From contig NZ_CP046566.1 in NCBI RefSeq assembly GCF_009740285.1, forward strand, positions 1,856,501-1,920,500: a stretch of 64,000 nt of DNA, read 5' to 3'. This DNA comes from Phnomibacter ginsenosidimutans (GTDB lineage Bacteria > Bacteroidota > Bacteroidia > Chitinophagales > Chitinophagaceae). The first letter of the stretch is position 1. Every line of letters starts with the position of its first letter. The notes below the pieces were generated by a model that was given only the letters and a program-made list of their open reading frames with translations, made no database searches and was not told the origin of the DNA. A program made the translations under genes and the position numbers. Below, one piece after another: positions 1 to 64,000 of this stretch.

Positions 1-1
1 C

Positions 2-346
2 TTTCCCGATTTGGTGAAGCGTGGCCACCTGTTCATTTTGGAAACGCCGCTCTTTAGGGTACGCAATAAGCAGGAAACCATTTATTGCTACGACGAAAAA
101 GAAAAGCAGGCAGCCATTGCCAAGCTGGGCAAGAATCCTGAAATCACCCGCTTCAAGGGTTTGGGTGAAATTTCGCCCAACGAGTTTGGCCAATTCATAG
201 GCAACGACATTCGACTACAACCGGTGCTGCTGGAGCAGGGCGACCATATACAGCAATTGCTGGAATACTACATGGGCAAAAACACCATGCAGCGCCAAGA
301 GTTTATCATCGACAACCTGCGGGTAGAACTTGATTTAGTAGATTAA
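2..346 (+). CDS. parE: DNA topoisomerase IV subunit B, C-terminal end (partial)
   Basis: This is the 3' end of a type IIA topoisomerase B subunit, the ATPase/Toprim partner of the A subunit; the start lies outside the window. About 114 residues are visible. They contain [15 protein letters not shown], the conserved segment near the C-terminus of the GyrB/ParE Toprim region, followed by the usual tail with an MGKNT-like element. I call it ParE rather than GyrB because a ParC-type A subunit lies 1.7 kb downstream on the same strand. The two subunits are separated by two unrelated genes (a methyltransferase and a DUF1835 protein), probably in one transcription unit. The assignment to type IIA subunit B is firm; ParE over GyrB is inference from context. 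Confidence 0.9.
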
Positions 347-359
347 TTTTAGTAGGCAA

Positions 360-1145
360 ATGCTTGAATTTCATACAGATTATAAACGATACTTCGACAT
401 TCAGCTGGAGAATGCCCGCCGGTCGGTGATTCCATTTATTGAGCAAGGCAAACCGCTGAAGCCCGGCATGCAGTTGTTGGAAATCGGCTGTGGTCAGGGT
501 AGCCTGTTGCGGGCATTTGCCGAAAAAGGGCTGCAATGTGTAGGGGTAGAAATGTACCCATTGTGGCTCGAAAAAGCCAACGAATGGCTGCAACCCGAAC
601 TGCAAAGTGGGCAGGTGCGGCTCATCAGCAGCAATATTTATGATGTAAATCCGGAGCAGGATTTGGGCACTTTGTTTGATGTCATCGTATTGAAAGACGT
701 CATCGAACATATCCACGACCAGCCCAAACTCATTGCTTGGATGAAAACCTTTTTGAAGCCGGATGGGGTTATCTTTTTTGCCTTCCCGCCGTGGTACATG
801 CCTTATGGTGGCCATCAGCAGGTGTTGCACGGATGGTTGGGCAAAACCCCGTACTGGCACTTATTGCCCATGCCTGTTTTCAAATGGCTCCTCAAAACCA
901 ACGGCCACAAACCTGATGATTTGGTGGAAATAAAAGAAACGGGTATTTCCATTGAGCGGTTCGAACGCATTTTGCAACAAAGTGGCTACCGGAAAGTAAA
1001 GGAGCAGCAATGGCTCATCAACCCCGTGTATGAATACAAGTTTGGGTGGAAGCCTAAAAAGCAATGGGGGCTGGTAAATGCGCTGCCTTTCCTCCGTAAT
1101 TTTTTCACGACCTGCAGCTACTACCTGGTGGCTGCCCAACGATAA
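360..1145 (+). CDS. class I SAM-dependent methyltransferase
   Basis: A 261-residue protein with a Rossmann-type SAM-binding core. Motif I is LEIGCGQG at residues 40-47. An acidic residue follows at the end of strand 2 (VGVEM, about residue 64), and a motif IV-like VLKDVIEHIHD lies at about 110-120. The last third (PWYMPYGGHQQ onward) resembles the C-terminal part of UbiG/small-molecule methyltransferases, but I cannot name the substrate. The gene starts 13 nt after the parE stop and ends 10 nt before the next start, so it is probably cotranscribed with them. No signal peptide is seen; it should be cytosolic. Confidence 0.85.
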   Translation: MLEFHTDYKRYFDIQLENARRSVIPFIEQGKPLKPGMQLLEIGCGQGSLLRAFAEKGLQCVGVEMYPLWLEKANEWLQPELQSGQVRLISSNIYDVNPEQDLGTLFDVIVLKDVIEHIHDQPKLIAWMKTFLKPDGVIFFAFPPWYMPYGGHQQVLHGWLGKTPYWHLLPMPVFKWLLKTNGHKPDDLVEIKETGISIERFERILQQSGYRKVKEQQWLINPVYEYKFGWKPKKQWGLVNALPFLRNFFTTCSYYLVAAQR

Positions 1146-1155
1146 AACGAGCACT

Positions 1156-2025
1156 ATGATTCATATTGTGTTTAATGAACCCGATGTAGCGGCGTTGCTG
1201 CAGGCCATAGCACTCGACGAAAGTTTACAGGGCGATGTGCAGGTGATTAAAGATGATTATGCCGTTGGCCCGCTGGCAGCGATGGACGATGCCGAAGGCT
1301 GGAAAGCTCGCCGCGACTGGTGGCGCATGCTGCTGGCCAGCACCGGCGAAGAGAATGTGGACGAACGCCTGAGCATGGTGGATGATAAAATGACCTTGCA
1401 CAACCTTACCAAGGCCCTCGATGAAAACGAACAGGAAGTGCTGTGGATTTGGGCGGCGCAAAACAAACACGATGTAAGCGGCTATTACTGGCTCATCAGT
1501 CAGCTGCAGCCATGGCAGGGCCGGGTGTTCATTTTATACCTCAACAACCTGCCTTTCCTCAGCGATAAGGGCGGTATTTTTTACCCCCAATGGCTGAGTG
1601 AAATACCCGCCAAAGAGTTTTTAAAAGCCAAAAAACTGGCTCGCCTCGTTACCCCCAGCGAGTTTGAAGTAGACATAGACGAATGGAAAAAACAATGCCG
1701 CGATGGCCAAATGGTGCGGCTGCTGGAAGGCGGTAAAAAGCTGGGGCAAACCACCGAAGACTTTTATGATAAAGCCCTCGCCAAATATGTGCACGGCGAT
1801 TTCAGTAAAGGCAACAAAATCATCAACCAGTTTTTGAGCAAGGAAAAAGAAACCACCGGCGATGTGTACCTCACCTGGCGCCTCAAGCAATTGGTGGAGC
1901 CCAACGGTTGGGAGGTGAAGGGCGACCTGAACAAAACCGTTCGTGATTTTGAACTCCGCAACCCGGCCATGCCTTCGCTTAAAAAGAAAGGCGATGCCGC
2001 CGAAGAAGCAACCACAGAAGAATAA
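1156..2025 (+). CDS. DUF1835 domain-containing protein
   Basis: A 289-residue protein. The start at 1156 (MIHIVFNEPD) is chosen because the open frame upstream runs back into the methyltransferase gene, while this ATG lies 10 nt after that gene's stop. The N-terminal part, with MIHIVFNEPDVAALLQ and DDYAVGPL, matches the DUF1835 family. The C-terminal part, with RLVTPSEFEVDIDEW and a basic KFYDKAL-like helix, fits the DUF3658 domain that usually accompanies it. The biochemical function of the family is not known to me. It sits between parE and parC, which says nothing clear about its role. Cytosolic; no membrane segments. Confidence 0.8.
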   Translation: MIHIVFNEPDVAALLQAIALDESLQGDVQVIKDDYAVGPLAAMDDAEGWKARRDWWRMLLASTGEENVDERLSMVDDKMTLHNLTKALDENEQEVLWIWAAQNKHDVSGYYWLISQLQPWQGRVFILYLNNLPFLSDKGGIFYPQWLSEIPAKEFLKAKKLARLVTPSEFEVDIDEWKKQCRDGQMVRLLEGGKKLGQTTEDFYDKALAKYVHGDFSKGNKIINQFLSKEKETTGDVYLTWRLKQLVEPNGWEVKGDLNKTVRDFELRNPAMPSLKKKGDAAEEATTEE

Positions 2026-2049
2026 ACCAGCAAAAGAGGAAGCGATATT

Positions 2050-4563
2050 ATGTCAGCGTTTGATCCAACCAAGGCCAATGAAAATGAACTCACCGGGGTG
2101 AGTGATTTGTACAAAGGCTGGTTTTTAGATTATGCATCGTATGTGATTTTGGAACGGGCCGTGCCGGCTGTAGAAGATGGACTGAAGCCCGTGCAACGCC
2201 GCATACTGCATGCCATGAAGGAAATGGATGATGGCCGCTACAACAAGGTGGCCAACATTGTGGGCCAGAGCATGCAGTACCACCCGCATGGCGACATGAG
2301 CATTACCGATGCCCTGGTAAACATGGGCCAAAAAGACCTGCTGATTGATACACAGGGTAACTGGGGCGATGTACGCACCGGCGACGATGCGGCCGCTGCC
2401 CGTTATATTGAAGCCCGCCTCAGCAAGTTTGCGCTGGAAGTGGCTTTCAACGCCAAAACCACGGAGTGGCAGCTGAGCTACGATGGTCGCAAGCAGGAGC
2501 CCGTCACCCTGCCCATGAAGTTTCCATTGCTGCTGGCGCAAGGGGCGGAGGGCATTGCCGTAGGCCTGTCTACCAAAATTTTGCCGCACAACTTTATTGA
2601 GCTTTGCGATGCGGCAGTGAAATATTTGAAAGGCAAACATTTTGATCTCTATCCCGATTTTCAAACGGGTGGCCAGATTGATGTAAGTAATTACAACGAT
2701 GGCAAGCGGGGCGGCAAAGTGCGGGTTCGTGCCCGCATTGAAGAGCTGGACAAGAAAACGCTGGTGATTCATGATGTGCCGTATGGCGTAACCGTGAGCA
2801 GTCTTATCGACAGCATTACCAAAGCCACCGAAGCCAAAAAAATTCAGGTAAAAAAAGTAACGGATGTAACTGCAGCTGATGTTCGCATTGTGGTGGAATT
2901 ACCCGCCGGTACTTCTACCGATATTACTATTGATGCGCTGTATGCTTTCACCGATTGTGAGGTGAGCATTTCGCCCAACGCCTGTGTGATTATCGATCAG
3001 AAGCCAAGGTTTGTAACGGCTACCGATTTGCTGAAATGGAGCACCGACAATACCAAAGGCTTGTTGCAAAAAGAATTGCAGATAAAACTGGCCGAGCTCA
3101 ACGAAAAATGGCATTACACTTCGTTGGAAAAAATCTTCTTCGAAGAAAAGATTTACAAAGAGCTGGAGAAGAAGCATGAAACATGGGACAAAGTGCTGCA
3201 GTCCATCGACAAGGCTTTTGCCCCTTTTAAACCACGACTGAAAAGAGATATTTCAAAAGAAGACATCATCAAGCTAACGGAGAAGCCAGTGCGGCGTATT
3301 TACAAACTCGACATCGACGAACTCGATCAGCAAATCAAGGGTATTGAAGGAGAGATTGCGCAGGTGCAGTTCGATTTGGACCACCTGAACGATTACGCCA
3401 TCAAATACTATGAAAACCTGAAAGCCAAGTTTGGCAAGGGCCGCGAACGCAAAACGGAAATCCGTTTGTTCGATACCATTCAGGTGCGGCAGGTAGCGGT
3501 GGCCAATGCCAAGCTCTATGTAAACCGGGCAGAGGGTTTCATTGGTACCGGCCTCAAGAAAGATGAGTTCGTTACCGATTGTTCCGACCTCGATGATATC
3601 ATTTGCATTACCAAACGAGGCACCATGAAAGTGGTGCGGGTGAGTGACAAAGCCTTTATTGGCAAAGACATTATCCATGTGGCAGTGTTCAACAAAAACG
3701 ATGAACGCACTACTTACAACATGATATATGTGGATGGCAAAAGTGGCGTGAGTTTTGCCAAGCGTTTTCAGGTAGGTGGTATTACCCGGGATAAGGAATA
3801 CGACCTTACCAAAGGCACCGACAAGAGTCGGGTGCATTACCTCACGGTAAATGCCAACGGCGAAGCAGAAGCGGTGCGGGTAAACCTGAGTCCTACTTGT
3901 ACAGCCCGCATCAAAGAGTTTGAATTTTACTTTGAAGAGCTGGCGATAAAAGGCCGTGCAAGTTTGGGCAATCAGGTTACAAAGTATCCCATCAAATCGG
4001 TGCGGTTTAAAGAGGCCGGCCGCTCTACCCTCGAAGGCCGCCGCCTGTGGTACGACGACCAGTTTGGCCGTATCAACACTGACGAAAAAGGTTTGTACCT
4101 CGGCATGTTTGAAGGTGACGACAAACTGCTGGTGATTTATACCAATGGCACTTATGAAATCACCGATCAGGAACTGACACAACGTTTTGAAGCAGACAAT
4201 GTATTGCTGATAGAACGCTTCGATCCCGAACGCATTATCACCGCCATTTACTTTGATAGCGACAAAGTGCAGTTCAACATCAAGCGTTTTAAAATTGAAA
4301 CCACAACACTCAAAACCAAGTTCCAGTTTATCAAAGAAGGCAAGGATAACTACCTTGAATTGGTGACCACCGATGAAGAGCCGACCCTGATTTTGAAAAC
4401 CGGAAAAGGTGCCACTGCCGAAACGCAGAAATTGAAAGTAAGCAGCCTGATAGATGTGATGGGTTGGAAAGCCGTGGGCAATAAACTGGTAGATAAGAAG
4501 GCCGTAGAAATGGAGTGGGAGCGACACGACGGACCACCCACGCAAAAAGAATTGTTTGAGTAA
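2050..4563 (+). CDS. parC: DNA topoisomerase IV subunit A
   Basis: An 837-residue type IIA topoisomerase A subunit, which cuts and rejoins DNA to decatenate daughter chromosomes. The N-terminal breakage-reunion domain shows ERAVPAVEDGLKPVQRR (about 35-51), the YHPHGD motif (77-82) and AAAARYIEARL with the catalytic tyrosine at residue 119. A coiled-coil tower follows. The C-terminal half (about 500-837) is beta-rich, with repeated GYPIKSVRF-like and TNGTYEIT strands typical of the pinwheel DNA-wrapping domain. Its partner parE ends at 346. The stop codon overlaps the next gene's start by one base (TAATG), suggesting translational coupling. ParC rather than GyrA is inferred from the shared locus with parE. 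Confidence 0.9.
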   Translation: MSAFDPTKANENELTGVSDLYKGWFLDYASYVILERAVPAVEDGLKPVQRRILHAMKEMDDGRYNKVANIVGQSMQYHPHGDMSITDALVNMGQKDLLIDTQGNWGDVRTGDDAAAARYIEARLSKFALEVAFNAKTTEWQLSYDGRKQEPVTLPMKFPLLLAQGAEGIAVGLSTKILPHNFIELCDAAVKYLKGKHFDLYPDFQTGGQIDVSNYNDGKRGGKVRVRARIEELDKKTLVIHDVPYGVTVSSLIDSITKATEAKKIQVKKVTDVTAADVRIVVELPAGTSTDITIDALYAFTDCEVSISPNACVIIDQKPRFVTATDLLKWSTDNTKGLLQKELQIKLAELNEKWHYTSLEKIFFEEKIYKELEKKHETWDKVLQSIDKAFAPFKPRLKRDISKEDIIKLTEKPVRRIYKLDIDELDQQIKGIEGEIAQVQFDLDHLNDYAIKYYENLKAKFGKGRERKTEIRLFDTIQVRQVAVANAKLYVNRAEGFIGTGLKKDEFVTDCSDLDDIICITKRGTMKVVRVSDKAFIGKDIIHVAVFNKNDERTTYNMIYVDGKSGVSFAKRFQVGGITRDKEYDLTKGTDKSRVHYLTVNANGEAEAVRVNLSPTCTARIKEFEFYFEELAIKGRASLGNQVTKYPIKSVRFKEAGRSTLEGRRLWYDDQFGRINTDEKGLYLGMFEGDDKLLVIYTNGTYEITDQELTQRFEADNVLLIERFDPERIITAIYFDSDKVQFNIKRFKIETTTLKTKFQFIKEGKDNYLELVTTDEEPTLILKTGKGATAETQKLKVSSLIDVMGWKAVGNKLVDKKAVEMEWERHDGPPTQKELFE

Positions 4564-5339
4564 TGCTGCACAGCTGGCTACTTCCCGAAGGTATGGCTGC
4601 TCCTGAGCAGGCAAAGCGCATTGTGTCGCTGGTGCCCTCGCTTACCGAGTGGTTGCATACGCTAGGGCTGGAGGAGGAAACTGTAGGCATCACCAAGTTT
4701 TGCATTCGCCCCGATGAATGGTTTCGGCAAAAGACCAGGGTTGGGGGCACCAAAAATGTACATGTGGATGAGCTCCTGGCGTTGCAACCAGATTTGGTGA
4801 TTGCCAGCAAAGAAGAAAATGTGGCTGAACAGGTGCAATCTATTGCACAGCAAGTGCCTGTGCTGCTTACGGATATAGAGAACCTCGAAGATGCTTTGGC
4901 CAGCATGCAACTGATTGCTGACATTGCCCATCGGAGTGAAGCAGCAAAAGCGTTGTTGGCGCAAATTCAAATGGATTTTGCCACCGCTTTACCGCAGGCC
5001 GGCCGGGCTTTGTACCTCATTTGGCGGGAGCCATACATGAGTGTGGGTAGAGATACCTTCATTCATGCCATGTTGCAAATGGCCGGTTGGGAAAATGTAT
5101 GCGGGTATCAAACCCGTTATCCAACTTTCACATTGGCAGAAATGCAGGCATTACAACCCGATGTGTTGCTGCTGAGTAGCGAACCATTTCCATTTAAAAT
5201 TAATCACGTGCTGGAGCTGTCGGCTCATTTTCCACACACCCGTATTTGCCTGGTAGATGGCGAAATGTTTAGTTGGTATGGCAGCAGGCTGTTGAAATCC
5301 ATGTCGTATTTCAAAGAGTTGCACCGGCAATTGACCTAA
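4563..5339 (+). CDS. BtuF-like substrate-binding protein (TroA/helical-backbone fold)
   Basis: A 258-residue protein of the periplasmic-binding, helical-backbone metal-receptor type (the BtuF/FepB group). Typical features are RIVSLVPSLTEWLHTLGL near the N-terminus, VGGTKNVHVDELLALQPDLVIA in the first lobe and LQPDVLLLSSEPFPF in the second. The family binds cobalamin or metal chelates. This copy has no signal peptide and no permease or ATPase neighbours, so a transport role is not shown; cytosolic members are often annotated as cobalamin-binding protein. It starts within the parC stop (one-base overlap). Confidence 0.75.
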   Translation: MLHSWLLPEGMAAPEQAKRIVSLVPSLTEWLHTLGLEEETVGITKFCIRPDEWFRQKTRVGGTKNVHVDELLALQPDLVIASKEENVAEQVQSIAQQVPVLLTDIENLEDALASMQLIADIAHRSEAAKALLAQIQMDFATALPQAGRALYLIWREPYMSVGRDTFIHAMLQMAGWENVCGYQTRYPTFTLAEMQALQPDVLLLSSEPFPFKINHVLELSAHFPHTRICLVDGEMFSWYGSRLLKSMSYFKELHRQLT

Positions 5340-5412
5340 TTGGAGGTTCCTGAATACCAATATGCTGAGTTTGTACAAGAGTCTTTACTTTTACCCGCTT
5401 TAATTTTCGAGT

Positions 5413-6345
5413 ATGAGCACCAAAGAGAAACAGTTGGAAGAATTTGAGAGTCGGTTGACAGGCGATGATTTAGCAGCCAATACCACCGAAGACTCAAGGC
5501 TTTCCTGGTTTAAGCGTAAGCACAAAGGCATTACCACTTCTACATCGGAGAAGCGGGAAACCCCCGATGGTTTGTGGACCATGTGCCCATCGTGCAAGTT
5601 TACCTGCACTACCATTGAGCTCAAAGAGAACTACTACGTTTGCCCAAAGTGCAATCATCATCACCGCATTGGCAGCGATGAATATTTCGAAATCCTTTTT
5701 GACGAAAAAGAATACCAACGTTTGTTCGACGAAATCCGCAGCAAGGACTACCTCGGCTTTGTGGATTTGAAACCGTATCAAAAACGACTGGAAGAAACCT
5801 GGTCGAAGACTGACCTGCACGATAGCATGAGTGTAGCGCATGGAAAAGTGGGCGGCTTTGATTTGGTAGTGGCTTGCATGGATTTCGAATTCATTGGTGG
5901 TAGCCTCGGCAGTGTAATGGGCGAAAAAATTTGCCGTGCTGCCGACTATTGTCTGGAGCACCGCATTCCATTCATGATCATCAGTAAGAGTGGTGGTGCC
6001 CGTATGATGGAAAGTGCCTTCAGCCTTATGCAGCTGCCCAAAACATTGGGTCGCTTGTCGCTGCTTTCTGATGCCAAGATTCCGTACATCTCTTTGTGTA
6101 CCGATCCCACTTTTGGTGGTACCACAGCTTCGTTTTCTATGCTGGGCGATATCATCATTGCAGAGCCCAAAGCCCTTATTGGTTTTGCAGGCCCGAGGGT
6201 AATTAAAGAAACCATCAAGAAAGATTTACCGAAAGGATTTCAGCGGTCAGAGTTTTTGCTCGATCATGGTTTCCTCGATTTTATTGTAGACAGAAAAGAA
6301 CTGAAAGCAAAGCTGGCGCAAATGCTGGATTTGTTTCAGCACTAA
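5413..6345 (+). CDS. accD: acetyl-CoA carboxylase carboxyltransferase subunit beta
   Basis: A 310-residue beta subunit of the ACC carboxyltransferase, which with AccA moves the carboxyl group from biotin to acetyl-CoA to form malonyl-CoA. A zinc ribbon is formed by Cys58, Cys61, Cys77 and Cys80 (MCPSCKF and YVCPKCNHH). The crotonase-fold core shows GGSLGSVMGEK, SGGARMMES and PTFGGTTASFSMLGD, and GFAGPRVIKETI towards the end. An N-terminal extension of about 50 residues before the zinc ribbon is a little longer than in E. coli. A terminator follows at 6353. accA is not in the window. Confidence 0.95.
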   Translation: MSTKEKQLEEFESRLTGDDLAANTTEDSRLSWFKRKHKGITTSTSEKRETPDGLWTMCPSCKFTCTTIELKENYYVCPKCNHHHRIGSDEYFEILFDEKEYQRLFDEIRSKDYLGFVDLKPYQKRLEETWSKTDLHDSMSVAHGKVGGFDLVVACMDFEFIGGSLGSVMGEKICRAADYCLEHRIPFMIISKSGGARMMESAFSLMQLPKTLGRLSLLSDAKIPYISLCTDPTFGGTTASFSMLGDIIIAEPKALIGFAGPRVIKETIKKDLPKGFQRSEFLLDHGFLDFIVDRKELKAKLAQMLDLFQH

Positions 6346-6352
6346 ATAACAG

Positions 6353-6377
6353 AAGCGCCAATTGCGGCGCTTTTTTT
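6353..6377 (+). terminator. intrinsic terminator after accD
   Basis: A 7-bp stem, AAGCGCC (6353-6359) with GGCGCTT (6366-6372), and a six-base loop run into a T tract ending at 6377, immediately upstream of smpB. Confidence 0.85.
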
Positions 6378-6393
6378 AACGGGATGGTGTAGC

Positions 6394-6831
6394 ATGGCAA
6401 TCAGCAACAAACAGGCATATCACGAATACTTCATTGAGCAAACCTATACGGCGGGGCTGGTGCTTACCGGTACCGAAGTAAAAAGCTTGCGGGCAGGCAA
6501 AGCCAGCTTCAATGATGCCTATTGTTTGTTTCATAAAGGCGAGCTGTATATTAAAAGCCTGCACATCAGCGAGTACAAGTTGGGCACCATTTACAACCAC
6601 CTGCCCACGCAGGAACGCAAACTGCTGCTTACCAAAAAAGAATTGAAAAAGCTGGAAGCCAAAATGAAAGAGAAGGGCTACACCATTGTGCCCCTTAAAA
6701 TATTTTTTGCAGAAAGCGGCTACGCCAAAATGGAAATTGGTTTGGGCAAAGGCAAGAAGCTGCATGACAAGCGGGAAACCCTCAAGCAAAAAGATGTGGA
6801 CCGCGAAATCAAACGCTACATCAAGCGGTAA
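6394..6831 (+). CDS. smpB: SsrA-binding protein SmpB
   Basis: A 145-residue tmRNA-binding protein required for trans-translation, which rescues stalled ribosomes. It carries the family signature TGTEVKSLRAGKASFNDAY at about 27-45, the HISEYKLGTIYNH region, and the lysine-rich tail (KKLHDKRETLKQKDVDREIKRYIKR region) that folds in the ribosome A site. The length is normal for the family. It follows the accD terminator and is three bases upstream of a lipoprotein gene. No tmRNA gene was recognised in the window. Confidence 0.95.
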   Translation: MAISNKQAYHEYFIEQTYTAGLVLTGTEVKSLRAGKASFNDAYCLFHKGELYIKSLHISEYKLGTIYNHLPTQERKLLLTKKELKKLEAKMKEKGYTIVPLKIFFAESGYAKMEIGLGKGKKLHDKRETLKQKDVDREIKRYIKR

Positions 6832-6834
6832 ACG

Positions 6835-7647
6835 ATGCGGCAGCTTGTCTTTATATGCTTGCTTGTATTAGTGCTGCAGTCTTGCATGCAACAGCGCATT
6901 GCAAAGTGTTTTCCTGCAACCAATCATTCTTCAGCATGTAGCGGCACACAGTTTTTTGCATTGGCCAAAAGTTATAATTGGCAGCAGCGGGATTCGCTGG
7001 CCATAGATTGGTTTATGCAAGGCCATGTGCCCGATTTCTTTCGTCGCTTTGCACCCATTCGGGTAACCATGAAAGACAGCAACGGGCATGCGTTTCGATT
7101 GACTTATTGGGTATCGCCCGATTATTTTGTGGTAGGCAACAATGAAGATTGGGTGCGGGTACCTATTACGCCAATGGCTGCTCAACGCCTGCTCGATACA
7201 GTGCATGCCATACTGCCCACCCGCAAAATGGTGGATGATATTTACCTGCAATCAACAGTGAAACTGGCACCATTGCCCATGTTTGCTTTTCGGGACAGTA
7301 GTGTTACCATGTATCAGCATCACCTGATGATAGAAGGCCAGCGCCAACAACGCAAAGGATTAATTGCTGGTATAAAAAAAGATGTGGTCACCACTTCAAA
7401 ATTGCTAACTGACAAACGTGCTAATCGGGTGGCCATTTATGGATGGCATCAACCCAATGGACAACCGATTCAGCCTTTGTACACCGGGCATGTAAACTGG
7501 TATGTTGATTACAGTCATGGCATTCGGTTTGTGCATGCCACTGGTAAACTCAATGGTAAAAAAGTGCAGTTAACAAACCTGCTTTCGAATCCGCAACTCG
7601 CAGCATTGCTCTGCTACGAAGACAGTTGCGGTTATGTACGCTACTAA
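6835..7647 (+). CDS. hypothetical lipoprotein
   Basis: A 270-residue protein of unknown function. Residues 1-16 form a hydrophobic signal segment ending in the lipobox VLQSC with the acylated cysteine at 17, so it should be a membrane-anchored, exported lipoprotein. The mature part contains several aromatic and histidine-rich motifs (for example YVDYSHGIRF and YGWHQPNG), which look like conserved active-site-type positions, but I do not recognise the family. It starts three bases after the smpB stop and may be cotranscribed with it. Confidence 0.7.
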   Translation: MRQLVFICLLVLVLQSCMQQRIAKCFPATNHSSACSGTQFFALAKSYNWQQRDSLAIDWFMQGHVPDFFRRFAPIRVTMKDSNGHAFRLTYWVSPDYFVVGNNEDWVRVPITPMAAQRLLDTVHAILPTRKMVDDIYLQSTVKLAPLPMFAFRDSSVTMYQHHLMIEGQRQQRKGLIAGIKKDVVTTSKLLTDKRANRVAIYGWHQPNGQPIQPLYTGHVNWYVDYSHGIRFVHATGKLNGKKVQLTNLLSNPQLAALLCYEDSCGYVRY

Positions 7648-7809
7648 AGATGCTCTGTAATTTCTCTTTTTACTTCATCTAAGAAGCCTTTCGTACATCA
7701 TATTTGCCGTTCATGAATTGGTCAGGAAAATGCGCCTTTCAGGCACAATTTGGTTTTTGAGCCGGTTGATGTGAAGCAGTTTTACAGCCTTCATATCAAA
7801 CGAACGCAC

Positions 7810-10233
7810 ATGAAAAACACACCAATCATTACCCTGCTGTTATTGTTGTTGCTCCCTGCTTTTACCATGGCACAACCCACAGGAAAAATAAAAGGTACGG
7901 CTAAAGAAGGGGCCACTATTTCGTTATTAAAAGCCACGGACTCTGCAGTGGTGAAGATGGCTGTGGCAGGAAGCGGCGGTCAATTTGAAATAGAACAATT
8001 GAGTTGGGGCAACTACCTGTTACAAATACATGCAGTTGGTTTTAAAGCATACATCTCGAATAAGTTTTCGCTGAATGATGCGGCGCCGACCTACGATGCT
8101 GGAATACTAAAACTACAACCCCTCAGCAATGAGCTCAACAATGTAACGGTAACGGCCCGCAAGCAAATGGTAGAAGTACAAGCCGATAAAACTGTTGTGA
8201 ATGTGGATGCTATGATTTCGAACACCGGTGCCACTGCATTGGAAGTGTTAGAAAAATCGCCTGGCATTTCGGTAGACAGAGATGGTAATATCAGCATGCG
8301 GGGCAAGCAGGGCGTAATGGTATTGATTGATGGCAAACCCAGTTATTTAACGGGTGCCGATTTGGTAAACCTGCTCAGCTCCATGACCGCCAATCAACTC
8401 GATCAGATTGAACTGATGACCAACCCTCCGGCCAAGTATGATGCGGCGGGAAATGCAGGCATCATCAACATCAAAACCAAAAAGAGCAGGCAGCGTGGCT
8501 GGAACGGCAACCTGAATTTGAGCTACGGGCAAGGAAAATATGAGAAGCTCAATAACAGCCTTAACCTCAATTACCGCAACGAAAAATTGAATGTGTATTT
8601 GAATTACAGCCAGCGGCATTTCAAAGATTTCAATAACCTGCTTATCAATCGTACCTACTACGATGCCACAGGAAAAGATGTGCAGGGCTATTTTGAGCAG
8701 CCCACGTATTTGCTCATCACGGGTAATCACAATAACCTGAAGGCTGGCGTGGATTTGTACCTGAGTAAGCAAACAACATTGGGTTTTTCAGCCAGTGGTT
8801 TCATATCGCCCAGAAATTTTGATGGCGAAAGCATCGGCCATTTGAAAGGTGCCGATGCGGTGATTGACTCGTCTACTTTTACATTTAGCGACAATGGCAA
8901 TCGTTGGCAAAATGCCGCTTTCAACATCAACCTGCGGCACAGTTTTTCAAAGAATAGTGAGCTCTCTGCTGATGTAGATTACAACCGTTACGACATGGCG
9001 AATAATCAGTTGTTTACCACGCAAATTGTACAGCCATTGGGTCAGTTAACGTTTAACGAATTGCTGAAAGGCAACCTGCCATCCGTTATTGATATCTACG
9101 CTGCCAAGGCTGATTACAGCTATACAACCAGCAAAGGGGTGAAGTTAGAAACCGGTTGGAAATCGAGTTATGTACGCACAGATAATACAGCTGATTACTT
9201 TTTGTGGGCCAACGGCAACTGGAAGCCGGACTATGATAAAACCAATCATTTTGAATACAAGGAAAACATCAATGCTGCGTATATCAACAGCAATAAAAGC
9301 TTTGGCAAGCTGAGTGTGCAGGCAGGTTTGCGTTTTGAAAATACCAATTACAAAGGCTATCAGCGGGGTAATCCACAAAAGGCAGATTCATCGTTCACCA
9401 ACAACTACAATAAGTTGTTTCCAACGGTGTACCTCAGCTATCCGCTTGATTCAAATAATACGGTGAACCTGAATGTTGGCCGTCGTATTGATCGTCCGGC
9501 GTACCAGCAAATGAATCCTTTTTTATTCTTCATCAATAAGTATACGTATCAGGTGGGCAACCCCTTCATTCAGCCACAGCTCACTACTACTTTCGAGCTG
9601 ACACACACGTACAAAAACTGGTTGACGACCACCATCAACCACAGCGAAACCAACAAGTACTTTTCTCAAATTTTCAGAACGGAAGGTGAAGTAACCATAC
9701 TGACTCAGGGCAACCTGGCCAGAATGCGCAACACCAGTCTCAGTATCAATGCACAACTGAATCCCACCAAGTGGTGGTCGGCCAATGTGAGCGGAACGCT
9801 TAACAAACGTGTGGTGAAAGGTGTAGGCAACAATGCCGATTTTGCCAGCGATAATGTGAGTTTTTCTGCCAATGCCAACAATAACTTTAAGCTTGGCAAA
9901 GGATGGAGTGCTGAACTATCGGGCAATTATAATTCCCGTTCTGCAGATGCGCAGTTTATAATTGCTGGCTTTGGTCAGGTGTCGGCAGGCATAGCGAAAC
10001 AAGTATTAAAAAACAAAGGCAGTGTAAAGTTGAATGTGCGGGATATTTTCTTTAGCCAAATCATCAATGGAGATATCCGCTATCAAAATGTACGGGAGCA
10101 TTTTAAACAAAGCCGGGATTCAAGAGTGGTGACCCTTTCTTTCTCTTATCGCTTTGGCAAAAACTTTAACGACAACCGCCGCAAAACCGGTGGCAGTAGC
10201 GAAGAGCAACAGCGGGTAGGTGTTGGTGGTTAA
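7810..10233 (+). CDS. outer membrane beta-barrel / TonB-dependent receptor family protein
   Basis: An 807-residue outer-membrane protein. The start at 7810 gives a clear signal peptide (hydrophobic run ending PAFTMAQ at about 21). It is followed by a carboxypeptidase-regulatory-like beta domain (about 25-105, GKIKGTAKEGATISLL), then a plug-like domain (VQADKTVVNVDAMI ... VMVLIDGKPSYLTGADL ... MTNPPAKYDAAGNAGIINIKTKK), then a long barrel rich in alternating aromatic strands and ending in SFSYRFGKNF. This is the large Bacteroidota OMP_b-brl_3 type of TonB-receptor relative; the substrate cannot be read from the sequence. There is no SusD partner, so it is not a standard SusCD pair. A terminator shared with the convergent gene follows. 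Confidence 0.88.
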   Translation: MKNTPIITLLLLLLLPAFTMAQPTGKIKGTAKEGATISLLKATDSAVVKMAVAGSGGQFEIEQLSWGNYLLQIHAVGFKAYISNKFSLNDAAPTYDAGILKLQPLSNELNNVTVTARKQMVEVQADKTVVNVDAMISNTGATALEVLEKSPGISVDRDGNISMRGKQGVMVLIDGKPSYLTGADLVNLLSSMTANQLDQIELMTNPPAKYDAAGNAGIINIKTKKSRQRGWNGNLNLSYGQGKYEKLNNSLNLNYRNEKLNVYLNYSQRHFKDFNNLLINRTYYDATGKDVQGYFEQPTYLLITGNHNNLKAGVDLYLSKQTTLGFSASGFISPRNFDGESIGHLKGADAVIDSSTFTFSDNGNRWQNAAFNINLRHSFSKNSELSADVDYNRYDMANNQLFTTQIVQPLGQLTFNELLKGNLPSVIDIYAAKADYSYTTSKGVKLETGWKSSYVRTDNTADYFLWANGNWKPDYDKTNHFEYKENINAAYINSNKSFGKLSVQAGLRFENTNYKGYQRGNPQKADSSFTNNYNKLFPTVYLSYPLDSNNTVNLNVGRRIDRPAYQQMNPFLFFINKYTYQVGNPFIQPQLTTTFELTHTYKNWLTTTINHSETNKYFSQIFRTEGEVTILTQGNLARMRNTSLSINAQLNPTKWWSANVSGTLNKRVVKGVGNNADFASDNVSFSANANNNFKLGKGWSAELSGNYNSRSADAQFIIAGFGQVSAGIAKQVLKNKGSVKLNVRDIFFSQIINGDIRYQNVREHFKQSRDSRVVTLSFSYRFGKNFNDNRRKTGGSSEEQQRVGVGG

Positions 10234-10253
10234 TGCAAAATTCCGCTACAAAC

Positions 10254-10288
10254 AAAAGGCCGCTGATGTAAAAATCAGCGGCCTTTTT
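10254..10288. terminator. bidirectional terminator between the barrel gene and the M42 peptidase
   Basis: A 14-bp perfect stem (10254-10267 with 10274-10287) around AAAGGCCGCTGAT, flanked by A and T runs on both sides. It lies between convergent genes and can serve either strand. Confidence 0.9.
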
Positions 10289-10304
10289 ATGATGCTATCA
10301 ATGG

Positions 10305-11425
10305 TTAATCGAAATAACTGAGGTTGGTTTTTGGTGTCAACACTTTCAGCGTTTCAAACATCAGTTGAATGGTGCTTTCGATATCTTTTTTGTGCAGCAT
10401 TTCTACCGTAGTGTGCATGTAGCGCAACGGTATAGAAATGAGGACCGAAGGACAACCATCATTGCTGTAAGCAAAGCTGTCGGTATCGGTGCCAGTGCTG
10501 CGGCTGAGGGCCCGCCATTGCACATCAATTTTCTTTTTGTCGGCTACATCTTCTACCAGGCCCAACAGTTTGTTGTGAATGGCAGGAGCATACGCCAGTG
10601 ACGGACCTTTGCCGCAAGCCACATCACCTTCAATGTTTTTGTTGATGAGCGGCGTAGTGGTATCATGCGTTACATCGGTTACAATGGCTACGTTGGGTTT
10701 GATGCGGCGGGCAATCATTTCTGCACCACGCAATCCAATCTCTTCCTGCACGGCATTTACCACATACAAAGAATAGGGGAGTTTGATGTTGTTTTCTTTG
10801 ATAAGGCGGGCCACTTCGGCAATCATAAAACCACCCACCCGGTTGTCGAATGCACGGGCAATGAGGTAGTCATTCGCCAGTTCATCAAAGCCATCCTGAT
10901 AGGTAACAACTGCACCTATATGAATGCCGAGTTCTTCTACTTCTTTTTGCTGCGGGCACCACAATCGAGCCATAGGTTATCGGTGCGGGGGCTAGGTTCT
11001 TTAGTATCGGCAGTACCAATCCGTGTATGAATGGCCGGCCAGCCGAACACCGCTTTCACTGGTCCTTTTTTACCATGAATGAGCACCCGCATAGAAGGCG
11101 CAATCTGATGGTCTACACCACCGTTGCGCTTCAGGTACATCAATCCGGAGTCCGTGATATAGTTTACAAACCAGCTGATTTCATCCACGTGGGCTTCAAT
11201 TACCACTTTGAAATCCTGCCCGGGATTGATAATGGCAGCAGCCGAACCATAAGGATCGGTAAACTGCTCATCGCTGTATTGCTTTACGTAATTGAGCCAC
11301 ACCTGCTGTCCGCTTTTTTCAAAACCCACAGGGCTGGGCGTATTCAAATAATTTTTCAGAAACTGATATGATGCAGCGGGAATGCCTCCCTTTTTACTGC
11401 CTTCTTTTTTCTTACTCTTTGCCAT
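10305..11425 (-). CDS. M42 family metallopeptidase, apparent one-base frameshift
   Basis: A dinuclear-metal aminopeptidase of the M42 (glutamyl aminopeptidase/cellulase-M-like) family, split into two frames. The N-terminal part starts at 11425 (MAKSKKKEGS) and carries EAHVDEISWF with the first metal histidine and aspartate. It reads into a TAG ending at 10937. The C-terminal part carries AFDNRVGGF, NAVQEEIGLRGAE with the catalytic glutamate pair, TDVTHD, and MHTTVEML with the last histidine. The break is in a run of five A on the coding strand (T5 at 10944-10948). One more A restores RSKKEVEELGI and gives 373 residues. Either an assembly error, a real mutation, or -1 slippage on C-AAA-AAG; I favour assembly error. 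Confidence 0.85.
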
Positions 11426-11441
11426 ATTGCTAAATGATTGT

Positions 11442-12362
11442 TTACGTAGAACGAATGTAAGTATCCAACAAGCCAATGCCAAGGAAAGTTGGCTGCAGTA
11501 TCAACTGCACATCAAGCCATAAAAAACGCAGCGGTGCATTTGGTTGTTGATGTGCCCGAAGACTCCACCACACTATGCAGCACCAGTACAACAAATGCGC
11601 TGCAATGAAAATGATGGATAAATTAAACTGCATTTGATACACCAGCAGCAGCATGGCGCCCATACTGCCGAGGAGAAGGATGATGTTTTTCAATGCTTCG
11701 TGGCTCCACACTTGCAGTAGCGAACGACTCATGTATTCTGGATCGATAGCAGCATCCCGGTTATCGAATGGAATGGTAATCATGACGAGGAAGCAAACCC
11801 GAAAAATCAACAGTAGTATCAATTCTGAAGTGCGGTCATTCCAACTGGTTAAGTCGAAAAGGGTACAGAAAAATGACCACACAAAAGCCAGCATACAAAT
11901 CTTCCAGATGCCGTTGTTTTTCCAGCGTTTCATGCGTGTAAATGGCAGCACGGGAAAGCTATACGCCAGCGACAGGAGTACCGTAATACCTACCACTTCC
12001 CATTGCGTAGCACTCAATTGTAATGGTATGAATGCATAACTCACAGCAATTGTTGATGCATTTATAATCAGTAATACCGGCCAAAACCGCAACCAAAACT
12101 GTTGCCGGGCTGTGGGCTGCACTTGATGAGAAATGACCTTCGTGTAGAGGTCGTGGAGATTGTAAAAAGTATAGCAGGCTATTGCCGCCCAAAGCAGTTG
12201 CTTGGCAATAATGTGTGCAGGATGCATTTGCAGTTGAACCTGCCACAATAAAGTGGCCGCAGCAATGGCAATAAGCACATTGCTGTAGTACAAAGCAAAG
12301 ATGAATTTGCGCAACAAATTAATTGCGGATAATGAGTGGTTTATCGGTGCTGATGGTGTCAC
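11442..12362 (-). CDS. polytopic membrane protein, UbiA-prenyltransferase-like
   Basis: A 306-residue integral membrane protein with about eight or nine hydrophobic segments. The general layout and two polar loop motifs, YTFYNLHDLY (about 66-75) and PFDNRDAAID (about 199-208), recall UbiA-type aromatic prenyltransferases. The first Asp-rich motif is degraded (NLHD instead of NDxxDxxxD), so activity is doubtful. The 12362 start overlaps the upstream lipoprotein gene by 44 bases; a later non-ATG start is possible. It ends just upstream of the M42 gene. Function is inferred weakly. Confidence 0.6.
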   Translation of the reverse strand: MTPSAPINHSLSAINLLRKFIFALYYSNVLIAIAAATLLWQVQLQMHPAHIIAKQLLWAAIACYTFYNLHDLYTKVISHQVQPTARQQFWLRFWPVLLIINASTIAVSYAFIPLQLSATQWEVVGITVLLSLAYSFPVLPFTRMKRWKNNGIWKICMLAFVWSFFCTLFDLTSWNDRTSELILLLIFRVCFLVMITIPFDNRDAAIDPEYMSRSLLQVWSHEALKNIILLLGSMGAMLLLVYQMQFNLSIIFIAAHLLYWCCIVWWSLRAHQQPNAPLRFLWLDVQLILQPTFLGIGLLDTYIRST

Positions 12363-12783
12363 TCACGTTTTTGGCTTTGTCTTTAATCCAGAAATAAAAA
12401 GTGGTGGTGTCTGGGCGGTTACATTTTGGGGAAAAGATTAGATACCCTGAAATATTAACACTATTTGCAAAAGTAACTTCCAATTCCCCCTTACTATTAG
12501 TTGTAGTAGGAAATGTAGGAATGGGGTATCCTACAGAAATATTACTAGTAGGGCATCCCTTTGCTTCTGATCGAATAAAAAGACTATCAGTTAAATCTCC
12601 TTCTTTATCACTAAATTCTAGTCTTAAGGTTATGAATCCGCCCCGGGCCACATCATAGCTGTCGGCTTTAATGAATTTGAGCTGCGGCTTGCTGGTGTAT
12701 TTGTCTTTTCCACAGGCATACAGCAAAATGGCGGCGACAAACAATGCGCCAACAGATAAAAGTGATAATCTTTGATGCGACAT
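12319..12783 (-). CDS. hypothetical lipoprotein
   Basis: A 154-residue exported lipoprotein: the signal segment ends with the lipobox LLYAC and the modified cysteine is residue 24. The mature part looks like a single beta-sandwich domain (GGFITLRLEFSDKEGDLTD; FYFWIKDKAKNVSDTI), as in many small Bacteroidota surface lipoproteins. The middle of the gene is visibly AT-richer than its neighbours. A TACATTTG promoter element lies only four bases upstream of the start codon, so the mRNA may be leaderless. The 3' end overlaps the next gene on the same strand. Confidence 0.75.
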   Translation of the reverse strand: MSHQRLSLLSVGALFVAAILLYACGKDKYTSKPQLKFIKADSYDVARGGFITLRLEFSDKEGDLTDSLFIRSEAKGCPTSNISVGYPIPTFPTTTNSKGELEVTFANSVNISGYLIFSPKCNRPDTTTFYFWIKDKAKNVSDTISTDKPLIIRN

Positions 12784-12787
12784 AAAC

Positions 12788-12795
12788 CAAATGTA
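12788..12795 (-). promoter_or_regulatory. -7 element for the 12783 lipoprotein gene
   Basis: Reading the minus strand, TACATTTG matches the Bacteroidota TAnnTTTG element. No clear -33 TTG is seen at the expected distance. Only four bases separate it from the ATG. Confidence 0.45.
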
Positions 12796-12803
12796 ATAAT
12801 AAG

Positions 12804-13799
12804 TTGGATGTAGCTGCAGGCAGTTCGTTGCCCTTTCACATTTTTAACGTAACGCCAAACGATTTTGTTGCGACTGCTTTGCTGGCCTATCAGCATCAGG
12901 TGCAACACAATGCGGTGTACCGGGAATATGTGCAAGCCTTACATAAGTTGCAGCATGTTCCTGCTGCCATTACCGACATTCCTTTTTTGCCCATTTCTTT
13001 TTTTAAAACACATGCTGTACAAGCATTTGAGGGCGAACCTGAAATAATTTTTACCAGCAGTGGTACCACCGGTATGCAGCAAAGCCGTCATTTTGTAAAG
13101 GAAGTGGCTCTGTATGAGCAAAGTTTTGTGCAAGGGTTTACCAATGCATATGGCGACCCATCACCATTTGCCTGGCTGTGCCTGCTGCCATCCTATATGG
13201 AGCGTAGCGGCTCATCTCTCATTTACATGGCAGAGCATTTTGTACGCCATAGCCAACATAAGGAAAGTGGTTTTTTTCTGCAGGCAGATGAAGTATTGAT
13301 TGAACGACTTGAACATTGCAGGCAACAACAAAAACCAACTGTGTTGCTGGGCGTGAGTTTCGCATTGCTCGATTTTGCTGAGCGTCATCAACATATTGAT
13401 TTGAGCCACTGTATCATTATGGATACCGGTGGCATGAAGGGCCGAAGGAAAGAACTGACCCGTGCCGAACTCCATGAACAACTGCAGGAAGCTTTTCAGG
13501 TGCCTGCTATACACAGCGAGTATGGCATGACGGAACTGCTGAGTCAGGCCTACTCCAAGGGCCATGGACGTTACCATCCACCTGCTTGGATGAAAGTGCT
13601 GGTGCGTAGCGAAGAAGATCCATTCGAGCTGCACAGCACCGGTGCCGGGCTGTTGTTGGTGATTGATTTAGCCAACATCCACAGCTGCTGTTTTATTGAA
13701 ACGCAGGATGTAGGCCGAGTGTATGATGACGGCAGTTTTGAAGTACTTGGCCGCATGGACAATTCGGATATACGTGGCTGCAGTTTATTACTGCTGTAA
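12804..13799 (+). CDS. LuxE/PaaK-like acyl-protein synthetase
   Basis: A 331-residue adenylate-forming-like protein of the LuxE acyl-protein synthetase group. The phosphate-binding motif TSSGTTGMQQS is at about 84-94. The region HSEYGMTELLSQAYSKG (about 237-253) corresponds to the acyl-adenylate core motif YGxTE, and a C-terminal DVGRVYDDGSFEVLGRMD follows. LuxE proteins activate fatty acids for LuxC reductase, but no luxC or other acyl-reductase gene is nearby, so the substrate is unknown. The gene is divergent from the 12319 lipoprotein gene with only 20 bases between the starts. A bidirectional terminator follows. Confidence 0.78.
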   Translation: MDVAAGSSLPFHIFNVTPNDFVATALLAYQHQVQHNAVYREYVQALHKLQHVPAAITDIPFLPISFFKTHAVQAFEGEPEIIFTSSGTTGMQQSRHFVKEVALYEQSFVQGFTNAYGDPSPFAWLCLLPSYMERSGSSLIYMAEHFVRHSQHKESGFFLQADEVLIERLEHCRQQQKPTVLLGVSFALLDFAERHQHIDLSHCIIMDTGGMKGRRKELTRAELHEQLQEAFQVPAIHSEYGMTELLSQAYSKGHGRYHPPAWMKVLVRSEEDPFELHSTGAGLLLVIDLANIHSCCFIETQDVGRVYDDGSFEVLGRMDNSDIRGCSLLLL

Positions 13800-13801
13800 A
13801 C

Positions 13802-13836
13802 AAAAAGCCCGGCATCAATTGATGCCGGGCTTTTTT
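13802..13836. terminator. bidirectional terminator
   Basis: A near-perfect palindrome, AAGCCCGGCATCAA with its complement, flanked by A and T tracts. It separates the convergent LuxE-like and protease genes. Confidence 0.9.
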
Positions 13837-13850
13837 ATAAAAAGGTGGAA

Positions 13851-14963
13851 TTAGTTGTAAGCTTTTACCATAAATACGCAGTCTTGCAAACGCTTGATTT
13901 GCTCTACGCGGTCGAGGTTGCGAATGTTTGACTTACCCGGAATTTGCAGGTCTTTAAAAGCACTGTCTTTTTTCAGTTCTTCAATTGCCCGGTTGATGTT
14001 GCTGGCCTTGGTGGCAAATACTACATCGTCGGCCTGCCGGTCGCGGGTCGACAAAATGCCGATGATATTACCGTTCTTATCCAAAACGGGGCCGCCACTG
14101 TTGCCAGGGTTGGCGCTGATAGATAATTGAATGCTCAGAGAGTCGTCGTTATAACCAGTGCCGGCACTCAGGTAGCCACGGTTATATACAATGCTATTTC
14201 TGGGGTAACCGAGGGTGAAGAGTTCTTCGCCCAAATCAGCATTGTTCTTACGAATGCCATAGGGGAGGCTGCTCTTTGGCTTCCAGTCGGCATCGGCTAT
14301 TTGCAAAATGGCAATGTCGTTGGCAGCATCGGTATACACCGTTTTGGCTACATACTCATGTCCATTATTTACCACTATCAATGTAGAAGAGCCGTTTACC
14401 ACATGGTAATTGGTGGCCAGATAACCATCGCCATCTACCAAAAAGCTGGTACCGCTACCAACGGGTTCGCTTTCTGGCGATTTGCCGGCAGGTGTGGTTA
14501 TCAGTTGGTTTATTTTTTGGCCTTGTGCATTCTGACGGCTTTCGAGGGCATTCAGTTTGCGGCTAAGGTTCTGCAGGTCTTTTACAGCCTTGGGGGCAAA
14601 CAGTTGCATGGCAGCGCTAATGCTCAACGCAGTGATACCTGCTATGGATGCGGCCACACCTATGGTACGCTTGTACCGGCGCCAAAATTCTATCACCGTA
14701 GCTGTTTTGGGGGCCTCAGGTGTTTCGGTGCTAATCAGTTGTTGTTCGAGCAATTTGTTATGAACCGACTGTAACTGGTGCTTCATTTTTTTGATGTCAC
14801 CATAATGTTCCAGCTGATTCAAAAAGGCATGCTGCTCTACCACCAACTGGTCTATTTCTGCATGCTGGCTACGCAATGCCTCAAAGCGGATACGTTCCTC
14901 TTCGTGCATTTCATTGCGCAGATAGCGTTCTATCGCATCTAATAATACCAGGTCGTCCATCAC
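13851..14963 (-). CDS. membrane-tethered trypsin-like (S1) serine protease with anti-sigma-like N-terminus
   Basis: A 370-residue protein with three parts. Residues 1-80 are cytoplasmic and resemble anti-sigma-factor N-termini (DAIERYLRNEMHEEERIRFEAL). About 101-122 is a single transmembrane helix. The extracytoplasmic part from about 165 is a DegP-like S1 protease with His187 (TNYHVV), Asp216 (ANDIAIL) and Ser289 (GNSGGPV). A short coiled-coil linker lies at 127-156. No PDZ domain is present. The start overlaps the stop of the upstream sigma-factor gene by one base (TGATG), so the two are translationally coupled. I infer, but cannot show, that the protein senses envelope stress and controls that sigma factor. 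Confidence 0.85.
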   Translation of the reverse strand: MMDDLVLLDAIERYLRNEMHEEERIRFEALRSQHAEIDQLVVEQHAFLNQLEHYGDIKKMKHQLQSVHNKLLEQQLISTETPEAPKTATVIEFWRRYKRTIGVAASIAGITALSISAAMQLFAPKAVKDLQNLSRKLNALESRQNAQGQKINQLITTPAGKSPESEPVGSGTSFLVDGDGYLATNYHVVNGSSTLIVVNNGHEYVAKTVYTDAANDIAILQIADADWKPKSSLPYGIRKNNADLGEELFTLGYPRNSIVYNRGYLSAGTGYNDDSLSIQLSISANPGNSGGPVLDKNGNIIGILSTRDRQADDVVFATKASNINRAIEELKKDSAFKDLQIPGKSNIRNLDRVEQIKRLQDCVFMVKAYN

Positions 14964-15529
14964 TATCGGTCTTTATTATATTGAGCAAAAAACAATTTCT
15001 TCAATCTGATCAGGCATTTGTACTTCTGGTTCTTGGCATTGTCGGCATTGGTATATCCAAACTCATCGGCTATTTCAACCATGGGTTTCTTTTGAATATA
15101 AAATGCTTCCAACAGGCTTTTGCAGGGTTCTCCCAAATGCCGCATGGCCATATCCATCATGTCAAAGTCTACATCCTGTTTGGCCTTTTCCTCTATCTCT
15201 TCTTCTACAGGTACAATGTCTTCTATGCCTTCTACTGGAGTGCCAAACCTGCTTTGCTGCTGCAGTTTTTTTAGCCACAGCCTGCGGCAAATAGAGTAGA
15301 GGTAAGTTTTGATTTGGCAGGTAAGTGTAAACTCGGGGTCTTTACTTTTTTCGTAGAGCACCACCATTGCTTCCTGAAAAATATCTCTGGCGTCGTCGAA
15401 ACTGCCGTTGTTCTGAATCACGAATGTTTGTACCAAACCGAAATTTTCGCGGTAAATGGTTTCTACATCCCGATGATCATTCAGGGCAAGACCTTCCAGC
15501 AACTTCTTTTCCTTACTATACTCTTTCAC
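14963..15529 (-). CDS. RNA polymerase sigma-70 family factor (ECF type)
   Basis: A 188-residue alternative sigma factor. Region 2 is visible at about 20-95 (IYRENFGLVQTFV ... DDARDIFQEAMVVLYEK ... TYLYSICRRLWLKKL), and region 4 at about 130-185 with a helix-turn-helix (MVEIADEFGYTNADNAKNQK) and a basic end. An acidic linker joins them (about 103-122). It is directly coupled to the tethered protease gene, whose N-terminus looks like an anti-sigma domain. A possible -7 element is on the minus strand at 15630-15637. The exact ECF group was not determined. Confidence 0.9.
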   Translation of the reverse strand: MKEYSKEKKLLEGLALNDHRDVETIYRENFGLVQTFVIQNNGSFDDARDIFQEAMVVLYEKSKDPEFTLTCQIKTYLYSICRRLWLKKLQQQSRFGTPVEGIEDIVPVEEEIEEKAKQDVDFDMMDMAMRHLGEPCKSLLEAFYIQKKPMVEIADEFGYTNADNAKNQKYKCLIRLKKLFFAQYNKDR

Positions 15530-15629
15530 CTATTTCCGCTTTTAATTCCCGGTTAATGGTTTGGTAACCCACGCTTAATAATATTTAAGCAATCGTGCCT
15601 CTGTTATGGCCGGCCTGTAGGGGTGTCTG

Positions 15630-15637
15630 CAAATGTA
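15630..15637 (-). promoter_or_regulatory. candidate -7 element for the sigma factor-protease operon
   Basis: The minus strand reads TACATTTG, matching TAnnTTTG, about 100 bases upstream of the sigma-factor start. No matching -33 TTG was found. Confidence 0.35.
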
Positions 15638-15786
15638 CAGGGGAAAATGAAAAAATATTTTTAGCCCAAACTATTGAAAATGAAAGAGTTGAGTCTTTGC
15701 AGAAAAAAAACTTCAATTTTTTTTATTTCCCGAGGTTACCTTTTTTGCGGCCGGAATTATTAGTCAAACATTAAAAACAAAATCAA

Positions 15787-15972
15787 ATGAAAAAGTTGCT
15801 CTTCGTTGCCTTCATGGGCGCCCTCGTAGCTTGTGGTGAAACTGCTACTGAAACTCCTGCTGCTGACACTACTGCTCCTGTAGCTGACACTACTGCTCCT
15901 GTAGTAGCTGACACTACTGCTGCTGACACTACTGCTGCTGCTCCAGTTGATACTACTGCAGCTGCTAAGTAA
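15787..15972 (+). CDS. small low-complexity lipoprotein
   Basis: A 61-residue predicted lipoprotein. The signal segment ends with the lipobox ALVAC (cysteine 16). The mature 45 residues consist almost only of Ala, Thr, Asp, Pro and Val in repeats of the form ADTTAPV, encoded by near-identical DNA units (GCTGACACTACTGCT). Such small Ala/Thr/Asp-rich lipoproteins are common in Chitinophagaceae, sometimes under wrong enzyme names. No function is known to me. A terminator follows at 16064. Confidence 0.7.
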   Translation: MKKLLFVAFMGALVACGETATETPAADTTAPVADTTAPVVADTTAADTTAAAPVDTTAAAK

Positions 15973-16063
15973 TTAGCCAACAATCATGCTTTGGCACAAT
16001 GCCCTTGCTTGCCGGGGTAGCCAAATACAGCATTCAAGAATTTTTATATGGCAAGCAATCGTT

Positions 16064-16093
16064 AGGCCGTTCTGATTCTTCAGAATGGCTTTT
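16064..16093 (+). terminator. intrinsic terminator after the small lipoprotein gene
   Basis: A 10-bp stem with one G-T pair (GCCGTTCTGA, 16066-16075, with TCAGAATGGC, 16080-16089) and a TTCT loop, followed by TTTT. Confidence 0.75.
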
Positions 16094-16281
16094 CTTTTCT
16101 ACGCAGCTGCCTGGCCGGTAAGAAAAGAAGTCGGAAATAACAGCTACAAAAAAGTTGAATTGATTTCGCATCAATTCGCAAGGAAATGTAGAATGTGAGT
16201 GTTTGTTTTCAACAAATGCTTCTAAGTCGTGAATAATCTTGAATAAATTCAGGAAGCTGTCAATTTCTGTCAAAAAAAATC

Positions 16282-16312
16282 TTGGCTGGTTTTTGGCACC
16301 GCTTTATATTTG
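16282..16312 (+). promoter_or_regulatory. promoter of the pheA leader / aromatic operon
   Basis: TTG at 16282-16284, a 20-base spacer and TATATTTG at 16305-16312, a full match to the Bacteroidota TTG-N20-TAnnTTTG pattern. The same spacing is seen at the tRNA-Gln promoter. The G of the -7 element is only five bases from the leader ATG, so transcription should begin at or next to that ATG. Confidence 0.75.
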
Positions 16313-16317
16313 CAGCA

Positions 16318-16389
16318 ATGAATAAGTGGTTTACATACGCCGGTTTTTATTTTTTCTACTTTACCGAGAGTAAAGCGGACCGGAACTAG
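16318..16389 (+). CDS. aromatic-rich leader peptide of the aromatic amino acid operon
   Basis: A 23-codon ORF, ATG at 16318 to TAG at 16387. Nine residues are aromatic: Trp4, Phe5, Tyr7 and a continuous block at residues 10-15 reading F-Y-F-F-Y-F (codons 16345-16362). It has no Shine-Dalgarno sequence and begins about five bases after the promoter's -7 element. It precedes pheA, an aromatic aminotransferase and tyrA. Its last codons overlap antiterminator segment 2. This is the classic design of a ribosome-mediated attenuator leader that senses charged tRNA-Phe and tRNA-Tyr (and perhaps Trp). The reading is direct from the sequence; translation is not shown. Confidence 0.85.
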   Translation: MNKWFTYAGFYFFYFTESKADRN

Positions 16390-16465
16390 TATGTACAAGT
16401 AATCAAGGAAAAAAACTTAGCACAATACAGGCCCGGTCCGAAAAGGTCCGGGCTTTTTATTTTTT
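16340..16465 (+). promoter_or_regulatory. transcription attenuator with four pairing segments
   Basis: Segment 1 CCGGT (16340-16344) can pair with ACCGG inside segment 2. Segment 2 CGGACCGG (16376-16383) pairs perfectly over 8 bp with segment 3 CCGGTCCG (16433-16440): the antiterminator. Segment 3 (16431-16439) alternatively pairs with segment 4 (16445-16453), giving GCCCGG/CCGGGC, one T-T mismatch and two more G-C pairs with a GAAAA loop, followed by TTTTTATTTTTT: the terminator. A ribosome stalled in the aromatic block leaves segment 2 free and permits readthrough; one at the TAG (16387) covers segment 2 and lets the terminator form. A small hairpin CTTTAC/GTAAAG lies at 16359-16375. The mechanism is inferred by analogy with the enteric trp and phe operons. 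Confidence 0.82.
16431..16465 (+). terminator. attenuator terminator upstream of pheA
   Basis: The stem described for segments 3 and 4, followed by a U tract that ends directly at the pheA ATG (16466). No separate ribosome-binding site fits between them. Confidence 0.85.
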
Positions 16466-17323
16466 ATGAAAAAGGCAACCAACGACGCAGCACCACAGCA
16501 CATCGCCATTCAAGGTTATGAAGGCAGTTTTCACCAGGAAGCAGCCCGCCGTTTTTTTGGTAAGCAAACCGTAGTCATTCCCTGCGATACTTTTCGACAG
16601 GTGATACAGCACACCATCAACCGCAGTGAAGCGAATGGCGGTATGATGGCCATCGAAAATTCAATTGCCGGCAGCATTTTACCCAACTATACGCTGCTGC
16701 AAAAGCATCCGGTAAAAATTGTGGGTGAAGTATATCTCCACATCAAACAACATTTACTGGCCAATAAAGGCGTAAAACTGGAAGACATTAAAGAAGTGCA
16801 GTCGCACCCCATGGCCATTTTGCAATGCATGGAGTATCTGGAAACACAACCGCAGTTGAAACTGATGGAAACAGAAGATACCGCACTGAGTGCCAAACAC
16901 GTGGCTCAACGCAAAAGCAAATACCAGGCTGCCATCGCCGGTAAGCTGGCTGCCGAATTATACAATCTCGACATTCTTGTACCCAACATACACACCCAAA
17001 AAAATAATTACACCCGCTTTTTGGTATTGAAGCATGAAAAAGATGCGCAGCCGGTAGAAGGTGCAGATAAAGCATCACTGAAATTTCATACCGATCATTC
17101 GAGAGGCAGTCTGGCCAAAGCATTGGCCATCATTGCCGATGCAGGCATCAATCTGAGCAAGTTGCAAAGCATGCCCATACCCGGTACAGAATTCATGTAC
17201 TCTTTTTACGCCGACATGGAGTTTGGCGATTTGAATCAGCTGAACAAAATGCTGAAGAAACTGGAAAAAGCCACTGAAAGTGTGACGCTGTTTGGAATTT
17301 ACAAAAACGGAAAACTGAGTTGA
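16466..17323 (+). CDS. pheA: prephenate dehydratase
   Basis: A 285-residue monofunctional prephenate dehydratase, converting prephenate to phenylpyruvate in Phe synthesis. The catalytic domain spans about 12-190 with GYEGSFHQEAA, AIENSIAGS (63-70) and NYTRFLVL with the essential Thr-Arg-Phe at 183-185. The C-terminal ACT domain (about 204-282) normally binds Phe through an ESRP motif; here the corresponding stretch reads LQSMPIPG (233-240), so the usual feedback site is altered. The gene starts at the end of the attenuator U tract. The aminotransferase follows one base after its stop. Confidence 0.93.
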   Translation: MKKATNDAAPQHIAIQGYEGSFHQEAARRFFGKQTVVIPCDTFRQVIQHTINRSEANGGMMAIENSIAGSILPNYTLLQKHPVKIVGEVYLHIKQHLLANKGVKLEDIKEVQSHPMAILQCMEYLETQPQLKLMETEDTALSAKHVAQRKSKYQAAIAGKLAAELYNLDILVPNIHTQKNNYTRFLVLKHEKDAQPVEGADKASLKFHTDHSRGSLAKALAIIADAGINLSKLQSMPIPGTEFMYSFYADMEFGDLNQLNKMLKKLEKATESVTLFGIYKNGKLS

Positions 17324-17324
17324 A

Positions 17325-18479
17325 ATGCAATTGGCCAAGCGATTGAATGGAATAGGAGAATATTATTTTTCGCAGAAGCTGCGGGAGATAGATACTATGA
17401 ACAAAGCGGGAGATAACGTCATCAATTTGGGCATTGGTAGTCCGGATTTGCCACCACATCCAGAAGTGATTAAAGTATTGCAGGAAGAAAGTGCCAAGCC
17501 GAATGTGCATGCTTATCAGAGTTACAAAGGCTCGCCCATTTTGCGTCAGGCCATTGCCGATTGGTATCAAAACTGGTACAATGTTCAGCTCGATGCCGAT
17601 ACAGAAATATTGCCGCTCATAGGTTCAAAAGAAGGCATCATGCACATCTGCATGACCTACCTTAACGAAGGTGATCAGGCATTGGTGCCTAATCCCGGAT
17701 ATCCAACGTATCGGAGTGCAGTAAAACTTGCCGGTGGTGAGTGTGTGGATTATGCCTTGACCGAAGCGAACAATTGGCAACCCGATTTTGAAGCCCTCGA
17801 ACAACTCGACCTTAGCAAGGTGAAACTGATGTGGGTGAATTATCCGCAAATGCCTACCGGTCAGTTGCCCGATGCTGCTGTGTTTGCAAAACTTATTGCT
17901 TTTGGCAAAAAACATCAGATACTCATTTGCCACGACAATCCTTACAGTTTTATACTCAATGAAGAGCCGGTAAGCTTGTTGGCACAACCAGATGCCAAAG
18001 ACATTGTACTCGAACTGAATTCCCTCAGCAAAAGCCACAACATGGCGGGCTGGCGGGTTGGCATGTTGTGCGGTGCTGCCGATCGTATCAACGAAGTGCT
18101 GCGCTTTAAAAGCAACATGGACAGTGGTATGTACTTGCCGCTTCAACTGGCGGCTGCCAAGGCTTTGCAAGTAGATAACAGCTGGTATGATACCGTAAAT
18201 GAGGAATACAAACGACGCAGAGAGCTGGCCTATCAATTGCTGGATTTATGCGGTTGTACCTACAGCAAACAACAGGTAGGTATGTTTTTGTGGGCCAAAG
18301 TGCCGGCGGAGTTTGAAAATGGTTTTGCCTTTAGCGATCATTTCCTCTACAAAGCAAAAGTGTTCCTTACACCGGGTGGTATATTTGGCAGCGCCGGCGA
18401 TGGCTACTGCAGAATCAGCTTGTGCAGCAGCGAAGCCCGCATCAAAGAAGCGATTTCGAGAATTGAAACGATTATATAA
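17325..18479 (+). CDS. class I/II PLP-dependent aminotransferase (probable aromatic/prephenate-pathway)
   Basis: A 384-residue fold-type I aminotransferase. The PLP-binding lysine is Lys236 in LNSLSKSHNMAGWRVG. Asn172 (VNYPQMPTG), Asp204 (CHDNPY) and Tyr207 are the other cofactor contacts. The family includes LL-diaminopimelate and aspartate/aromatic aminotransferases. Its place between pheA and tyrA, one base after pheA, suggests that it makes Phe and Tyr from their keto acids, or arogenate from prephenate; the substrate itself is inference. Cytosolic. Confidence 0.88.
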   Translation: MQLAKRLNGIGEYYFSQKLREIDTMNKAGDNVINLGIGSPDLPPHPEVIKVLQEESAKPNVHAYQSYKGSPILRQAIADWYQNWYNVQLDADTEILPLIGSKEGIMHICMTYLNEGDQALVPNPGYPTYRSAVKLAGGECVDYALTEANNWQPDFEALEQLDLSKVKLMWVNYPQMPTGQLPDAAVFAKLIAFGKKHQILICHDNPYSFILNEEPVSLLAQPDAKDIVLELNSLSKSHNMAGWRVGMLCGAADRINEVLRFKSNMDSGMYLPLQLAAAKALQVDNSWYDTVNEEYKRRRELAYQLLDLCGCTYSKQQVGMFLWAKVPAEFENGFAFSDHFLYKAKVFLTPGGIFGSAGDGYCRISLCSSEARIKEAISRIETII

Positions 18480-18540
18480 ATACAAGTGCGTTAGCATTTG
18501 ATTGGTTGGGAAAACCAACCACCGAAATATTGAACAGACA

Positions 18541-19380
18541 ATGAAAGTAGCAATAGTGGGCGTGGGATTGATTGGCGGCTCTGCAGCATTGGTATTGCGG
18601 CAGAAAGGCCTTGCCTCGCATATTATTGGTGTAGAAGCCAGCCCGGCACATGCTGCCAAAGCCATCGAACTGGGTATTGTAGATGAAGTGTTGCCTTTAC
18701 CGGAAGCCATTGCTCAAAGCGAAGTAGTAATACTGGCGGTGCCGGTGGACAGTGCTATTGATGTGTTGTTGCCCGTGCTCGACCTCGTTACCACACAAGT
18801 GGTAATGGACATGGGCTCAACCAAAGCTCAAATCATCGATGCTGTAGCAGCGCATCCAAACCGTGGCCGCTTTGTAGCAGCACACCCTATGTGGGGTACA
18901 GAGTTTAGTGGTCCGGAAGCGGCAACCGTATATGCGTATGCCGGAAAGGCAGCTATTATTTGTAACGCATCAGACAGTGATGCAGATGCATTGGCAACGG
19001 CAGAACAATTATTGAAGAACATAGGCATGTACCTGGTGTACATGGATGCACACGACCATGACGTACACACTGCCTATATCAGCCACATATCACACATCAC
19101 TTCTTTTGCCCTCGCCAATACGGTGCTGGAAAAAGAAAAAGAAGAACAAGCCATTTTTGAACTGGCCAGCGCCGGTTTTGAAAGCACAGTGCGATTGGCC
19201 AAAAGTAACCCCGACATGTGGGTACCTATCTTTCGGCAAAACCGCGACAATGTGCTGGATGTGCTGAATGAACACATTGCACAGCTGCGCAAATTCAAAG
19301 CGTGTTTGGAAAAAGAAAATTGGGATTATCTGCGAGAGTTGATTGGCAATGCCAACAACATCAAGCGTATTTTAAAATAG
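18541..19380 (+). CDS. tyrA: prephenate dehydrogenase
   Basis: A 279-residue NAD(P)-dependent dehydrogenase that converts prephenate (or arogenate) towards Tyr. The start at 18541 is preferred over the upstream ATG at 18502 because the protein then begins directly with the Rossmann strand MKVAIVGVGLIGGSAAL. Other features are AVPVDSAIDVL, DMGSTKAQI, AAHPMWGTEFSGPEAA (the HPM-G motif) and SHISHITSFALA with the catalytic-type histidines. There is no fused chorismate mutase or ACT domain; the mutase is fused to the DAHP synthase downstream instead. It lies 61 bases after the aminotransferase gene. Confidence 0.92.
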   Translation: MKVAIVGVGLIGGSAALVLRQKGLASHIIGVEASPAHAAKAIELGIVDEVLPLPEAIAQSEVVILAVPVDSAIDVLLPVLDLVTTQVVMDMGSTKAQIIDAVAAHPNRGRFVAAHPMWGTEFSGPEAATVYAYAGKAAIICNASDSDADALATAEQLLKNIGMYLVYMDAHDHDVHTAYISHISHITSFALANTVLEKEKEEQAIFELASAGFESTVRLAKSNPDMWVPIFRQNRDNVLDVLNEHIAQLRKFKACLEKENWDYLRELIGNANNIKRILK

Positions 19381-19428
19381 AAAAAATGTGCTGCAGGCCT
19401 GGGCGGTGTGTGGCACGAATCAAAAAAC

Positions 19429-21078
19429 ATGAGTGACTTTAGCACATTGGGCCTGAATGACCAACTCCTTGCCGGTATTGTAAAGCTTGGATTTGAAACG
19501 CCAACTGAAATTCAAACAAAAGCAATTCCGCTGTTGCTGCAGGGAACCCGCGACTTTGTAGGTCTTGCACAGACCGGTACTGGTAAAACAGCAGCATTTG
19601 GTTTGCCTTTGCTGCACCTGATTGACAAAACACAGAAACATGCACAGGCATTGGTGGTTTGCCCCACCCGTGAGTTGTGTATGCAAATTGTAAAAGACCT
19701 TGAGGCCTTTGGCAAAGCCGGTGGTGGTGCCAAGGTTTGTGCGGTGTATGGTGGTACTTCCATCACACAGCAAATTCGTGATCTGCGCCACGGTGTGCAG
19801 ATTGTTGTTGCTACCCCTGGTCGCCTCATCGACCTTATCGAACGCAAAGCTATTGACCTTACCAAGATTGGCTATGTAGTGTTGGATGAAGCGGATGAAA
19901 TGCTGAACATGGGTTTCAAAGAAGATATCGATTTCATTTTGGAATACACACCCAACCGCAATAGTATGTGGTTGTTCAGCGCTACCATGCCACCAGAAAT
20001 TCGCAATGTGGCCAAGCGTTTTATGAACCAGCCGGTGGAAGTGAGTGTAGGCAAAATGAATACTACCAACGTCAACATCGACCACCAGTATTTTGTGACG
20101 GCACAACCGCACCGTTACGAAGCATTGAAGCGTTTGATTGATTTCAATCCTGACATCTACGGCATCATTTTTACCCGCACCAAAATGGATGCACAGGAAA
20201 TTTCTGACCGCCTAACCAGAGAAGGTTACAACGTAGATTCTCTGCATGGCGATTTGAGCCAGCAGCAACGCGACCGGGTAATGAACGGCTTTCGTAGCAA
20301 GGCTTTACAGCTGGTAATTGCCACCGACGTAGCTGCCCGTGGTATCGACGTGTCCGGCATTACGCATGTCATCAATTTCGAACTGCCCGATGATGTGGAA
20401 GTATATACACACCGCAGTGGTCGTACCGGCCGTGCTGGTAAAACTGGTATATGCCTGAGCATCGTTACTGCACGTGACGTTCGTCGCATCCGCGATATTG
20501 AACACATCGTGAAAACGAAGATGAACCGTTTGGAAATTCCTTCGGGTAAAGACGTTTGCCGCAAGCAGTTCTTCCATTTCATGGACAAACTCCTTGCTAC
20601 AGACATTAGCCATGGCGATTACGAAACCTATCTGCCCATGTTGACTGAAAAGTTTGCCAATGTGTCGAAGGAAGAAGTGTTGCAGCGAGTAGCAGCGTTG
20701 GAATTTGACCGCTTCCTGAAGTACTATGAAAATGCAGTAGACCTCAACATCAAGAAAACACCTGAACGCCCAATGGCGGGGGCAGGTGACCGCAAACCTT
20801 TTGAACGCCGCGATACCAAGGGCCGCAGTTTTGAAGGCGGTGGCGGTAACTATCAAAAGGTATTTGTGAACCTCGGTACCAAAGACGGTTTTTACAAAGC
20901 CAGCTTCCTGCAGTACATTCTTGACCTGAGTGATTTGCGCAAAGATGTACTGGGCAGGGTAGACCTGAAAACCATGAACAGCTTTGTAGAAGTAGACAAG
21001 CAACACGTGAAAAAGATGATCAAGGCCATTGATGGTAAAACTTACAAGGGCCGCAAAATCAGGATGAACGAAGCATAA
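19429..21078 (+). CDS. DEAD-box RNA helicase with DbpA-type RNA-binding domain
   Basis: A 549-residue ATP-dependent RNA helicase. Motif I is AQTGTGKT (47-54), Ia PTRELCMQ, II VLDEADEML (DEAD at 153-156), III FSATMP and VI HRSGRTGRAGK. The C-terminal about 80 residues (KVFVNLGTKDGFYKASFLQYI onward) match the DbpA-type RRM that binds 23S rRNA hairpin 92, so a role in ribosome assembly or RNA remodelling is likely. The start at 19429 (MSDFSTLGL) is the family-like one. Unusually, it sits inside the aromatic operon between tyrA and the DAHP synthase gene, with 48- and 43-base gaps and no obvious internal promoter. Confidence 0.92.
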   Translation: MSDFSTLGLNDQLLAGIVKLGFETPTEIQTKAIPLLLQGTRDFVGLAQTGTGKTAAFGLPLLHLIDKTQKHAQALVVCPTRELCMQIVKDLEAFGKAGGGAKVCAVYGGTSITQQIRDLRHGVQIVVATPGRLIDLIERKAIDLTKIGYVVLDEADEMLNMGFKEDIDFILEYTPNRNSMWLFSATMPPEIRNVAKRFMNQPVEVSVGKMNTTNVNIDHQYFVTAQPHRYEALKRLIDFNPDIYGIIFTRTKMDAQEISDRLTREGYNVDSLHGDLSQQQRDRVMNGFRSKALQLVIATDVAARGIDVSGITHVINFELPDDVEVYTHRSGRTGRAGKTGICLSIVTARDVRRIRDIEHIVKTKMNRLEIPSGKDVCRKQFFHFMDKLLATDISHGDYETYLPMLTEKFANVSKEEVLQRVAALEFDRFLKYYENAVDLNIKKTPERPMAGAGDRKPFERRDTKGRSFEGGGGNYQKVFVNLGTKDGFYKASFLQYILDLSDLRKDVLGRVDLKTMNSFVEVDKQHVKKMIKAIDGKTYKGRKIRMNEA

Positions 21079-21121
21079 GATTGACACCTTTTTATTCAAC
21101 TCTCCATAAAGAACCAACAAC

Positions 21122-22210
21122 ATGAGTACTCAAGCAGTCGAAAAGATTTCACTGGCCCAGGAAGCCTGGGAGAAAAGACCATTGATTATTAGTGGACCTT
21201 GTAGCGCTGAAACAGAAGAACAAGTCATTGAAACGGCACAACGCCTTGCGAAAACCGGAAAGGTAAATGCCATTCGTGCAGGCATTTGGAAACCCCGTAC
21301 ACGCCCCGGAAGTTTTGAAGGAGTGGGTACCAAAGGTTTGCCCTGGATGCAGCAGGCCCGCAAAATCACTGGTTTGCCCGTAGCTGTGGAAGTGGCTACA
21401 GCCAAGCAGGTAGAAGATGCCTTGCATTTTGATGTAGACATTCTCTGGATTGGTGCCCGCACCACGGTAAACCCTTTTAGTGTGCAGGAAATTGCTGATG
21501 CGCTTAAAGGTGTGAAAGTGCCGGTACTCATTAAGAATCCTATTAACCCCGATCTCGAATTGTGGATTGGTGCAGCAGAACGTGTGGCCAAAGCTGGTAT
21601 CGATCAGATTGGGTTGATTCACCGTGGCTTTAGCAACTACGGCAATACCGAATACCGCAATGCGCCCATGTGGCACTTAGCCATCGAAATGAAGCGTCGT
21701 AATCCGGGTATGATGATGATCAACGATCCATCACATATCTGTGGCCGTCGGGATATTTTGCAGGATGTAGCGCAAAAAGCCATTGACCTCGACTTTGATG
21801 GGTTGATTGTTGAAACCCACATCGATCCGGACAATGCATGGAGCGATGCCAAGCAACAAATTACACCGGAAGTATTTGGTGAAATGCTCGACCGGATTGT
21901 TTGGCGGAAAGAAGACATAGACTCTGCTGATTTTCATAGTGTGCTTGAAAAAATGCGTCAGCAAATCAACCACCTGGATGATGAGCTGATGACCTTGCTC
22001 GGACAACGCATGAAGATTGCTGACAAAATTGGTCAATACAAAAAGGACAACGCAGTGACCATTTTGCAAACATCACGTTGGAATGAAATTCTGGAACGTG
22101 CTTATCAAAAAGGTGATCCGTTGGGATTGAGCAAAGAGTTCATTACCCGCTACATGGATGCTGTACACATGGAGAGCATCAATCGTCAGAACAAAATCAT
22201 GAACAGCTAA
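21122..22210 (+). CDS. bifunctional DAHP synthase / chorismate mutase (type II)
   Basis: A 362-residue fusion. Residues about 15-265 are a class I 3-deoxy-7-phosphoheptulonate synthase (SGPCSAETEEQV, KPRTRPGSFEGVG, WIGARTTVNPFSVQE, DPSHICGRRD, ETHIDPDNAWSDA), the first step of the shikimate pathway. Residues about 277-358 are an AroQ-type chorismate mutase (MRQQINHLDDELMTLLGQRM ... KIGQYKKD). The fused mutase probably also acts as the feedback sensor for chorismate/prephenate, as described for related Bacillus and Bacteroidota enzymes; that is family knowledge. It follows the helicase gene and precedes aroB by 20 bases. Confidence 0.93.
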   Translation: MSTQAVEKISLAQEAWEKRPLIISGPCSAETEEQVIETAQRLAKTGKVNAIRAGIWKPRTRPGSFEGVGTKGLPWMQQARKITGLPVAVEVATAKQVEDALHFDVDILWIGARTTVNPFSVQEIADALKGVKVPVLIKNPINPDLELWIGAAERVAKAGIDQIGLIHRGFSNYGNTEYRNAPMWHLAIEMKRRNPGMMMINDPSHICGRRDILQDVAQKAIDLDFDGLIVETHIDPDNAWSDAKQQITPEVFGEMLDRIVWRKEDIDSADFHSVLEKMRQQINHLDDELMTLLGQRMKIADKIGQYKKDNAVTILQTSRWNEILERAYQKGDPLGLSKEFITRYMDAVHMESINRQNKIMNS

Positions 22211-22230
22211 GCATTTCAAAAAGCTTGTAA

Positions 22231-23250
22231 ATGATACAACAGGAAATGGTCATTGCGGGTAGTACCGTGCAGTATGTGTTTGATGCCGGGCTAAGTAAGC
22301 TGAGTTCGTTGTGCGATAAAAAAACCACAGTCATCATTACTGATGAAAACGTGTTTGCCGCACATGGCAGCAAAATGAAAGGCTGGCGAACCATTGTACT
22401 CAAGCCAGGCGAAGCGTACAAACAACAGTCGGCCATAGATAGCATTCTTGGCCAGCTGATGGAGATGGAAGCTGACCGCAGCACCACACTCGTAGGCATT
22501 GGCGGCGGCGTAGTTACCGATATGACGGGCTATGCCGGCGCTGTGTACATGCGGGGTGTTCGCACTGGTTTTGTGCCCACTACTTTGTTGGCCATGGTCG
22601 ATGCATCGATTGGTGGTAAAAACGGGGTAGATGTAGGCGTGTATAAAAATCTGGTGGGTACTATTCGTCAACCGGCTTTCCTGTTGTTCGATACAGCATT
22701 GTTGCAAACATTGCCCGAGTTGGAATGGCAAAATGGTTTTGCTGAAATCATCAAGCATGCTGCTATCAAAGATGCCACCATGTTCAATGATTTACAGCAA
22801 CACGACTTACATTATTTTCAACAACACAAAGCTGCTTTGAAACAGCTGGTGATGAAAAATGCGTTGCTGAAAACTTCAGTGGTGAAAAAGGATCCTTTTG
22901 AAAAAGGCGACCGGAAACTGCTGAACTTTGGGCATACGCTTGGGCATGCCATTGAAAATGACCAGCAACTATCGCATGGGTATGCAGTAGCAGTGGGTAT
23001 GGTGTATGCGGCGCATTTGTCGCAGCAGCTGTTGCAATTTAAGCAACCGCTGGAGCTGATTCAAACCATTGAGCAATACGGATTGCCTACGCATGCCGCT
23101 TTTGATATGCAACGGGCATTGTACAACATGCGCCACGATAAAAAACGGGTGCGGGATGTAATGCACTTTGTATTGCTGCAAAAGCTGGGCAAGGCTGTTG
23201 TGCATCCCATAGCAATTAAGCAGCTTGAAAAACTGTTGTTATCTCACTAA
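22231..23250 (+). CDS. aroB: 3-dehydroquinate synthase
   Basis: A 339-residue NAD- and metal-dependent enzyme converting DAHP to 3-dehydroquinate. Recognisable features are GIGGGVVTDMTGYAGAVYMRG (the glycine-rich NAD site, about 90-110), PTTLLAMVDASIGGKNGVD, NGFAEIIKHAAI and the metal-binding LLNFGHTLGHAIE plus HGYAVAVGM. The length is slightly short but complete. The EPSP synthase start lies 19 bases after its stop. Confidence 0.94.
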   Translation: MIQQEMVIAGSTVQYVFDAGLSKLSSLCDKKTTVIITDENVFAAHGSKMKGWRTIVLKPGEAYKQQSAIDSILGQLMEMEADRSTTLVGIGGGVVTDMTGYAGAVYMRGVRTGFVPTTLLAMVDASIGGKNGVDVGVYKNLVGTIRQPAFLLFDTALLQTLPELEWQNGFAEIIKHAAIKDATMFNDLQQHDLHYFQQHKAALKQLVMKNALLKTSVVKKDPFEKGDRKLLNFGHTLGHAIENDQQLSHGYAVAVGMVYAAHLSQQLLQFKQPLELIQTIEQYGLPTHAAFDMQRALYNMRHDKKRVRDVMHFVLLQKLGKAVVHPIAIKQLEKLLLSH

Positions 23251-23269
23251 ACAAAAGAAGACTACAGGA

Positions 23270-24577
23270 ATGGTAGTAGGCATACAACCAGGAAAAATAT
23301 CGGGCAGTGTAACTGCCAATGCCAGCAAGAGTGCCATGCAACGGGCTTGTGCTGCTGCATTGCTGAAGAAAGGTGAAACCATCATTCATAACCCCGGCAA
23401 TTCCAACGACGACCTGGCAGCATTGGCCATCATCAAAGCCATGGGGGCTGAAGTAATGGCCAATGAAGCAGACAACAGTTTACGCATCATGGGTAAAGGG
23501 TTGCCTTTTTTGCATCAGCCCGAACAGGCCGCTATTCATTGCGGTGAAAGTGGGTTGAGCATTCGCATGTTTACCCCCATTGCAGCACTGGCTATGCAAC
23601 CCGTTACCATTACTGGTGAAGGTAGCCTCACGGTAAGGCCCATGCACTTTTTTCAGGAAGTGTTGCCGCAACTGGGTGTACAGGTACAAACCAATAACGG
23701 GCTTGTGCCCATGCAGGTGAGTGGACCTTTGCAGCCAACAGATATTACCGTTGATGGTTCATTGAGTTCTCAGTTTCTTACAGGTTTGCTCATGGCCTAT
23801 GCTGCGGCCAATGCCAGCGGCGTCAGCATTTATGTAAACGACCTGAAGAGCAAGCCTTATATCGATCTCACCCTGCAGGTGATGAAACAGTTTGGATTGA
23901 AAACGCCCATCAATCATCAGTACGAAAGATTTGAATTTACATCTGAAGAAGCTGCTGCTGGTACAGACCATTTTGCTGTAGAAGGCGACTGGAGCGGTGC
24001 TGCATTTTTGTTAGTAGCTGGCGCTGTTTCCAATGAAGTATTGGTAAAAGGCATTTACAACAGTTCCCGACAGGCCGATAAAAAAATCATTGATGCCATC
24101 CTCGATGCAGGTGCACAGGTGAGGGTAGAAGAAGAACAGGTGTGGGTGAAAAAAGACAAACTCGAAGCTTTTGTATTTGATGCCACGGATTGTCCGGATT
24201 TGTTTCCGCCGCTGGTAGCATTAGCTGCTAATTGCACAGGCGTTACGCACATCAAAGGACTACGCCGCCTGAAGCACAAAGAGAGTGACCGTGGAGTAAC
24301 CCTGCGGGAAGAATTTGCCAAGCTGGGTGTTCGCATAGACCTCAATGATGATGTGATGTTGGTGCATGGCACCGGTGAATTGCGGGTGAATAATTTTACG
24401 CTCAATTCGCATCATGACCACCGCATCGCCATGGCAGCTGCAGTGGCGGCTATCAATGCAGATTTTGGTATTCAAATTCGCAATGCCGATGCTATCAATA
24501 AATCGTATCCTGATTTCTGGAAGCATTTGGCAGCGTTGGGTATTTCTGTACAAAACCAATCCACGTTGGTTAAATAA
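23270..24577 (+). CDS. aroA: 3-phosphoshikimate 1-carboxyvinyltransferase (EPSP synthase)
   Basis: A 435-residue EPSP synthase, joining shikimate-3-phosphate and PEP. The start at 23270 (MVVGIQPGKISG) is chosen over an upstream in-frame ATG that would overlap aroB; the result matches the usual length. Visible motifs are SVTANASKSAMQRA (substrate site), HCGESGLSIRMFTPIA, the strand GDWSGAAFLLVAGAV, LRRLKHKESDR and DHRIAMAAAVAA near the C-terminus. It is ten bases upstream of aroC. Confidence 0.94.
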   Translation: MVVGIQPGKISGSVTANASKSAMQRACAAALLKKGETIIHNPGNSNDDLAALAIIKAMGAEVMANEADNSLRIMGKGLPFLHQPEQAAIHCGESGLSIRMFTPIAALAMQPVTITGEGSLTVRPMHFFQEVLPQLGVQVQTNNGLVPMQVSGPLQPTDITVDGSLSSQFLTGLLMAYAAANASGVSIYVNDLKSKPYIDLTLQVMKQFGLKTPINHQYERFEFTSEEAAAGTDHFAVEGDWSGAAFLLVAGAVSNEVLVKGIYNSSRQADKKIIDAILDAGAQVRVEEEQVWVKKDKLEAFVFDATDCPDLFPPLVALAANCTGVTHIKGLRRLKHKESDRGVTLREEFAKLGVRIDLNDDVMLVHGTGELRVNNFTLNSHHDHRIAMAAAVAAINADFGIQIRNADAINKSYPDFWKHLAALGISVQNQSTLVK

Positions 24578-24586
24578 CTTGCTCGT

Positions 24587-25876
24587 ATGAATCAGTTTGG
24601 AAAATTGTTCCGCGTCAGCATATTTGGTGAATCTCACGGTCCGGCGGTGGGCATTACCATTGATGGATTGCCCACTGGATTGCCCCTGAGTGCAGCCGAT
24701 TTTTTGCCCGACTTGGAGCGTAGAAAAGGCGGCACCCAGAAAGGCACCACGCCCCGTCAGGAAGATGATTATCCCATTTTTCAAACGGGATTATTTCAAG
24801 GCCGTACTACGGGTGCACCACTCACCATCATTTTCGAAAACAAGAATACCCGCAGCGGCGATTACCAAAAGCAACGCTCCGTGCCTCGCCCCGGCCACGC
24901 CGATTGGACAGCACACCACAAGTATGGCGGCTTCGAAGATTTTCGCGGTGGTGGTCATTTCAGCGGCCGCCTTACCGTGTGTGTGGTAGCTGCAGGTGTG
25001 ATTGCTAAAAAGTTGTTGGGCAATGCCACTGTTAGTTCCAATATATTATCAATAGCCGGCGAACCAACCATTGAAGCGGGACTGGAAAAAGCCATAGCGG
25101 CCAAGGACTCTGTGGGTGGTATTGTTGATTGCCGCATCACCGGATTGCCCGCAGGTTTGGGCGAACCCTTTTGGGATTCTGCAGAATCACTGTTGAGCCA
25201 TGCCGTGTTTGCCATTCCGGCCGTTCGTGGTATTGAGTTTGGTACCGGTTTTGCTGCCGCCAACATGTTTGGTGTAGAGCACAACGATGCCATTATCAGC
25301 AACGATGGCCGCACCGAAACCAACCATGCTGGTGGCATTGTCGGAGGCATAACCAATGGCAACGAAGTGTATTTTAAAATAGCTATCAAGCCGACATCTT
25401 CCACACCAAAAGATCAATTCACATTGAACTGGGAAACCGGTGAAATGGAAAGTTTTTCTGTAAAAGGAAGACACGATTTGTGCATTGCGTTGCGGGTACC
25501 ACCAGTATTGGAAGCCGTGGCTGCCATGGTAATGGCCGACCTCATGATGCAGCAAGGATTGGTGCCCCGTATTTGGCAGGCGCCGGTGTATCATGTTACC
25601 ACCAAAGCTGCCTGGGAGCAAGCTTTACAATTGGGTAAATACGAAGCCCCATCGCTGCATACAGAAGGGTTTATTCATACCAGCGATGCGCATCAGGTTG
25701 CAGGCGTACTCGAACGCTTCTATGCCGGGCAAACGGATTTGCTGCGTTTGTGTATCGACCCTGCCCAACTGGATGTGCCGTTGAAATACGAAGCCGCTTC
25801 AGATGTACCGGAACTGTTTCCACATATTTACGGACCCATTCCGGTGCAGGCTGTAATTGCCGTAGAAGCATTATAA
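24587..25876 (+). CDS. aroC: chorismate synthase fused to a C-terminal DUF952 domain
   Basis: A 429-residue protein, about 70-80 residues longer than normal AroC. Residues 1 to about 328 are chorismate synthase: GESHGPAVG (14-22), RRKGGTQKGTTPRQE, RPGHADWTAHHKYG (101-114), GGGHFSGRLT (121-130), NHAGGIVGGITNG (246-258) and GRHDLCIALRVPPVLEA (294-310). It makes chorismate from EPSP using reduced FMN. Residues 334-429 match DUF952: VYHVTTKAAWEQA, LHTEGFIHTS (357-366), RFYAGQTDLL, and ELFPHIYGPI (409-418). There is no stop or obvious start codon between the parts. The DUF952 function is unknown to me. This is the last gene of the aromatic operon; a strong terminator follows. Confidence 0.9.
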   Translation: MNQFGKLFRVSIFGESHGPAVGITIDGLPTGLPLSAADFLPDLERRKGGTQKGTTPRQEDDYPIFQTGLFQGRTTGAPLTIIFENKNTRSGDYQKQRSVPRPGHADWTAHHKYGGFEDFRGGGHFSGRLTVCVVAAGVIAKKLLGNATVSSNILSIAGEPTIEAGLEKAIAAKDSVGGIVDCRITGLPAGLGEPFWDSAESLLSHAVFAIPAVRGIEFGTGFAAANMFGVEHNDAIISNDGRTETNHAGGIVGGITNGNEVYFKIAIKPTSSTPKDQFTLNWETGEMESFSVKGRHDLCIALRVPPVLEAVAAMVMADLMMQQGLVPRIWQAPVYHVTTKAAWEQALQLGKYEAPSLHTEGFIHTSDAHQVAGVLERFYAGQTDLLRLCIDPAQLDVPLKYEAASDVPELFPHIYGPIPVQAVIAVEAL

Positions 25877-25896
25877 GCCACTTGTTCTTACCAAAC

Positions 25897-25930
25897 AAAA
25901 AGCCGTTGATTCGTCAACGGCTTTTTGTTT
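25897..25930 (+). terminator. terminator of the aromatic operon
   Basis: A 13-bp stem, AAAAAGCCGTTGA with its complement, closed by a TTCG tetraloop and followed by a T-rich tract. Confidence 0.92.
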
Positions 25931-26037
25931 TACTGCAACAGGAGCCGGGTAGTACCAACGTCGAATGCGATTGTACATCCATCATTCAATCATTTCAGGT
26001 ATTTTGCGCCGTTGGTAGTTCATTCCAAAATTATAGT

Positions 26038-27003
26038 ATGCATAGTCTGGCAGAGTTGACCCGTTTGTTTGCAGCCCGTTTCGATGTGAATCATTTTCCG
26101 GAGAAGCCGGCCACCTTGTACGATCCCAACCGTTACTTTTTGCAATTGGGCGGCAAGCGCATTCGCCCCTTGCTGGTGCTCATGGGCAATGAGTTGGTTG
26201 ACGACATCAAAGAAGATGCCTGGCATGCGGCTTTTGCCATTGAGTTGTTTCACAATTTCACCCTCATACACGACGATATTATGGATGCTGCGGCCCTGCG
26301 CCGGGGCATGCAAACCGTGCACCATAAGTACGGCCAAAATACAGCCATACTGGCGGGTGATGTCATGCTGGTGAAAGCCTACGATTACCTCAACCTGTTG
26401 CACCGCGATGTGAGCCGCCCTGTTGTTGCACTCTTCAACAAAACTGCTGCAGAAGTATGCGAAGGCCAGCAACTCGACATTGATTTTGAACAGCAACCCA
26501 ATGTGCAGCTGGAAGAATACATAGAAATGATTCGCCTCAAAACATCTGTGCTCATTGCTGCTGCGTTAAAGATGGGTGCCATTATTGGTGGTGCGGGCAA
26601 AGGCAACCAGGAACATCTGTATGCGTTTGGCGAAAACCTCGGCATTGCTTTTCAGGTGCAAGACGATTACCTCGATGCCTTTGGCGACCCGGAGAAGTTT
26701 GGCAAAGAAGTGGGCGGCGATATCCGGCAGAACAAAAAAACATTCCTCGCCATTCATACCCGTGATGTAGCCAGCGAAGCGCAGCGCCAGCAATTGCAAA
26801 CGCTGATGCAGGAAAACCCCGCCGATAAAGTGCAGCAGGTGCTCAGCATTATGAAAGCCTGCGGGGTAGATGAATGGGCTTTGCAACTGAAGCAACAGTA
26901 TTTTGACAAGGCCATGCAGCACCTCGATGCTGTGGCCGTGATGAGCAGCAGAAAACAACAATTGTTCGATTTGGCCAATTTCCTGATAGCCCGAGACCAT
27001 TAA
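26038..27003 (+). CDS. polyprenyl synthetase family protein
   Basis: A 321-residue all-helical trans-isoprenyl diphosphate synthase, extending allylic diphosphates with IPP (for quinone side chains or similar). The two Asp-rich motifs are LIHDDIMD and FQVQDDYLD. GGKRIRPLLVLMGNEL near the start is the IPP-binding region. The 26038 start is used because the open frame upstream overlaps the aroC gene and terminator with unrelated sequence. It begins about 110 bases after the aromatic operon terminator. Product chain length cannot be read with confidence. Confidence 0.9.
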   Translation: MHSLAELTRLFAARFDVNHFPEKPATLYDPNRYFLQLGGKRIRPLLVLMGNELVDDIKEDAWHAAFAIELFHNFTLIHDDIMDAAALRRGMQTVHHKYGQNTAILAGDVMLVKAYDYLNLLHRDVSRPVVALFNKTAAEVCEGQQLDIDFEQQPNVQLEEYIEMIRLKTSVLIAAALKMGAIIGGAGKGNQEHLYAFGENLGIAFQVQDDYLDAFGDPEKFGKEVGGDIRQNKKTFLAIHTRDVASEAQRQQLQTLMQENPADKVQQVLSIMKACGVDEWALQLKQQYFDKAMQHLDAVAVMSSRKQQLFDLANFLIARDH

Positions 27004-27057
27004 GCCGGTGCTTCATTTGGGGAATAGTCCTATTTTTCAGCCATATACCACAACTAC

Positions 27058-28740
27058 ATGTCACTGTTTAGAAAGAAAAGTATTTCGGCCATGTCTGCCG
27101 ATGCCGGCCACGATGGCCACGGACACGGGCTCAATAAAATTCTGACCGTAAAAGACCTTACCTATCTCGGCATTGCTGCGGTAGTGGGTGCCGGTATTTT
27201 TTCTACCATTGGCTCTGCCGCGGCAGATGGTGGCCCCGGTATTTCTTTGCTCTTTGTGATCACCGCCATTACCTGTGGTTTTTCGGCGCTGTGCTATGCA
27301 GAGTTTGCCAGCCGGGTGCCGGTAAGTGGTAGTGCCTACACCTATGCATATGTAAGTTTTGGCGAACTCGTAGCCTGGATTATTGGCTGGGCCCTCATTC
27401 TCGAATATGCCATTGGCAATATTGTGGTGGCCATCAGCTGGAGCAGTTATTTCAACAATCTTTTGCAGGGCATCAATATTCACCTGCCGTTTTGGATGAC
27501 CACCAACAGCAGTGCTGCCAGCGAAGCGTATACTGCGGTGCAACAATCTTTGGCTACGGGCAAAGTAGCCGATGCAGATATGTTGGAAATCATCAATGGC
27601 TATAACAGTGCCCCCATGCTCATGGGCCACAAACTGTTTATGAATATTCCGGCGTTTGTGATTGTGGCACTGATTACCGCCCTGGCTTACAAAGGCATTC
27701 AGGAAAGTAAGAAGAGTGCCAATGCCATGGTGATTTTCAAAATAGCCGTGATAATACTCGTCATCATTCTCGGTTTCTTTTATGTAAATACCGATAACTG
27801 GAACCCATTTATGCCCAATGGATTTAAGGGCGTATTGCAGGGGGTAAGTGCTGTATTCTATGCCTACATTGGTTTTGATGCCATCAGTACCACAGCCGAA
27901 GAATGTAAAAATCCGCAGCGGGATTTGCCCCGGGGCATGATGTATTCGCTGCTCATTTGTACCATCCTGTACATCCTCATTGCGCTGGTGCTCACCGGCA
28001 TGGTGAATTACTCTGAGCTCAATGTAGATGATCCTCTGGCGTATGTATTCGATAAGCTGGGCCTCAAGTGGATTGGTTACATCATCAGCATCAGTGCGGT
28101 CATTGCTACTACCAGTGTGTTGCTGGTGTTCCAATTGGGTCAGCCCCGCATTTGGATGAGCATGAGCCGCGATGGCCTGCTGCCCGGTGCTTTTGGTAAA
28201 ATTCACCCCAAGTACAAAACGCCTGCCTTTGCTACCATTGTTACCGGTTTGCTGGTGGGCATTCCCACTTTGTTTGTGCCCGGCAGCCTCATGACCGACC
28301 TCACCAGTATTGGAACGCTCTTTGCCTTTGTGATTGTGAGTGGCGGTGTGCTGCTACTGCCCCGCATCAATGGCAACCAGCAGGCGGGCAAATTCAAACT
28401 GCCCTATATCAACGGGCAAATCATCATCCCCGTGTTGGTGGCAGCGTTCATCTATGCCTTCCGCACCCGCTTCAGCGAAGCCATTAGCAATTTTGGCCAC
28501 GAAAACCACCAGGAAATTTTGTTCCTGCTCTTTGTTGCCATCGCCATTGTGGTAGCGGTGTACAGCATCCTCAAAAAACTGTCGGTGATACCCGTGCTCG
28601 GTGCCCTCAGCTGCATGTACCTCATGATTGAGATTCCCACCATCAGCTGGCTGTGGTTTTTTGCGTGGATGGTCCTCGGCCTTGCCCTGTATTTTGTGTA
28701 CGGCTACCGCAAGTCGAAGCTGGCCAATACTGCAGCATAG
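27058..28740 (+). CDS. APC-family amino acid permease (cationic amino acid transporter-like)
   Basis: A 560-residue inner-membrane transporter with about 12-14 hydrophobic segments. The conserved first helix region (LGIAAVVGAGIFSTIGSAA) carries the GAGIF substrate-binding break. FAYIGFDAISTTAEECKNPQRDLPRG is the typical CAT/YfnA loop. A His-rich cytosolic start (HDGHGHG) precedes helix 1. The family imports amino acids by proton symport or exchange; the substrate is unknown. It lies 54 bases downstream of the polyprenyl synthetase gene on the same strand. Confidence 0.9.
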   Translation: MSLFRKKSISAMSADAGHDGHGHGLNKILTVKDLTYLGIAAVVGAGIFSTIGSAAADGGPGISLLFVITAITCGFSALCYAEFASRVPVSGSAYTYAYVSFGELVAWIIGWALILEYAIGNIVVAISWSSYFNNLLQGINIHLPFWMTTNSSAASEAYTAVQQSLATGKVADADMLEIINGYNSAPMLMGHKLFMNIPAFVIVALITALAYKGIQESKKSANAMVIFKIAVIILVIILGFFYVNTDNWNPFMPNGFKGVLQGVSAVFYAYIGFDAISTTAEECKNPQRDLPRGMMYSLLICTILYILIALVLTGMVNYSELNVDDPLAYVFDKLGLKWIGYIISISAVIATTSVLLVFQLGQPRIWMSMSRDGLLPGAFGKIHPKYKTPAFATIVTGLLVGIPTLFVPGSLMTDLTSIGTLFAFVIVSGGVLLLPRINGNQQAGKFKLPYINGQIIIPVLVAAFIYAFRTRFSEAISNFGHENHQEILFLLFVAIAIVVAVYSILKKLSVIPVLGALSCMYLMIEIPTISWLWFFAWMVLGLALYFVYGYRKSKLANTAA

Positions 28741-28935
28741 TTTTTTTGGGTAATCAGCTTCGGTACTCATGGCATCTTCGTTGTGTCACTCTCTTCAACG
28801 GCAGTGCATTTCTGTACTATGAAAAATACAGCCAATATTCCACTGCAACCATTGTGCAGCCTGGCTGTTGTTTACCTTTGCCAGCTGCCAATGGCAGTTC
28901 ATCATTTTTAAAAGCCCCTGTTGGGGTTGGGGTTT

Positions 28936-29970
28936 ATGAAGTTTGAAATAGGCGACAACGTAGTAGTAAAGCACAGCAACGAAGACGGCAAAGTGGTAGA
29001 CATTTTGGGCGACAAAATGGTGTTGGTAGAAGTGCGGGGCGTTCGTTTTCCGGCCTATACCGACCAGCTCGATTTTCCGTACTTCAAGCAGTTCAGTAGC
29101 AAAAAACTGTTTGAAGAAAAGAAGCCACCCAAAAAATACATTGAAGATGTAAAGCGGGAAAAAAATCCGCCCAAGTACAAAGTGGCCGAAGGCTTGTGGC
29201 TGGTTTTCTTCCCCGTATTCAGCAAAGATGTGTTTGACGATGATGTGGTGGAAGAACTCAAAATTTACCTCGTCAACCAAACGGACAATGGGCTCAGGTT
29301 TCGCTTTTGGCTCAACTATGCCGGCGAAACCGAAATGGAGCTGCAAAATGAAGTGCTGGCCCTGCAGGATTTTTACCTGATGAACATTCCCTTTGAGCAC
29401 CTCAACGACAGCCCGTCTTTCGAGTTTGAGTTTAGCCTCATTACCCCGCAAAAAAGCAAGGCCGAATATTACGAAGCCACATACAAGCCCAAGGGCAAGC
29501 AGGTGTTCAAGCAAATAGAAGTGCTCAAACAAAAGGGTGATGCCTTTTTTACGCAGCAGCTATTCGACCGCTACCCCGACAAAACCAAGATAGAAGCGGA
29601 GCCTTTCGTAGCCGATCCTTTTTCGCAACTCAGCAAGGCCGGCTTTAAAGTAGTGGCCGGCAAAAAGCTACCCAATACCGAACCGGCGCCGCCTTCGGTG
29701 CTCGACCTGCACATTGATAAACTCACCAACGACTACCGCAACATGACGGCGCATGAAAAGCTGACGCTGCAGCTGCGGGAGTTTGAAAAATGGCTCGACA
29801 AAGCCGAGCTGCACTACATGAAACACCTGTGGGTAATACATGGCGTGGGCAGCGGCCGCCTGAAAGAAGAAGTACACGAAATGCTCAAGCTCCGCGACAA
29901 TGTGAAGAGCTTTGTATCGCAATACCATCCCTGGTACGGCCATGGCGCAACGGAGATATTTTTGAAGTAA
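28936..29970 (+). CDS. DUF2027 / Smr domain protein
   Basis: A 344-residue protein. The start at 28936 (MKFEIGDNVVVKH) skips five upstream codons of a longer frame. The N-terminal about 70 residues form a small beta-barrel-like DUF2027 region. The middle is beta-rich (RFRFWLNYAGETEMELQNEV). The C-terminal about 80 residues are an Smr domain with the signature HGVGSGRLKEEVHEML, as found in MutS2. Smr domains are DNA/RNA-nicking or binding modules; in Bacteroidota this DUF2027-Smr arrangement is common, but its function is not known to me. Confidence 0.85.
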   Translation: MKFEIGDNVVVKHSNEDGKVVDILGDKMVLVEVRGVRFPAYTDQLDFPYFKQFSSKKLFEEKKPPKKYIEDVKREKNPPKYKVAEGLWLVFFPVFSKDVFDDDVVEELKIYLVNQTDNGLRFRFWLNYAGETEMELQNEVLALQDFYLMNIPFEHLNDSPSFEFEFSLITPQKSKAEYYEATYKPKGKQVFKQIEVLKQKGDAFFTQQLFDRYPDKTKIEAEPFVADPFSQLSKAGFKVVAGKKLPNTEPAPPSVLDLHIDKLTNDYRNMTAHEKLTLQLREFEKWLDKAELHYMKHLWVIHGVGSGRLKEEVHEMLKLRDNVKSFVSQYHPWYGHGATEIFLK

Positions 29971-29998
29971 ACTGTGGACAGTTGGCAGTATACAGTTT

Positions 29999-30111
29999 GC
30001 AGTTTGCAAGTAATACAGCCCTGCAAAATACCAGCCTCAATCTGCTTCCGTCAGTGGACAGTTTGCAGTGGGCAATTTGCAGTTTGCAAGTAAGGCTGCC
30101 CTGCAAACTGC
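29999..30111 (-). repeat. REP-like palindromic repeats, cluster A
   Basis: Two palindromic units. One is at 30079-30111, with perfect 10-base arms GCAGTTTGCA and TGCAAACTGC around a 13-base loop AGTAAGGCTGCCC. A second at 29999-30031 has the same left arm and loop length but a decayed right arm. Shorter GCAGTTTGCA fragments lie between and around them. The loop is the reverse complement, with a few changes, of the loops in cluster B at 33.1-33.3 kb, so I assign this cluster to the minus strand by loop orientation. Confidence 0.75.
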
Positions 30112-30132
30112 AAACTATAAACTGCAAACTTT

Positions 30133-30387
30133 TCAATAATGATACCTGCATTGCACTACATGCAATCTGTCTTCATACACCCGATACACTAAGCGGTGTT
30201 CGCCGGTGATTCGGCGGCTCCAATAGCCGGCATAGTTGGCTTTTAGCGCCTCTGGTTTACCACGTCCATCAAATGGTGTACGCAAACATTCCTTAATCAG
30301 TTCGTTGATTTTTTTCATCACCGCTTTATCTGTTTGCTGCCAATACAGATAATCTTCCCATGCGTGTATGTCCCACGAAAGCTGCAT
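30133..30387 (-). CDS. yoeB: YoeB-type mRNA interferase toxin
   Basis: An 84-residue Txe/YoeB toxin, a ribosome-dependent endoribonuclease that cleaves mRNA in the A site. Length and catalytic positions match E. coli YoeB exactly: Glu46 (GKPEAL), Arg65 (GEHRLVY), His83 and Tyr84 at the C-terminus (RYHY). It is directly downstream of, and overlaps by one base, the antitoxin gene. It is bordered on its 3' side by REP-like repeats. Confidence 0.95.
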   Translation of the reverse strand: MQLSWDIHAWEDYLYWQQTDKAVMKKINELIKECLRTPFDGRGKPEALKANYAGYWSRRITGEHRLVYRVYEDRLHVVQCRYHY

Positions 30388-30641
30388 CAGGGTTCGATAA
30401 GTGCATGTTTTTCCGACAGACCTTTTTTATCTCTGGCGATTGCTGCGTCGAGCCTGGCTTTGTTGGCCGGCGACTTCATCAGGTGCAGGGTTTCCATCAA
30501 GCCGTTGTATTCATCCAGGCTTATAATGACAGCGGTTTCCTTTTCATTGCGATTCACCATCACGGTTTCGCCGTCTTTGGTCACACTATCAAGTGTGTCC
30601 TTCATTTTGGCCCTGAATGCGGTGTAATTAATCACTTTCAT
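30387..30641 (-). CDS. yefM: YefM-type antitoxin
   Basis: An 84-residue Phd/YefM antitoxin. It begins MKVINYTAFRAKMKDTLDSV, the typical DNA-binding N-terminus. The middle has MVNRNEKETAVIISLDEYNGL, and the C-terminal part is charged and probably unstructured until it binds YoeB. With the toxin it should repress its own promoter through the 11-bp inverted repeat just upstream. Confidence 0.95.
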   Translation of the reverse strand: MKVINYTAFRAKMKDTLDSVTKDGETVMVNRNEKETAVIISLDEYNGLMETLHLMKSPANKARLDAAIARDKKGLSEKHALIEP

Positions 30642-30647
30642 AGAAAC

Positions 30648-30703
30648 GGATTAAGTACAATATTACGTACTTAATCCGGGTCGTTCAATTTTATTTCCCC
30701 CTC
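30648..30703 (-). promoter_or_regulatory. yefM-yoeB promoter and palindromic operator
   Basis: An 11-bp perfect inverted repeat, GGATTAAGTAC (30648-30658) and GTACTTAATCC (30667-30677), with an 8-base spacer, seven bases upstream of the yefM start. On the minus strand a -7-like TAATATTG overlaps the spacer, and a TTG lies 20 bases further upstream. A repressor bound to the palindrome would block the promoter. Confidence 0.7.
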
Positions 30704-30720
30704 TGGGGGCAAGGGCGCTG

Positions 30721-30728
30721 TATCTTTA
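30721..30728 (+). promoter_or_regulatory. candidate -7 element of rnpB
   Basis: TATCTTTA is one base off TAnnTTTG and ends five bases before the first P1 pair of RNase P RNA. No clear -33 element is seen. Confidence 0.4.
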
Positions 30729-30732
30729 CCCC

Positions 30733-31170
30733 GCTATCAGTGAAGGCTATCGCTTGCTGCTGCAAGGCAGGAGAGGAAAGTCCGGACAGCGAAGGGCATC
30801 CCATCCCGCTAACGGCGGGACATCTGCTATGCTGATTCCGATAACAATCGGGAGAAGCTGGCAGGTCGAGACAGTGCCACAGAAAATAACCGCCTTGCTG
30901 TTCATCCCCCTCCGGGGGTATGGGGGCGGGGTAAGGGTGAAAACGGGAGGTAAGAGCTCCCGATGGTTGGTTGCAAGGCCAGCCGTGGGTAAACCTTGGG
31001 TGCTGAAATGCCATGTATAGGAGTGGATGAAGGCGGCCCGCCTGATGCCGCAGCAATGCGGTACGCTCCAGGGTAGGCAGATGCAGGCAGTCAGCAATGG
31101 CTGTCGTAGATAAATGATAGCAACACCGCTTCGGCGGCGTTACAGAATCCGGCTTATGCAGCTGGTAGCA
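30733..31170 (+). ncRNA. rnpB: RNase P RNA (class A)
   Basis: The catalytic RNA that trims tRNA 5' ends. Conserved elements in order are GAGAGGAAAGTCCGGAC (30771-30787), ACAGTGCCACAGAAA (about 30873), GGTAAGGGTGAAA, the GTAAACC segment, GATAAATGATAG (31109-31120) and ACAGAATCCGGCTTA (31142-31156), which binds CCA. The ends are set by P1, GCTATCAGT (30733-30741) with GCTGGTAGC (31161-31169), all nine positions pairing with two G-T pairs. P2 is GCTATC (30746-30751) with GATAGC (31116-31121). The length of about 438 nt suits class A. Downstream, GAAGCCAC/GTGGCTTC (31174-31209) could form a further hairpin. Confidence 0.95.
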
Positions 31171-31267
31171 CATGAAGCCACTTCAGGAGACATTCTGGGG
31201 TGGCTTCGCCATTTTGAGTATGGAAATGAATGGTTCGTGTGCCTCGAACTATGGCTGAGGTTATTGA

Positions 31268-31654
31268 TTACTTACACAAATCAAGGGGCTTTTGAATACC
31301 CCATTCCATAAATTCTTCATCATTAAGTAATAAAAAAGAATTTTTGATATTGTTAGTGTCAACGATCGCACTGATCGTTCTGTTTTGTAAAAGGCAACTG
31401 CAAAAATCCGCAGTGTGACTTCCTTTGAAAGTTCGTTCTCCAATCACCTCTTCCCCTTTTACGAAATATTTATACTCAATCCGGAGGACACTTGTTCTCC
31501 AACCTTTTTTACAGGAAAGAATATTAGCAGGTATCGCAGCCCGGTTAACAGAACTCTTTAACATCGAAATTTGATAACTTCTATATAATCTTGATGATAT
31601 TCCTATTAAGAAACACATTAAAAGAACCCAAATAAAAGTAACTTTTGTTTTCAT
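31268..31654 (-). CDS. hypothetical membrane-anchored protein
   Basis: A 128-residue protein with one N-terminal hydrophobic helix (about 5-20) and a beta-rich remainder (VLRIEYKYFVKGEEVIGERTF). It faintly resembles small DUF3592-type membrane proteins, but I do not recognise it. The DNA is clearly AT-richer than its surroundings, which together with its neighbour at 31719 suggests recent acquisition or weak constraint. Confidence 0.55.
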   Translation of the reverse strand: MKTKVTFIWVLLMCFLIGISSRLYRSYQISMLKSSVNRAAIPANILSCKKGWRTSVLRIEYKYFVKGEEVIGERTFKGSHTADFCSCLLQNRTISAIVDTNNIKNSFLLLNDEEFMEWGIQKPLDLCK

Positions 31655-31718
31655 ACTATTAACCTATTTAGGTTCCTGTGAATCCTAGCCTTGGCTGAAG
31701 TTTATAAAGTATCAATCC

Positions 31719-31955
31719 CTATTGTTTAGGTCCGTTTTGTTTCTTCCCAAATAATTTTTCAAAATTCAATTTATCTGAAAAGAAGTATGCCAATACTCCT
31801 GTAACCAATCCTGCAGCTAATGCGGCTCCAAAGGATTGTATAATCTCTATTCTAGTTTCTTCTTCTCCTTTCAAAATACTTATTATGCTCATTGTGCAGA
31901 ACACAAATGACATACAGATGCCAAAGACAAATGCTGTTTTTAATTTAGGACTCAT
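31719..31955 (-). CDS. small two-helix membrane protein
   Basis: A 78-residue protein with two predicted transmembrane helices (about 7-28 and 42-60) and a basic C-terminus. No family recognised. It lies in the same AT-rich patch and on the same strand as the 31268 gene, 64 bases upstream of it. The 188 bases upstream hold nothing I can name. Confidence 0.5.
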   Translation of the reverse strand: MSPKLKTAFVFGICMSFVFCTMSIISILKGEEETRIEIIQSFGAALAAGLVTGVLAYFFSDKLNFEKLFGKKQNGPKQ

Positions 31956-32143
31956 TTATAAAATCGTTTATTGTTTCATTGATGTATTGGGGTGTTTGAA
32001 AAATTTCGGCTAACTAAAAAATAGACGAAGGTTTTCAGCGGTTCACACTTTCGCAATCCTTCATAACTCCTTTTCCGTTGTTTAGGTTAAAAAAATAGCG
32101 CACCCCCAAAAAAACGTTCACCAATACAACTTTATGTGCTCCC

Positions 32144-32911
32144 TCAAAACAGCACCTTAATCATTTCATACACCGCCAGCATCATGGCTTTTTGTTCGGC
32201 GAGGTGGCCTTGCTGGGCTTCAATGTTGAGGTAGGCCATTTGCTGGTTGCCGCAGTACACGCTGAGTGAGCCATCGTCGGTTACGGTGGCATTGTTTTGC
32301 AGCAGGATATTAAAGCCCTTGGCTTTCAGAAAATCAAAAATGCGTTTGTCGGTGGTGTAGAAGAAATCATCGATATCAGCCGCTTCGTTTACATGCACTT
32401 CTGCAGCATCGTTGGCATAGTCGCCACCGGGCAAATAGCTTTTGATATGCAGCCCACCGCCATCGCTATTGTTGTGCATGGCTATCACCAGCCGGTTGCC
32501 GGCCACGTACTTCGCTATAAATGCATCGGCCAGTTGTTGTGCCGCTTTGTAGCCTTTGGCGGAATAGTGGCCATTGGCTTTGAGGGTGGCGGCCAGTCCT
32601 TTGGGCGTATAAATGCGGTTGGGGTCAAACTTGTATTGCTTGCCGGCCAGCTGGTAGCTCACGTAGCGGTCGCCGCTGTGCTGCCAGGTCACAAAGCAAC
32701 CCTGCTGCAGGCTGTCAATGAGGGCTTTGGCAGTGGCGACGGCCGTGGTTTCGTTTTCGTGTACATGCAGCCAGCTGATGCCGGTTTGGGGCTGGCCGCA
32801 GGTTTGCTGAAAGCGGATGCTGGTGCTGCCGAGCTGGTGGGTACTGCTGTTGGGTTGGCTATGGGCTGGAAGAGAGAGTAGCACGATGCTGGCAAGAAGG
32901 ATGGTTTTCAT
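32144..32911 (-). CDS. secreted protein, possibly an M14-like hydrolase
   Basis: A 255-residue protein. The 32911 start (MKTILLASIVLLSLPAHSQ) gives a clear signal peptide; the longer frame upstream runs through repeat DNA. The mature protein shows HVHENETT, AMHNNSDGGG and NIEAQQGH. An H-x-x-E pair, a later histidine and a glutamate in this order resemble the metal and base residues of M14 carboxypeptidases or succinylglutamate desuccinylases, but I cannot confirm the fold. It is isolated between the AT-rich patch and REP-like cluster B. Confidence 0.6.
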   Translation of the reverse strand: MKTILLASIVLLSLPAHSQPNSSTHQLGSTSIRFQQTCGQPQTGISWLHVHENETTAVATAKALIDSLQQGCFVTWQHSGDRYVSYQLAGKQYKFDPNRIYTPKGLAATLKANGHYSAKGYKAAQQLADAFIAKYVAGNRLVIAMHNNSDGGGLHIKSYLPGGDYANDAAEVHVNEAADIDDFFYTTDKRIFDFLKAKGFNILLQNNATVTDDGSLSVYCGNQQMAYLNIEAQQGHLAEQKAMMLAVYEMIKVLF

Positions 32912-33128
32912 AAGGGGAAAGTAGTAGGTTTTTTTGAACCACGAAGGCACGAAGGATGCACGGAGGGGCACAAAGAGTTTAGGAGCGTTTGCAATTGGCA
33001 GTATGCAATTTGCAAGGCAACCGTTTGACTACAGCAAACTGGGGATTGCAAACTGGAAACTGATTGTTTGAACCACGGAGACAGGGAGGCAAAGAGGAAC
33101 ACGAAGGGGAGTTTGCAATTTGCGGTAT

Positions 33129-33314
33129 GCAGTTTGCAGGGCTGTCTTTCTTGCAAACTGCCTGCTTCAAACTATCCAGTAACATTAGTAGATTGAGTTC
33201 GGCATTTTTCAGGGCAGACTTTCTTGCAAATTGCAAACTGTTTACTGCCTACTGTCCACTAATAGAAGGAGATTGCGTTCAGCAGTTTGCAGGGCTGTCT
33301 TTCTTGCAAACTGC
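33129..33314 (+). repeat. REP-like palindromic repeats, cluster B
   Basis: Three units with the same plan: 10-base arms and a 13-base loop. Units at 33129-33161 and 33282-33314 are perfect (GCAGTTTGCA, loop GGGCTGTCTTTCT, TGCAAACTGC). The unit at 33202-33234 is degenerate (loop GGGCAGACTTTCT). Their loops are in the opposite orientation to those of cluster A at 30.0-30.1 kb. Related fragments also occur from about 33005. Confidence 0.8.
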
Positions 33315-33376
33315 AAACTGCCCACTGCAAATTCTTAATTCATCTTCCGTTATTACGGGGCAAACATAGAAGCCCT

Positions 33377-33384
33377 TACTTTTG
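33377..33384 (+). promoter_or_regulatory. -7 element of prfB
   Basis: TACTTTTG matches TAnnTTTG and ends seven bases before the prfB ATG, so the 5' UTR would be very short or absent. A weak TTA stands where -33 TTG is expected. Confidence 0.5.
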
Positions 33385-33391
33385 CGGCACT

Positions 33392-34491
33392 ATGACAACA
33401 GAACAATTGAAGGATATGAGGGACCGTGTGAGTGTCCTGAGGAGGTTTCTTTGACGTCGCTAACCGACAAGCCAAAGTAGACAACGACAAACAGTTGAGC
33501 CTCTCGCCGGGTTTTTGGGACGACAATACCCGGGCCACCGCCATTCTCAAAGAAATCAAAGCCAATGAATTTTGGATTGATTTGTACAACCGTGTTGAAA
33601 CGGCTGTGGAAGATTTTGCAGTGCTCTTCGAATTCTGGAAAGAAGGCGAGGAGACCGAAGCCAATGTGCAGCAGGCTTTTGACGCTGCCAAAGAAGTCAT
33701 CGAAGAAGCCGAATTTAAGAGTACGCTGAACCAACCGGAAGATGAACTGCCAGCCGTGCTGCAAATCAACAGCGGGGCAGGTGGTACCGAAAGTCAGGAT
33801 TGGGCACAGATACTGGCCCGCATGTACAAAATGTACGGCGAAAAACAGGGCTGGACCGTGACCGAACTCGACTGGACCGACGGCGATGGTGCGGGTATCA
33901 AAACCGCCACCTTCCAGTTCGACGGGCCTTTTGCGTATGGCTTTCTGAAAGCGGAAAGCGGGGTGCATCGCCTGGTGCGTATTTCGCCCTTCGACAGCAA
34001 TGCCCGCCGCCACACGTCATTTGCCAGCGTGTATGTGTACCCGCTGGTAGACGATTCCATTGAAATTGACCTGAAAGACAGCGATGTGAAAATGGAAACG
34101 AGTCGCAGTGGTGGTGCCGGTGGCCAAAACGTAAACAAGGTGGAAACCAAAGTGCAGCTTACCCACATTGCTACGGGCATTGTGGTGGTGTGTCAGCAAG
34201 ACCGCAGCCAGCTGGGCAACCGTATGCTGGCCATGCAAATGCTGCGCAGTAAACTGTACGAACTGGAACTGCAAAAACGCAATGCACTGAAAGACGCGGC
34301 CAATGCCAGTAAGAAAAAGATAGAGTGGGGCAGCCAGATCAGGGAGCTATGTGTTCCATCCGTACAAAATGATCGAGGATCACCGCACGGATTATGAAGT
34401 TGGCAACGTTGGCCCGGTAATGGACGGCGAACTCGACGGATTCATCAAAGCCTATTTGATGAGTGAAAAAGAAGGAGAAACAAGTGCATAA
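33392..34491 (+). CDS. prfB: peptide chain release factor 2 (programmed +1 frameshift, plus an apparent indel)
   Basis: RF2 reads UGA and UAA stop codons. The first 20 codons end at an in-frame TGA (33452) within AGG-AGG-TTT-CTT-TGA-C, the conserved autoregulatory site: the Shine-Dalgarno-like AGGAGG and CTT-TGA slippage give a +1 shift, after which the protein continues [10 protein letters not shown]. The RF2 marker SPF and the catalytic GGQ ([12 protein letters not shown]) are present. A second break near the end has no known role: GGG at 34342-34344 shifts the frame, and with one G fewer the reading resumes [19 protein letters not shown] to a TAA at 34489, giving 365 residues, the normal length. 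prfB is essential, so that indel is probably an assembly error. Confidence 0.92.
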
Positions 34492-34577
34492 ATGTGTGGA
34501 AGTGTGATGTACGATGTCTGATATTTTTAAATGACGTTTTACATCAGCCATCAGCTTTAATACATCAAAACATCCTT

Positions 34578-34913
34578 ATGGCTTGGCTCTATCTCATACT
34601 CGCTGCCTGTTGCGAAATTGCTTTTGCCGGTAGTTTGAAACTCACACAAAACTTCAGCAACCTCAAATGGTCGGTCATATTTGTAACCTTCTATGTGCTG
34701 AGTATTGTGTTGCTGAACAAAGCGGTACAGCAAATACCCATTGGCACAGCATACGCAGTTTGGACGGGCATTGGCGCAGCAGGCACAGTAATCATTGGCA
34801 TACTGTATTACAAAGAGCCGGTGAGCTTTTGGCGCATGTTCTTTTTGTGTACACTCATTCTGTCGATAGTAGGACTAAAATATTTTTCAGAAACAACTGC
34901 AACCCCGGCATAA
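34578..34913 (+). CDS. SMR-family efflux protein, SugE/Gdx-like
   Basis: A 111-residue four-helix small multidrug resistance transporter. The essential membrane glutamate is Glu13 (LAACCEIAF). AYAVWTGIGAAGT in helix 3 is the WTGIG form typical of the guanidinium exporter (SugE/Gdx) branch rather than EmrE. The start at 34578 (MAWLYLIL) is the family-like one. It is a single gene here, although SMR proteins often occur in pairs; homodimers are usual for Gdx. The short upstream gap holds no recognisable guanidine riboswitch. Confidence 0.88.
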   Translation: MAWLYLILAACCEIAFAGSLKLTQNFSNLKWSVIFVTFYVLSIVLLNKAVQQIPIGTAYAVWTGIGAAGTVIIGILYYKEPVSFWRMFFLCTLILSIVGLKYFSETTATPA

Positions 34914-34996
34914 CGGACACGGATTGCAGCTAAAAAATACACACACTTTCTTACCATTGTCAAATTTTCAAATTCATCATTTTCAAAATTGCATTT

Positions 34997-36625
34997 ATGA
35001 GCTTTGGAACTTTCTCTTATCCAATGCCGGCCAACGAACCGGTATTGCAGTATGCACCCGGTAGTAAGGAGCGTGATGCCTTACAAAAAGCACTGGCTGA
35101 GCTGAAGAAAAAAGAAGCCGACATTCCGCAATACATTGGCGGCCGTGCGGTACGCAGTGGCGATAAGCATCCCATTCATCCGCCGCATGAACGCAACCAT
35201 GTGCTGGGCTACTACCATGCCGGTACCAAAGCGCATGTGCAGCAAGCCATTGATGCTGCACTGAAAGCCAAGCCCACCTGGGAAGCTATGCCATGGGAAG
35301 AACGGGCTGCTATCTTTTTGAAAGCGGCCGATTTGCTGGCTACCAAGTATCGTTTTTACATCAATGGTACCACCATGCTGGGCCAGAGTAAAAATGCGTT
35401 TCAGGCAGAGATTGATGCTGCCTGCGAACTCATCGACTTCCTGCGTTTCAATGTGCATTTTCTGAGTGAGATTTATAAGCAGCAGCCCATCAGTGCTCCC
35501 GGCATGCACAACCGCATGGAGTGGAGAGCCCTCGAAGGTTTTGTGCTGGCGGTTACGCCGTTCAACTTTACGGCCATTGGTGGCAACCTGCCCACCAGCG
35601 CTGCCATGTGCGGCAACGTAGTGGTTTGGAAGCCTGCCAACACGCAGATTTATTCGGCGCAAATGTTCATGAAGATTTTGATGGAAGCCGGCCTGCCCGA
35701 TGGTGTCATTAACCTCGTGTATGTGGATGGTCCAACCATTGGCGATGTGTGCTTCAACCATCCTGATTTTGCAGGTGTACACTTCACAGGTTCAACCGGT
35801 GTGTTCAACCACATGTGGGCTACTATTGGTGCCAATACGCCCAAGTACAAAAGCTATCCACGCATTGTAGGCGAAACAGGTGGTAAAGATTTTGTGCTGG
35901 TGCATAAATCTGCAGACGTTGATGCTGTAGTAACAGCCCTGGCCCGTGGTGCATTTGAGTATCAGGGACAAAAATGTTCTGCTGCCAGCCGTGCGTACCT
36001 GCCCAGCAATCTGGCCGACCGCATTAAAGCCAAACTGGTTGCTGAAGTAGAAACCATGAAGATGGGTACGGTAGAAGACTTTGGCAATTTTGTAAACGCC
36101 GTAATTGATGAGAAGAGTTTTGATAAACTGAAGAAATACATTGATGCAGCGAAGAAAGACCGCAAGGCCAAAATCCTCACCGGTGGCAACTGCAGCAAGA
36201 AAGATGGTTTCTTTATAGAGCCTACCATCATTGAAGTACGTGATCCGAAATACGTGACCATGTGCGAAGAACTTTTCGGCCCCGTGCTCACCATTTACAC
36301 CTACAAAGCTGATGAATTTGAAAAGGCGATGGATTTGGTAGATGGTACTTCACCATACGCTTTAACCGGTGCTGTATTGGCACAAGACCGTTCGGCTATT
36401 GATGCTGCTACCAAGCGTTTGCGTCATGCTGCAGGCAACTTCTACATAAATGATAAACCAACTGGTGCCGTGGTAGGTCAGCAGCCTTTTGGTGGTGCCC
36501 GAGCCAGTGGTACCAATGATAAGGCAGGCAGCATGCTCAACCTGTATCGTTGGTTGAGTGCCCGCACCATTAAGGAAACGTACAACTCACCGGTTGACTA
36601 TCGGTATCCGTTCCTACAATCATAA
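34997..36625 (+). CDS. pruA: L-glutamate gamma-semialdehyde dehydrogenase (1-pyrroline-5-carboxylate dehydrogenase)
   Basis: A 542-residue aldehyde dehydrogenase oxidising glutamate semialdehyde to glutamate in proline breakdown. The catalytic glutamate is in IVGETGGKDFVLVH and the nucleophilic cysteine in YQGQKCSAASRAY. VTPFNFTAIGGNLPTSAA and FGGARASGTNDKAG are typical of the stand-alone Bacteroidota/eukaryotic P5CDH. No proline dehydrogenase gene is in the window. A terminator follows at 36647. Confidence 0.94.
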   Translation: MSFGTFSYPMPANEPVLQYAPGSKERDALQKALAELKKKEADIPQYIGGRAVRSGDKHPIHPPHERNHVLGYYHAGTKAHVQQAIDAALKAKPTWEAMPWEERAAIFLKAADLLATKYRFYINGTTMLGQSKNAFQAEIDAACELIDFLRFNVHFLSEIYKQQPISAPGMHNRMEWRALEGFVLAVTPFNFTAIGGNLPTSAAMCGNVVVWKPANTQIYSAQMFMKILMEAGLPDGVINLVYVDGPTIGDVCFNHPDFAGVHFTGSTGVFNHMWATIGANTPKYKSYPRIVGETGGKDFVLVHKSADVDAVVTALARGAFEYQGQKCSAASRAYLPSNLADRIKAKLVAEVETMKMGTVEDFGNFVNAVIDEKSFDKLKKYIDAAKKDRKAKILTGGNCSKKDGFFIEPTIIEVRDPKYVTMCEELFGPVLTIYTYKADEFEKAMDLVDGTSPYALTGAVLAQDRSAIDAATKRLRHAAGNFYINDKPTGAVVGQQPFGGARASGTNDKAGSMLNLYRWLSARTIKETYNSPVDYRYPFLQS

Positions 36626-36646
36626 TTGCAATCAACATTGAATTTC

Positions 36647-36678
36647 AAAAGCTATCCATTCGGGTAGCTTTTTTTTGT
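36647..36678 (+). terminator. terminator after pruA
   Basis: An 11-bp stem, AAAAGCTATCC with GGGTAGCTTTT (one G-T pair), and an ATTC loop, followed by a T run. Confidence 0.88.
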
Positions 36679-36732
36679 TGGCTATCATCCAAAGCAAAAC
36701 CTCGCAGCGTATCTCTTTCAAATGTCGGATCC

Positions 36733-37182
36733 ATGAAACAGCAACGCAGCAACCGCCGCAAGTGGTTGACCAGAATTGGTTTGTCTTTATTGAGCATTAC
36801 GGGCATATTGGTCGTTATTCTCGCCGTTCATATTTATGATGTAACGCACCGTGAGCAATTGCCTACCAAGCATTGGCAAATGGCCCGCATTGAGTTTGCA
36901 GCGCCACTCGATTCGCCCATGTCGATGCAGGTGCAGGCATATTTTCACCAGCATGCATTGGTGAAGTACAGCCATATGAATACAGAGCAAGGCTGGCTGG
37001 TGTTTGCCTTCGACAATCGCAATAGTGATGCTACCAGTATTTATCAATCCATGAAAACGAAATTGCCGATGGCTACTTCTTTGTACAAGCCTTCGCCAAA
37101 TGAAATGGCGGGCAGTTGTCCTGTCATCGATAAATCGAGTGTCACCTACAAACTCGGTTCGTTTTTTCAGCGCATTTTTTAA
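36733..37182 (+). CDS. hypothetical membrane-anchored protein
   Basis: A 149-residue protein with a basic N-terminus and one transmembrane helix (about 14-33), then an extracytoplasmic domain of about 110 residues. The domain (ARIEFAAPLDSPMSMQVQAYFHQHALVKYSHMN ... LVFAFDNRNSDATSIYQSM) has the strand-helix-strand feel of a ferredoxin-like fold and ends with a lone CP pair (GSCPVID). I do not recognise the family. It lies 30 bases upstream of the haemoglobin-like lipoprotein and is probably cotranscribed with it. Confidence 0.65.
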   Translation: MKQQRSNRRKWLTRIGLSLLSITGILVVILAVHIYDVTHREQLPTKHWQMARIEFAAPLDSPMSMQVQAYFHQHALVKYSHMNTEQGWLVFAFDNRNSDATSIYQSMKTKLPMATSLYKPSPNEMAGSCPVIDKSSVTYKLGSFFQRIF

Positions 37183-37212
37183 TACCTAACCATAATCATT
37201 AAATCCGATTCT

Positions 37213-37755
37213 ATGAGAAAGCAAGTATTTGTGATGGCTGCAGCTGTAGCCATGCTGGCGGTAGCCTGCAAAAAAGACAGCAACGAAATGGTGGACAATA
37301 GTTTGTATGCCAAGTTGGGCGGCAGTGCCATGGTAGCCGATCCTACCAACAGTGCACAAATGATTGAGAAGGGTAGGCTGGGTTTGCGGAGTGTGGTAGA
37401 CAGCAGCATTTTTGTCATTGCGGCCGACCCTAAAATGCAGCCTTTTTTTACGCCATTGCTGACTGAAGTAACAGCCGGCAATACTACCAACCTGGCTATC
37501 CTTAGTAAAAACCTGACCGACTTTTTTTGCGTAGCTACCGGTGCCAAAAACTTTACGTACAGTGGTTTGGGCATGGCCGCAGCACATGATCCTGCCCGTA
37601 ATCCACGTATGGCCAAAAAAAGTACGAATGCTGATTACGACGCATTTGTAGCCGATGTTGTGATTGGTGCACAAAAGAACAAAGTGCCAACTGAACTGAT
37701 TCAGGAAGTAGGCAAGTTGCTGGAAACTTTGCGTTCTGTGATTGTACAGCAATAA
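37213..37755 (+). CDS. truncated-haemoglobin-like lipoprotein
   Basis: A 180-residue lipoprotein: the signal segment ends AVACKK with the modified Cys at 19. The mature part resembles group I truncated haemoglobins: SLYAKLGG (30-37), the ADPKMQPFF helix, LSKNLTDFFCVATGA, YSGLGMAAAHDP with a candidate proximal histidine His125, and a final VPTELIQEVGKLLETLRSVIV helix. A haem protein held at the envelope is plausible; ligand and role are unknown. It is preceded by a membrane-anchored protein of unknown function with a 30-base gap. Confidence 0.75.
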   Translation: MRKQVFVMAAAVAMLAVACKKDSNEMVDNSLYAKLGGSAMVADPTNSAQMIEKGRLGLRSVVDSSIFVIAADPKMQPFFTPLLTEVTAGNTTNLAILSKNLTDFFCVATGAKNFTYSGLGMAAAHDPARNPRMAKKSTNADYDAFVADVVIGAQKNKVPTELIQEVGKLLETLRSVIVQQ

Positions 37756-37796
37756 TCATTTTGTATAGCAGCGTTAATACCCCCGATCCCACACAA

Positions 37797-37822
37797 AAGC
37801 CGGTTGCAATTGCAACCGGCTT
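37797..37822. terminator. bidirectional terminator-like palindrome
   Basis: A perfect palindrome, AAGCCGGTTGCAA with its complement, between convergent genes. The flanking A run suits the minus-strand gene; the plus-strand T run is weak. Confidence 0.75.
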
Positions 37823-37845
37823 CGTATTTATGTAGCGGTAATGGC

Positions 37846-39081
37846 TTACCAGGTTTTTTCGCCCTTTTTCATTTTGGCGAGTGTTGCTTCAAAGTCATCT
37901 ACATTGGCATTGCCGGTGGCTTTGGCCAGTGCAATGGTTTGCTCTTGTGCGGCAATGGCTTCTTTGCGTTTGCCCGATTTATACAGCAGGTTGGCATAAG
38001 TGTCATAGTAGTTGGCGTCCTTTTCAATAGCTGCTTTTTTAGCCCATTCTACTGCCTGCTCTACACAGTTCATGTCGCTGCAATGTTCGAAAATAGCCCA
38101 GGCAAAACTGTTGAGTTCTGCGGCGGGTAAATCACTACCATATTGCTGCATGAATTTGGTAACGGCAGGAGCAAAGTCGTCCCAGTTGCCGGTTTGCTGG
38201 TAATAAAACACCTGTGCATAGGCTGCGGTTTCTTCACCCGTTTTGCCATACTTCTTTTGCAAATCTTGCTGCAGTGTATTCCATTGAAAGGCTTTGCCCG
38301 TTGGGCTCCAAATTACGGGAAACACATCTTCCTGCAGGATGATGGCACGAACCGTGTTTTTCGTTTTTCCTTTACCCAACACTGCGTCAAATGCTTCGGT
38401 GTGCTGCAGCATCAATGCAAAACCTTTATCCTGACTCGATTGAGTGAGCTTGCTCAAAAACTCAATGTTTTCTTTGGTGAGCAAATCTTGCTGTGTGGCT
38501 ACATAAGCATCTGCAAACACTTTTACATTGGGCATATCATACGCTTCCATGGCAGCGTTGGCCAGTGTTTTCAGCAAGGCAGGTGTTCTGTCGCCAGCGG
38601 TAAATTTTTCCTTGAGGGTAAAATATTGGGTGGCCGGATCAAGGGCTCTTTTGGCTTTGGCAATAAAAGTGGCGGCATCAGAGGAACCCACCGAACGATG
38701 CACCAACTTGCCATTGGGATCTAAAAATAAATAGGTTGGGAAGACCTGTACATTGTAGTTGACCATGATGTCGTGTGCATCTTTGTACCAGGCTTTTACT
38801 TCAGCGTTGTCGTTTTTGGTGGTATCTAACTGCACCTTCAGGTTGATGAAATTGGGATTGAAAAATTCACCCACTTCTGGTTTTGGAAAAATGTTTTTGG
38901 CCATCATTTTGCAAGGGCCGCACCAGGTAGTAAAGGCATCTACAAAAATGTATTTGTTTTCCTTTTTGGCTTTTTCCAGCACGGCTTGCCAGGTAGTATT
39001 GTGTTCAAAATGAATGCCGGTTTCCTGTGCCGCCAAAGAAAGGCTGCATACAAAAAGCAGGGCAGTGAAGAGTTGTTTCAT
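37846..39081 (-). CDS. secreted thioredoxin-family protein
   Basis: A 411-residue protein. The start at 39081 gives a signal peptide (MKQLFTALLFVCSLSLAAQ). Residues about 25-150 are a thioredoxin fold with the redox motif TTWCGPCKMM (Cys54 and Cys57) and a cis-proline in VQVFPTYLFLDP. The remaining 250 residues are helical, TPR-like (ANYYDTYANLLYKSGKRKEAIAAQEQTI). Such periplasmic proteins reduce or isomerise disulfides in envelope proteins; the partner is not shown. It is a single gene. Confidence 0.87.
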   Translation of the reverse strand: MKQLFTALLFVCSLSLAAQETGIHFEHNTTWQAVLEKAKKENKYIFVDAFTTWCGPCKMMAKNIFPKPEVGEFFNPNFINLKVQLDTTKNDNAEVKAWYKDAHDIMVNYNVQVFPTYLFLDPNGKLVHRSVGSSDAATFIAKAKRALDPATQYFTLKEKFTAGDRTPALLKTLANAAMEAYDMPNVKVFADAYVATQQDLLTKENIEFLSKLTQSSQDKGFALMLQHTEAFDAVLGKGKTKNTVRAIILQEDVFPVIWSPTGKAFQWNTLQQDLQKKYGKTGEETAAYAQVFYYQQTGNWDDFAPAVTKFMQQYGSDLPAAELNSFAWAIFEHCSDMNCVEQAVEWAKKAAIEKDANYYDTYANLLYKSGKRKEAIAAQEQTIALAKATGNANVDDFEATLAKMKKGEKTW

Positions 39082-39185
39082 GTGTAATAAAATGAACCAT
39101 AAAACTACGGTGCGGCTGGTTTGCAGCATCCTAAATGCTTGCAAAGATTTTGAACACCGAAAAGACCCACATTCGGTTAGCAGCG

Positions 39186-39193
39186 TATATTTG
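39186..39193 (+). promoter_or_regulatory. candidate -7 element of pyrR
   Basis: TATATTTG matches TAnnTTTG, 31 bases upstream of the pyrR start. No -33 TTG is seen at the expected distance. Confidence 0.4.
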
Positions 39194-39224
39194 AGTGCTG
39201 CCCCATGGAGTGCAGTTCCGGTAT

Positions 39225-39746
39225 ATGAAACAAGTATTGAACGATAAAGCCATTGCCCTCATTATCAAGCGGCTGGCGTACCAAATAGTGGAAGATCATC
39301 CTCATTGCGACGACATTGTGTTCATTGGCGTTCAGCCCCGTGGCGTACACCTGAGCGACAGGCTGATGGTAGAGTTGAATGCATTGTACGGTAAGCAGGT
39401 GGCTTACGGCATGCTGGACATTACTTTTTACCGTGATGATTTTCGCAAGGAAATTATGGTGCCCAATCAAACACACCTCGACATGAGCCTTGAAAACAAG
39501 GAAGTGATTTTGATTGATGATGTGCTGTACACCGGCCGCACCACCCGTGCTGCGCTGGATGCGTTGCTCGATTTTGGCCGTCCTTCCAAGGTTACCTTGT
39601 GTACGCTGATCGACCGTCAGTTCAACCGCGAAATTCCCATTCAGCCAGACTATACGGGCAAAACAATCGACACCATTTTCTCTCAAAAAGTGGTAGTACA
39701 CTGGAAAGAAAATGACGGGGTAGATGAAGTGCGGCTACTGGGATAA
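39225..39746 (+). CDS. pyrR: bifunctional pyr operon regulator / uracil phosphoribosyltransferase
   Basis: A 173-residue PyrR-type phosphoribosyltransferase. The PRPP-binding loop is VILIDDVLYTGRTTRAALDAL. Other family features are FIGVQPRGVHLSDRL and TLIDRQFNREIPIQPDYTGK. In Gram-positive bacteria PyrR binds pyr leader RNA; here no pyr genes are in the window, and in Bacteroidota the RNA-binding role is not established. Start 39225 (MKQVLNDKAIALI) is the family-like one. Confidence 0.92.
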   Translation: MKQVLNDKAIALIIKRLAYQIVEDHPHCDDIVFIGVQPRGVHLSDRLMVELNALYGKQVAYGMLDITFYRDDFRKEIMVPNQTHLDMSLENKEVILIDDVLYTGRTTRAALDALLDFGRPSKVTLCTLIDRQFNREIPIQPDYTGKTIDTIFSQKVVVHWKENDGVDEVRLLG

Positions 39747-39942
39747 AAGCAGGCCTAGTTAGTACAACTTTTTACATCATTGCGGTGCCCTAAATAGGGT
39801 AGATAATTGCTTGTGTCAAATGAAGGCAGCAATGTTGTAAGCAGAGCCATCCATCATTTATTTATTCAATGGCTGCAATTGTTGGTCTGAACCAAGCAGG
39901 CATACAAGGCATGAATAATTGCCTGATTGGCGTGGTACTTTC

Positions 39943-40446
39943 ATGCATGTTACTTCTATGCAGATTACCACTTGCCAGCATCAACAATTTGAAATTTCCA
40001 ATCGTCGTGTTGGCTGGCATTGTGTACTTCAATATTCCATAGAGGCTGATGGTCATTGCAGTTTTACTGGCGCTGCAAATGGGTGGATGCGCTATCAACA
40101 GCATGGCTGGAAGATATATGCACAACCCTCGGATGTGTACAGTATTGCTGACATTAGCATCAGCCATCATAGCGAGATGGTGCTTCATTTAAGACAGCAA
40201 GGCGTTCGTTATGTTTTTAAACGGATGAGCTTTTGGCGAACAAGGTTTATGCTGTTGAATGAAGCCGAAGATGAAATTGTTGCCTTGTTGCCTACTGTCA
40301 ATTGGGGCAAAAGCAGTTATGAATTTTCAATCCAAATCAATGACGAATTTCAAGAATTGCTCACTCCCTTGTTATCGGTCATTTGTTTACATTGTGCTAT
40401 ACAAAGTTTGAAAATGATGAACGGAGAGGAGATCGTTCATGGATAA
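39943..40446 (+). CDS. hypothetical protein upstream of the TPR histidine kinase
   Basis: A protein of about 167 residues of unknown function, beta-rich, with no signal peptide. The start is uncertain: 39943, 39958 or an earlier 39919 are possible. A few motifs (WHCVLQYSIEADGHCSFTGAANGWMRYQQHGWKIY) suggest a small beta-sandwich or PH-like fold, but I do not recognise it. Its end abuts the start of the kinase gene, so it is probably cotranscribed with the two-component pair. Confidence 0.55.
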   Translation: MHVTSMQITTCQHQQFEISNRRVGWHCVLQYSIEADGHCSFTGAANGWMRYQQHGWKIYAQPSDVYSIADISISHHSEMVLHLRQQGVRYVFKRMSFWRTRFMLLNEAEDEIVALLPTVNWGKSSYEFSIQINDEFQELLTPLLSVICLHCAIQSLKMMNGEEIVHG

Positions 40447-40456
40447 GTATTCTATC

Positions 40457-42318
40457 ATGTCAACAATCGTAAAGCATACCAGGACATTCATTAGCCACGT
40501 TATCACAACTGTGATTGTGGTGGCGGTGCTTGGCATGAGCAGTACTGCCATTGCGCAAAATGATTGTAAGTGCAGCATTCTCAACACTGCTTCGGCAATT
40601 GATACTGCTGCATTGGCACAGCACCGAGAACCTGCTTGTCGGGCAAAGGCATTTGAGTTGCAGGCAGACCGCCAATTACAGCTCAAAAAGTTTGATACTG
40701 CTTTGTTGTTGCTGGATAAAGCACAGGCCATTTACCAGCAGCAGCAATGTGCCGCCAGCAGCTTTCTTTCTTTATGGAAATTGTATGCAGGGCTGTACGA
40801 AAATCAGGCGGCTTATTCGCAGTCTTTATCCTACTATTTAAAAGTGCTGGATGTGGCGGAGCAGCTCCATGATAAGCAAGAGCAGGCAGAAACACTCCTC
40901 AATATTGCGCAGATTTTCAACAGACTCAAACAGCCCGAAAAGGGAATTGCCTATACCCGGCAAGCAGTTCCCTTGGTGCAGCAATTAGCGCTGAGTCACC
41001 TTCAAGCTACTTTGCTCAATAAAGTTGCTGCACGATATTTTTTTCATGCGCAGGACTTGAAAGAAATGCGGTATGCTGATACAGCCGAGCTGTTTGTAAA
41101 CAATGCCTTGTCGGTTGCCAAACAATTGAACAATGTAAAAGAACAAATCATCGCCTACACAAGACTGAGTGCCATTTGCGAACGCCGCAAACAGTACCCT
41201 ATGGCCATTGGCTATATTCAATCAGCGCTGCAGATGTGTCAGCCGGGCATCAACAACAGGCAGTACACTACACTCTATGGCGACCTCGGCAATATTTTGA
41301 TGAAGCTTGGCCGCTATGCCGAAGCCCGCCGCTATGCTGATTCCTGCCTGCTGTACTGCCAACAGGAAAAGTATCCGCCACTCATTATGAATGCGTATGC
41401 CCTCATCTATACCATTGAAGAAAAGGCAGGTCATTATAAAGAAGCCATTGCAGCATTGAAAGTGGCGCAGGCCATCAGTGATAGTCTTACAAGTGCCGAT
41501 CGTATTAGAGTGGTGAATGAATTAGAGAATAAATATGACCAGGCAAAAAATGAGAAAACCATTTTGGAGTTATCGCAGCAAAAAAAGATTTCGCTACTGA
41601 TGGCTGGCATGGCAATACTGGTAGCCATCAGCATTGCTTTCTTTTGCGACAGCAAACGCTGAAGCACCGGCAAAAAGTGTTGGAAACAGAACAACGCTTG
41701 AACCGTGCCAGAATGAATCCACATTTCTTTTTTAACGCTTTGGCTTCGCTGCAAACCATGGCTGTAAAAAATGAAGATGGCAAAGCACTGGCTATGAACC
41801 TCAGCAAGTTTTCGCATATCATGCGGGAAACCCTGGAGAGCACCTACAAAGAGTATGTAACCATTGAGCAGGAAATAGATTTTTTGAATGAATACCTGAC
41901 ACTGCAAAAAATACGCTTCCCTGAAAAGTTTGAATTTCAAATTTCTTGTGCTAGCAACCTTGAACCAGATGTATACATGATTCCTTCCATGATTATTCAA
42001 CCATTTGCTGAGAATGCTGTGGAGCATGGGTTTCAGGGCATGCAAAGCGTAGGCAAATTGAATATTACTTTTAGTATCGATGGACATTCGTTGAAAGTGA
42101 CCATTACTGACAATGGAAAGGGATTGGCTGATGCGAAGCACATTCAGAAGGAACACATTTCAAGAGCCAGTCAAATCATAAAAGACAGAATTTATTTGCT
42201 GAACCTGAAGCTGAAAACAAAAGCGAGTTTCAGCATCGACAATAGAAAAGATAACGATGGTGTAGAAGTGATTATTTATTTACCCATAATAGAAAGCAAT
42301 GACATTACTGATTATTGA
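40457..42318 (+). CDS. TPR-containing LytS-type sensor histidine kinase, apparent one-base frameshift
   Basis: A two-frame gene. The first frame (40457-41662) encodes a signal or anchor helix, several TPR-like helical repeats (about 50-370) and a membrane helix (LLMAGMAILVAISIAF). It then stops after reading CDSKR. The second frame (to 42318) encodes LRQQTLKHRQKVLETEQRLNRARMNPHFFFNAL with the phospho-accepting histidine, then an HATPase domain (NAVEHGF N-box, TDNGKGL G-box). One more T in the T4 run at 41642-41645 joins them as AFFLRQQTLKHR, giving 620 residues. This is the common Bacteroidota TPR-HisKA architecture; a LytTR regulator follows with a 20-base overlap. Assembly error is the likeliest cause of the break. 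Confidence 0.85.
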
Positions 42319-43045
42319 TAACGAACCAATCATTCGTGAGGGCATTGTGGCATTGCTGCAGGCATACTGTGAGTCCATTACAGAAATTCATGAGGCGGAT
42401 GGTGTGCAATCGGGCCTGAAAGCAATTGCCCAGTACAAGCCGGATATTGTATTACTGGATGTGGAAATGGATGATGGAACAGGTTTTGAATTGGTGCAGC
42501 AATTGAATCATCCAGCGTTTCAACTCATTTTTATTACAGCACACAACAAATATGCAATAGATGCTTTCCGATGTGCTGCTATCGATTTTTTATTAAAGCC
42601 GGTGGATCCCCAACAATTGCAGGAAAGCATTGGCAGAGCCCAAAAACAAATTGAACAACAAAACCTGAGTGAGCAGCTTGCGGTGATGCTAAAACAGTAC
42701 ATGCATCGGCGGGATCCAGATCAAAAAATTGTATTGAAGGACATTAACAGTACCTACTTTGTAAAAGTACAAGACATACTTTTTTGCGAAGCAGATGGCA
42801 CCTATACTAAATTTTATTTTACCAACAACAGCTCCATACTTGTTTCAAAAAATTTGAAAGAGTATGAAGCTGTGTTGGAGCCATTTGGCTTTATCAGAAC
42901 ACACCACAGTTATCTGGCCAATCCTTTGCACATCCGCCTATTCGACAAAACAGATGGAGGTAGTTTGGTATTTGAAGGGGGCTTGTCAATACCGGTTTCT
43001 CAACGCAAAAAAGACTATGTATTGCAACGGCTGGAAACCAGGTAA
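42299..43045 (+). CDS. LytTR-family response regulator
   Basis: A 248-residue two-component regulator. The receiver domain (1-120) has the phospho-acceptor Asp54 (VLLDVEMDDG) plus Asp7 and the C-terminal lysine (LLKPVDP). The LytTR DNA-binding domain (about 145-248) has the pattern KIVLKDINSTYFVKVQDILFCEADG ... IRTHHSYLANPLHI. Its start overlaps the end of the kinase gene, so they form a pair. LytTR regulators often control envelope or quorum functions; the target here is unknown. Confidence 0.93.
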   Translation: MTLLIIDNEPIIREGIVALLQAYCESITEIHEADGVQSGLKAIAQYKPDIVLLDVEMDDGTGFELVQQLNHPAFQLIFITAHNKYAIDAFRCAAIDFLLKPVDPQQLQESIGRAQKQIEQQNLSEQLAVMLKQYMHRRDPDQKIVLKDINSTYFVKVQDILFCEADGTYTKFYFTNNSSILVSKNLKEYEAVLEPFGFIRTHHSYLANPLHIRLFDKTDGGSLVFEGGLSIPVSQRKKDYVLQRLETR

Positions 43046-43080
43046 GTTCCTTTTCAGTATGTCAATTTTGTGCTGGTCAG

Positions 43081-43554
43081 TTATTTTGTAACCAGCCTGA
43101 TGATGGAAGGATTTTCATTCAGGAATACGATTTTCACAGTGTCGTTAATGCGATACCGTTTATATATCTCGTAGGTTGGAATCACAATTCTTTGTGTTTC
43201 CAGTTTTCCTAAAGGCGCATGAAGTTGCGCCACATTTTTGGCCATTTCTGCCACAATGCTATCACCAGTATTGACAGATATTTCCGCCTCAGTTGTTGAA
43301 GCGTTTTTGTTGGAAGAAGTGTCATGAAAGAACATCACTTCCATGAAGTAATTTGGGTTGGATTTTTTACTCACTTTAGAGGAATACAAACTTGTAATCC
43401 ATGCCGTGGTGACAATACCTTTTTCTTTCAGTAACTTTTCTTCGTTCGATTCTTTTTGCCAAAGAAAGACAAATACACTTGCGATGAAGGCAGCTGTAAT
43501 GAGCATGCCCATATAGAAATACTTTACAGGGATGGGTTTCTTCTGTGGTTGCAT
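43081..43554 (-). CDS. hypothetical membrane-anchored protein (DUF3592-like)
   Basis: A 157-residue protein with one transmembrane helix (about 13-31). The rest is beta-rich with an alternating pattern (GIVTTAWITSLYSSKVSKKSNPNYFMEVMFFHD), similar in flavour to DUF3592 proteins, but not securely assigned. It is six bases downstream of the 43561-44804 gene on the same strand and probably translated with it. The gene is convergent with the LytTR regulator gene. Confidence 0.65.
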   Translation of the reverse strand: MQPQKKPIPVKYFYMGMLITAAFIASVFVFLWQKESNEEKLLKEKGIVTTAWITSLYSSKVSKKSNPNYFMEVMFFHDTSSNKNASTTEAEISVNTGDSIVAEMAKNVAQLHAPLGKLETQRIVIPTYEIYKRYRINDTVKIVFLNENPSIIRLVTK

Positions 43555-43560
43555 GCGTTA

Positions 43561-44804
43561 TTATTTTAAATTGTCACAGGGAATAGTTGATGCCAGTATG
43601 GTATGGAAAGTGGTGTAGGGCGTTCCGTATTTTCCGCCACCTTCATATTCTTGCACTACATACATGGTGCCTAGGCCACAGCTGCCGTCGGGTTTTGTAA
43701 AGGCAATGTGTACATGTGTTTCTTTCTTTACAGGAATATCCAAAGCATTCTTTTCGAGTATCCAGGGCTTTACAATATTCACTTTCGTCACCTTCATTTT
43801 GTCCCAGCTACCCCAGGATTCAAATTCTTTTGTTACCAGCTTTTCAATAGCGGGGTCGGACAGTACAGGTTTGCCTATTTTCAAATTTTTCACCCACTCT
43901 TTGTAGTTCTCTTTCAGCTTATTCATATAGCCCTGCCGCGACCCCATTTTGTCGATAGCAGCTACTACCATGTCTTGATGTTGTTTAAGAGTGGCATCGC
44001 CCGGAAATATTTTCAATGCGCCATCGAGGTATGCCTTGTACAAATACAACTGTTGTAAATAATACACACTGGCTATTGAAGTTTCTGTTTTGTAGGCTTC
44101 TTCCGCTTTTTTAATGGCAATAGTTACGGCACTGGCTTTGGCTTTTGCAGCACCCAGGTCGGGTTTCGTTATTAGTTCTTCAGGTTGGGTATTTAGAAAC
44201 TCCACTACTTTCTCTTCATGCTGTTTTATCACAGCATCACTAGCAGCCAAAGCATTGTTCACTGCAGATTCTCTTTGTGTGGAATCTCCGCCAATTTTTA
44301 ATTCTCCTTTTGTAAACAGAAAGGGTTCCCTGATTAACTGTTCCATGTATTCAATCGTAGCGGTTCTCGAATCCCTCAGGTTTTGTTTGCCGCTGGCCAG
44401 GCCGTTGTAAACGTTCTTGCATTCTTCCAGCGCTTTTTCCATGTCAATTGTATTGTATGCCGGGTCTTTGGTCTTGGTATTGTTCAGTGCCATTTGTGCA
44501 CTTTGAATACCACTGCTATACACCACTTGCTTATTGTCTTCTTTGGTATGGTTGCGCATTTTTTCGATGTGCTTCCAAAAAGTATTGATCTGCGCTTTTG
44601 CCGGGCTTTTGGTTTCTTCTGCAGGAATAGTAGTTGCTGGTTTATTGTCGGAGCTATTTTTCGATTGGTTACTATTGTTATTGTTCGAGGTTTCATCAAT
44701 AACTTTTTCTACTTTTTTTCTACCGTTTTTCGGGTAGGCATTTTTATTTGAGCTACTGTTTGCAGCACCAGTAAAAGCAAAATTGTTGATAGAAGAATGC
44801 GCAT
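43561..44804 (-). CDS. hypothetical secreted protein, apparent one-base frameshift
   Basis: A protein of unknown function. The start at 44804 (MRILLSTILLLLVLQTVAQ) gives a signal peptide, but after 31 codons the frame meets a TAG. In the next frame the sequence continues without a break from KVIDETSNNNNSNQ through TIPAEETKSPAKAQINTFWKHIEKMRNHTKED to the stop at 43561. One extra A in the run of seven (T7 at 44713-44719) restores VEKKVEKVIDE and gives 414 residues. The site A-AAA-AAG is also a textbook -1 slippery heptamer. The mature protein is mostly helical and lysine-rich, with a C-terminal beta region (HVHIAFTKPDGSCGLGTMYVVQEYEG). It is coupled to the 43081 gene. Confidence 0.7.
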
Positions 44805-45066
44805 AGGATTGTTTTTAGTATCCTGAAATTACTTGGCGCATGTAGTAGGTTTTGTACAAATGAATACCCGCATGCTGTTGATTAATATGTGCTGCATTCT
44901 TCCGTTTCAATAGTACAGTATTCATAACAGCGGCATGAACTCCACATGCAATTCCTGCATTTATCAATTCTAATCAGGCATACCGCCAATTCATGTGCAG
45001 CAGTTCTTAAGCAAGGCATTCCATATTGGCACGTGGGTTTAGTTTGGTATTTCGAAACCGTACTTT

Positions 45067-47796
45067 ATGACAAAAAGAATTTCTGCTGAAACCCTTCGTT
45101 TATTATTGGTGTTGCTATTATTTGTGCTGTCTTTTTTCTTGAAGGCACAGCCAGGACCTTCGTGGAGAAGTGTTGGTACTGCAGGGTTTAGCAGTGGCAA
45201 TGCAGATTATACAGCTATTGCTGTAAGCCGGACAGATAGCACTGTATATGTGGCATTTAAAGATGTTGCGAATGGCAACAAGGTTACAGTTATGCAAAGT
45301 ACAGGAGGGGCATGGTCGGTGCTGGGCAGTGCTGGCATCAATGCCGGCGCTGCCGATCACATTGCGATTGCTACATACAACAACAAACCGATTGTTGCTT
45401 TTAAGGATTATTCATATGGTGGCAGGTTGAGCATCATGCGCTGGAGTGGTAGTGCGTGGAATTATGAAGGAACAGCAGGTGCACAAAGTGCCGGCGCTGT
45501 TGGTGACGTAAGCATTACAGCAACCGGCATGATTGATATTTTTTATGTAGCCTACACCGACCAAAGTTTGGGTAATAAAGTAATGGTGAAAAAGAAGAGT
45601 AGCACAGCAGGTGCCTTTACAGATATAACTGCTGGGGCAGGCATCAGTGCTGCCGGGGCTCATTTTGTAGAAATCGCCAGTGCAGATATTGCTCGTCCTT
45701 ATGTTGTGTATACAGACTCTTCGGTGGGCAATAAAGCAACGGTTAAATATTACAACAACAGTAGCTGGAGTACACCCGGCGGCACAGCAGGTATTACTCC
45801 TGCTGCTGCAGCACATTGCGATATTGCAGTAGACATGGCCGGACTGCCAGTAGTGGTATACCGCGATGCCAATGCCAGCAACAAAGCCAGTGTGATGAAA
45901 TGGAATGGTACTACATGGGCCCAAGTTGGTGCTGCTGGTTTTACACCTGGCACTGCCGATTTTAATAGTATTGATATTGATGCTGACAACAGACCTGTTG
46001 TAGCCTTTCGGGATGGGGCCAACAGTAGCAAATTATCGGTACGAACTTTTAATGGGAGTGCTTGGGTGGTTTTAGGTACAGCTGGTATCAGCAGTGGTGG
46101 CGCAGAATTTGTGAGCATGGTTTCTGCTGGCGGATATGGTCCGTTTGTGGTGTTTAAAGATGCAGGAGCATCCGGTAAAATTGTTGTATCCACGTATGGA
46201 TGTACGTTGCCATCGGCGCCTGTTGTATTGCCTGCGAATCCAAGTTTTTGTGCTGGCAATCCCGTTATTCTATCTACTTCTGGCCAAACCAATACCACGA
46301 TGCGTTGGTATCAGGTGCTGGATAGTACAAGAATGGATAGTGTTGGCGCATCAAGGTTTGTCAGTGGTATCAATGCATCCAGTGTTGACATAGAAGTGGG
46401 AAAAACGGGAGATATATTTATAGCGGTGGTGCATTTGTATGATTTACTTGTATACAAGCGAACAGGTAATACATGGACATTACTGGGTAATGCACCAGCG
46501 AACACCAGCGTCGGGCAATTTGATATGGCTATTGATCCTATTAGCAATCAACCATACGTTGCTACTGTGCAAGCCATTCCTACAAAGCCATTGGATTTTT
46601 TTCGATTCAATGGAAGTGCTTGGGTTGCACTCGCTTCATTAAATGAGGGTAATGTAAATGAAGTGGAAATTAAATTCAATAATGGCGGCATTTTGTATGA
46701 AACGCATGCTTTTTTGTGGGGCAATGGTTCGAGATATGTTTCCTTGAACCGCTATACCGGAACAGGTTGGGAGAATTTGGTACAGCCGGCAAATGCATCA
46801 TCCAAAACAGCTACCAATACATCTTTGGCCTTTACCAACGATGGAGCTCCGGTGGTGGCACATGTGGGCGGTGGCGTTCATTTTTCTACCATACTAACAC
46901 AGGACAATAGCGGTTTAGCTGATTGGGCAACCAAAACCATTACCACTACTAGCTCACTAAAACCAGAAATCATCATCAATGAAATGAATGAGGTATTTAT
47001 AGCTTATCGTGAAGCGACCGCTCAGAGCGGCAGATTGGTCGTTGTAAAAAAGAATGGTATAGCCGCTGATACCAGCAATGGGTGGACCGTGCTTGGCGGT
47101 GGGCCGGTGAGTGTGGGTACATCCGAATGGCATGATATAAAAATTGATAATGATGGCACGTTGTATGTAGTGTACGCCGATGCAGGGTTGGGTAGCCAGG
47201 CGCAACTAAAAAAATGGACAGGCTCTGCTTGGGTAACTGCAGGTGTAGCCAATTTTTCGGCCGGTGCCGCCACCGATGTTAAGCTGGCTTTCGATGCCAA
47301 CAATCAGGCATTGGTGATTTATGTAGATGCAGGCTTACAAGGCAGAGCTACATTGCTGTTGCCAGAGAAAAAGTTTTTGGCTACATCCACTCAGCGGCCT
47401 GTAAATATGGCTGGAAATTATTTTGTAACTGCAGTGGCAGGTTGCAAAACCAATGTACTCTCCAACATGGTAGCCGTTACTCAAACCTCTACCACCAACA
47501 CTTGGACAGGCGCCGTGAGTACATTTTGGACAGATGCTGCCAATTGGGGATGTGGCCGTGTGCCCGACTCCAATGATGATGTAATTGTGCCTGCTGGTAT
47601 TCCAAATAATTTCTTTCCCATTGTAACGGCTGGCACTACGGGCAATACCAAAGCATTAACCATTATGCCGGGTGCAAAAATTACCATCAACAGTACAGGC
47701 ACCCTTGTGGTTACTAAGGAATTAATCTTGCTGGGCAACGCCCGTATTGATAACAAAACAGGTGGAGTGGTGCAGGTTACCGCAGGCGGAAACTAG
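45067..47796 (+). CDS. large secreted repeat protein (beta-propeller-like)
   Basis: A 909-residue exported protein with a signal segment (about 10-27). From about 32 to 380 there are seven or so repeats of about 45 residues with the pattern W-x-x-VGTAGFS-x-G-x-AD ... PVVAFRD ... NGSAW, which look like blades of a propeller. A central part (about 380-440) with SFCAGNPVILSTSG resembles an Ig-like PKD/SprB-type module. Further propeller-like repeats run to about 790. The C-terminal part has TWTGAVSTFWTDAANWGCGRVPDSNDDVIVP, common in Bacteroidota secreted proteins. It ends without a recognisable type IX sorting domain. Function unknown; adhesion or surface binding is only a guess. Confidence 0.75.
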   Translation: MTKRISAETLRLLLVLLLFVLSFFLKAQPGPSWRSVGTAGFSSGNADYTAIAVSRTDSTVYVAFKDVANGNKVTVMQSTGGAWSVLGSAGINAGAADHIAIATYNNKPIVAFKDYSYGGRLSIMRWSGSAWNYEGTAGAQSAGAVGDVSITATGMIDIFYVAYTDQSLGNKVMVKKKSSTAGAFTDITAGAGISAAGAHFVEIASADIARPYVVYTDSSVGNKATVKYYNNSSWSTPGGTAGITPAAAAHCDIAVDMAGLPVVVYRDANASNKASVMKWNGTTWAQVGAAGFTPGTADFNSIDIDADNRPVVAFRDGANSSKLSVRTFNGSAWVVLGTAGISSGGAEFVSMVSAGGYGPFVVFKDAGASGKIVVSTYGCTLPSAPVVLPANPSFCAGNPVILSTSGQTNTTMRWYQVLDSTRMDSVGASRFVSGINASSVDIEVGKTGDIFIAVVHLYDLLVYKRTGNTWTLLGNAPANTSVGQFDMAIDPISNQPYVATVQAIPTKPLDFFRFNGSAWVALASLNEGNVNEVEIKFNNGGILYETHAFLWGNGSRYVSLNRYTGTGWENLVQPANASSKTATNTSLAFTNDGAPVVAHVGGGVHFSTILTQDNSGLADWATKTITTTSSLKPEIIINEMNEVFIAYREATAQSGRLVVVKKNGIAADTSNGWTVLGGGPVSVGTSEWHDIKIDNDGTLYVVYADAGLGSQAQLKKWTGSAWVTAGVANFSAGAATDVKLAFDANNQALVIYVDAGLQGRATLLLPEKKFLATSTQRPVNMAGNYFVTAVAGCKTNVLSNMVAVTQTSTTNTWTGAVSTFWTDAANWGCGRVPDSNDDVIVPAGIPNNFFPIVTAGTTGNTKALTIMPGAKITINSTGTLVVTKELILLGNARIDNKTGGVVQVTAGGN

Positions 47797-47836
47797 GTAT
47801 TGTACAATCAAATAAAATCCACCTCGTGGGTGTATT

Positions 47837-47872
47837 AAATCATGGCAACAGTTTGTTTGCCATGATTTTTTT
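47837..47872. terminator. bidirectional terminator
   Basis: A 12-bp perfect stem, AAATCATGGCAA with its complement (47837-47848 and 47857-47868), followed by T on the plus strand and flanked by A/T on the other. It lies between the repeat-protein and GH125 genes. Confidence 0.85.
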
Positions 47873-47884
47873 GAGCACACGCAA

Positions 47885-49309
47885 TTATTTATTCAGTAAA
47901 TGTGGTTTCCTGCGGTACATCTTCCAGATAAATTCACCAAACATACTATTGGCCCAGGCAAACCATTTGCGGGTAAATTTCGTGGGATCGTCTTTGTGAA
48001 AACTCTCATGCATGAAGCCGGTGCCGGCATGTGTTTTTTGCAGCAGCTCGATGCATTTTTTCATCTCTGCTTCATCGGTGCTGGTAAGGCCACGCACAAT
48101 GATGCTCATGGGCCAAATCATATCTAAACCGGTATGCGGGCTGCCAATGCCTTCGGCAGCTGTGCCCGAAAAGTAAAATGGATTGGATGCCGACAAACAA
48201 TATTTTCGGCTATTGTCCCATACGGTTTGGCGGGTGCTGGCAAACATGTTTTCGCCGAGGTAAGGAATGCTGAGCAAGCTGGGCATGTTTGCATCATCCA
48301 TGAGGTTGCAGCTGCCGAGGCCATTGGTTTCATATACCCAAATATTGCCAAAGGTTTGGGTAAAGACGATGGCGCTATCCCAGAGCACTTTTGCTAATGA
48401 ATTGCCCATTTCAAAAGACTGACGGGCCAGTTCTTCATCGCCAATGGCTTTGGCAATATCAGTGAGCCACTCCAATGCAAAAACTGCAAACCAGTTGGAA
48501 GGAATCAGGTAGGGGAAGATAGTAGCATCGTCGCTGGGGCGAAACATAGAGCAAATCAAACCATTGGGTTTTGCCGGATATCCATAGCCGCCCAGCGGTA
48601 CGCCATCGGTAGCCCAGGAGGTTGTCCGCTGAAATGAATAGGGCCCTTTTCCGTCGAAGCGTTGCTGCTCTTTGAATGTTTGTATTACCAGGCGCATGGC
48701 TTGCCGCCAATCGGCATCAAAGGCGGTTAAATCACCGGTTTGTTGCCAGTAACCGTATGCCAACCGGATAGGGTAGCAAAGGCTGTCAATTTCCCATTTG
48801 CGTTCGTGTATGCCAGGTTGCATTTTGGTGAGGTCGCTTTTCCATTCACTCACCTTATTCATGTCTTTAAAAAATGCGTTGGCATAAGGGTCGAGCAGTA
48901 TGCATTTTGTTTGCCTGTGAATGACGCCCTTAATGAGCATTTGCAGGTTTGGATCTTCTTTCAGCAGGGGCAGGTAAGGCCACACTTGAGCCGAACTGTC
49001 TCTCAACCACATGGCATCTATATCGCCGGTAATCACATAGGTGTCTGGCTTTCCGTTGATCATTTCAAAATCAACCGTGGTATCCAGGGTATTGGGAAAG
49101 CAATTGTGAAACAACCATCCGAGTTCTTTATTACTGCTGTTCTTCTGTACTGCTTGAATTACTTTTTCAACCGCTTCGCTGGTAAAATGCCGGGCACCGG
49201 GTGCTACCCGTACATCCGCAAAATCATTGCTTTGACCAAAGCCATATTTCGAAACAATAAATGCTGCGCCGGTGAGTGTAGATTGCTGTAAAAATGTTCG
49301 CCGTTTCAT
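47885..49309 (-). CDS. glycoside hydrolase family 125 (exo-alpha-1,6-mannosidase)
   Basis: A 474-residue GH125 enzyme, a metal-independent inverting alpha-mannosidase. The N-terminus MKRRTFLQQSTLTGAAFI looks like a Tat-type signal. Family features are GDIDAMWLRDSSAQVWPYLPL (about 94-115), YANAF, FKHEWEIDSLCYPIRLAYGYW-like HERKWEIDSLCYPIRLAY, TTSWATDGVPLGGYGYPAKPNGLICSMFRPSDDATIFPYLIP, and GIGSPHTGLDMIWPMS with probable acid/base residues. It would release mannose from host or fungal glycans in the periplasm. No neighbouring sugar-uptake genes are seen. Confidence 0.92.
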   Translation of the reverse strand: MKRRTFLQQSTLTGAAFIVSKYGFGQSNDFADVRVAPGARHFTSEAVEKVIQAVQKNSSNKELGWLFHNCFPNTLDTTVDFEMINGKPDTYVITGDIDAMWLRDSSAQVWPYLPLLKEDPNLQMLIKGVIHRQTKCILLDPYANAFFKDMNKVSEWKSDLTKMQPGIHERKWEIDSLCYPIRLAYGYWQQTGDLTAFDADWRQAMRLVIQTFKEQQRFDGKGPYSFQRTTSWATDGVPLGGYGYPAKPNGLICSMFRPSDDATIFPYLIPSNWFAVFALEWLTDIAKAIGDEELARQSFEMGNSLAKVLWDSAIVFTQTFGNIWVYETNGLGSCNLMDDANMPSLLSIPYLGENMFASTRQTVWDNSRKYCLSASNPFYFSGTAAEGIGSPHTGLDMIWPMSIIVRGLTSTDEAEMKKCIELLQKTHAGTGFMHESFHKDDPTKFTRKWFAWANSMFGEFIWKMYRRKPHLLNK

Positions 49310-49465
49310 ACTACTGTGTTTCAGTTGTCAATTCAATACTATGCTTCGCTAAGGCATTGTAAAAGAACGAACTAAAGCGGAATGCAGTATGCAATGCTTC
49401 TGCACAATCATTTGCAGCGGGCAGAAAAAAAGTGGCAGAAATTTTTAAAAATCAGAGAATCATTT

Positions 49466-49496
49466 TTGGGTCGAATAAATCTGGCGCCTATTTTTG
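49466..49496 (+). promoter_or_regulatory. tRNA-Gln promoter
   Basis: TTG at 49466-49468, a 20-base spacer and TATTTTTG at 49489-49496: a full match to the Bacteroidota pattern, 17 bases upstream of the tRNA. It serves as an internal reference for the spacing used elsewhere in this window. Confidence 0.8.
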
Positions 49497-49512
49497 CGCT
49501 CCAATTACGGAT

Positions 49513-49583
49513 TGACCCATGGTGTAACGGTAGCACTACAGATTTTGGTTCTGTCTGTTAAGGTTCGAATCCTTATGGGTCAA
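49513..49583 (+). tRNA. tRNA-Gln (anticodon TTG)
   Basis: A cloverleaf can be drawn: acceptor stem TGACCCA with TGGGTCA, D arm around GTGTAACGGTAGCAC, anticodon stem ACAGA/TCTGT with loop TTTTGGT and anticodon TTG reading CAA, and T arm AAGG-TTCGAAT-CCTT. The CCA end is not encoded. A promoter lies just upstream and a terminator just downstream, so it is a single-gene unit. Confidence 0.96.
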
Positions 49584-49589
49584 CAGAAA

Positions 49590-49616
49590 AGTCAGCTTTG
49601 AAAGCTGGCTTTTTTT
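49590..49616 (+). terminator. terminator after tRNA-Gln
   Basis: A 9-bp stem, AGTCAGCTT with AAGCTGGCT (one G-T pair), followed by a run of T. Confidence 0.8.
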
Positions 49617-49650
49617 ATGTCCGTATTTCACCAGGTTGAAAGAAAAAAAA

Positions 49651-49676
49651 GAAGCCCGAGCAAAATGCCCGGGCCT
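49651..49676 (-). terminator. terminator of the surface-protein operon
   Basis: On the minus strand GCCCGGGC pairs with GCTCGGGC (one G-T pair), followed by a T-rich stretch. It lies just downstream of the 49704 gene; the G-T pair favours the minus strand. Confidence 0.75.
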
Positions 49677-49703
49677 CGTTGAAACTATTGGTACGACTGA
49701 AAA

Positions 49704-50885
49704 TTAATTGATTTTCGACAATTTCAATTGGTAAGTGAAACCTTCACCAATCACTTGAACGTTGTAGTCGCCAGAAGCAAGATCTGCAACGTTGATGTCT
49801 TGCTGGTTGATGCCTTTTACAAACTGAGCATTGATTTGGCGAACCATTTTGCCGGTTACATCACGAATGATGATACTGCCTTTGCCAGCGGCATCGGCAT
49901 CTACCACTACTTTGGTTACATTCTTTACAGGGTTAGGAAACAGCTGAACAGGAGTGCTTTTCTTCACATTGTTCAGGTTCTTAACGTTACTGTAGGTCAG
50001 TTCGCCGTTTTTGTCTGTTTGCTTAATGCGATAGTAAACCAGGTTGGCACCCAGTTTTGTAATGCCAGCATCTACTGTTTCGTAAGTGTTGGTGGTTTTG
50101 CCATTTGCTTTGGCATCTACTTTGCCTATTGTTTTAAACACCCGGCCATCTGTACTCCGTTCAATTTCGAAGTAGCGGTTGTTTTCATCGCTTTCTACTG
50201 TCCAGTTGAGTTTGGCATCATCCCCATTTTTCAGGGCGAAGAAAGAGAGGAATTTAACGGGGAGAGAAACAGCTCCAACTCCAACATAGGAACTACACTG
50301 ACTGAAAGCGTCGTTTGGACCTCCGCAATTTGATAAAAGTGGGTCAGAAGCAATATTGCTATAGAACGGGGTGCTATAACCAGAATGTTCGTTACCACCG
50401 GGTGCAATGTAATTGTAGTCGAAGCCTGTACCGCCATTTGTAACGTTCAAAAGTTTTACAAGACTGGTTGCGCCTGGTGCTCCACCGTCAAAGGTTACAG
50501 AGGCTATTGTGACCTCGGTGTTTACTGGGAAGTTTACGCTTCCAGTACTGCCCAAACCATTCCAGGCAAAAACGCTATCTGTTCCAAATTTACTCCGAAG
50601 AACATCTGTAAAGGTTTGGCCAGCGATTGGAGAAGCGATGGAAACTGATATACCAGATAGAGAACTAGGTAACGCGATACAAAGCGTAAGATTACTGCTA
50701 CCAAGAATACCAGATATGGCAGATGCTGAAGTATTTTTGGCTTTAATTAATACCTGATTTTCCTGTGCTGGATTTTTTTCTATGGTGAATTTAATGTTTC
50801 CTGTTTGTGCAATTGTGAATGAGGAAGTGAAAACAATAAAAGCAGGGATTAATGAAAGTAACTTATATGATAATATTTTTTTCAT
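49704..50885 (-). CDS. secreted protein with type IX (T9SS type A) sorting domain
   Basis: A 393-residue secreted protein with a signal peptide (about 1-27). The first 190 residues form a beta-sandwich-like domain (GNIKFTIEKNPAQENQVLIKA ... TEVTIASVTFDGGAPG) whose layout loosely recalls cohesin domains. LPVKFLSFFALKNGDDAKLNWTVESDENNRYFEIERSTDG (about 205-250) is a typical Bacteroidota linker domain. The last about 75 residues are a type A sorting domain starting at VQLFPNPVKN and ending in basic strands (QLKLSKIN). It should be exported by T9SS and attached to the cell surface. It is 51 bases downstream of a gene whose product ends in dockerin-like repeats. Confidence 0.85.
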   Translation of the reverse strand: MKKILSYKLLSLIPAFIVFTSSFTIAQTGNIKFTIEKNPAQENQVLIKAKNTSASAISGILGSSNLTLCIALPSSLSGISVSIASPIAGQTFTDVLRSKFGTDSVFAWNGLGSTGSVNFPVNTEVTIASVTFDGGAPGATSLVKLLNVTNGGTGFDYNYIAPGGNEHSGYSTPFYSNIASDPLLSNCGGPNDAFSQCSSYVGVGAVSLPVKFLSFFALKNGDDAKLNWTVESDENNRYFEIERSTDGRVFKTIGKVDAKANGKTTNTYETVDAGITKLGANLVYYRIKQTDKNGELTYSNVKNLNNVKKSTPVQLFPNPVKNVTKVVVDADAAGKGSIIIRDVTGKMVRQINAQFVKGINQQDINVADLASGDYNVQVIGEGFTYQLKLSKIN

Positions 50886-50936
50886 GACGAGGGAATTAAG
50901 TTTTCGTGTTTGTGAAGAGTTGAGACTTGTAATTTA

Positions 50937-52553
50937 TCAGTTCGGTTTCACTTCTGTACGAATGGTACTTGGGGCACTTGCTAATGGGGTAGAGAGTATA
51001 TAAGAAGCATCGTTCCCTGACCCGCTATATGTAACCCTTCTATTGAAATTTACATCGCCTACTGAATAAATATTATTAAGGTTTCCTGATGCGTTACTTG
51101 AAAGTATTGATGAAAGAATATAAGATGCATCATTACCAGAACCGCTATAAGAAACCCTTGTGTTTTGACTGGAATTACCAGCAAACAACATATTTCTTGA
51201 ACCGTCATTAAAATAACTGCTGTTTGCTGCGCCCATTAATGAAGCTGAAGAAATCGTGGTCAGATTTAGTGTTGACGAAGCCAAAGAAAGAGTTGGCGTA
51301 AATGATGCTGGGTTGGTGTAGATACCAATGTGGTTTCTATGTCTTATGCCTACACTAAAATTACCTGCATCGACATTTTTAAAATAAACCGGACTAACAC
51401 CGTCTATATCTACAATGTCACCATCTCTTTGAATTAATGCAGATCTTGTTTGTAATACAGTATTACCAGATGTTGAATTGTTTCTAAGCTCAAGAAAAAC
51501 CCAGTCTACTATATGGTCATTGGGATTTGCCAAATGGTTCAATACACTACTGTTGATTGATTCAGCGACAAGATTGTTTACATGAGTAAAGTTTGTAGAC
51601 AAAGGAGCTGTTCTATATGGATCAGAGGTAGGAATTAAGTTATTACTACTAGCATTACCAGGAGTTTGTGTTACATCCGTTGACCGTAATGCATCACTCA
51701 TGAGACCAGTACCGCTATTGAACGCTCCCTGCAAAAACACTTTAGGACTAACCAACACAAAACGGTTCATGGCATACAAATCGCCAGTGTTGCCACTCAT
51801 TGGCGCAGTTACAGTGTTTCCGGTGTTGTCTTGGCTGCTGCCCAAGGCCCAGTTGCTACCATCGTAGGTCATGGCACGCATGTCAGCTTCTGTACCCGTT
51901 ACATCAGATGGATCAACGTAAGTACCCACAGTGGTAACCGTTGCGCCAGTGATACCGCTCCGGTTCAAAGACCAATAGTGATTCAGAAAATCAGAGGTGC
52001 GGGGGTGTTTTGCAGGGTGGCCGCCGCTAACTGCACGACCGCCAACAAAAGCGCTGCTATAACTGCCACCAGTCACCTGGAATTGCAATGGCGTAAAATC
52101 GCTACCCAAACCAACAGGCAAAGACACTGTGCCTGCTGCGGTCATTTCTTTACGCAGCTCACCTGTACCATTGGTTTCTACAAATCTACCAGTACCTGCG
52201 CCTGCAAAAGAACCAGCATTGGCCATCGTCAAATTGAAATTGCCTAATTGCAGCTTGCCCGTTGTAAATGTGAGTATGCCATCTACACGACCAGCGCCAG
52301 CCATTACCACGTTGGCCGCATTGTCAATTTCAAGATTGGGAACGCTAAAACCATTGAGGTTTAAGCTTTGGAGTGATGTGCCCTTCATAAGCAGTTTGCC
52401 TGAACCGGAAATGTTGGCACTGGCGGTTACATCGCCTTGTACCGTTACGGTTGCTCCTGCATCAATGAAGAAAGTGGCACCATTTTGTACAACAAGCTGG
52501 GCTTGTGCCGAAAGTGAGAGTAGTGCTACTCCTACTGTGAGTAATTGTTTCAT
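50937..52553 (-). CDS. secreted protein with C-terminal dockerin-like repeats
   Basis: A 538-residue secreted protein. The start at 52553 (MKQLLTVGVALLSLSAQAQ) gives a clean signal peptide. Residues about 20-130 look like a beta-solenoid or filamentous-haemagglutinin-type stretch (VVQNGATFFIDAGATVTVQGD). The middle is beta-rich. The C-terminus has two near-identical copies of a motif ending VxYSGSGNDASYIL, at about 457-480 and 496-520. The second begins GDVNFNRRVTYSG, which resembles the calcium-binding loop plus helix of dockerin-type repeats. No type IX sorting domain is seen. It is upstream of, and probably in one operon with, the T9SS-anchored protein. Confidence 0.75.
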   Translation of the reverse strand: MKQLLTVGVALLSLSAQAQLVVQNGATFFIDAGATVTVQGDVTASANISGSGKLLMKGTSLQSLNLNGFSVPNLEIDNAANVVMAGAGRVDGILTFTTGKLQLGNFNLTMANAGSFAGAGTGRFVETNGTGELRKEMTAAGTVSLPVGLGSDFTPLQFQVTGGSYSSAFVGGRAVSGGHPAKHPRTSDFLNHYWSLNRSGITGATVTTVGTYVDPSDVTGTEADMRAMTYDGSNWALGSSQDNTGNTVTAPMSGNTGDLYAMNRFVLVSPKVFLQGAFNSGTGLMSDALRSTDVTQTPGNASSNNLIPTSDPYRTAPLSTNFTHVNNLVAESINSSVLNHLANPNDHIVDWVFLELRNNSTSGNTVLQTRSALIQRDGDIVDIDGVSPVYFKNVDAGNFSVGIRHRNHIGIYTNPASFTPTLSLASSTLNLTTISSASLMGAANSSYFNDGSRNMLFAGNSSQNTRVSYSGSGNDASYILSSILSSNASGNLNNIYSVGDVNFNRRVTYSGSGNDASYILSTPLASAPSTIRTEVKPN

Positions 52554-52835
52554 AATCAGTCGTTGAGATAATAATTTCATTCTAAAGGTAGTACGTACAA
52601 GTTGAAATGGGAAGCTTTTTAATGAATTGTGTTGAAATGTTTATTAAATGGTACTCCTGAGCCAACAAATGGGATTTGTGTACACAAATATGCAATCATT
52701 ATGCCACTTTACTTATCATGCTAAACAGTGATTTTTTGTAGAATTTATACGTCTTTTTTTCTCATTCCGTCAATATTTAGCGTCTGAGGTTGACCTTTTT
52801 TCTTCACCTTTGCCCACCTAAAAACGGAAGCTCGA

Positions 52836-54054
52836 ATGGCATTAGAAATCAAAGTTCCATCGGTTGGCGAAAGCATTAATGAAGTAACCCTGGTAAAATG
52901 GCTGAAGGCCGACGGCGCCTGGGTAGAACGAGATGAAGTATTGGCTGAACTGGAAAGCGAGAAAGCCACTTTTGAAATCAATGCCGAACAGGCAGGTGTG
53001 CTCAAGCACATTGCCAAAGAAAACGATACCCTGTTGATTGGCGACATTGCCTGCTCTATCGACACTGCCGCTGAGCGGCCTGCCGGTGCGGAAGCGCCAG
53101 CAGCAGCACCAGCCGCGACTAAAGAGGCAGCACCTGCTTGCTACAGCCGAACCTGCAAAACCTGCTGCCGATGTAAAAGCAACACCCGTAGCTGCGGCCA
53201 TCATTGCCGATAAGCAGGTGAATCCAGCCAACGTGGTGCCCTCTGGTGCCAATGGCAAAATCTATAAGCAGGATGTGTTGGCTGCATTGCAAAATCCCGG
53301 ACGTGCTCCGCAAACAGTAGCTTTTGGCCGCAACGACCGCCCCGAAAAAATGAGCAACCTCCGCAAAACGGTCAGCCGCCGTTTGGTGGAAGCCAAGAAT
53401 ACCACGGCCATGCTCACCACGTTCAACGAGGTGGACATGACCCGCATTATGGAACTGCGCAAGTTGTACAAAGACGGATTCTCTAAAACACATGGCGTCA
53501 ACTTGGGCTTCATGAGCTTTTTCACCAAGGCTTGTAGTTACGCCTTGCAAGAATGGCCTGCTGTAAATGCCTATATCGATGGCGATCAGATTATTTACCA
53601 CGACTATTGTGATATTTCCATTGCCGTAAGTGCCCCCAAGGGATTGGTGGTGCCAGTCATCCGCAATGCGGAAAGCCTGAGCATGGCCGACATAGAAACG
53701 AAAGTAGTGGAACTGGCTACCAAGGCCCGTGAAAACAAACTGACCATTGAGGAAATGACCGGTGGCACTTTCACCATTACCAACGGTGGTGTGTTTGGCA
53801 GCCTCATGAGTACGCCCATCATCAATATTCCACAGAGTGCTATTTTGGGCATGCACAAAATTCAGGAACGCCCAATGGCTATCAATGGAAAGGTAGAAAT
53901 CCGCCCCATGATGTACCTGGCACTGAGCTACGATCACCGCATTATCGACGGACGAGAGTCAGTAAGCTTCCTGGTACGGGTAAAAGAGCTACTGGAAAAT
54001 CCCGAGTTGTTGCTGTTTGGCAAAGACCCGGTAAAGACTTTGCTCGAACTCTGA
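52836..54054 (+). CDS. sucB: 2-oxoglutarate dehydrogenase E2 (dihydrolipoyl succinyltransferase), apparent one-base frameshift
   Basis: The E2 core of the 2-oxoglutarate dehydrogenase complex. The lipoyl domain is at the start ([19 protein letters not shown]; lipoyl Lys in [12 protein letters not shown]). An Ala/Pro linker follows, then a peripheral-subunit-binding segment ([20 protein letters not shown]) and the catalytic domain with [23 protein letters not shown] and [16 protein letters not shown] (His and Asp of the active site). The frame is broken in the linker: an extra T in GCTTGC (53138-53139) diverts the first frame to a stop at 53213. Without it the protein is 405 residues, as expected. 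An assembly indel is likely. No E1 gene is adjacent. Confidence 0.9.
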
Positions 54055-54073
54055 TTGAATCATCTTTTCATAC

Positions 54074-54101
54074 AATGCCGGAAGCTCTCCGGCATTTTTT
54101 T
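54074..54101 (+). terminator. terminator between sucB and rsmB
   Basis: A 9-bp perfect stem, AATGCCGGA with TCCGGCATT, and a T run ending just before the rsmB start. Confidence 0.85.
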
Positions 54102-54107
54102 ATATCT

Positions 54108-55259
54108 ATGAGCCGATACCATAGCTACTGGCAAAGCGCCAGCAAAGTGATTGAGAAATATGATGGCAAAACGCCATTGGCCATTCACCTGAAACAGTTT
54201 TTTGCTGCTAACAAACAAATGGGCAGCAAAGACAGAAGAACGGTACAGCAATTGGTATATCAGTTTTACCGATTGGGCAAATGGCCGGAGCCATTGAGTG
54301 TAGCCGATCGCATTTTGCTGGCAGCACAATGCATGCCGGAGCAAAATGAAGCCTGGCTGCAAGGGGTAGAAAAAGTGCCTGCAACAGCAGTTACTGAACA
54401 GTTTACAGAAGAGCAGTGGTTGAATATTTTTCCCAACGAACCTGCTGTGAGCAATGGCATAACTGCAGCAGCGTTAGCACAATCTATGCTCCGTCAACCA
54501 CATTTATTTGTGCGGGTGAGGCCGGGTTTTCAAGGCAAGGTAAAGGCTGCGCTGGAAAAGCATGGCATTGAAGCCGTGTGGCTAAGTAATGAAACAATAC
54601 AACTGCCCAATGGCGCCAAGCTGGATGATGTGTTGAAACTCAATCAACAGGTAGTGGTGCAGGATTACAGCAGCCAGCGAACAGGCCAAATCATTGCGCA
54701 ATACTGGCCATCAAAAGGAGAGAAGCATGTACTGGCATGGGATTGCTGCGCAGCCAGTGGCGGCAAGTCTATCATGCTTTATGATCAGCTGTCGCCGGTT
54801 ACACTTACCGTGTCGGATATCAGGGATAGCATTATCAGCAATTTGAAAGCCCGTTTTGCTGAAGCAGGCATGCGTAACTATCAGGTATTTGTGGCCGATG
54901 TTGCAGCGCCATTGGCAGAGCATTTACACGACAAATTTGATGTAGTGATTGCCGATGTACCCTGCAGTGGCAGTGGCACCTGGGCCCGTACGCCAGAGCA
55001 ATTGTATTTCTTTCAGCCCGGCCAGGAATTGCAGTTTCAACAAAAGCAAAAAGCTATTGCCAGCAATGTACTGCAAGCCATAAAACCTGGTGGCTTATTG
55101 GTGTACATTACCTGTTCGGTATTTGCTGCAGAAAACGAAGCAGTAGTTGAAAGTATTGCCGCAAAACCCGGTATGCAATTGCTGCACAGCGAACTCATCA
55201 ACGGTATCGAACATCAGTCTGATAGCATGTTCATTGCTGTGTTGAGGAAAGGGAAATAG
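54108..55259 (+). CDS. RsmB/NOP-family rRNA cytosine methyltransferase
   Basis: A 383-residue SAM-dependent m5C RNA methyltransferase. The N-terminal helical region resembles the NusB-like part of RsmB. The catalytic domain shows AWDCCAASGGKSIMLYD (motif I), VSDIRDSIISNLKARF, VIADVPCSGSGTWARTPEQ (motif IV, with its cysteine) and LVYITCSVFAAENEAVV (motif VI, with the catalytic cysteine). The start at 54108 (MSRYHSYWQ) follows the terminator of the previous gene. The target (C967-like position in 16S rRNA or another) is not certain. Confidence 0.9.
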   Translation: MSRYHSYWQSASKVIEKYDGKTPLAIHLKQFFAANKQMGSKDRRTVQQLVYQFYRLGKWPEPLSVADRILLAAQCMPEQNEAWLQGVEKVPATAVTEQFTEEQWLNIFPNEPAVSNGITAAALAQSMLRQPHLFVRVRPGFQGKVKAALEKHGIEAVWLSNETIQLPNGAKLDDVLKLNQQVVVQDYSSQRTGQIIAQYWPSKGEKHVLAWDCCAASGGKSIMLYDQLSPVTLTVSDIRDSIISNLKARFAEAGMRNYQVFVADVAAPLAEHLHDKFDVVIADVPCSGSGTWARTPEQLYFFQPGQELQFQQKQKAIASNVLQAIKPGGLLVYITCSVFAAENEAVVESIAAKPGMQLLHSELINGIEHQSDSMFIAVLRKGK

Positions 55260-55315
55260 TGTTTGAAGGTTGGTAGGTTGAAAAGTTGACAAGCAGGTCA
55301 ATCCCCTATGATTTG

Positions 55316-56083
55316 TTAGTTATGGTCGATGTAGGTCAACACGATACGATAGCTGCCGTCTTCCCAATAACCAGCTCTTGAATCGGGCGGGGGCACAGGT
55401 GGCTGCCATACTTTGTGGTCAAAGTTTTTGTATACCAATCCAATGCCTTCTGCATATACTTCAATGCTGTAATTCCACTGTTTGTAAAATGAGGCATTGA
55501 ATGGTCCTTCGGGCAACACCTCATCTCGTTGCAACACTGTAATCGTGTTGGCAAAGGTTTTGCCACCTACGGTAAAAGGTTGCCCTACATTTTGATAGCC
55601 ATATTCCCAATCCGCTAAATATCGAACGGGAGAGTTGATGGAAGTTGCATCAATAAAGCTGTTGCCCTTCCACATAAATCCTTCCTGAATGGGGAAACGC
55701 AACTTCATAAATCGAAGGTTGTTTTCATTCCATTCTACCCAGTCTTCGCCCACAGGCGTGGCCGAAAAAGTATTGTTGGGAATATAAGCACTGGTACCTG
55801 CGAGATTGCTGATACTACGAAAAACCCGCCAGGCTTTTCGGCCGAGGTTATCGGTAATTTCAGCATCATAAGTATCTCTTACCCGATAGCTACGAACCGT
55901 AGTGTCGGCACCAAACTGCGTGAGCAGCGTACTGTCTATTCTGTAGGTGATGTACTTGCCTGCCTGCATGGGAAAGTAATCGGCGAGTGCCGGACTGCTC
56001 ATGTCGATGTTCTTGCTGCCGCAGCTACTGATAGCCATCGAGCCCAGCAAAAACATCAACAATATAAAGCAGTTAGTTTTCAT
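55316..56083 (-). CDS. hypothetical lipoprotein
   Basis: A 255-residue lipoprotein. The start at 56083 gives a signal segment with lipobox AISSC (Cys21); the longer upstream frame overlaps unrelated sequence. The mature protein is beta-rich with a repeated pattern (YFPMQAGKYITYRIDSTLL ... FTVGGKTFANTITVLQRDE ... SIEVYAEGIGLVYKNFDHK). This resembles surface lipoproteins of Bacteroidota that carry a lipocalin-like or calycin fold, but no family is certain. It is convergent with rsmB. Confidence 0.75.
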   Translation of the reverse strand: MKTNCFILLMFLLGSMAISSCGSKNIDMSSPALADYFPMQAGKYITYRIDSTLLTQFGADTTVRSYRVRDTYDAEITDNLGRKAWRVFRSISNLAGTSAYIPNNTFSATPVGEDWVEWNENNLRFMKLRFPIQEGFMWKGNSFIDATSINSPVRYLADWEYGYQNVGQPFTVGGKTFANTITVLQRDEVLPEGPFNASFYKQWNYSIEVYAEGIGLVYKNFDHKVWQPPVPPPDSRAGYWEDGSYRIVLTYIDHN

Positions 56084-56174
56084 GCAGTGAGGTATAAACG
56101 CTGGCACAAGTCTATTTGTTATTGAGCAGCATTTCAAAAATAAAAGATTGCAGCACCGATTGCGTGGCAAGTTA

Positions 56175-57278
56175 TTAATACCGCTGAATAATGCCGCCGC
56201 CAATCACATCGTTGCCTTCATAAAAAACGGCGCTTTGTCCCGGGGCGATGCCTTTTACATCTTCGTAAAAACGCACTTTTATTTTGCCGTCTTCATTGAA
56301 CAATTGACTGATTGCCCCCTGGTCTTTGTAGCGGATTTTGGTAATGGCTTCCATGCCATCGGTTACGCCGTCGTACTTCAGCCAGTTTATTTTTTGCACC
56401 AGCATTTCTGCCCGGTTCAGGTCGGCTTCATCGCCCAGTACCACGGTGTTGGTATCGGGGTCAATATGGGTAACATAGGCGGGTTTGCCCAAGGCAATAT
56501 CCAAGCCTTTGCGTTGGCCGATGGTGTAAAATGGATAGCCTTTATGCTGGCCTAGTTTTTTACCGGTTTTATCTACAAACCAACCGCCGGCTACTTTTTC
56601 TTCCAGCCCGTCGATGCGCCGTTTCAAAAAACCACGGTAGTCGTTGTCGGGCACAAAGCAAATTTCGTAGCTCTCTGCTTTTTTGGCCAGTTCGGGGTAG
56701 CCATAGTCCTCAGCCATCTGGCGTATTTCCGACTTGCGGTAGCTGCCCAATGGCAGCAGGGTACGGCTCAGCAAATCTTGCTGCAGGCCCCACAGTACAT
56801 AGCTCTGGTCTTTTGTTTCATCCAAACCTTTGCTGATGTAATAGCGGCCGTTGGTATGCTGGTGAATGTTGCCATAATGGCCTGTAGCAATGAACTCACA
56901 ATCCAGCGCATCGGCCCGCTTGAGCAGTGCCCGCCATTTGATGTGGGTGTTGCACATCACACAGGGGTTTGGCGTACGGCCCGCCATATATTCCTCCACA
57001 AAGTTTTCGATTACAAAATCGCCAAACTCCTCACGAATGTCGAGGATGAAATGCGGGAAGCCATGCTGCACCGCGGCCATTCTTGCGTCGTTGAAACTGT
57101 CGAGATTGCAGCAGCCGGTTTCTTTTTTACCCTTGGTGCCGGTGCCGCTGCTGGCATAATCCCATGTTTTCATGGTTATGCCTACTACTTCGTAGCCCTG
57201 TTCGTGTAGCATCAGGGCAGTTACTGTACTGTCGATGCCACCACTCATGGCCACCAGTACTTTTCCTTTTTTACTCAT
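56175..57278 (-). CDS. mnmA: tRNA-specific 2-thiouridylase
   Basis: A 367-residue enzyme that thiolates U34 of tRNA-Lys, -Glu and -Gln. The PP-loop is SGGIDS (12-17). The catalytic cysteines are Cys106 (NPCVMCN) and Cys207 (YEICFVPD). The GRTPNPC and GHYGNIH regions, and the C-terminal beta barrel with GQRKGLDIALGKPAYV, are as in E. coli MnmA. A candidate -7 element lies on the minus strand at 57323. Notably a tRNA-Gln(TTG), a typical substrate, is in the same window. Confidence 0.95.
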   Translation of the reverse strand: MSKKGKVLVAMSGGIDSTVTALMLHEQGYEVVGITMKTWDYASSGTGTKGKKETGCCNLDSFNDARMAAVQHGFPHFILDIREEFGDFVIENFVEEYMAGRTPNPCVMCNTHIKWRALLKRADALDCEFIATGHYGNIHQHTNGRYYISKGLDETKDQSYVLWGLQQDLLSRTLLPLGSYRKSEIRQMAEDYGYPELAKKAESYEICFVPDNDYRGFLKRRIDGLEEKVAGGWFVDKTGKKLGQHKGYPFYTIGQRKGLDIALGKPAYVTHIDPDTNTVVLGDEADLNRAEMLVQKINWLKYDGVTDGMEAITKIRYKDQGAISQLFNEDGKIKVRFYEDVKGIAPGQSAVFYEGNDVIGGGIIQRY

Positions 57279-57322
57279 GTTTTAAGCTGTACGAGCCGGG
57301 TTCATAGTCCGGATACAGGCGG

Positions 57323-57330
57323 CAAAAGTA
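57323..57330 (-). promoter_or_regulatory. candidate -7 element of mnmA
   Basis: The minus strand reads TACTTTTG, matching TAnnTTTG, 44 bases upstream of the mnmA start. No matching TTG was found at 20 bases. Confidence 0.4.
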
Positions 57331-57400
57331 GCCATCTGCCTGCAATTGGCATTATCGCATGCCGGAATTAGGACAGGCTTTGCAAACCATCGGGTACCCT

Positions 57401-57841
57401 CTAGAAGTTTACTGCTTCTAAAATAAACTGGTTGGCTGGTCCATCGAAGGTGAACTTACAATACTGCAGCACATCACGGCCAATCACCCCATCATAAGGG
57501 CTTTGGCTGTAATCACCGGCTATCAGGTCGAGGGGCAAACCCTTTTGGCCAAAAATATCGAGGAAGAGAACAGCCCTGTACAAGCCAAGGCTGTGTTTGC
57601 CGCCAACACCATCTACCTCAGCAGGCGCTTCGTACTTGGGCAGTTTGAGTTTTTGCACAATGCTGTAGTCTACCCCGGAAATATTGGAGCCGGTGTCTAC
57701 CAGCAAATTCACTGGAATGTGTGGTTCGTAACCACGGTTGTTTTTGCTGGAAAGGAAGCTCAGTTCGTCGGCATAAATTTCTCCTTTGAACAATGGACCA
57801 TGCCAAAACAGGTTGTGTTGGGATGTAGTAGATGCTTGCAT
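57401..57841 (-). CDS. retropepsin-like aspartic protease domain protein
   Basis: A 146-residue protein with the aspartic protease signature LLVDTGSN (Asp49-Thr-Gly-Ser), followed by a flap-like beta region and YDGVIGRDVLQYCKF, the hydrophobic-Gly-x-(D/N) second motif of retropepsin folds. It is a single-domain form that would act as a dimer. No signal peptide is obvious. Bacterial retropepsin-like proteins (clan AA) are poorly studied, and the substrate is unknown. It is divergent from ssb. Confidence 0.78.
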   Translation of the reverse strand: MQASTTSQHNLFWHGPLFKGEIYADELSFLSSKNNRGYEPHIPVNLLVDTGSNISGVDYSIVQKLKLPKYEAPAEVDGVGGKHSLGLYRAVLFLDIFGQKGLPLDLIAGDYSQSPYDGVIGRDVLQYCKFTFDGPANQFILEAVNF

Positions 57842-58018
57842 AATTGGTTGTACAGTACAAGATACTCAGCCACTTACGCCCATGGATGAATTGTGCAATG
57901 TTTAGGAGGCAAAAGCTAAAAAAACATGCCTCATTGTTGATTTTTACAAGGCGGCTCCCATTAACTTTAATGTTCGCAATACATTATTAGTAAGTTTTTT
58001 AAAAATTCAGGTAAACGT

Positions 58019-58453
58019 ATGATTAAGCTTCAGGCAATTGGCAATCTGGGCAAAGACGCTCAGGTAAATCAGGTAAATGGCAAAAACGTTATCAACTTTA
58101 CTGTAGCCCATACCGAACGCTACCGCGACAGCAGCGGTGGGCAAAAAGAAAAAACCACCTGGGTAGAATGTGCCTACTGGACAGACAGAACTGGTGTTGT
58201 ACCTTATCTGAAACGGGGTGCACAGGTATATGTAGAAGGTACACCTGAAGTTCGCCAGTTTACTCGTACCGATGGTACCGCCGGCGCTACACTTTCATTG
58301 CGGGTGTTGAGCTTGCAGTTGGTGGGTGCCCGTGCCGATCAGCCGGGCAATGGCGGTGGCCATGATGCAGCACCCATGAGCAGTGGCTCACACAGCGCTT
58401 CATCGGCACCAGCTCCCATGGAAAATGATTTGGGTGATGACCTCCCATTTTAA
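58019..58453 (+). CDS. ssb: single-stranded DNA-binding protein
   Basis: A 144-residue SSB. The OB-fold DNA-binding domain covers about 1-105 (NLGKDAQVNQVNGKNVINFTVAHTER; TTWVECAYW). It is followed by a Gly/Ser-rich linker and the acidic C-terminal tip DLGDDLPF that docks partner proteins. It coats ssDNA in replication and repair. A terminator follows at 58475. Confidence 0.95.
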   Translation: MIKLQAIGNLGKDAQVNQVNGKNVINFTVAHTERYRDSSGGQKEKTTWVECAYWTDRTGVVPYLKRGAQVYVEGTPEVRQFTRTDGTAGATLSLRVLSLQLVGARADQPGNGGGHDAAPMSSGSHSASSAPAPMENDLGDDLPF

Positions 58454-58474
58454 AAAAAGGTTCATTATCAATAG

Positions 58475-58506
58475 CAAAACCCTTCCACTTCGGAAGGGTT
58501 TTGTAC
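58475..58506 (+). terminator. terminator after ssb
   Basis: A 12-bp stem, CAAAACCCTTCC with its complement, loop ACTTC, ending in T-rich sequence. Confidence 0.85.
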
Positions 58507-58541
58507 TTTTTGCCGCCTAATACTTTCAATTCGTTTTTGCT

Positions 58542-61118
58542 ATGAGAAAACTGTTTGCCTTTTGTTGTGGCCTGCTGCTGTTGTCATTGGCGACTACAGC
58601 ACAGCCGCTGAGTTATTACCTGCCCGATAGTGTTCAATACGACCCCGCCGTGCCTACGCCTGCCAGCGTCATTGGCCACGAAGTAGGCGAGTGGCACGTA
58701 ACCCACGATAAGTTGGTGATGTATATGAAAGCACTGGCTGCTGCCAAACCCGACAGGATACAACTCAAGGTTACCGGCACTACTTACGAAGGGCGTCAGC
58801 AATTGCTGCTCACTATTTCATCACCTGGCAACATGGGCCGCATTGAGCTGTTGCGCCAACAGCATTTGCAGCTACTCAATCCTGTTACCTCCGCCAACCT
58901 CGACACCAAGGGCATGCCGGCGGTAGTTTTAATGGGCTACTCCATTCATGGCAATGAAAGCAGTGGTAGCAATGCCGCACTGCTGGCTGCCTATTATCTG
59001 GCGGCAGCCAAAGGCCCGCAGATTGATGACTTACTGAGCAACACCATCATTTTGCTTGATCCGTCTTTCAATCCCGATGGCCTCAACCGCTTTGCTACCT
59101 GGGCCAACCAGCACAAAAGCAAAAACCTGGTGGCCGATCCGCAAAGCCGCGAATACAACGAAGTATGGCCCGGTGGTCGTTTCAACCATTACTGGTTCGA
59201 CCTGAACCGCGACTGGCTGCCGGCAGTACACCGCGAAAGCCAAAACCGACTCAAATATTTCCACGATTGGAAACCCAACATTCTTACGGACCATCATGAG
59301 ATGGGTAGCAATTCTACCTTCTTCTTTCAACCCGGTGTGCCCAGCAGGGTGCATCCGCTTACGCCGGTAAAAAACCAGGAACTCACCGGTAAAATTGGTC
59401 AGTTTCATGCCCGTTTTCTCGACCGCATTGGCAGCCTCTATTTTACCAAAGAAGGCTACGACGATTTTTACTACGGCAAAGGCAGCACCTTCCCCGATAT
59501 GCAGGGCGGTATTGGCATATTGTTTGAGCAAGCCAGCAGCCGCGGTCACGTGCAAGAAACGGACAACGGATTGCTGACATTTCCTTTTACCATCCGCAAT
59601 CAGTTTGTAACAACCTTGTCAACGCTGGAAGCAGCTAAAAATCTGCGGGTTGAGCTGCTGAATTATCAGAAAGAATTTTACAATCAAATGATTAAAGATG
59701 CCGCTGCATCTGCGGAAAAAGCATTTGTGTTTGGTGATAACAACGATCCGCAAAAGGGACTCATTTTGGCGCAAATGCTTACCCGTCATGGGGTAGATGT
59801 GTTTGGCTTGAAAAGTGATGTATCTGCCGGTGGGCAAAGCTTTGCCAAAGGCAAGGGCTTCATTGTTCCGGTGCCTGCGCATCAATACAAGCTGGTGCGT
59901 ACCGTATTTGATAAGCAACTGCAATACACCGACAGTTTGTTTTATGATGTAACCACCTGGACCATGCCTATGGCCTTTGGTGTTCCATATGCCGGCCTTA
60001 CGGCTGCACAACCGCAACTGCAGGGTGATAGAGTAATGCTTACTGGTACTGTGCCTGGCGTAATAGAAGCCGGCGAAGCCAGCTATGGCTACCTGCTCGA
60101 CTGGAAAGCGTTTGAAGCACCCAAAGCTTTGTGGAAATTATTGCAGCGGGGTGTGCAGGCCAAGGTGGCTGGTAATACCATGCAGTTTAATATGGGAGAC
60201 AGCCTGCGCAATTTCGACAGAGGCACCATCATTATCCCACAGCAAACACAAAATTTGAGTGCTGCTGAATTGAAGAAAGTGATTGCAGATGTAGCGGCCA
60301 GCTGTGCTGTAACGTTTACGCCTTTACGCACAGGCAATGTAACCGCAGGCAGCGACTTGGGCAGCCGCTATATGCAAAAGGTAAATACTCCGAGTGTGGC
60401 TATGTTGGTAGGCACAGGTGTAAGTGCCACCGATGCTGGCGAAGTGTGGCATTTGCTGGATCAGCGCATGGATATGGGTACTACACATTTGGATGTGGCA
60501 CAGTTTAACCGGGCCGATCTCGACCGTTACACAACGCTGATAATGGTGAGTGGCATGTACAGTGCTATCAATAAAGACAAACTGAAAGCCTGGGTTGATG
60601 CCGGCGGTGTGCTTATCGCCTGCGAAGATGCCGTGAGTTGGCTGGCCGATAATGGCTTGGTAAAAGCAGATATGAAAAGGGTAGCACCAGCTGTAGACAG
60701 CCTGATGAAACCCAACTATTTTGCCAAAGAACAAATTGATGGGGCACAACGCATGAATGGCGCCATCTTTCGTGCTGAGCTTGATGTAACACATCCGTTG
60801 TGCTATGGCTACAGCGGCAACACTGTTGATCTGTTTAAAACGAATAATGTATTTCTGCAAATTCCAAAGAACCCATATGCTACGCCGGTGAAGTATGGCA
60901 GCAACCCATTGCAAAGCGGTTACATCACCCGCCAGAATTATGCCGCATTGAAAAACTCTGCTTCAGTTATGGTGCAAACAAGTGGTGCAGGCCGCATTGT
61001 ACTCATGGCAGACAATCCAAATTTCCGAGCTTTTTGGCTGGGTGCCTCCAAGCTCTTTATGAATGCCATTTTCTTTGGCAGCAATATTGATGCTGCATCG
61101 GCAAGGGCGGGTGAATAA
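58542..61118 (+). CDS. M14-family zinc carboxypeptidase
   Basis: An 858-residue secreted peptidase with a signal peptide (about 1-20). The M14 zinc ligands are His136 and Glu139 (GYSIHGNESSGS) and the later histidine in LTDHHEMGSNSTFFFQPG. DPSFNPDGLNRFATWANQH and FDLNRDW are typical of the family. A glutamate near GIGILFEQASSRGHVQ is the probable general base. The second half (about 400-858) contains a glutamine-amidotransferase-like domain (GVLIACEDAVSWLADNG), seen in large Bacteroidota M14 proteins. Probable role: peptide scavenging in the periplasm or outside the cell. Confidence 0.88.
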   Translation: MRKLFAFCCGLLLLSLATTAQPLSYYLPDSVQYDPAVPTPASVIGHEVGEWHVTHDKLVMYMKALAAAKPDRIQLKVTGTTYEGRQQLLLTISSPGNMGRIELLRQQHLQLLNPVTSANLDTKGMPAVVLMGYSIHGNESSGSNAALLAAYYLAAAKGPQIDDLLSNTIILLDPSFNPDGLNRFATWANQHKSKNLVADPQSREYNEVWPGGRFNHYWFDLNRDWLPAVHRESQNRLKYFHDWKPNILTDHHEMGSNSTFFFQPGVPSRVHPLTPVKNQELTGKIGQFHARFLDRIGSLYFTKEGYDDFYYGKGSTFPDMQGGIGILFEQASSRGHVQETDNGLLTFPFTIRNQFVTTLSTLEAAKNLRVELLNYQKEFYNQMIKDAAASAEKAFVFGDNNDPQKGLILAQMLTRHGVDVFGLKSDVSAGGQSFAKGKGFIVPVPAHQYKLVRTVFDKQLQYTDSLFYDVTTWTMPMAFGVPYAGLTAAQPQLQGDRVMLTGTVPGVIEAGEASYGYLLDWKAFEAPKALWKLLQRGVQAKVAGNTMQFNMGDSLRNFDRGTIIIPQQTQNLSAAELKKVIADVAASCAVTFTPLRTGNVTAGSDLGSRYMQKVNTPSVAMLVGTGVSATDAGEVWHLLDQRMDMGTTHLDVAQFNRADLDRYTTLIMVSGMYSAINKDKLKAWVDAGGVLIACEDAVSWLADNGLVKADMKRVAPAVDSLMKPNYFAKEQIDGAQRMNGAIFRAELDVTHPLCYGYSGNTVDLFKTNNVFLQIPKNPYATPVKYGSNPLQSGYITRQNYAALKNSASVMVQTSGAGRIVLMADNPNFRAFWLGASKLFMNAIFFGSNIDAASARAGE

Positions 61119-61132
61119 GCCGCCCGGCCTTG

Positions 61133-61140
61133 TACATTTG
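61133..61140 (+). promoter_or_regulatory. candidate -7 element of pepT
   Basis: TACATTTG matches TAnnTTTG, 23 bases upstream of the pepT start. No -33 TTG is seen. Confidence 0.4.
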
Positions 61141-61163
61141 CGACAGACAAAAACAGAAAGTAT

Positions 61164-62414
61164 ATGCGGACAGCACAGGAATATAGTGTAGCTGAAAGAT
61201 TGATCAGGTATGTGCAGGTAGATACCCAAAGCGACCCCAACAGCAGCAGCTTCCCCAGTACGGAAAAGCAGAAAGATTTGTCGGCCATACTGGCAAAAGA
61301 GCTGCAGGCCATGGGCATAGGCGATGCACATATGGATGAGTACGGTTATGTGTACGCTACCATTCCTGCCAATGTGGAGCATGATGTGCCGGTGATTTGT
61401 TTTTGCAGCCATTTAGATACGGCGCCGGATTGCAGCGGCACCAACGTTCGGCCCATGCTCCATCGTCAATACGATGGACGTGACTTGATATTGCCTGACG
61501 ATCCTACGCAAATTATTTCGCCCAAAGCATACCCGTATTTACAAAAGAAGATTGGCGACGACATCATTACAGCCAGCGGTAGTACTTTATTGGGAGCTGA
61601 TGATAAAAGCGGTGTTGCTGTCATTATGGACATGGCGCAATACCTGATGCAGCATCCAGAGCTCAAACATGGTGCTATTAAAATATTATTTACACCCGAT
61701 GAAGAAGTAGGACGTGGCACTGCAAAAGTAGATTTACAAAAACTGGGTGCACAATTTGGCTACACGCTGGATGGTGGGGAAGCCGGCGATTTGGAAGATG
61801 AAACCTTTAGTGCCGATGGCGTAGAAATAGTGGTACATGGTGTAAGTGTGCATCCCGGCACAGCCAAGGGCATTTTGGTGAATGCGTTGAAAGTAGCTGC
61901 TGCTATTCTCGACCGATTGCCCAAAAACGAATGGAGCCCCGAGACCACTGAAAAGCGGGAAGGCTTTGTGCATCCGGTACAACTATCGGGTATTGCTGAA
62001 AAAGCATCCATCCATTTTATTGTTCGAGATTTTGAAACGTATAAGCTGGCCGAGCATGAAAATCGGTTGCAGCAAATAGCCGAACAAGTTGTGGCGGAGT
62101 TTCCTGGTGCTACCATGGATTTTGTGGTAACCGAGCAATACCGCAACATGAAAGAAGTATTGGACAAACATCCGCAGATTGTAGCGTTGGCAAAGCAAGC
62201 TATTGAAGCCAATGGACTTACTGTGAAAACAGAAGCCATTCGTGGGGGTACCGATGGTAGCCGCCTGAGCTTTATGGGATTGCCTTGCCCCAATATTTTT
62301 ACCGGTATGCAAAACCTGCATGGCAAGCACGAATGGATAAGTGTACAGGACATGCAAAAAGCATCAGACGTGTTGGTAACGCTGGCGCAGTTGTGGGCAA
62401 AGCCCAATGCATAA
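61164..62414 (+). CDS. pepT: peptidase T (tripeptide aminopeptidase)
   Basis: A 416-residue M20B zinc aminopeptidase that removes N-terminal residues from tripeptides. Metal-site motifs are FCSHLDTAPD, LLGADDKSGVAVIMDMA and FTPDEEVGRGTAKVD, plus the late histidine in NLHGKHEWISV. VHPGTAKGILVNALKVA marks the dimerisation domain. Length is as in E. coli PepT. It follows the M14 peptidase gene on the same strand, 45 bases apart, with its own -7-like element, so both act in peptide breakdown. Confidence 0.94.
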   Translation: MRTAQEYSVAERLIRYVQVDTQSDPNSSSFPSTEKQKDLSAILAKELQAMGIGDAHMDEYGYVYATIPANVEHDVPVICFCSHLDTAPDCSGTNVRPMLHRQYDGRDLILPDDPTQIISPKAYPYLQKKIGDDIITASGSTLLGADDKSGVAVIMDMAQYLMQHPELKHGAIKILFTPDEEVGRGTAKVDLQKLGAQFGYTLDGGEAGDLEDETFSADGVEIVVHGVSVHPGTAKGILVNALKVAAAILDRLPKNEWSPETTEKREGFVHPVQLSGIAEKASIHFIVRDFETYKLAEHENRLQQIAEQVVAEFPGATMDFVVTEQYRNMKEVLDKHPQIVALAKQAIEANGLTVKTEAIRGGTDGSRLSFMGLPCPNIFTGMQNLHGKHEWISVQDMQKASDVLVTLAQLWAKPNA

Positions 62415-62443
62415 TGCTTTTTAGAAAAGGGTGACGAGTACCA

Positions 62444-62983
62444 TCAGTGCCACCAAAAAAATACGATGCCCAGGCCGCCGGTAATCATGCCAGCGACACC
62501 AGAGGCAAAACCACTGCCTTTGCGATTGTTGAATGATTTGGCACGGCTAACCGCAATGATACCTGTGATAATAGCGCCAGGCCACAGGAGTAATGTGAGC
62601 ACAGATACATAGGGAATAAACATTACCACAATACCGGCAATACCCATTATCATACTCCAGTTGCCCAGCGTTTTGTTGCGCTGCATGGCAGCATCAGCTT
62701 CCGGGCTGAGTGTGGGGTCTATAAACAGTTGATAGACTTTAAAAATGCGTTTCTCTTTTTTGCTGAGTTTTCTGCCGACAAACGATTCGAAGCCCGCCAA
62801 AGTATAGGCAGCTTTTTCTGCCTTCAGATACAATTGTATTTGCTGTACCGTTTCCTGTACCAGCGTGGCTTTGTCTTTTTTGGCTGGCACAAATCCGGCT
62901 GCGTTGACATCGGCATTGAAAGCAAACAAGGCGGCTATAATACAACCGATGACCAGCCATTTGGAAGAAAAGAAACGTTGCAT
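62444..62983 (-). CDS. hypothetical membrane protein
   Basis: A 179-residue protein. It has a signal-like or transmembrane N-terminus (about 8-28), a charged region of about 70 residues (KKDKATLVQETVQQIQLYLKAEKA), and a C-terminal part with two or three hydrophobic helices (WSMIMGIAGIVVMFIPYVSVLTLLLWPGAIITGIIAV). The second half resembles DUF4190-type small membrane proteins. Function unknown. It is convergent with pepT (29 bases apart). Confidence 0.65.
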   Translation of the reverse strand: MQRFFSSKWLVIGCIIAALFAFNADVNAAGFVPAKKDKATLVQETVQQIQLYLKAEKAAYTLAGFESFVGRKLSKKEKRIFKVYQLFIDPTLSPEADAAMQRNKTLGNWSMIMGIAGIVVMFIPYVSVLTLLLWPGAIITGIIAVSRAKSFNNRKGSGFASGVAGMITGGLGIVFFWWH

Positions 62984-63006
62984 AAAGCTGAATTAGTGGT
63001 ATAAGC

Positions 63007-63534
63007 TTATACGGTGGTGAGTGGCTTGTAGCGGCTGGCCAGCCAGCTTTGAGCAGCAGGCACCATCCACTTGTTCAACCAGTCGGCCTTGGTTTGTACC
63101 AGGTTATTAAAGTAAATGGTATCGGGGGAAATAAAGCCTTTTTCGATACCGTATTGCAACTGGTGTACGGGCAGCATTTCTACCTTGCCTTTTACCAAAA
63201 ATGCCAGCGACAAACGGTCGAACATATTTACCCGAAAACGTTGTTCTATTTCTTTGACCATGCGTACCGAACTATCGGTGCTGCAACCGCCCACCGTGGT
63301 GGCACTTTCATCGGCCATAATCACCAAAAACTGACCGAAGAATAAATTGGCGTAACCCTTCACCGGGGCGCCATGACTTTTCCAGTTGGCTACAAAATCT
63401 TCCAGCATTGGTTCTACCTGCAAGGCTTCGCTCATCATGAGCATGCGGTTGCACTGATAAATCCACACACGGCTGTTGTCGGCAAAATCGGCCGGCACCA
63501 GCTCTCTCCACGTATCAAATATTGTTTGCTCCAT
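63007..63534 (-). CDS. conserved hypothetical cytosolic protein
   Basis: A 175-residue protein with start at 63534 (MEQTIFDTWREL). It has no signal or membrane segment. GCSTDSSVRMVKEIEQRFRVNMFDRLSLAFL is the most conserved-looking part, including a lone Cys-Ser. In Bacteroidota such proteins are often called ABC transporter ATPase, but no Walker motif is present, so that name should not be used. It is separated from the upstream trxA by a terminator-like hairpin. Confidence 0.7.
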   Translation of the reverse strand: MEQTIFDTWRELVPADFADNSRVWIYQCNRMLMMSEALQVEPMLEDFVANWKSHGAPVKGYANLFFGQFLVIMADESATTVGGCSTDSSVRMVKEIEQRFRVNMFDRLSLAFLVKGKVEMLPVHQLQYGIEKGFISPDTIYFNNLVQTKADWLNKWMVPAAQSWLASRYKPLTTV

Positions 63535-63547
63535 AGCTGCAAAATAA

Positions 63548-63584
63548 AGCAACCTGTCATCAAATTGGATGATGACAGGTTGCT
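63548..63584 (-). terminator. terminator after trxA
   Basis: A 15-bp perfect stem (63548-63562 with 63570-63584), followed on the minus strand by TTTATTTTG. A smaller hairpin CCCGAT-ACA-ATCGGG lies at 63599-63613, next to the trxA stop. Confidence 0.85.
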
Positions 63585-63619
63585 GTGCTAAAATTTAACC
63601 CGATACAATCGGGACTTTC

Positions 63620-63937
63620 TTACATGTGTTGCTCAATCTTCTTCACGAAGTTTGACTTGGGCTGAGCACCTACCAGTTTGTCTACCACCTGACCGTTTTT
63701 GAAAAACAGGATGGCAGGAATAGAAGTGATGCCGTAGTTGATGCTTACTTCAGGGTTGTGGTCTACGTTGAGTTTGCCCACCTGAATTTTACCGGCGTAT
63801 TCTTTGCTCAGGTCTTCAATTACTGGACCGATAGCACGGCAGGGGCCACACCATTCTGCCCAAAAATCCACCACAGTCAGTTTATCACTTTCGAGCACGT
63901 CTTTCTTAAAAGCGGCATCGGTAAATTCTAAAGCCAT
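63620..63937 (-). CDS. trxA: thioredoxin
   Basis: A 105-residue classical thioredoxin, a cytosolic disulfide reductase. The active site is [13 protein letters not shown] (Cys30 and Cys33), with the cis-proline in [13 protein letters not shown] and the buried Asp (VVDFWAEW). Length and sequence are standard. A promoter -7 element is on the minus strand about 48 bases upstream. Confidence 0.96.
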
Positions 63938-63984
63938 TGTATATCCTTTTTTTGATTGGTTAGAAATGTTCGTAGAGAGAAAAT

Positions 63985-63992
63985 CAAAAATA
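63985..63992 (-). promoter_or_regulatory. -7 element of trxA
   Basis: The minus strand reads TATTTTTG, matching TAnnTTTG. The -33 element would lie beyond the window end. Confidence 0.5.
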
Positions 63993-64000
63993 AAGCCATT

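Follow-up and report, generated by a model that had tools for sequence, protein, structure and literature searches.

The attenuators of the enteric pheA (with its leader pheL), trp, and his operons follow a common plan, in which a short ORF rich in codons for the end product of the pathway precedes an antiterminator and a terminator that exclude each other before the first gene. Leaders responding to several amino acids are also classical, as in ilvGMEDA (Ile/Val/Leu) and thr (Thr/Ile). Some attenuator leaders are themselves leaderless, as the polycysteine ORFs of mycobacteria are said to be. According to PMC7298713, trpL of Sinorhizobium meliloti is another leaderless attenuator leader.

In the Bacteroidota, the published indications are few and indirect. 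According to a survey from 2010 (PMC2965389), knowledge of leader peptides was limited to Proteobacteria and Actinobacteria, to which it adds Firmicutes; the word stem Bacteroid is absent from its main text. PMC2864571 presents the Bacteroid-trp RNA (RF01692), a cis-regulatory element of Bacteroidetes whose name ties it to trp genes, and the pheA motif published there is actinobacterial. Closer to our subject, table 7 of PMC1173090 (2005) lists a putative attenuator before the Bacteroides thetaiotaomicron cluster pheA > hisHb > aroA-aroQ > tyrA, an entry drawn from a database of predicted attenuators. It concerns a related cluster in the same phylum, and the entry itself comes without a stated leader peptide, codon block, or mechanism. 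The transcriptome of Flavobacterium psychrophilum (PMC9723704, 2021) revealed that pheA and hisG are each preceded by a structured 5' region, also present in other genera of Flavobacteriaceae, and its authors mention strong clues of leader-peptide attenuation before amino acid operons, while noting that the pheA 5' element has no Rfam family. This element is transcribed and has the same position as the one described below; the passages concerned give neither a leader sequence nor a pairing. The initial annotation of our locus, which knew of no described case in Bacteroidota, was thus too strong in view of these two prior hints. In the open literature (subscription papers and supplements were outside the scope of the search), we found no description of a Phe/Tyr leader from the phylum.

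Here, we analyzed a leader found in a window of 64,000 nucleotides, the whole stretch of DNA under study, which is part of a genome assembled in a single contig of 4.37 Mb (features in Table 1). We interpret it, with a probability of about 0.93, as a ribosome-mediated transcription attenuator that senses charged tRNA-Phe and tRNA-Tyr jointly. Like the enteric pheA, trp, and his attenuators, it has a leader ORF with codons for the products and an exclusive antiterminator and terminator. Unlike them, it would sense Phe and Tyr jointly in one leader, it has segment 2 of the antiterminator inside the ORF, its mRNA is probably near-leaderless, and the cluster it precedes joins Phe, Tyr, and shikimate genes. 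It resembles the ilvGMEDA and thr leaders in devoting one leader to several amino acids and differs from them in the amino acids, the phylum, and the sequence. The predicted start of the mRNA at or near the leader AUG recalls what is reported of S. meliloti trpL and of the mycobacterial polycysteine ORFs, which belong to other phyla and concern other amino acids. A single leader for Phe and Tyr had been called unusual from the start; the Phe and Tyr pair does seem new, whereas leaders for several amino acids are classical as such.

Table 1. Positions of the predicted regulatory elements and of the genes downstream in the window.
Feature	Position	Strand	Description
TTG of Bacteroidota -33 element	16282..16284	+	23 nt before the TA of the -7 box
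-7 box	16305..16312	+	TATATTTG (TAnnTTTG); predicted transcription start around 16317, one base before the leader ATG
Leader peptide ORF	16318..16389	+	MNKWFTYAGFYFFYFTESKADRN followed by the stop, 23 codons; read from sequence
Segment 1	16331..16344	+	UACAUAC + CCGGU; can pair with segment 2 and the post-stop GUAUGUA when the ribosome is absent; by eye, close relatives only
Regulatory codon block	16345..16362	+	F Y F F Y F (codons 10-15), preceded by W4, F5, Y7
Segment 2 of antiterminator	16376..16394	+	Core CGGACCGG 16376-16383; distal part 16386-16394 across the stop codon
Segment 3	16425..16440	+	Linker AAUACAGG region pairs with distal segment 2; CCGGUCCG 16433-16440 is also the terminator 5' arm
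Intrinsic terminator hairpin	16430..16454	+	GGCCCGGTCCGAAAAGGTCCGGGCT; from sequence, folding, and terminator search
T tract	16454..16465	+	TTTTTATTTTTT; ends at the pheA start codon (ATG 16466)
pheA, prephenate dehydratase	16466..17323	+	PF00800
Class I/II aminotransferase	17325..18479	+	PF00155
tyrA, prephenate dehydrogenase	18541..19380	+	NF006307 over cut-off; ORF open from TTG 18502
DEAD-box RNA helicase with DbpA RNA-binding domain	19408..21078	+	PF00270, PF00271, PF03880; inside the gene cluster
DAHP synthase-chorismate mutase fusion	21122..22210	+	PF00793, PF01817
aroB	22231..23250	+	TIGR01357 over cut-off
aroA (start uncertain)	23225..24577	+	TIGR01356 over cut-off
aroC	24587..25876	+	TIGR00033 over cut-off

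The leader peptide, MNKWFTYAGFYFFYFTESKADRN, has nine aromatic residues in all (W4, F5, Y7, and F10-Y11-F12-F13-Y14-F15), exactly as first read from the sequence. Conservation of this codon block in relatives had been set beforehand as a test of the reading. We found pheA in 133 of the 195 genomes of the family, leaving G151 with its partial match out of the count, and read 133 places in 132 genomes (L001-L030 and L076-L178; L031-L075 were kept outside this set because some of them repeat the same genomes). By pheA, the nearest named records are an unclassified Bacteroidetes assembly (96%) and assemblies of Chitinophagaceae (75%). The block survived the test: 126 of the 133 places have, no farther than 450 nt upstream of pheA, an ORF that starts with ATG and contains at least six F, Y, or W in a window of eight residues. 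The same search found 13 hits in 2660 dinucleotide shuffles, one in 1070 other windows of the same loci, and none in the 133 reverse complements. The seven misses are L125, L150, L161 (five aromatics in eight), L165, L168, L177, and L178, and the total rises to 127 if one includes L168, whose leader starts with GTG. In L150 and L165, pheA stands without other genes of the operon in the stretch that was read, and L166, the operon pheA of the same genome as L150, has a leader. No leader was found at L178, which has the operon, nor at L177, which has its first three genes.

The blocks of the 126 leaders comprise 1107 codons, among which 658 are for Phe, 377 for Tyr, and 16 for Trp, with both synonymous codons of Phe and of Tyr in use (TTT, TTC, TAT, TAC). 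The first base is a T in 1058 of them; hence, what is conserved is codons, rather than mere pyrimidines. Phe and Tyr are mixed in 125 of the 126 blocks, the sole exception being L143, and at least two Tyr occur in 122. Switches between Phe and Tyr along the blocks are more frequent than expected by random order (570 versus 461, of 909, uncorrected for relatedness). This interleaving fits a dual sensor, since a shortage of either amino acid would stall the ribosome within the same short stretch. As a bare DNA pattern, a run of six TTY/TAY codons is not rare: the window's own genome has nine, against 12 for a reversed-pattern control. Inspected by eye, two of the nine sit within a short ATG ORF, the Phe/Tyr leader and L230, and only the former is followed by a visible terminator. 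This codon-run search thus found no second aromatic leader in the genome.

The RNA switch of the window was also read correctly in most respects. Segment 3 is the 5' arm of a terminator with stem GCCCGG/CCGGGC, and the T tract reaches the pheA ATG, all at the coordinates first given. The perfect pairing of 16376-16383 with 16433-16440 is exact, CCGGTCCG being the reverse complement of CGGACCGG; its extent of 8 bp did not stand, because the helix is longer, with the end of the ORF pairing with the linker. Folding recovered both states, the antiterminator in 16370-16453 (-22.8 kcal/mol, z -2.6) and the terminator in 16400-16465 (-19.3 kcal/mol, z -3.4), and the stretch 16372-16440 reached a z of -5.2. 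The entire leader as one RNA shows a modest folding excess (z -1.6), which is little informative because the two states are mutually exclusive. The alternative pairing of segments 1 and 2 that had been noticed is present in the window, where CCGGT (16340-16344) is complementary to ACCGG (16379-16383), with a weak folding signal for the region 16328-16400 (z -1.3), and it is visible by eye in the close relatives L002 and L032. We do not propose a general 1:2 hairpin: the short stem that the last aromatic codons form with the next codons in many relatives, as judged by eye, barely overlaps the core of segment 2.

Both the 2:3 and the 3:4 pairings are kept in relatives. A terminator, defined as a hairpin with at least five T in eight, precedes pheA in all 126 leaders, and the hairpin mostly starts 15-30 nt after the leader stop (40 nt in the window). 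An ungapped 2:3 helix scores at least 15 in 120 of the 126 leaders and is weak in the other six. Such scores were found in three of 126 stretches before the block and in 255 of 2520 shuffled tails. When gaps are allowed, the median 2:3 duplex has -20.2 kcal/mol, as compared with -5.0 for the pre-block control and -17.75 for the terminator. The bulged helix extends into the linker and, in 98 of the 126 leaders, equals or exceeds the terminator in stability. On the ungapped test, segment 2 had seemed to lie too far upstream of the stop codon in most relatives, an objection refuted once bulges are considered: its 3' edge lies between -12 and +6 nt from the stop.

The two sides of the 2:3 pairing coevolve. 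We permuted partners among 40 of the 126 leaders, chosen to be less than 75% alike, and the tails scored 833 with their own 5' arms versus 657.6 (sd 18.5) with swapped ones (0/2000 permutations). Covariation was also counted in an alignment of 85 of the 126 leaders, after leaving out those with a 2:3 score below 15, longer than 150 nt, or more than 85% alike. A single column, chosen by the analyst, split it in two classes, A (52 leaders) and B (33 leaders). The terminator shows 55 cells changed on both sides versus a shuffle maximum of 24. For the 2:3 helix, two-sided changes in class A number 25 in the proximal part (shuffle maximum 23) and 16 in the distal part (maximum 12). Covariation in class B is not above shuffles (proximal 21 versus a maximum of 21, distal 7 versus a maximum of 13). 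The proximal pairs of class A are barely above shuffles in pairing (0.76 versus a mean of 0.735 and a maximum of 0.76), and sliding them by +1 gives 29 two-sided cells, versus 25 in register, with fewer pairs formed (0.63). Since the alignment registers are imperfect, it is the permutation test that bears the weight for the coevolution of segments 2 and 3. The tail motif GCTTTKKTTR, present in 54 of the 126 leaders, is read in three frames (42, 11, and 1 leaders). Hence, the tail is conserved as RNA and the block as codons.

The initial annotation had proposed that a ribosome stalled in the aromatic block leaves segment 2 free and that one at the stop codon covers it. A model in which the ribosome masks the RNA agrees with this spacing. 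With the modeled ribosome at the first aromatic codon, 122 of the 126 leaders have the terminator's 5' arm sequestered; with the ribosome at the last one, 114 do. When it is at the stop codon, the number drops to three, and the terminator forms in all 126. The window is among these three exceptions, with a fold of merely -1.6 kcal/mol, versus -23.2 when the ribosome is stalled, and the full terminator hairpin forms there with the ribosome at the stop (-18.4). When the equilibrium fold is computed through the hairpin with the ribosome stalled, the antiterminator is the fold obtained in the window, and the terminator persists in 112 of the 126 leaders (first aromatic) or in 110 (last aromatic). 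This implies that in most relatives the switch would have to be kinetic, i.e., operate during transcription. Judged from the sequences, the leader has the defining features of an attenuator that we examined: the codon cluster, the terminator, an exclusive and coevolving antiterminator, and the spacing.

Of the 126 leaders, 107 have an exact TAnnTTTG box no more than 40 nt upstream of their ATG, versus 19 of 2520 control ATGs, and in relatives the TTG is mostly 21-23 nt before the TA of the box. The end of the box is 4-10 nt before the ATG in 91 leaders. In F. psychrophilum, the -7 box is placed at -12 to -5 (PMC9723704). From this placement, transcription of these 91 leaders is predicted to start 0-6 nt ahead of the ATG, and that of the window's leader at 16317; the leader mRNA thus probably begins there. 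Leaderless transcripts are reported to be rare in F. psychrophilum (5.5%, PMC9723704), and they are likewise rare in B. thetaiotaomicron, where mapped leaders shorter than 10 nt make up around 3.7%. Outside the family, the distance from box to ATG is 8, 7, 10, 27, and 35 nt in the loci of the same order and 17-20 nt in three of the four loci of family f3, and a box was found in two of the 11 loci of f5, which are Flavobacteriaceae-like (names of this kind are inferred from protein similarity). The box being farther or absent in most of these loci, the near-leaderless trait appears strongest in the family of the window.

Outside the family, we picked 40 loci (L179-L218) from 258 genomes with a match, chosen to spread over families and not randomly. 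An aromatic window of at least six was present in 29 of the 40, or 30 if five is accepted. By rank, leaders were found in 5/5 loci of the same order, in 20/23 of the same class (21 with at least five aromatics), and in 4/12 of other members of the phylum. A terminator is present in all 30 loci with a leader, and in 26 of them the 2:3 duplex is stronger than its control; the exceptions, where it is no better, are L180, L181, L188, and L203. No leader was found in the eight genomes of families f4 and f10. Named Flavobacterium loci (five aromatics in eight) and one Sphingobacterium locus also carry the leader. Two loci, L198 and L206, have tandem aromatic leader ORFs upstream of pheA, each followed by a hairpin and a T tract (around -320 and around -175); the upstream leader of the tandem lacks a good 2:3 pairing. 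From their sequences, these are possibly tandem attenuators.

The genes downstream fit a cluster for Phe, Tyr, and shikimate synthesis that is presumably transcribed as one operon. A tyrA match lies downstream of pheA in 115 of the 119 loci for which more than 8 kb were read, a set that includes the named loci L031-L075. In these same 119 loci, some of whose genomes occur twice, a helicase match is located after tyrA in 54 cases and ahead of pheA in 18. The window also holds an RNase P RNA of class A at 30734-31172 (196 bits).

We observed comparable leaders before other amino acid genes. In the window's own genome, MNFTQHNIWWWQLIR and a terminator precede a trpE-like gene (L237, C1:152740), and MKKQLVHIHHHHTYLLG and a strong terminator precede hisG (L246, near C1:3149958). 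In the same genome, at L245, the Ile/Leu/Val-rich leader MLNRLANTTIIISTILVVMVIIVPVLHGGAS and a terminator (631-726) come before an ilv gene that looks by eye like a branched-chain aminotransferase and lies upstream of an acetolactate synthase match. Also in this genome, at L241, the Thr-rich mini-ORF MSTSTTTTTTNTTR (1357-1401) precedes an aspartokinase gene, and a weak hairpin overlaps the end of this ORF. For His and Trp, we searched the family, where hisG matched in 50 of 60 genomes and the trpE-like gene in all 60, none of them over the cut-off of the model, and counted leaders in the 30 best-scoring loci of each search. A His leader was found in 27 of the best 30 loci, all 27 with a terminator (control 0/150). 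A Trp leader, with WWW, was found in 27 of the best 30, and 26 of these have a terminator (control 2/204). Of the 27 His leaders, 19 have the exact box 4-10 nt ahead of the ATG; among the 27 Trp leaders, five have one within 40 nt.

Several other readings of the Phe/Tyr leader were weighed against joint attenuation. One might see a chance ORF in a pyrimidine-rich leader followed by an ordinary terminator, since the whole leader of the window folds only modestly better than shuffles and TTY/TAY runs are no commoner than their reversed control. The conservation of the leader in 126 of 133 places, against 13 of 2660 shuffles and one of 1070 other windows, refutes this reading, to which we give a negligible probability. 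The most serious competitor, still unlikely, is a sensor of Phe only, in which Tyr codons are a tolerated filler, one mutation away from Phe. Phe codons do outnumber those of Tyr (658 and 377), and pheA is the first gene. But nearly all blocks contain both amino acids (125/126), most have at least two Tyr (122/126), their interleaving exceeds chance, and a tyrA match follows pheA in almost all loci (115/119), all of which speaks against this reading.

The two remaining readings keep the elements and change how they act. The hairpin may block the translation of pheA instead of its transcription: in the window, 12 nt separate its end from the pheA ATG, and a distinct ribosome-binding site cannot be seen. 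We consider this improbable, because all 126 hairpins are succeeded by a T tract (which was part of the search rule) and because the spacing between hairpin and pheA match is variable, ranging between 11 and 228 nt with a median of 35. Regulators such as TnaC and SecM have the ribosome stalled by its own nascent peptide, and the leader peptide, which is strongly hydrophobic and conserved in kind, might similarly cause an arrest in the exit tunnel. This has a slightly lower probability still: Phe, Tyr, and Trp vary in order and number, the tail is kept as RNA across reading frames, and the occurrence of similar His and Trp leaders ahead of his and trp genes suggests that codons are sensed.

Under the preferred reading, joint attenuation by Phe and Tyr, transcription would begin around one base before the leader AUG, and a ribosome would translate the 23 codons behind the RNA polymerase. 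With ample Phe and Tyr, it would reach the UAG and cover segment 2, leaving segment 3 free to fold with segment 4 into the terminator before pheA. If either Phe or Tyr were scarce, it would stall in the Phe/Tyr block and leave segment 2 exposed, which would pair with the linker and the 5' arm of the terminator as they emerge. With the terminator blocked, the polymerase would enter pheA-aminotransferase-tyrA-(helicase)-aroG/CM-aroB-aroA-aroC. The leader and its RNA switch thus probably turn on the Phe/Tyr genes when either amino acid is short, and a lack of one of them alone would suffice.

The Phe/Tyr element had no match among the families of Rfam 15. With Rfam applied at two thresholds, no leader family (Trp_leader, Thr_leader, and others) reached its gathering score at the leader of the window, the best scores there being 15.0 bits versus 55 and 13.2 versus 41, and the leader was likewise unmatched by Rfam 15 in 20 relatives. 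There was no T-box match in the leader, and one riboswitch match, far below its cut-off, is on the opposite strand. RF01692 matched neither the element of the window nor the trpE region of its genome, and a search of the trp, thr, ilv, and his regions of this genome gave only one weak antisense-RNA match, far below the cut-off. Hence, annotation relying on Rfam would miss the Phe/Tyr element. Our alignments could seed an Rfam-type family for it, with His and Trp partners.

The mechanism itself appears to be classical. What seems new, on comparative grounds, is the specificity for Phe and Tyr, the anatomy with its longer antiterminator, the reach across families of Bacteroidota, the probable near-leaderless start, and the parallel His and Trp leaders. 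We regard it as an even bet that much of the Bacteroidota, which make no regular use of Shine-Dalgarno sequences, runs its amino acid operons by a full set of attenuators (Phe/Tyr, His, Trp, probably Ile/Leu/Val, and Thr). In the family of the window, the messages would then begin at or near the leader AUG, and this leaderless start would place the ribosome directly behind the polymerase. The Phe/Tyr leader would be an either-or sensor whose interleaved codons give a near-equal stall position for both amino acids. The near-leaderless arrangement lets one ask how the ribosome couples to RNA polymerase without Shine-Dalgarno sites. Attenuation, best studied in enteric bacteria, would extend to a large phylum, in which a leader for two amino acids heads a combined Phe/Tyr/shikimate cluster.
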